Shown piece by piece: positions 1 through 13,039 of a stretch of DNA of 13,039 nt; the stretch's first letter is position 1; each line of letters opens with the position of its first letter. A program made the position numbers and the translations under genes. The notes under the pieces are model-generated. The model did not search any database, was not told the DNA's origin, and was given only the letters and a program-made list of their open reading frames with translations. Origin of the DNA: Planctomycetota bacterium (GTDB lineage Bacteria; Planctomycetota; GCA-002687715; DRQF01); NCBI GenBank assembly GCA_015485455.1, contig WFTN01000521.1, positions 1 through 13,039 of the forward strand. The letters run 5' to 3'.

Positions 1-160
1 CTTTCCCAGAAAGAGCCGCAAAAATCGAAATCGGCGAATCCACCCGCCCGAGAAAATCAATCACAAGGATGGTTCCAAAGGGCAACCAAAACAAAACCAA
101 TATGAGGAAAATAGACGTTCTCTTCATCCCCGATTTCCCAAGTTCTGATTGTTCGCTCAT
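1..160 (-). CDS. Membrane-anchored protein, N-terminal part only (possible partner of the MBOAT acyltransferase)
   Basis: An open frame begins with ATG at 160 and runs off the left edge without a stop, giving 53 residues. A short polar N-terminus (MSEQSELGKSGMKR) is followed by one hydrophobic helix at about residues 15-35, so the product is probably anchored in the inner membrane with the rest outside. A second ATG at residue 12 is an alternative start; neither has a strong ribosome binding site, though AGGAACAGGG precedes the first. The start lies 12 nt after the stop of the MBOAT gene, so the two are probably co-transcribed. In polysaccharide O-acetylation operons an MBOAT gene is often followed by an SGNH/AlgJ/AlgX-like protein with just such an anchor. 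That identity is inferred from position only, because no catalytic motif is visible. Confidence 0.6.
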   Translation of the reverse strand, partial: MSEQSELGKSGMKRTSIFLILVLFWLPFGTILVIDFLGRVDSPISIFAALSGK

Positions 161-172
161 CGTACCCTGTTC

Positions 173-1561
173 CTAAAACTGGAAGTACAAAAAAGGACTG
201 CCGCTATAGACCAAAATAACCACCAAAGCCACCCAAAAGGCCACCAGATCCCGGCTCAGATCCCAGAGCGATTCCCGTCGCGCCAACACCCAACTATTGG
301 GACAGGCGAAAACTGCAGAACCACAAACGAGGAGCACCCATCCCACTTCGGGAAAGTTTTGCAACATGGACGATGGCCCCCATCCCCCGCCAAACATGCT
401 GAGAAAAATCCCTGCCATTTCCCCCAGAGATTTAGCTCGAAAAGGAACCCAACCAAGACAAACAAGGAAGAACGTCAGAAGTGCCGCCAGAGGTTTCGGC
501 AGTTTGGAAATCGGATGCCTTGCCCCCATGATCCTCTCCACCGCCAAGAGAACTCCATGCCACAGGCCCCAGATAAGAAAGACCAAGCTGGCGCCATGCC
601 ACAGGCCTCCTAAGGCCATGACAATCATCAGATTCAAATACGTTCGCCTGGGGCCACTGCGGTTTCCACCTAGTGGCAAATAGAGGTAGTCCCGTAGCCA
701 GCTTGACAGGGAAATGTGCCAACGTCGCCAAAAGTCAGTGATCGAAACCGACTTGTAGGGTGAGTTGAAGTTCTGCGGAAAATCGAAGCCGAAGAACAAA
801 CCAAGTCCCACAGCCATGTCACTGTAGGCAGAAAAATCGTAGTAAATCTGCAAAGCGTAGCAAAGCACACCAACCCAGGCTTCCAGGCATGTGGGCTCAG
901 GATTGCCAAAGGCGAAACCAACCCCCAAGGCTACCGTATCAGCGATGGCAACTTTCTTGAACAACCCCATGGCGAAGAAGCGGGTGCCAAACAAAAACTT
1001 GGACCAAGAGTGTTCTCTTTCGATGAGTTGTTCTGCGATGGTGCGGTAGCGGACGATGGGACCAGCGATGAGCTGAGGGAACAAAGCGATGTAAGTGGCA
1101 AAGTCAACCAAACTCCGGGCGGGTTTCGCCTCCTTGCGAAAAAGATCAACGGAGTAGCTAATCGCCTGAAAGACGTAAAAGGAAATGCCAATAGGCAAAG
1201 CCACTTTGATGATCGGAATGATCCCCTTGGCTCCAGTTAAGAGGTCTTCTAAATAGGAACCCCAGGTCGAGAACATGCCAGCATACTTGAAGAAAGCAAG
1301 AAGCCCCAAATTGGTGGCCACACTTAGGAGTAGCCAGGCCTTTTTTCTTCTCCCCTGGGCACGGGACATCCTTTGGCCGCTGGCGTAGCTCACCACAATC
1401 GAAGTGGCTAGCAGCAGAGCGTAAATAGGTTTCGTCCAACTGTAGAAAACGAAACTAAACCCCAAGAGCGTCAAATTCTTGAAGCGGTTGGGGCTCAAAT
1501 AGTAGGCCAGCAACACTGCGGGTAAGAAAAAAAATAAGAAGCTGTAGGAGCTAAAGACCAT
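173..1561 (-). CDS. MBOAT-family O-acyltransferase (AlgI/DltB-like)
   Basis: This is a multi-pass inner-membrane O-acyltransferase, 462 residues, that would move an acyl (often acetyl) group across the membrane to an exported polysaccharide or similar acceptor. The start at 1561 (MVFSSYSFLFFFLP) fits the family N-terminus; an upstream in-frame ATG at 1708 adds 49 residues unlike the family. Diagnostic features are the run of hydrophobic helices, the YYDFSAYSDMA block at about 240-250, WRRWHISLSSWLRDYLYLPLGG at about 278-299, and GGLWHGAS at 318-325. His322 aligns with the catalytic MBOAT histidine of AlgI, and a second GLWHG follows at 332-336. Length is normal for AlgI relatives. The next gene starts 12 nt downstream, which suggests an operon. 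The acceptor substrate cannot be told from the sequence. A small inverted repeat (GAGAC-C-GTCTC, 1563-1573) abuts the start codon. Confidence 0.93.
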   Translation of the reverse strand: MVFSSYSFLFFFLPAVLLAYYLSPNRFKNLTLLGFSFVFYSWTKPIYALLLATSIVVSYASGQRMSRAQGRRKKAWLLLSVATNLGLLAFFKYAGMFSTWGSYLEDLLTGAKGIIPIIKVALPIGISFYVFQAISYSVDLFRKEAKPARSLVDFATYIALFPQLIAGPIVRYRTIAEQLIEREHSWSKFLFGTRFFAMGLFKKVAIADTVALGVGFAFGNPEPTCLEAWVGVLCYALQIYYDFSAYSDMAVGLGLFFGFDFPQNFNSPYKSVSITDFWRRWHISLSSWLRDYLYLPLGGNRSGPRRTYLNLMIVMALGGLWHGASLVFLIWGLWHGVLLAVERIMGARHPISKLPKPLAALLTFFLVCLGWVPFRAKSLGEMAGIFLSMFGGGWGPSSMLQNFPEVGWVLLVCGSAVFACPNSWVLARRESLWDLSRDLVAFWVALVVILVYSGSPFLYFQF

Positions 1562-1752
1562 AGAGACCGTCTCAGTTTTCTTGCGGCAAACGACCGTGGG
1601 GTGTTCTGCAATCGGCCAAAGCCAAGAAACAGAGGGGCACCGGGACCAAAAGCCCCAAAGGTAGGTTATCTTGGGGAGGGGCGCGGGGTCAAGAGCCACC
1701 CACTTCATCTACTCCAGAAACGAAAGGCAAGGGGCTTCTCAAAGCCTCAACC

Positions 1753-1779
1753 AAGAAAAGCGACCCGCGGACGGGTCGC
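1753..1779 (-). terminator. Intrinsic terminator of the yebC-type gene
   Basis: Read on the minus strand this is a perfect 8-bp GC-rich stem (GCGACCCG/CGGGTCGC) with a 4-nt loop, followed by TTTTCTT. It lies about 30 nt after the stop codon of the YebC-family gene and separates it from the MBOAT operon. Confidence 0.85.
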
Positions 1780-1809
1780 CTTTGCTTCTCTGAATTGGGC
1801 CAAAGCGAT

Positions 1810-2568
1810 CTATTCGGCCTCCAAGGCCTTTTGAACTTCCTCGGTCAAAGAATGATTGGTGTAGACATTCTGCACGTCATCGTTGTCTTCCAAGGCATCA
1901 ACCAGGCGTTGGATCTTCTTGGCTTGTTCAACGTCTGAGACCTCAATCATCATGGAAGAGACCCGTTGAACTTCTCCCATTTCGATCTTCAGGCCGGCTT
2001 TCTCCAGGGCTTCTTTCACCCGTACAAAACTGCTCGGTGATGACGAGATCAGGAAGAATTCACCATCAGCTTCCATGTCGTCCGCTTCAGCCTCCATCAC
2101 CACTTCCATGATTTCATCTTCGCTCTTACCTTCGGGATCAACCAGGAAGAGAGACTTTGATTCGAACATGTAGGAAACACATCCTTTCTCCCCCATGTTG
2201 CCCCCAGCCTTCTCGAAGATTTTCTTCACTTCTGGTGCGGTGCGATTGCGATTGTCGGTCAAGACTTCTGCCAAGACTGCCACACCACCATTGCCGTACC
2301 CTTCGTACATCAATTCTTCGTAGACGGCTCCGTCGTTGCCAACTCCTGCCCCCTTGTCGATGTTTCTCTGAATGACTTCCTTGGTCATATTGGCAGACCG
2401 TGCCAATTCGAAAACGAGGCGGAGCCCTGGGTTAGTGGCAATGTCAGGCCCCCCCAGCCGTGCTTCCACAATCAGTTTGCGTGCGATCTTCGAGAAGATC
2501 TTCGCCTTTTTCTTGTCAACAGCATCTTTGCGATGCTTGATATTCGCCGAATGGGAATGCCCAGCCAT
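1810..2568 (-). CDS. yebC: YebC/PmpR (TACO1) family regulatory protein
   Basis: A cytoplasmic protein of 252 residues, the normal length for the YebC/PmpR/TACO1 family. Members have been described as DNA-binding regulators and, more recently, as ribosome-associated factors that help translation of difficult stretches; the sequence does not say which applies here. The family signature is clear: MAGHSHSANIKHRK at the N-terminus, KIFSKIARKLIVEAR at about 23-37, then NPGLRLVFELARSANMTKEVIQRNIDKG at about 46-73, and EELMYEGYGNGGVAVLAEVLTDNRNRT, followed by an acidic alpha/beta C-terminal half. The start at 2568 is supported by a TAGGAG ribosome binding site. The gene stands alone with its own terminator; in many genomes it neighbours ruvC, which is not seen here. 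It is divergent from the helicase gene, with 259 nt between the two starts. Confidence 0.96.
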   Translation of the reverse strand: MAGHSHSANIKHRKDAVDKKKAKIFSKIARKLIVEARLGGPDIATNPGLRLVFELARSANMTKEVIQRNIDKGAGVGNDGAVYEELMYEGYGNGGVAVLAEVLTDNRNRTAPEVKKIFEKAGGNMGEKGCVSYMFESKSLFLVDPEGKSEDEIMEVVMEAEADDMEADGEFFLISSSPSSFVRVKEALEKAGLKIEMGEVQRVSSMMIEVSDVEQAKKIQRLVDALEDNDDVQNVYTNHSLTEEVQKALEAE

Positions 2569-2827
2569 AATTTGCTCCTAGCCCAAATCTTGATGATCTT
2601 GCGATCACCCAACCAACGATTACCGCCAATCTGTGGCTCCAATGACCACAATCAGGCGGATCACTGTGGTGAGAGAATCTACCAAAGTGCCCGGAATCGC
2701 TCAACGATCTTGGGGATAGGATCCCAGGCACAACCCGCAACGGAGAATCAATCCGGTGATTTCCCCAGAGCGCCAACCACTGCACCCCAAATAGGTTAGG
2801 ATGGGCCATCCGTCTTGATCAAGGATC

Positions 2828-4879
2828 ATGGCCAAGAACAGCCAGGAGCTTGAGCGAGACGGGATTGCTTTCGTACTAACATTTCATCGAGTTCTGCCCC
2901 TTATGCAATTCCGCGGTTTCACACTCTATCCTTTTCAGGCTGAGGCCATCGAGGCCGTCATCGCCAAGAAAAGCGTCATCGTCTCTGCTCCAACGGGAGC
3001 CGGCAAGACGATCGTGGCCGAATACGCCATCGAAAAAAGTATCGAGCTCAATCGGCGAGTGGTCTACACCTCCCCTATCAAGGCACTGTCAAACCAAAAG
3101 TATCGCGAGTTCAAAGAGCGCTACGGCGACAAGGTCGGGATCATGACAGGGGATGTGACCATCAACGCCGATGCCCTGGTGATGGTCATGACCACGGAGA
3201 TTTTCCGCAACACCATTTTCGAAGATGAAAGTCGGCTCCATGGAATCGACTGGCTCATTTTCGACGAGGTTCATTATTTGGGCGACCCTGATCGGGGTTC
3301 GGTTTGGGAAGAAAGCATCATCTTCGCCCCTGAAAATGTCCGCTTCATTGCGCTCTCGGCAACAGTGGGCAACTTAGAAGAACTGCAAAACTGGATGTCG
3401 CAAGTGCGCGATACGAAAGTGGAGATGGTTCACACGGACGAACGTCCTGTACCTCAGCACAAGCTGTTATTCTTGGAATCAGACGGCATTTTCGAAGTCA
3501 AAGACCTCAAAGAGAATCTCAACCGAGCTAAAGCCCAGTACAAGGAAGATCGCAAGGGAAGAACAAAGGGTCGCAATAGAGGTCGGGGCCAACCCAACCG
3601 CCACAACCGCCCTCGAGGCAATCACGACGTTGTACGCACCTTGGTCAAGTCCAAGAAGACGCCCATCCTCTACTTCTGTTTCAGCCGCAAGAAATGTGAG
3701 AGCCTGGCTCGCCGCTATCAACGGCTCCCAAGCCTCCTCACTTCAGAAGAACAAGACCGCATCGGAAATGCCTTCGACGACTTGGTGGCTAAATATGATG
3801 TTGCGTCCCACCCCGCCTGCAAGTCTATGCGCATAGGCGTCACCAAAGGGATCCTCTATCATCACGCTGGGGTGTTGCCCATCTTCAAAGACGTCATCGA
3901 AAGGCTATTTACTACCGGACTCATCAAGATTTTGTTCGCGACCGAAACTTTCGCTCTGGGGGTCAACATGCCTGCCCGTTGCGTCATCTTCGACTCCCTC
4001 AGCAAATACAACGGTGTCGAGGTGGTTCCCCTGCGTCCCTTGGACTATCGCCAAATGGCAGGACGTGCCGGCCGCCAAGGCATTGACGAGGCCGGGGATG
4101 TTGTGGCGATTCTGGATCCAGCTTTTGACTCCCCCAAAGGAGTTCGCGAAATTCTCCACAAGAAACCTGGGGATGTCATCAGCCAATTCCTCTTGGGGTA
4201 CTCCACCACTCTTCATCTCATACGCCTCATGGGACCAGACATCAGCAGCGCCGTGGCCAAAAGTTTTGCGGCTTTCCAGGCTGGTTCGGCCAAGAAGCCC
4301 CTGAGAGACTTAGAAAGAAAACTCCAAGTATTAGAGGCCCGGCATTACCTGCAGGACGGCCAGCTTACCGGTAAAGGTGAGTTTTGCACCAAATTAGCTG
4401 GCTTCGAGATTCAGCTCACGGAACTCTATTGGGAAGGTTGCTTCGAAGATCTCTCCGCCATGCAATGTGCCATCATTTGTGCCGCCATCGTGCACCAATC
4501 TCGGCCACGGGATAGCTCCGCCCGCATGGAAGTGAATCCCATTCCAAGGCCCATTGTCAATAAGTCACGCAAACGTCTGCGGGAGTTTCGCAAAGCTGAA
4601 GTAGAAGCCGGATTCGATCCTATCGTTCACCTTCTCGACTTTGGCTTAGCGGCCCCTTTGCACGCTTGGTTGACCGGTTCGAGTCTGTCTGATTTGGGTA
4701 GACTCACAAGCATGCAAGAAGGTGATATGGTAAGGGCCTTCCGCTTAACTGTCCAAGTCCTCAGGCAGTTGGCTTGGTCTTTGCCAAAAGACAACGCCGT
4801 GGCTGAGAATTGTCGGGAAGCCATCTCTCTGATCAATCGAGCCGAAGTGGACGCCGAAGCTCAACTCAACATCAGCTAG
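2828..4879 (+). CDS. Ski2/Mtr4-like DExH-box helicase
   Basis: A superfamily 2 ATP-dependent nucleic-acid helicase of 683 residues, related to the Ski2/Mtr4 (Dob1) group, which in bacteria is presumed to act in RNA unwinding or decay. Visible motifs are the Q-like YPFQAEAI (34-41), Walker A APTGAGKT (54-61), TSPIKALSNQKYREF (81-95), TGDVTINADA (107-116), DEVH (146-149), SAT (177-179), ATETFALGVNMPAR, and QMAGRAGRQG (409-418). Between the two RecA-like lobes, residues about 241-267 form a very basic Arg/Gly/Asn-rich insert. The C-terminus, with EGDMVRAFRLTVQVLRQLAWSL at about 631-652, resembles a DSHCT-type helical domain. The long arch of eukaryotic Mtr4 is absent. The start at 2828 is preceded closely by AAGGA; Met26 (2903) is a possible alternative start. 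The stop overlaps the stop of the converging gene. Confidence 0.9.
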   Translation: MAKNSQELERDGIAFVLTFHRVLPLMQFRGFTLYPFQAEAIEAVIAKKSVIVSAPTGAGKTIVAEYAIEKSIELNRRVVYTSPIKALSNQKYREFKERYGDKVGIMTGDVTINADALVMVMTTEIFRNTIFEDESRLHGIDWLIFDEVHYLGDPDRGSVWEESIIFAPENVRFIALSATVGNLEELQNWMSQVRDTKVEMVHTDERPVPQHKLLFLESDGIFEVKDLKENLNRAKAQYKEDRKGRTKGRNRGRGQPNRHNRPRGNHDVVRTLVKSKKTPILYFCFSRKKCESLARRYQRLPSLLTSEEQDRIGNAFDDLVAKYDVASHPACKSMRIGVTKGILYHHAGVLPIFKDVIERLFTTGLIKILFATETFALGVNMPARCVIFDSLSKYNGVEVVPLRPLDYRQMAGRAGRQGIDEAGDVVAILDPAFDSPKGVREILHKKPGDVISQFLLGYSTTLHLIRLMGPDISSAVAKSFAAFQAGSAKKPLRDLERKLQVLEARHYLQDGQLTGKGEFCTKLAGFEIQLTELYWEGCFEDLSAMQCAIICAAIVHQSRPRDSSARMEVNPIPRPIVNKSRKRLREFRKAEVEAGFDPIVHLLDFGLAAPLHAWLTGSSLSDLGRLTSMQEGDMVRAFRLTVQVLRQLAWSLPKDNAVAENCREAISLINRAEVDAEAQLNIS

Positions 4880-5712
4880 CCCGGCTTCTTGAAGAAACCA
4901 GGGGGAAACTTCGGATTGACTTCCAAGGCTTCCACTTTGAAGTCAATTTTCGCTTGGGGCCCCACGTAGTCCAGTCGCTCAAGTTTCGACAACATCAGGA
5001 GCTTCTTGCGAGTGAGGTACTCGTACAATTCCTCTCGAGTCTTGCGGTGTTGGATCTCCTGCTCCACCCCAGTCCATAACCACTTGTTGCCGAACTCTTT
5101 CTTCTTCTTAAAACGAAAGCGGGAAATGAATCGCTCGCCCTTGGACGTTATGTGAACCAGCTCTCGTGGAATGCCATTGACAATCCTGAGGATCGCCTCT
5201 GAGTAGGCCCCTTTTCGGGGAGGGTGCATGGTAATCGTGTGTTCGATCTTGTTGTTCACAGTTCGCGACTTGACCTTCTTCAGATGGCTTGCGTATTTCT
5301 TGTGAAGGGGAAGCCCAATGATCAAGTGAAGGGCCATGCCTTTGATTTCGGTCTGCCACGCCGACACCACGGCTTTCCCGTCCTTGGTAGCCAAAAAAGC
5401 ATCCAACTGGGTGGATGGCTGGCCTTTGGCGTCCACGATGTCGACCCGCCAGTGGTTAGGGGCTTTCCAAGCCACTGCCACATAAAGCCCCTTCATGCTT
5501 TCCCGGAAGACACCGGTGCCATGATCCATGGACATGCGAAAGCGCATAGACTTAAGACCATTTTCGCAGGCGTAATAGATCCTCTTGTCTACTTGCTTAA
5601 GCAGCGTCTGCCCATCAAGAGCCTTTTTTTTGACGGTCTTTGAGGTTGCTGGTACTTGTCCCTGCATAATGGCAGCAGTGAAAACCAGTATCCATAAGAT
5701 TCTTAGCACCAT
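4876..5712 (-). CDS. Exported protein of unknown function, possibly LolA-like fold
   Basis: A 278-residue protein beginning with a hydrophobic signal-like segment (MVLRILWILVFTAAIMQG), so it is probably exported to the periplasm. The rest is basic and beta-rich, with alternating strands such as GLYVAVAWKAPNHWRVDIVD, then lengths such as AILRIVNGIPRELVHIT and RFISRFRFKKKKEFGNKW. This pattern recalls the LolA/LolB-type half-barrel of outer-membrane lipoprotein carriers, but no family signature was recognised, so the fold is only an inference. The start is well supported by AAGGAG six bases before the ATG. The C-terminal residues (NPKFPPGFFKKPG) end at a TAG that shares the palindrome CTAG with the helicase stop. 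The 182-nt spacer separating it from the upstream repeat-protein gene holds no clear terminator. Confidence 0.75.
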   Translation of the reverse strand: MVLRILWILVFTAAIMQGQVPATSKTVKKKALDGQTLLKQVDKRIYYACENGLKSMRFRMSMDHGTGVFRESMKGLYVAVAWKAPNHWRVDIVDAKGQPSTQLDAFLATKDGKAVVSAWQTEIKGMALHLIIGLPLHKKYASHLKKVKSRTVNNKIEHTITMHPPRKGAYSEAILRIVNGIPRELVHITSKGERFISRFRFKKKKEFGNKWLWTGVEQEIQHRKTREELYEYLTRKKLLMLSKLERLDYVGPQAKIDFKVEALEVNPKFPPGFFKKPG

Positions 5713-5894
5713 GGATTTCTCCTTGTTGTTCAGTCCCGAGAGCTGACTCTCGTCTATTGTGCCTCAACTTACTACGAAGCCAAAGAACAGCTCATAGCTA
5801 TGTCGATATCAATTCCCGGAACGGGCGAAAACGAACAGAAGAAAATTGTTAGAAGGAAAACTAAGAAAATATCAAGAGGAGCAAGAAGTACTGA

Positions 5895-7601
5895 CTAGTT
5901 CTTGGCGAGGTCGACAATCAAAGGGCCTGTGACTGCGCCCAATTGTCCGAATACTAAGGTTCCGTTGTCGATAACAACAGGAATTGCGGAACTGAAATCT
6001 CCAACCCCAAGGTCGCGAACGCGAAGGGTGTAAGAGCCAGAAGCAAGATTCGTGAAGCTGAACCGGCCAGCGGAGTCGGGGCGAACCAACAGGCGAGAAC
6101 CAGTCACGCCAACCCCGAGATCGTTGTTGTCCAAGGTGATCAGCCCTTTCACCACCGGCAAACCGTTCTTCCCAATGACTTGGCCTTCAAATTGACTTGG
6201 AGGCAACAAAGAGAAAGCTTGAGGAGGGTCTTCACTGGACTCAACTTTGCGTTCCTGCTGAGGCCCTTCCAGCAATATTGGATGAATCGCTTCTTCCACA
6301 GCAAAGGCATAAGACTCGTGGAATAGGAATGCGGTGTACATCAGAGTTGGATCAAGTCCCTCGACAGTGAAATTGCCGTTGGCGTCTGTTGTGACCATAA
6401 CTTGATGCTGATCACTGTTCGAATCAGTCATCTCACTGACCAAAGTAACCTGAACCCCTTCAACGGGTAAGTCTACGTCTCCATCTGCCCGAACAACTCC
6501 CCGGAAAATACCGCGTAAGAGCTGAATTGTTACTTGAGACTCATTAGTAACCGTGGCATCAAGAGTGACGCGGGGCACAAAAGCGCGCCCGAATGCCCCC
6601 CCGCTGCGGCTGACAGCCAAGTAGGAATATTCTGGTTCTAAGCAATGGAATGAAGCAACCCCGGAAGAGTTCGTTTTCACGGGCCCAAAGGTCAGACCTG
6701 TATCGAGTTCGATCAGGGTCACCAAGGAGCTTTGGGCTAACTCGCCACGAGTACCATAGACGGTCACATCAAGATCTTCACCATTCAGCAGGTAGAAGTC
6801 TTGGAGGTACTCTGTTCGGCCGTCCAGACGAACCAAGTGCTCGTGGGCCCGGCGGAATCCTGGAGCGTTGATGCGGATAGTCGCAGCCGTTGGGGTCACC
6901 GAAGCAAACTTGTAGAAACCATTTTGGTCTGTGTGAGTCACATCCATCTTCGCGAGATCGTGACGGATCTGAACCTCGACACCGGGAAGAGGTTCCCCAT
7001 TGGGATCGTAAACGGTGCCAACGATGCTCGTGTTGCGATAGAGTTGGATTAACTTGCGGCCAGGACGTAACAGGCGATAGCGCTTCGATGCGTATCCCGG
7101 AACATGAACCTCAACTTGGAACATACTGTTGCGGTCGTCGGAGAACTTAAGCTCGCCGATGCTGGATGTCTTGCCCCAAGTCCGGTTCAAATCACCCAGC
7201 AACTCACTATTGGCTTGGGCACTTTCGACGGCCACCCGACTACGTTCAATGATTTCAACTCGGGCATTGCGAACGGGAAGACCCTCTTCGTCCAACACCG
7301 TGATGGCATATTCAACGACCTGGGGGCGCTGAGCTGCATAGGCGAATTCTCGACTCGTACCTGGGGAGATTTGGTCATCGAATTCTTCGGACGCGTTAAC
7401 TGATGATTTCACAGCCCGTGCTGGCAAAGAGCCGTCCTGTTGCCCGTTGCTCTCGGGAACGGCCGAAACGAAGTAGTTGAATGTGGGAAGATCATTGGCA
7501 CCGGCTTGATCTTCGAGGTGAGTCAATACGAATGCAAGCCCGGCAGCCAGAAGTAGGCCGGGCAAAACGAGAACAAGTTTTTCACTCATTTTACGTTGCA
7601 T
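5895..7601 (-). CDS. Membrane-anchored protein of carboxypeptidase-regulatory-like (CnaB-type) repeats
   Basis: A 568-residue surface or periplasmic protein made mostly of beta-sandwich repeats. The start at 7601 (MQRKMSEK) is chosen because GGAGG lies 13 nt upstream (7615-7619); a start at 7589 is possible, and a longer frame to 7700 has an N-terminus unlike a signal sequence. Residues about 8-28 form one hydrophobic signal or anchor helix. Roughly five repeats follow, each beginning with a turn such as LDEEGLPVRNARVEI, GTVYDPNGEPLPGVEVQI, GVVRADGDVDLPVEGVQVTL or GQVIGKNGLPVVKGLITL and continuing with a DxxGxFxF-type strand (TDQNGFYKF, TDANGNFTV, DSAGRFSF). These are the hallmarks of carboxypeptidase regulatory-like domains, which act as binding or scaffold modules. 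No enzymatic domain, LPXTG sorting signal or C-terminal anchor was seen. Partner and ligand are unknown. Confidence 0.85.
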   Translation of the reverse strand: MQRKMSEKLVLVLPGLLLAAGLAFVLTHLEDQAGANDLPTFNYFVSAVPESNGQQDGSLPARAVKSSVNASEEFDDQISPGTSREFAYAAQRPQVVEYAITVLDEEGLPVRNARVEIIERSRVAVESAQANSELLGDLNRTWGKTSSIGELKFSDDRNSMFQVEVHVPGYASKRYRLLRPGRKLIQLYRNTSIVGTVYDPNGEPLPGVEVQIRHDLAKMDVTHTDQNGFYKFASVTPTAATIRINAPGFRRAHEHLVRLDGRTEYLQDFYLLNGEDLDVTVYGTRGELAQSSLVTLIELDTGLTFGPVKTNSSGVASFHCLEPEYSYLAVSRSGGAFGRAFVPRVTLDATVTNESQVTIQLLRGIFRGVVRADGDVDLPVEGVQVTLVSEMTDSNSDQHQVMVTTDANGNFTVEGLDPTLMYTAFLFHESYAFAVEEAIHPILLEGPQQERKVESSEDPPQAFSLLPPSQFEGQVIGKNGLPVVKGLITLDNNDLGVGVTGSRLLVRPDSAGRFSFTNLASGSYTLRVRDLGVGDFSSAIPVVIDNGTLVFGQLGAVTGPLIVDLAKN

Positions 7602-8071
7602 TTTCGAATCGATGCCTCCAATTACGCAGAGGAGAGCACTCCTAAACGGAATTGCCCCCCATGGAGCTTTCCAACAAACAGCCGTCTTGTCGCGGCCCAA
7701 TCATGAATTGTCGAAGGCGGTAGCTGAGTTCTTTTCGACATTTCATCGCCCCTGACATCAATCAAGACCCTCTTTTTGTGGGAATCTTTGATGTAAGGCG
7801 TCCACACATTCATGGGCGACAAGTGAAATCATACTTGACTTCACCTACATTCGTCCACGATGAAGACGGTCTTTTCCTAGATTTCTCTGAGTTTTTTGCC
7901 CCAAAAAGCATGTTTAATCGTCACGACGCATGGCAGTCGAGAGAACGGAGAGGCATTTCCCCCTATCTATAAATCGCTAATTACAGTTAGAGAAAAGCGT
8001 TAGCTCTGAATCAAGTTCATGATAGGTGTGGCAATTCGGCAGCAAAGCTCCCTTCCTTGGAATGCCCCGAC
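7602..8071. other. Gene-poor, AT-richer spacer upstream of the repeat-protein gene
   Basis: About 470 nt between the start of the repeat-protein gene and the ssb terminator hold no convincing gene; the short frames here match no family and lack good ribosome binding sites. The stretch contains the GGAGG of the downstream minus-strand gene (7615-7619) and an imperfect inverted repeat GTGAAATC-N6-GACTTCAC at 7823-7844 (one mismatch), which could be an operator. It presumably also carries the promoter of the repeat-protein gene, but no promoter could be assigned with confidence. Confidence 0.4.
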
Positions 8072-8074
8072 CTC

Positions 8075-8103
8075 AAAAAAAAACGGGCCATGGCCCGTTT
8101 TTT
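8075..8103 (-). terminator. Strong palindromic terminator of ssb
   Basis: A perfect 26-bp palindrome (8078-8103) centred on GGGCCATGGCCC gives a GC-rich stem. On the minus strand it is followed by nine T residues (A-run 8075-8083 on the plus strand), about 45 nt after the ssb stop. The plus-strand side also ends in six T residues, so it could act in both directions. Confidence 0.92.
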
Positions 8104-8146
8104 CATAGGTATTTGCAGTCAGAATCGAAGGAAAGCACCTTGTGCC

Positions 8147-8689
8147 TTAAAAAGGAATATCGTCGTCGTCCACGGGTGCAGGAGCTTGGCCTCCACCGGC
8201 GTAGCCACCTCCTTGGGGTTGTCCATATCCGGCGCTGCCACCTTGAGGTTGGCCATATCCCTGGTTCCCTCCGCCATAGCCACCGCCCTGGCCCTGGGAA
8301 GCTCCAGCAGCACGGTAAGCACCGCCACCTCCATCACCACCACCAGCACCGTCTTGACGACCTCCCAAGAATTGGAAGTTCTCAATGATCACTTTGAGTT
8401 TACTGCGCTTCTGCCCTTCTTGGGTTTCCCAGCTTTGGAAGTCCAAACGACCTTCGATAAAGATCGGTCTGCCTTTTTGCATGTAGCGCGCAATGGTTTC
8501 CGCTTGTGGGCCAAAGGAAGAGCAATCAACGAAACATGTCTGTTCCCGCTTTTCGCCACTTTGCCGATCTGTCCAACGACGATTGACCGCCAAACCGATT
8601 TCACAGACAGGGCGACCGTTGGGCAAGTGCCGCAACTCAGGATCCCGTGTCAAGTTGCCCATCAACATTACTTTATTCAGACTTGCCAT
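8147..8689 (-). CDS. ssb: Single-stranded DNA-binding protein
   Basis: This cytoplasmic protein coats single-stranded DNA in replication, repair and recombination, usually as a tetramer, and recruits partner enzymes through its C-terminal tip. The 180-residue product starts MASLNKVMLMGNLTRDPELRHLPNG, the classic SSB opening, and continues with an OB fold through about residue 110 (VNRRWTDRQSGEKREQTCFVDC, then YMQKGRPIFIEGRLDFQSWE). A Gly/Gln-rich disordered linker follows (about 112-170), ending in the acidic tip DDDDIPF (174-180). AAGGA lies upstream of the chosen ATG. The gene is monocistronic with its own terminator, unlike the rpsF-ssb-rpsR arrangement common in bacteria. It is divergent from the PilZ gene. 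Confidence 0.97.
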   Translation of the reverse strand: MASLNKVMLMGNLTRDPELRHLPNGRPVCEIGLAVNRRWTDRQSGEKREQTCFVDCSSFGPQAETIARYMQKGRPIFIEGRLDFQSWETQEGQKRSKLKVIIENFQFLGGRQDGAGGGDGGGGAYRAAGASQGQGGGYGGGNQGYGQPQGGSAGYGQPQGGGYAGGGQAPAPVDDDDIPF

Positions 8690-8878
8690 AACTTATCCTT
8701 CTTCTTTCATTTAGGTCATCAGCAGGCTTTCAACGTGCGCAGTTCAAAAGGGCAATGGAACTTGAGTTCAGTTTTCCTTGCCCCTGGTCGAAATAGAGGT
8801 GTGACCCTGCCGGTTACTCGTACTTAATAGTGACTCGTGGGGACAGGCAAGGTCGAACATCTTTGCGAGAAAACCCGA

Positions 8879-9235
8879 ATGATCAACCCGCAACAAAACG
8901 AACGACGCAAACATCCCCGGATGTCGGTTCATGTTCCCCTCAAGAACGCTGAAGGGGAAAACAAGCTAACTTGCTATTTGAAAGACATTTCCAGAGTTGG
9001 CGCCGCTGCGGTGGTCAACCATCCAGTGGAAGAAATGTCCCGTGTCTTGGTCGAAACAGTTTTAGGGGGTGGTGACCTTCCCACTGTCGAAATTTCTGAA
9101 GAAGCCGTCGTTGTTCGCTGCGATTCGATTGGGGAAGACCAGTACGAAATCGGGCTTTTCTTCCAACACATGCCTATCGAGCTGCGGGACGCCATTGACT
9201 ATTTCATCGATCAAGCCCTACTCCTCAACGTCTGA
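8879..9235 (+). CDS. PilZ domain protein
   Basis: A single-domain PilZ protein of 118 residues, the type of c-di-GMP receptor that changes motility, envelope or biofilm behaviour by binding partners. Both parts of the binding signature are visible: ERRKHPR with the RxxxR pair at Arg10 and Arg14, and DISRVG (Asp36, Ser38, Gly41) as the D/NxSxxG motif. The C-terminal strand-helix part (VVVRCDSIGEDQYEIGLFFQHM, then ELRDAIDYFIDQAL) is typical. ATG 8879 is preferred because the family motif follows directly; a GTG at 8837 would add 14 residues and has no better ribosome binding site. The last 45 codons lie in a ~305-bp sequence repeated at 10159, so this is the intact copy and the other is a fragment. 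It converges with prmC across the inserted toxin-antitoxin module. Confidence 0.9.
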   Translation: MINPQQNERRKHPRMSVHVPLKNAEGENKLTCYLKDISRVGAAAVVNHPVEEMSRVLVETVLGGGDLPTVEISEEAVVVRCDSIGEDQYEIGLFFQHMPIELRDAIDYFIDQALLLNV

Positions 9236-9405
9236 GACCCCCCATCGACTTCCGAGGGTGACCAAGACTCATACACGACTTCCTTGATCACGGTGTTTTC
9301 CCGCAAAGGACTCAACTTAAGATCCAGTCTCTTCTTCTGACGTCACCTGAGCCCCATGTAGACTCGAAAATCCCTCCGGCCAGGCAGATTTTGTGTGGCA
9401 AGACA
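9099..9405. repeat. Left copy of a ~305-bp direct repeat flanking the toxin-antitoxin module
   Basis: This 307-nt segment is repeated in the same orientation at 10159-10463. It covers the last 45 codons of pilZ, the spacer 9236-9316, and on the minus strand 29 codons matching the end of prmC. By direct comparison I count 11 substitutions in 9113-9166, then three substitutions and one short indel in the rest. The left edge begins AAGAAGCCG and the right edge ends GGCAAGACA. The edges lie just outside the module, 15 nt past the antitoxin stop here. Confidence 0.93.
9317..9405 (-). pseudogene. Fragment matching the prmC 3' end
   Basis: The minus strand here encodes the same 29-residue tail as residues 286-314 of PrmC, with one change (TGS for PGS at the end) and the same TAA stop. 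It is joined upstream to unrelated sequence antisense to the antitoxin gene, so it is not a working gene. It is either a duplicated remnant of prmC or the source of the tail now fused to PrmC. Confidence 0.7.
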
Positions 9406-9419
9406 ATCCCTCCGGCGGA

Positions 9420-9749
9420 TCACCCCTTAGGCCGACTCTCAGCATCATTGGGAACGAACCGGACCTCAACGCGGCGGTTGATCGCTCTGGCAATTCGCCG
9501 AAGCATAGACAAAGAATGACCTTCATAGTCATCGTCCTCAAGTCTAGCAATGGCACTTCGAGGTGTTCCAACTCGGTCCGCGAGCTCCTGCTGTGTAAGC
9601 CCAGACTCTTTTCGTAGCTGAAAAATTTGCCGCGAAACTTCAGCACTTTCACGGGCTTTTTCTAAGTCCTCCTCACGGGCCTCATTGCCTTTATAATACC
9701 GGCGACGCAGTATCGATGAGGCGTTATCCTTTATTCTTCTTGTTGGCAT
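9420..9749 (-). CDS. XRE-family antitoxin (HigA-like)
   Basis: A 109-residue protein with a helix-turn-helix of the XRE/Cro type at about residues 40-95: IFQLRKESGLTQQELADRVGTPRSAIARLE, then an AIARLEDDDYEG turn and LSMLRRIARAINRRVEVRFVP. It should neutralise the toxin encoded just upstream and repress the shared promoter. The start is firmly set by AAGGAGG five bases before ATG 9749. It overlaps the toxin gene by 19 nt, so translation is likely coupled. The charged first 35 residues precede the DNA-binding part and may contact toxin. The stop lies 15 nt from the edge of the left repeat, so the module is packed tightly between the repeats. Confidence 0.9.
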   Translation of the reverse strand: MPTRRIKDNASSILRRRYYKGNEAREEDLEKARESAEVSRQIFQLRKESGLTQQELADRVGTPRSAIARLEDDDYEGHSLSMLRRIARAINRRVEVRFVPNDAESRPKG

Positions 9750-10120
9750 CTAATCCTCCTTATAGCTCCGTGCTGCCGGGTCTTTTGAGAACAGTTCTTC
9801 CGTTCGATGACACGATCTATTGCGCCAGGTGGCACATCTGACCGCTGTTTCGTTAAACCGCTTGCAAGTACCACAGATTCCTTTCCGTGGAAGAAGTAGA
9901 GAATGCGTAAATTCATCCTTTGGTGCTTGGCGCGCAGTTCGTAAATGCCATCACGAAGAAAGTCTGCTTCTGGGCGACGGAGCTCGTGACCAAGTTCTTC
10001 AAGCCTCTCGATACGAACGACACACTTGTCTTGAGCCTTTCGAGCGAGGTTGTCGAACCAGTCTAAGACGGGCACATCACCTTTCTCATCGCGGTAAAAG
10101 ACCACTTTCATTTTCGGCAT
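9731..10120 (-). CDS. Gp49/HigB-type (RelE superfamily) toxin
   Basis: A 129-residue protein of the phage-Gp49-like/HigB group, whose members are ribosome-dependent mRNA-cleaving toxins. Features seen are the opening KVVFYRDEKGDVPVLDWFDNL, the central RIERLEELGHELRRPEADFLRDGIYELRAKH, the strand NLRILYFFHGKESVVLASGLTKQ, and a final helix PPGAIDRVIERK. ATG 10120 is chosen because AGAGG lies five bases upstream; an earlier frame start at 10141 falls in the operator region, and Met4 is a further alternative. The toxin-first, antitoxin-second order is that of higBA. The last 20 or so residues are basic and extend into the overlap with the antitoxin gene. No obvious lesion is seen, so the pair may be active. 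Confidence 0.9.
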   Translation of the reverse strand: MPKMKVVFYRDEKGDVPVLDWFDNLARKAQDKCVVRIERLEELGHELRRPEADFLRDGIYELRAKHQRMNLRILYFFHGKESVVLASGLTKQRSDVPPGAIDRVIERKNCSQKTRQHGAIRRIRCQQEE

Positions 10121-10134
10121 TACGACCTCTACAA

Positions 10135-10154
10135 TTGTCACAATTTTGTGACAA
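10135..10154. promoter_or_regulatory. Operator palindrome of the toxin-antitoxin operon
   Basis: TTGTCACAA-TT-TTGTGACAA is a perfect 9-bp inverted repeat with a 2-bp spacer, lying 15 nt before the toxin start and four bases from the right repeat. Such sites are bound by XRE antitoxins, alone or with toxin, to repress the operon. A further small palindrome ACAATTGT (10131-10138) overlaps it. A -10/-35 pair on the minus strand could not be assigned with certainty. Confidence 0.75.
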
Positions 10155-10158
10155 AATC

Positions 10159-10292
10159 AAGAAGCCGTCGTTATTCGCTGCGATTCTATTGGCGCAAATG
10201 AACAGGAAATCGGGCTTTTCTTCCAGCACATGCCTATCGAGCTGCGGGACGCCATTGACTATTTCATCGATCAAGCCCTACTCCTCAACGTC
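10159..10292 (+). pseudogene. pilZ 3' fragment
   Basis: The plus strand encodes EAVVIRCDSIGANEQEIGLF and the rest of the PilZ C-terminus through FIDQALLLNV, but it has no start, no PilZ binding motifs and no stop at the native position. Compared with the intact copy, GEDQYE is changed to GANEQE and Val to Ile, with two synonymous changes. It is a duplicated fragment left beside the toxin-antitoxin module. Confidence 0.85.
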
Positions 10293-10463
10293 TGCCCCCC
10301 CATCGACTTCCGAGGGTGACCAAGACTCATACACGACTTCCTTGATCACGGTGTTTTCCCGCAAAGGATTCAACTTAAGATCCAGGCTCTTCTTCTGACG
10401 TCACCTGAGCCCCATGTAGACTCGAAAATCCCTCCGGCCAGGCAGATTTTGTATGGCAAGACA
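10159..10463. repeat. Right copy of the ~305-bp direct repeat
   Basis: The same sequence as 9099-9405, in the same orientation. Differences are clustered in the first ~60 nt; from 10226 onward it is nearly identical. The GTC-TGA of the intact pilZ copy reads GTC-TGC here, next to a run of seven C residues, and the region is 2 nt shorter. The right edge falls inside prmC, at its codon 286. Confidence 0.93.
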
Positions 10464-11319
10464 CCCGATCAAGCCCACTGTAGTCTGGTAAGACTTGATG
10501 CCGAGCTGCGCTCCAAGTGGTCTGGGCAAACTGGAGCAACTGTTTCCCTGTGCCGCAAGCCAACTCCAATACAATCCCCCCCGAGTCTTTCAGAAAGGCC
10601 GGCCCTTTCCTCAAGATCATTCGATGGAAAGCTAAGCCGTCCTCAGGACAAAATAAGGCTTCACCCGGTTCATAATCCCTGACATCTTTGGCTAGACTTT
10701 CCTTTTCGTCCTGACGAATATAAGGAGGATTGCTGACGATGAGATCGAGAGATTTCAGCCATGGCGAGTCTTCTGAGATTCCCTTGAAAACATCACTCTG
10801 CAAACAAGTCAATCGATCCGCCAAGCCCAGAGCTTCGGCATTCTTCAAGGTGCAGGCCAAAGCTGCTTCGGAGATGTCAAGGGCAAGTGCGGTCGCATGT
10901 GGATTGTGATGAAGAAGCGACAAGGTGATGCAACCCGACCCCACACCCACTTCAAGAAAGCGTGGGTGGCTGACGCCATCAAGAAAGGTCTGACTGGCGT
11001 GGACAACATGTTCTGTTTCTGGCCGGGGGATCAACACACCAGGGCCCACAGAAAAAGTAAGGTCCAGGAAATCTCTCTTTCCGAGAATGTAGGCGATGGG
11101 TTCATTGGCTAAGCGGCGCTTAATCAAGGCGCGGAAGGCCCCCCTGCTTTCGTCGTCCACCGGCATGTCAAAGCGCGTAAACAACTCCAAACGCTCAAGC
11201 CCCAGTACTTCCGCTAGAAGGAGATCTGATTCAAGCCGCGGAGAGTCAAAACCCCGCTTACCCAGGACTTCAGCCCCAGATTGAGCGAGTTTGCCGACAT
11301 TCCATTGCGTTTCCTTCAT
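10375..11319 (-). CDS. prmC: Peptide chain release factor glutamine methyltransferase
   Basis: PrmC (HemK) uses S-adenosylmethionine to N5-methylate the glutamine of the GGQ motif of release factors, raising termination efficiency. The 314-residue product shows the N-terminal helical domain (about 1-75), PIAYILGKRDFLDLTFSVGPGVLIPRPETE (74-103), the SAM-binding FLEVGVGSGCITLSL (121-135), and the catalytic NPPYIRQDE (197-205). The family core ends DYSGLDRV (279-286). ATG 11319 is fixed by GAGGAG five bases upstream; a longer frame starts in the terminator. The last 28 residues lie entirely in the duplicated repeat and do not look like the usual short PrmC ending, so the C-terminus may be an acquired tail. 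prfA lies two genes upstream rather than adjacent. Confidence 0.95.
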   Translation of the reverse strand: MKETQWNVGKLAQSGAEVLGKRGFDSPRLESDLLLAEVLGLERLELFTRFDMPVDDESRGAFRALIKRRLANEPIAYILGKRDFLDLTFSVGPGVLIPRPETEHVVHASQTFLDGVSHPRFLEVGVGSGCITLSLLHHNPHATALALDISEAALACTLKNAEALGLADRLTCLQSDVFKGISEDSPWLKSLDLIVSNPPYIRQDEKESLAKDVRDYEPGEALFCPEDGLAFHRMILRKGPAFLKDSGGIVLELACGTGKQLLQFAQTTWSAARHQVLPDYSGLDRVSCHTKSAWPEGFSSLHGAQVTSEEEPGS

Positions 11320-11344
11320 TCGATCTCCTCGCTCCAGAACTCCA

Positions 11345-11376
11345 AAGGAAAAGGGCGCCAAACGAATGGCGCCCTT
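11345..11376 (-). terminator. Intrinsic terminator just upstream of prmC
   Basis: A perfect 10-bp stem (AAGGGCGCCA/TGGCGCCCTT) with a 6-nt loop is followed on the minus strand by TTTTCCTTT. It ends about 25 nt before the prmC start codon, which leaves almost no room for a separate prmC promoter. It ends the prfA operon transcript, ends a small RNA, or works as an attenuator for prmC. Confidence 0.88.
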
Positions 11377-11538
11377 GATTCACATCGACATTCTATCGCG
11401 GCCAGCTGATTCACGACCTTGAGGCCGCCAGGGTTGCACGGCCCCCGACCTCTGCCCCGTCGTCACTGACGACATCCGGCGAGGGGCTCTGTTTATCTCA
11501 AGAAAGGCCCAGTGCCCACGATCCCATGAATAAGGCAG
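11377..11538 (-). other. GC-rich foldable spacer, candidate ncRNA or prmC leader
   Basis: These 162 nt between the membrane-protein stop and the terminator are GC-rich with many complementary segments. They include a 6-bp hairpin GTCGTC-AGT-GACGAC (11459-11473), an enclosing GCCCC/GGGGC pair (11454-11458 with 11483-11487), and two mutually exclusive stems that both use 11423-11428: with 11439-11443, or with 11398-11403. No known RNA class (tRNA, tmRNA, SRP RNA, RNase P, common riboswitches) was recognised. It could be a 3' UTR, an independent RNA or a regulatory leader. Confidence 0.35.
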
Positions 11539-12354
11539 TTAGACTTTTGTTTCGTCTTGCTGGCCTACGATTTCCTTGTCGTCTTTGTCTTCGTCTTCAC
11601 CCCCAGAAGCCCGAGCTTCCCGAGCACGACGGCGAGCTTCCTTCGGGTCTTCTTTGGGCTTTGCGTTCTTGAAAGCAGAGAAGAAGGAAATAAGCATGAA
11701 CACAGTCAAGGATGCCATGGCGATCCATGTCATGTGGAAACCTGATCCGAAACTATTCCATGCGGTGGTTGCCATGTAACGGGTGGGCAACTCGTCGTCG
11801 TCCAAATCCGTATTCTTCCCCATGATCATGCCATGGATAGGAGCACCAAATACTTTCCCAGCGGTGAGAGGGAAAATTGCGTCACCAGCCAAAGCTGTCG
11901 CTTTCGCGTCAAGAAGCTCCCGATACTTGAGGCCAGCCTCGCCTTTCAAATTCGGCATGGCGTCCATTTCAGCTTGAACAGCCGCTTGGTGCTGCATGCG
12001 CAACTCACTGCTGGTTGCCTGGACGTCCCGGTATTGAATAAGAACAAAAAGGACAGCCAGAATCTCAAGAGTAAGTACGGGCCATAGGGTCAGGCGGCGG
12101 CTCTTGATGCTGGCAATGCATGTCCAGAATGCACCCACGGAGCTGACCATCATGATCATTTGCCAGATGGTGAATCCTTCGCTGCCAAACTCACCATTCC
12201 AAGGAAGAATAGCGCCAATAAAGAAAGCCAAACTAATCCACAGGAAGAAGTAGAATTGATTGTAAACCTGTCCTGAATAGATGTGGGCGTAGGTGACATC
12301 AAATACAGGTTGGGGCTCCGGCATTTCCGGGGCATTTTCGTTGTTTTCAGACAT
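11539..12354 (-). CDS. Four-helix membrane protein of unknown function between prfA and prmC
   Basis: A 271-residue protein of no recognised family. Four hydrophobic helices are visible at about residues 34-52, 61-83, 88-108 and 206-228. Helices 3 and 4 are separated by a ~95-residue soluble loop with a helical, charged first half (SSELRMQHQAAVQAEMDAM) and then PLTAGKVFGAPIHGMIMGKN. The C-terminal 43 residues are highly charged (basic, then acidic) and probably cytoplasmic and disordered. ATG 12354 is set by AAGGAG six bases upstream; a TTG at 12360 is the only upstream alternative. That ribosome binding site overlaps the prfA stop codon (TAAGGAG), and the gap is 10 nt, so it is surely co-transcribed and probably translationally coupled with prfA. 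No function is claimed. Confidence 0.85.
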   Translation of the reverse strand: MSENNENAPEMPEPQPVFDVTYAHIYSGQVYNQFYFFLWISLAFFIGAILPWNGEFGSEGFTIWQMIMMVSSVGAFWTCIASIKSRRLTLWPVLTLEILAVLFVLIQYRDVQATSSELRMQHQAAVQAEMDAMPNLKGEAGLKYRELLDAKATALAGDAIFPLTAGKVFGAPIHGMIMGKNTDLDDDELPTRYMATTAWNSFGSGFHMTWIAMASLTVFMLISFFSAFKNAKPKEDPKEARRRAREARASGGEDEDKDDKEIVGQQDETKV

Positions 12355-12364
12355 AGTCAACTCC

Positions 12365-13039
12365 TTATTCCTCGAGGCTCTCGAGCCTTAGTTCTTTGTC
12401 ATGTTCCATCAGGGGCTCAATGATCTGATCCAGCTCGCCTTGAAGGATCTTCTCCAACGCATGGACACTGAGTCCAATGCGATGGTCCGTCAGGCGATTC
12501 TGGGGGAAATTGTATGTGCGAATACGCTGACTGCGATCTCCAGATCCAATCAGAGCCTTTCGCTTCGAACTTCTGGCTTCATTGCGCTTTCTGGTTTCCA
12601 ATTCATACAGCTTTGCTGCAAGAATACGAAGCGCTTTTGCCTTGTTCTTATGCTGGGATTTCTCGTCTTGGCAACTCACGACCACCCCCGTGGGGATATG
12701 AGTGATGCGAATAGCACTGGATGTCTTATTGACGCTCTGCCCCCCAGGCCCGGAACTTCGATAGGTATCGATGCGCAGGTCAGATTCGGCGATGTTGACA
12801 TCCACATCATCGACCTCTGGTAGCACGGCCACCGTGGCTGCTGAGGTGTGGATACGCCCTTGGGACTCCGTTTCGGGAACACGTTGCACCCGGTGCCCGC
12901 CAGATTCGTACTGCAAATACTTGAAGACTGAGTCGCCCTTGATGCTCATGGTCAGCTCCTTGAAGCCTCCCACCGTACCAGCGGCAGCCTCCAGGACTTC
13001 CAAAGTCCAGCCCCGCCCTTCTGCATAGCGGGTATACAT
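12365..13039 (-). CDS. prfA: Peptide chain release factor 1, C-terminal part
   Basis: RF1 reads UAA and UAG stop codons on the ribosome and triggers peptide release. The visible 225 codons cover domains 2-4; the N-terminal third lies beyond the right edge, so the first Met seen is internal. The anticodon-like tripeptide is Pro-Glu-Thr (55-57 of the fragment, in [17 protein letters not shown]), which is the PxT form of RF1, not the SPF of RF2. The peptidyl-hydrolysis motif is GPGGQSVN (GGQ at 99-101), followed by [45 protein letters not shown] and a C-terminal helix. The GGQ glutamine is the substrate of PrmC encoded downstream. The stop is embedded in the ribosome binding site of the next gene. 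Confidence 0.97.

Follow-up and report, generated by a model that had tools for sequence, protein, structure and literature searches.

A toxin-antitoxin pair between direct repeats of host gene ends in a planctomycete contig, with similar footprints at other loci of the phylum

Organisation of the pilZ-prmC locus

The window analysed here, 13,039 nucleotides in length, is one entire contig (WFTN01000521.1) of a Planctomycetota genome (GCA_015485455.1) that is 77% complete and divided into 614 contigs. It carries two convergent genes, pilZ and prmC, with a 753-bp toxin-antitoxin (TA) unit between them. pilZ (8879-9235, forward strand) is intact and encodes a PilZ domain protein (PF07238, E 2.1e-12 on the open reading frame 8837-9235), for which a protein database search returned four proteins, P0121-P0124, itself included. 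prmC (10375-11319, reverse strand), also intact, encodes a release factor methyltransferase with PrmC_N and methyltransferase domains, and is matched in 58 of the 59 genomes searched. The 3' end of pilZ lies inside the left copy of a direct repeat and that of prmC inside the right copy.

The unit between the repeats (9406-10158, reverse strand, delimited by the repeat boundaries) is a two-gene operon with its control region. The toxin gene comes first (9731-10120, reverse strand), encoding a Gp49 protein of the RelE/ParE type (PF05973, E 6.7e-18), and is overlapped by the antitoxin gene (9420-9749, reverse strand), encoding a helix-turn-helix protein (HTH_3/HTH_37; HTH_3 E 9.5e-10). Upstream of the toxin gene lies a palindrome (10135-10154) with perfect 9-bp arms around a 2-bp centre, a putative operator that was matched in none of 200 shuffles. 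This toxin-first organisation is that of a type II TA system, and the label higBA-like, given in the initial annotation, is a fair one, with NCBIfam naming neither toxin nor antitoxin over its cut-off. A consensus scan of positions 9200-10500 found no sigma-70-like promoter. The toxin is identical to a close relative, P0003, at 95 of 108 residues (88%), with the similarity stopping at residue 108; its last 21 residues (9731-9796), outside the Gp49 domain, have no reported counterpart in P0003, possibly reflecting an altered reading frame.

Profile scanning of nine window ORFs found no transposase or other recombinase, which for these ORFs agrees with the earlier remark that none lies nearby, and the repeat, about 305 bp long, consists of host gene sequence. 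This is not the organisation of an insertion sequence or transposon, which combines a transposase with a short target-site duplication. It is not that of an integrase-type att element either, which would bring a site-specific recombinase and use one fixed target, the two named genes of the unit being toxin and antitoxin, and the targets differing between loci. Carriage of the TA pair by a phage or plasmid was considered and set aside, since mobile DNA held only distant relatives of the toxin, namely one phage record (37% identity), nine plasmids (all below 60%) and one viral contig (57%), none of which points to a carrier. A foreign base composition was likewise discarded, the unit having 49.9% G+C against 51.7% for the window and being no outlier.

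The left repeat (9099-9405, forward strand) comprises the end of pilZ, a spacer and an orphan tail of prmC, and the right repeat (10159-10463, forward strand) comprises an orphan tail of pilZ, followed by the second spacer copy and the 3' end of intact prmC. Repeat finding resolves them into two overlapping families, 9099-9241/10159-10301 (143 nt, 90% identity) and 9238-9405/10296-10463 (168 nt, 98%), which BLASTN merges into one alignment of 307 columns with 94.5% identity (E about 1e-137), confirming the coordinates of the repeats and the position of the TA pair between gene ends. The left copy completes pilZ (stop at 9235) and carries the orphan prmC tail (9317-9405, reverse strand), which has 29 codons including its stop at 9317, and a protein match at 9320-9409 with 90% identity to prmC residues 285-314. 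The right copy completes prmC (stop at 10375) and carries the orphan pilZ tail (10159-10295, forward strand), which stays in frame and differs from pilZ at 12 aligned positions, including the lost stop codon. Nine of these 12 differences are clustered within 19 nt (9127-9145), a stretch that by eye is also variable in the alignment of the homologues P0122-P0124, while the spacer-prmC part is 98% identical. At the left junction, a 12-nt stretch (9405-9416) repeats positions 9369-9380 of the prmC tail and may be a templated joint; in a 25-mer comparison against 9099-9395, a match of at least 12 nt was seen for 2 out of 1597 further 25-mers drawn from the window.

A dispersed element was rejected as the source of the repeat. 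The 1365-nt query spanning repeat, TA pair and repeat matched only itself in the genome, 77% complete, and matched no plasmid record, and no viral contig held an exact match to one 30-mer taken from the repeat.

A genome of 614 contigs that is probably a metagenome bin, with the locus on a single contig, invites the suspicion of an assembly chimera of two strains. Usual read lengths exceed 73 nt, the longest identical block between the two copies. In the protein database the toxin occurs on two contigs and pilZ on three, the longest for both being a different contig of 15,618 bp, which exceeds the window contig and probably belongs to a second assembly holding both toxin and pilZ. With similar layouts present in other genomes as well, a chimera is highly unlikely.

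Empty sites in related genomes

The initial annotation had proposed that an interval with a single copy of the repeat in close relatives would support insertion by duplication, and comparison of the pilZ-prmC interval bears this out for the gene ends. In the only genome of the same genus among the 59 searched (L003), the 3' ends of pilZ and prmC meet and overlap by 4 nt, while in a genome of the same family (L004) they are separated by 39 nt. Neither site holds a TA pair or a second copy of the gene ends; the single copy refers to these ends, the spacer not being alignable with L003. No toxin match (E 1e-8) was found in either genome (83% and 89% complete). Insertion of the TA pair with duplication of host gene ends is therefore well supported by this sequence comparison. 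A donor carrying the TA pair beside this pilZ or prmC tail was not found.

A tandem duplication of the gene ends, followed by capture of the TA pair at the novel joint, would be expected to leave the identical final order. It would demand that a separate insertion hit precisely the joint, a coincidence to be repeated wherever else a single pair of repeats brackets a TA module, and we consider this order of events very improbable.

Repeats around toxin-antitoxin and control loci of the phylum

Similar layouts were surveyed around toxin genes of the phylum by comparing the 1.5-kb flanks of each locus with each other by BLASTN (E 1e-4). The Gp49 sample comprised all 106 matches of one search and two of another, with 100 having enough flank. 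The HicA, ParE, GNAT, VOC and DUF559 samples each comprised the best 30 loci, one per genome, of more matches, and the prmC control comprised the 29 loci of the relatives, 28 of them usable. Short flanks removed eight Gp49, one HicA, two GNAT, one VOC, one DUF559 and one prmC locus.

Bracketing direct repeats were present at 15 of the 100 Gp49 loci, enclosing 694-1082 bp except at L073 (1395 bp) and L186 (1589 bp), and, among the best 30 loci of each family, at 9 of 29 for HicA and 5 of 30 for ParE. The controls gave 1 of 28 for GNAT and 0 of 29 for VOC (again among the best 30 loci each), and 0 of 28 for prmC. At pseudo-positions 2750 bp from the toxin in the Gp49 loci, a pair was found in 11 of 168 tests. 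The fourth control, DUF559, ran against the trend, with 10 of 29 loci bracketed among its best 30. Counting any pair, the totals are 29/159 for TA against 11/114 for controls (p 0.03), or against 1/85 with DUF559 left out (p 2e-5); removing six doubtful TA loci and no control gives 23/159 against 11/114 (p 0.16). The DUF559 result shows that flanking repeats are no peculiarity of TA modules, and it weakens the case for TA-specificity.

The repeats at DUF559 loci (L334, L336, L340, L344, L347, L349-L352 and L354) are mostly of a different kind. In six of the nine examined, both copies fold strongly (-0.42 kcal/mol per nt or lower), the exceptions being L347, L349 and L354, and no convincing gene tail was seen in these nine; the DUF559 genes look as if embedded in REP-like sequence. 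Hairpin-like repeats were recognised by eye among the TA pairs as well (L152, L156, L171, L222 and L245). At L152, L156 and L245 the TA modules are flanked by long hairpin repeats, with L156 and L245 sharing a stem of the GGGTTCAG...CTGAACCC type, perhaps that of one MITE-like or REP-like family. The right repeat at L171 (4696-4890) abuts a tRNA-Ser gene, tRNA genes being a usual kind of integration site. The repeat at L268 is, by eye, a related antitoxin-like gene.

At some of the bracketed TA loci, the repeat consists of a neighbour gene's 3' end, with an orphan copy of it across the TA pair. The gene stands convergent behind the antitoxin at the window, L072, L077, L145 and L166, and upstream on the same strand at L151, L223, L226, L230, L233 and L259; L209 is a further case. 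These 12 hand-listed loci are spread over 12 genomes. One automatic gene-tail rule, which counts the doubtful L171 and L218, misses L209 and L223 and has a hairpin repeat (L344) as its lone control match, retrieves 12/159 TA loci against 1/114 controls (p 0.008). Without L171, L218 and the control hairpin, exclusions of our own choosing, the counts are 10/159 and 0/114 (p 0.004). Outside the gene-tail cases lie 17 of the 29 bracketed TA loci.

Integron gene-cassette arrays consist of small modules, often TA pairs, with related repeats between them, and their attC sites follow the motif RYYYAAC...GTTRRRY. Unlike such cassettes, the 28 repeat pairs of 27 TA loci (L218 and L263 being outside the test) contain no attC core, and an integron reading was dropped.

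Gene tails and possible routes of insertion

The relation between intact and orphan tails was assessed on 12 tail pairs from 11 loci, picked by hand, with L223 included and with the tails of L166 and L077 also folding strongly. Differences at the three codon positions amount to 35/282, 21/288 and 62/288 (30/208, 20/212 and 54/212 with the window excluded), corresponding to a pN/pS of 0.33 (0.34 without the window). In a decay simulation, with the orphan drifting freely, the gene alone constrained and the changes split evenly, the medians were 0.52-0.59 under three settings, for which 2, 1 and 0 runs out of 300 came down to 0.33. Individual tails range from 0.00 to 0.80, the high values being those of L072 (0.80) and L077 (0.65). 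For these hand-picked pairs the pattern speaks against both copies stemming from the recipient and points to intact and orphan tails that resemble orthologues rather than duplicates decaying in place, not at every locus. For the window taken alone the codon-position pattern decides nothing.

What has to be explained is the conjunction of the repeats, the precise unit between them, the two empty sites, and the similar footprints at other TA loci with their coding-like tail differences. The best reading, to which we give slightly less than even confidence, is single-crossover integration of a circularised fragment bearing the TA pair and gene tails, without a recombinase of its own. A related bacterium would have supplied a fragment with the TA pair beside a piece holding the pilZ and prmC ends; the ends of the fragment would have been joined into a circle, and a single crossover of the RecA type, placed in the roughly 300 bp common to circle and chromosome, would have integrated it, giving the order pilZ, orphan prmC tail, TA pair, orphan pilZ tail and prmC, with both genes intact. 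We infer the circularisation, the crossover and the donor alike, as well as a common route for the other footprints. The initial annotation had left the choice between such a circle and a tandem duplication that later gained the module; the circle is favoured and duplication first is rated low. The crossover is preferred because the tail pairs of 11 loci, considered jointly, show the differences of coding orthologues, and because duplications of 109-950 bp arose by that route in an E. coli experiment (PMC3240628, accessible part).

According to the accessible part of that study, PCR showed a duplication in 56 of 60 clones that had taken up linear DNA homologous at one end, and the 14 sequenced duplications, of 109-950 bp, were ascribed to recircularisation followed by a single crossover (PMC3240628). 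The window resembles this Campbell-type integration of recircularised linear DNA in that a homologous end is duplicated; the integration described there involved a plasmid in E. coli, whereas the loci here are natural and the route inferred. Several points count against a single crossover. The clustered pilZ differences at the window, together with the 98% identical spacer-prmC part, also fit one local event after duplication in place, and DUF559, no TA family, is bracketed at 10 of 29 loci among its best 30. The search for a donor that found none, the outgroup identities given below, the selection of tail pairs by hand and the 17 bracketed TA loci outside the gene-tail cases are further points of this kind. 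At the window itself, the duplication may have arisen in place.

A true target duplication would consist of a staggered break of about 300 bp at pilZ-prmC, filled in during capture of the TA pair, with both copies belonging to the recipient and their non-functional parts having drifted. The 98% identity of the spacer-prmC part and an orphan pilZ tail that has lost its stop are in its favour, as is the 12-nt local repeat at the junction, which fits end joining or template switching; the layout, moreover, is the one named for restriction-modification systems in the accessible text of the papers cited below. The 12 tail pairs are too synonymous for decay in place, with L072 and L077 alone fitting it, and we regard target duplication as rather unlikely.

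In restriction-modification systems this layout carries the name insertion with long target duplication (PMC3874152, PMC1643837 and PMC3031569, accessible text), and it is described in the available part of Mruk and Kobayashi 2013 (PMC3874152). As far as the accessible text of these papers goes, the systems share with the loci described here a selfish unit, the lack of a transposase and a variable direct repeat of target sequence of the order of 100 bp. At the window, the direct repeat of 307 columns and 94.5% identity falls within tens to hundreds of base pairs, and its gene ends occur once at the empty sites of the relatives. The present loci differ in holding TA modules and in having repeats that are partly gene 3' ends; their tails, moreover, are orthologue-like, which suggests that the second copy may have come with the donor instead of being a duplicated target. 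The long target duplication of restriction-modification systems was reportedly treated by Nobusato et al. 2000 and Furuta et al. 2010. A literature search by titles and abstract beginnings, with subscription journals mostly outside it, found no TA counterpart of long target duplication. The 2000 paper is cited in a TA review, and the link to TA modules may have been made earlier. A 2009 review states, in its accessible part, that TA distribution implies high mobility and that the fixation of acquired TA modules is not understood (PMC2654758).

An array of gene tails occurs at L329 (G069:C102:2000-20000, reverse strand, oriented as L209, 5876-11439). A gene for a type IIG restriction-methyltransferase of 964 aa (PADLOC best family, E 0) ends there at 8770, and behind it stand four orphan tails copied from it, which begin near 9385, 10206, 10736 and 11345. 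The modules between gene and tails are, in order, DUF6883 with DUF4926, PIN_3 and a partner without a family name, the pair HicA-HicB, and a toxin of the ParE type whose Phd-like antitoxin falls below the Pfam cut-off. Compared with the gene, the tails differ in sum at 18/124, 1/120 and 24/124 sites of the first, second and third codon positions, and all four are conserved at the protein level.

Such stacked tails would also be accounted for by one-sided homologous recombination of a linear fragment, with homology in the neighbour gene and illegitimate joining in the recipient's tail. This is the homology-facilitated illegitimate recombination proposed, in the accessible text, for Vibrio immunity-gene arrays (PMC5361080); its reported products generally carry deletions, as far as the available part of PMC3240628 shows, and at the window two gene ends are duplicated, for which a crossover within the repeat is the simpler account. 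The one-sided route is accordingly improbable. The T6SS immunity-gene arrays, as described in the accessible part of PMC5361080, likewise have one conserved anchor and stacked new toxic or protective modules, with the old 3' parts remaining; there the effector is displaced, whereas the loci described here keep an intact anchor gene and gain a further copy of its tail.

It is conceivable, though doubtful, that TA modules of this phylum travel as recombinase-free cassettes, in which module and host-gene tail would be transferable together, any orthologue of the gene would serve as attachment site, repeated rounds would build arrays such as L329, and the toxin would counter loss between the tails. 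That the toxin might preserve the duplication, a possibility raised in the initial annotation, is an idea; the simple addiction argument is weakened because the non-toxin DUF559 is bracketed at 10 of 29 loci, though mostly by another kind of repeat. How small chromosomal TA modules move without a mobile element is an unsettled question, and the similar footprints at some loci of the phylum suggest that ordinary recombination at a gene tail, with no transposase involved, can bring TA pairs into chromosomes. The footprint can be read from ordinary genomes and its anchor gene identified, which makes the route testable, and it links TA modules to restriction-modification systems, where this layout has been described. 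Transposed Arabidopsis genes have comparable flanking direct repeats, often genic, at 22 of 126 transposed against 6 of 102 other genes in the accessible text of PMC2869330; that case differs in concerning a eukaryote and movement inside one genome.

Two gene-tail loci were compared with sister species. For L145, the gene is present at 93% identity in the sister species G205, where a 327-aa gene stands behind it instead of a Gp49 pair, and the tail identities are 76% (orphan to own), 70% (orphan to sister) and 86% (own to sister). At L151, the sister G127 has the gene, followed by one 72-aa ORF, the sole ORF of at least 70 aa in the available flank, and the identities are 80%, 70% and 79%, respectively. 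These values do not separate a donor tail from an old duplicate. The 327-aa gene of G205, of unassigned function, stands behind the same aminotransferase-like gene as in L145. At L145 itself (1160-2904), DarT and DarG genes, with DarG over its NCBIfam cut-off and DarT just under, are neighbours of the Gp49 TA pair, the orphan tail lying between the two modules.
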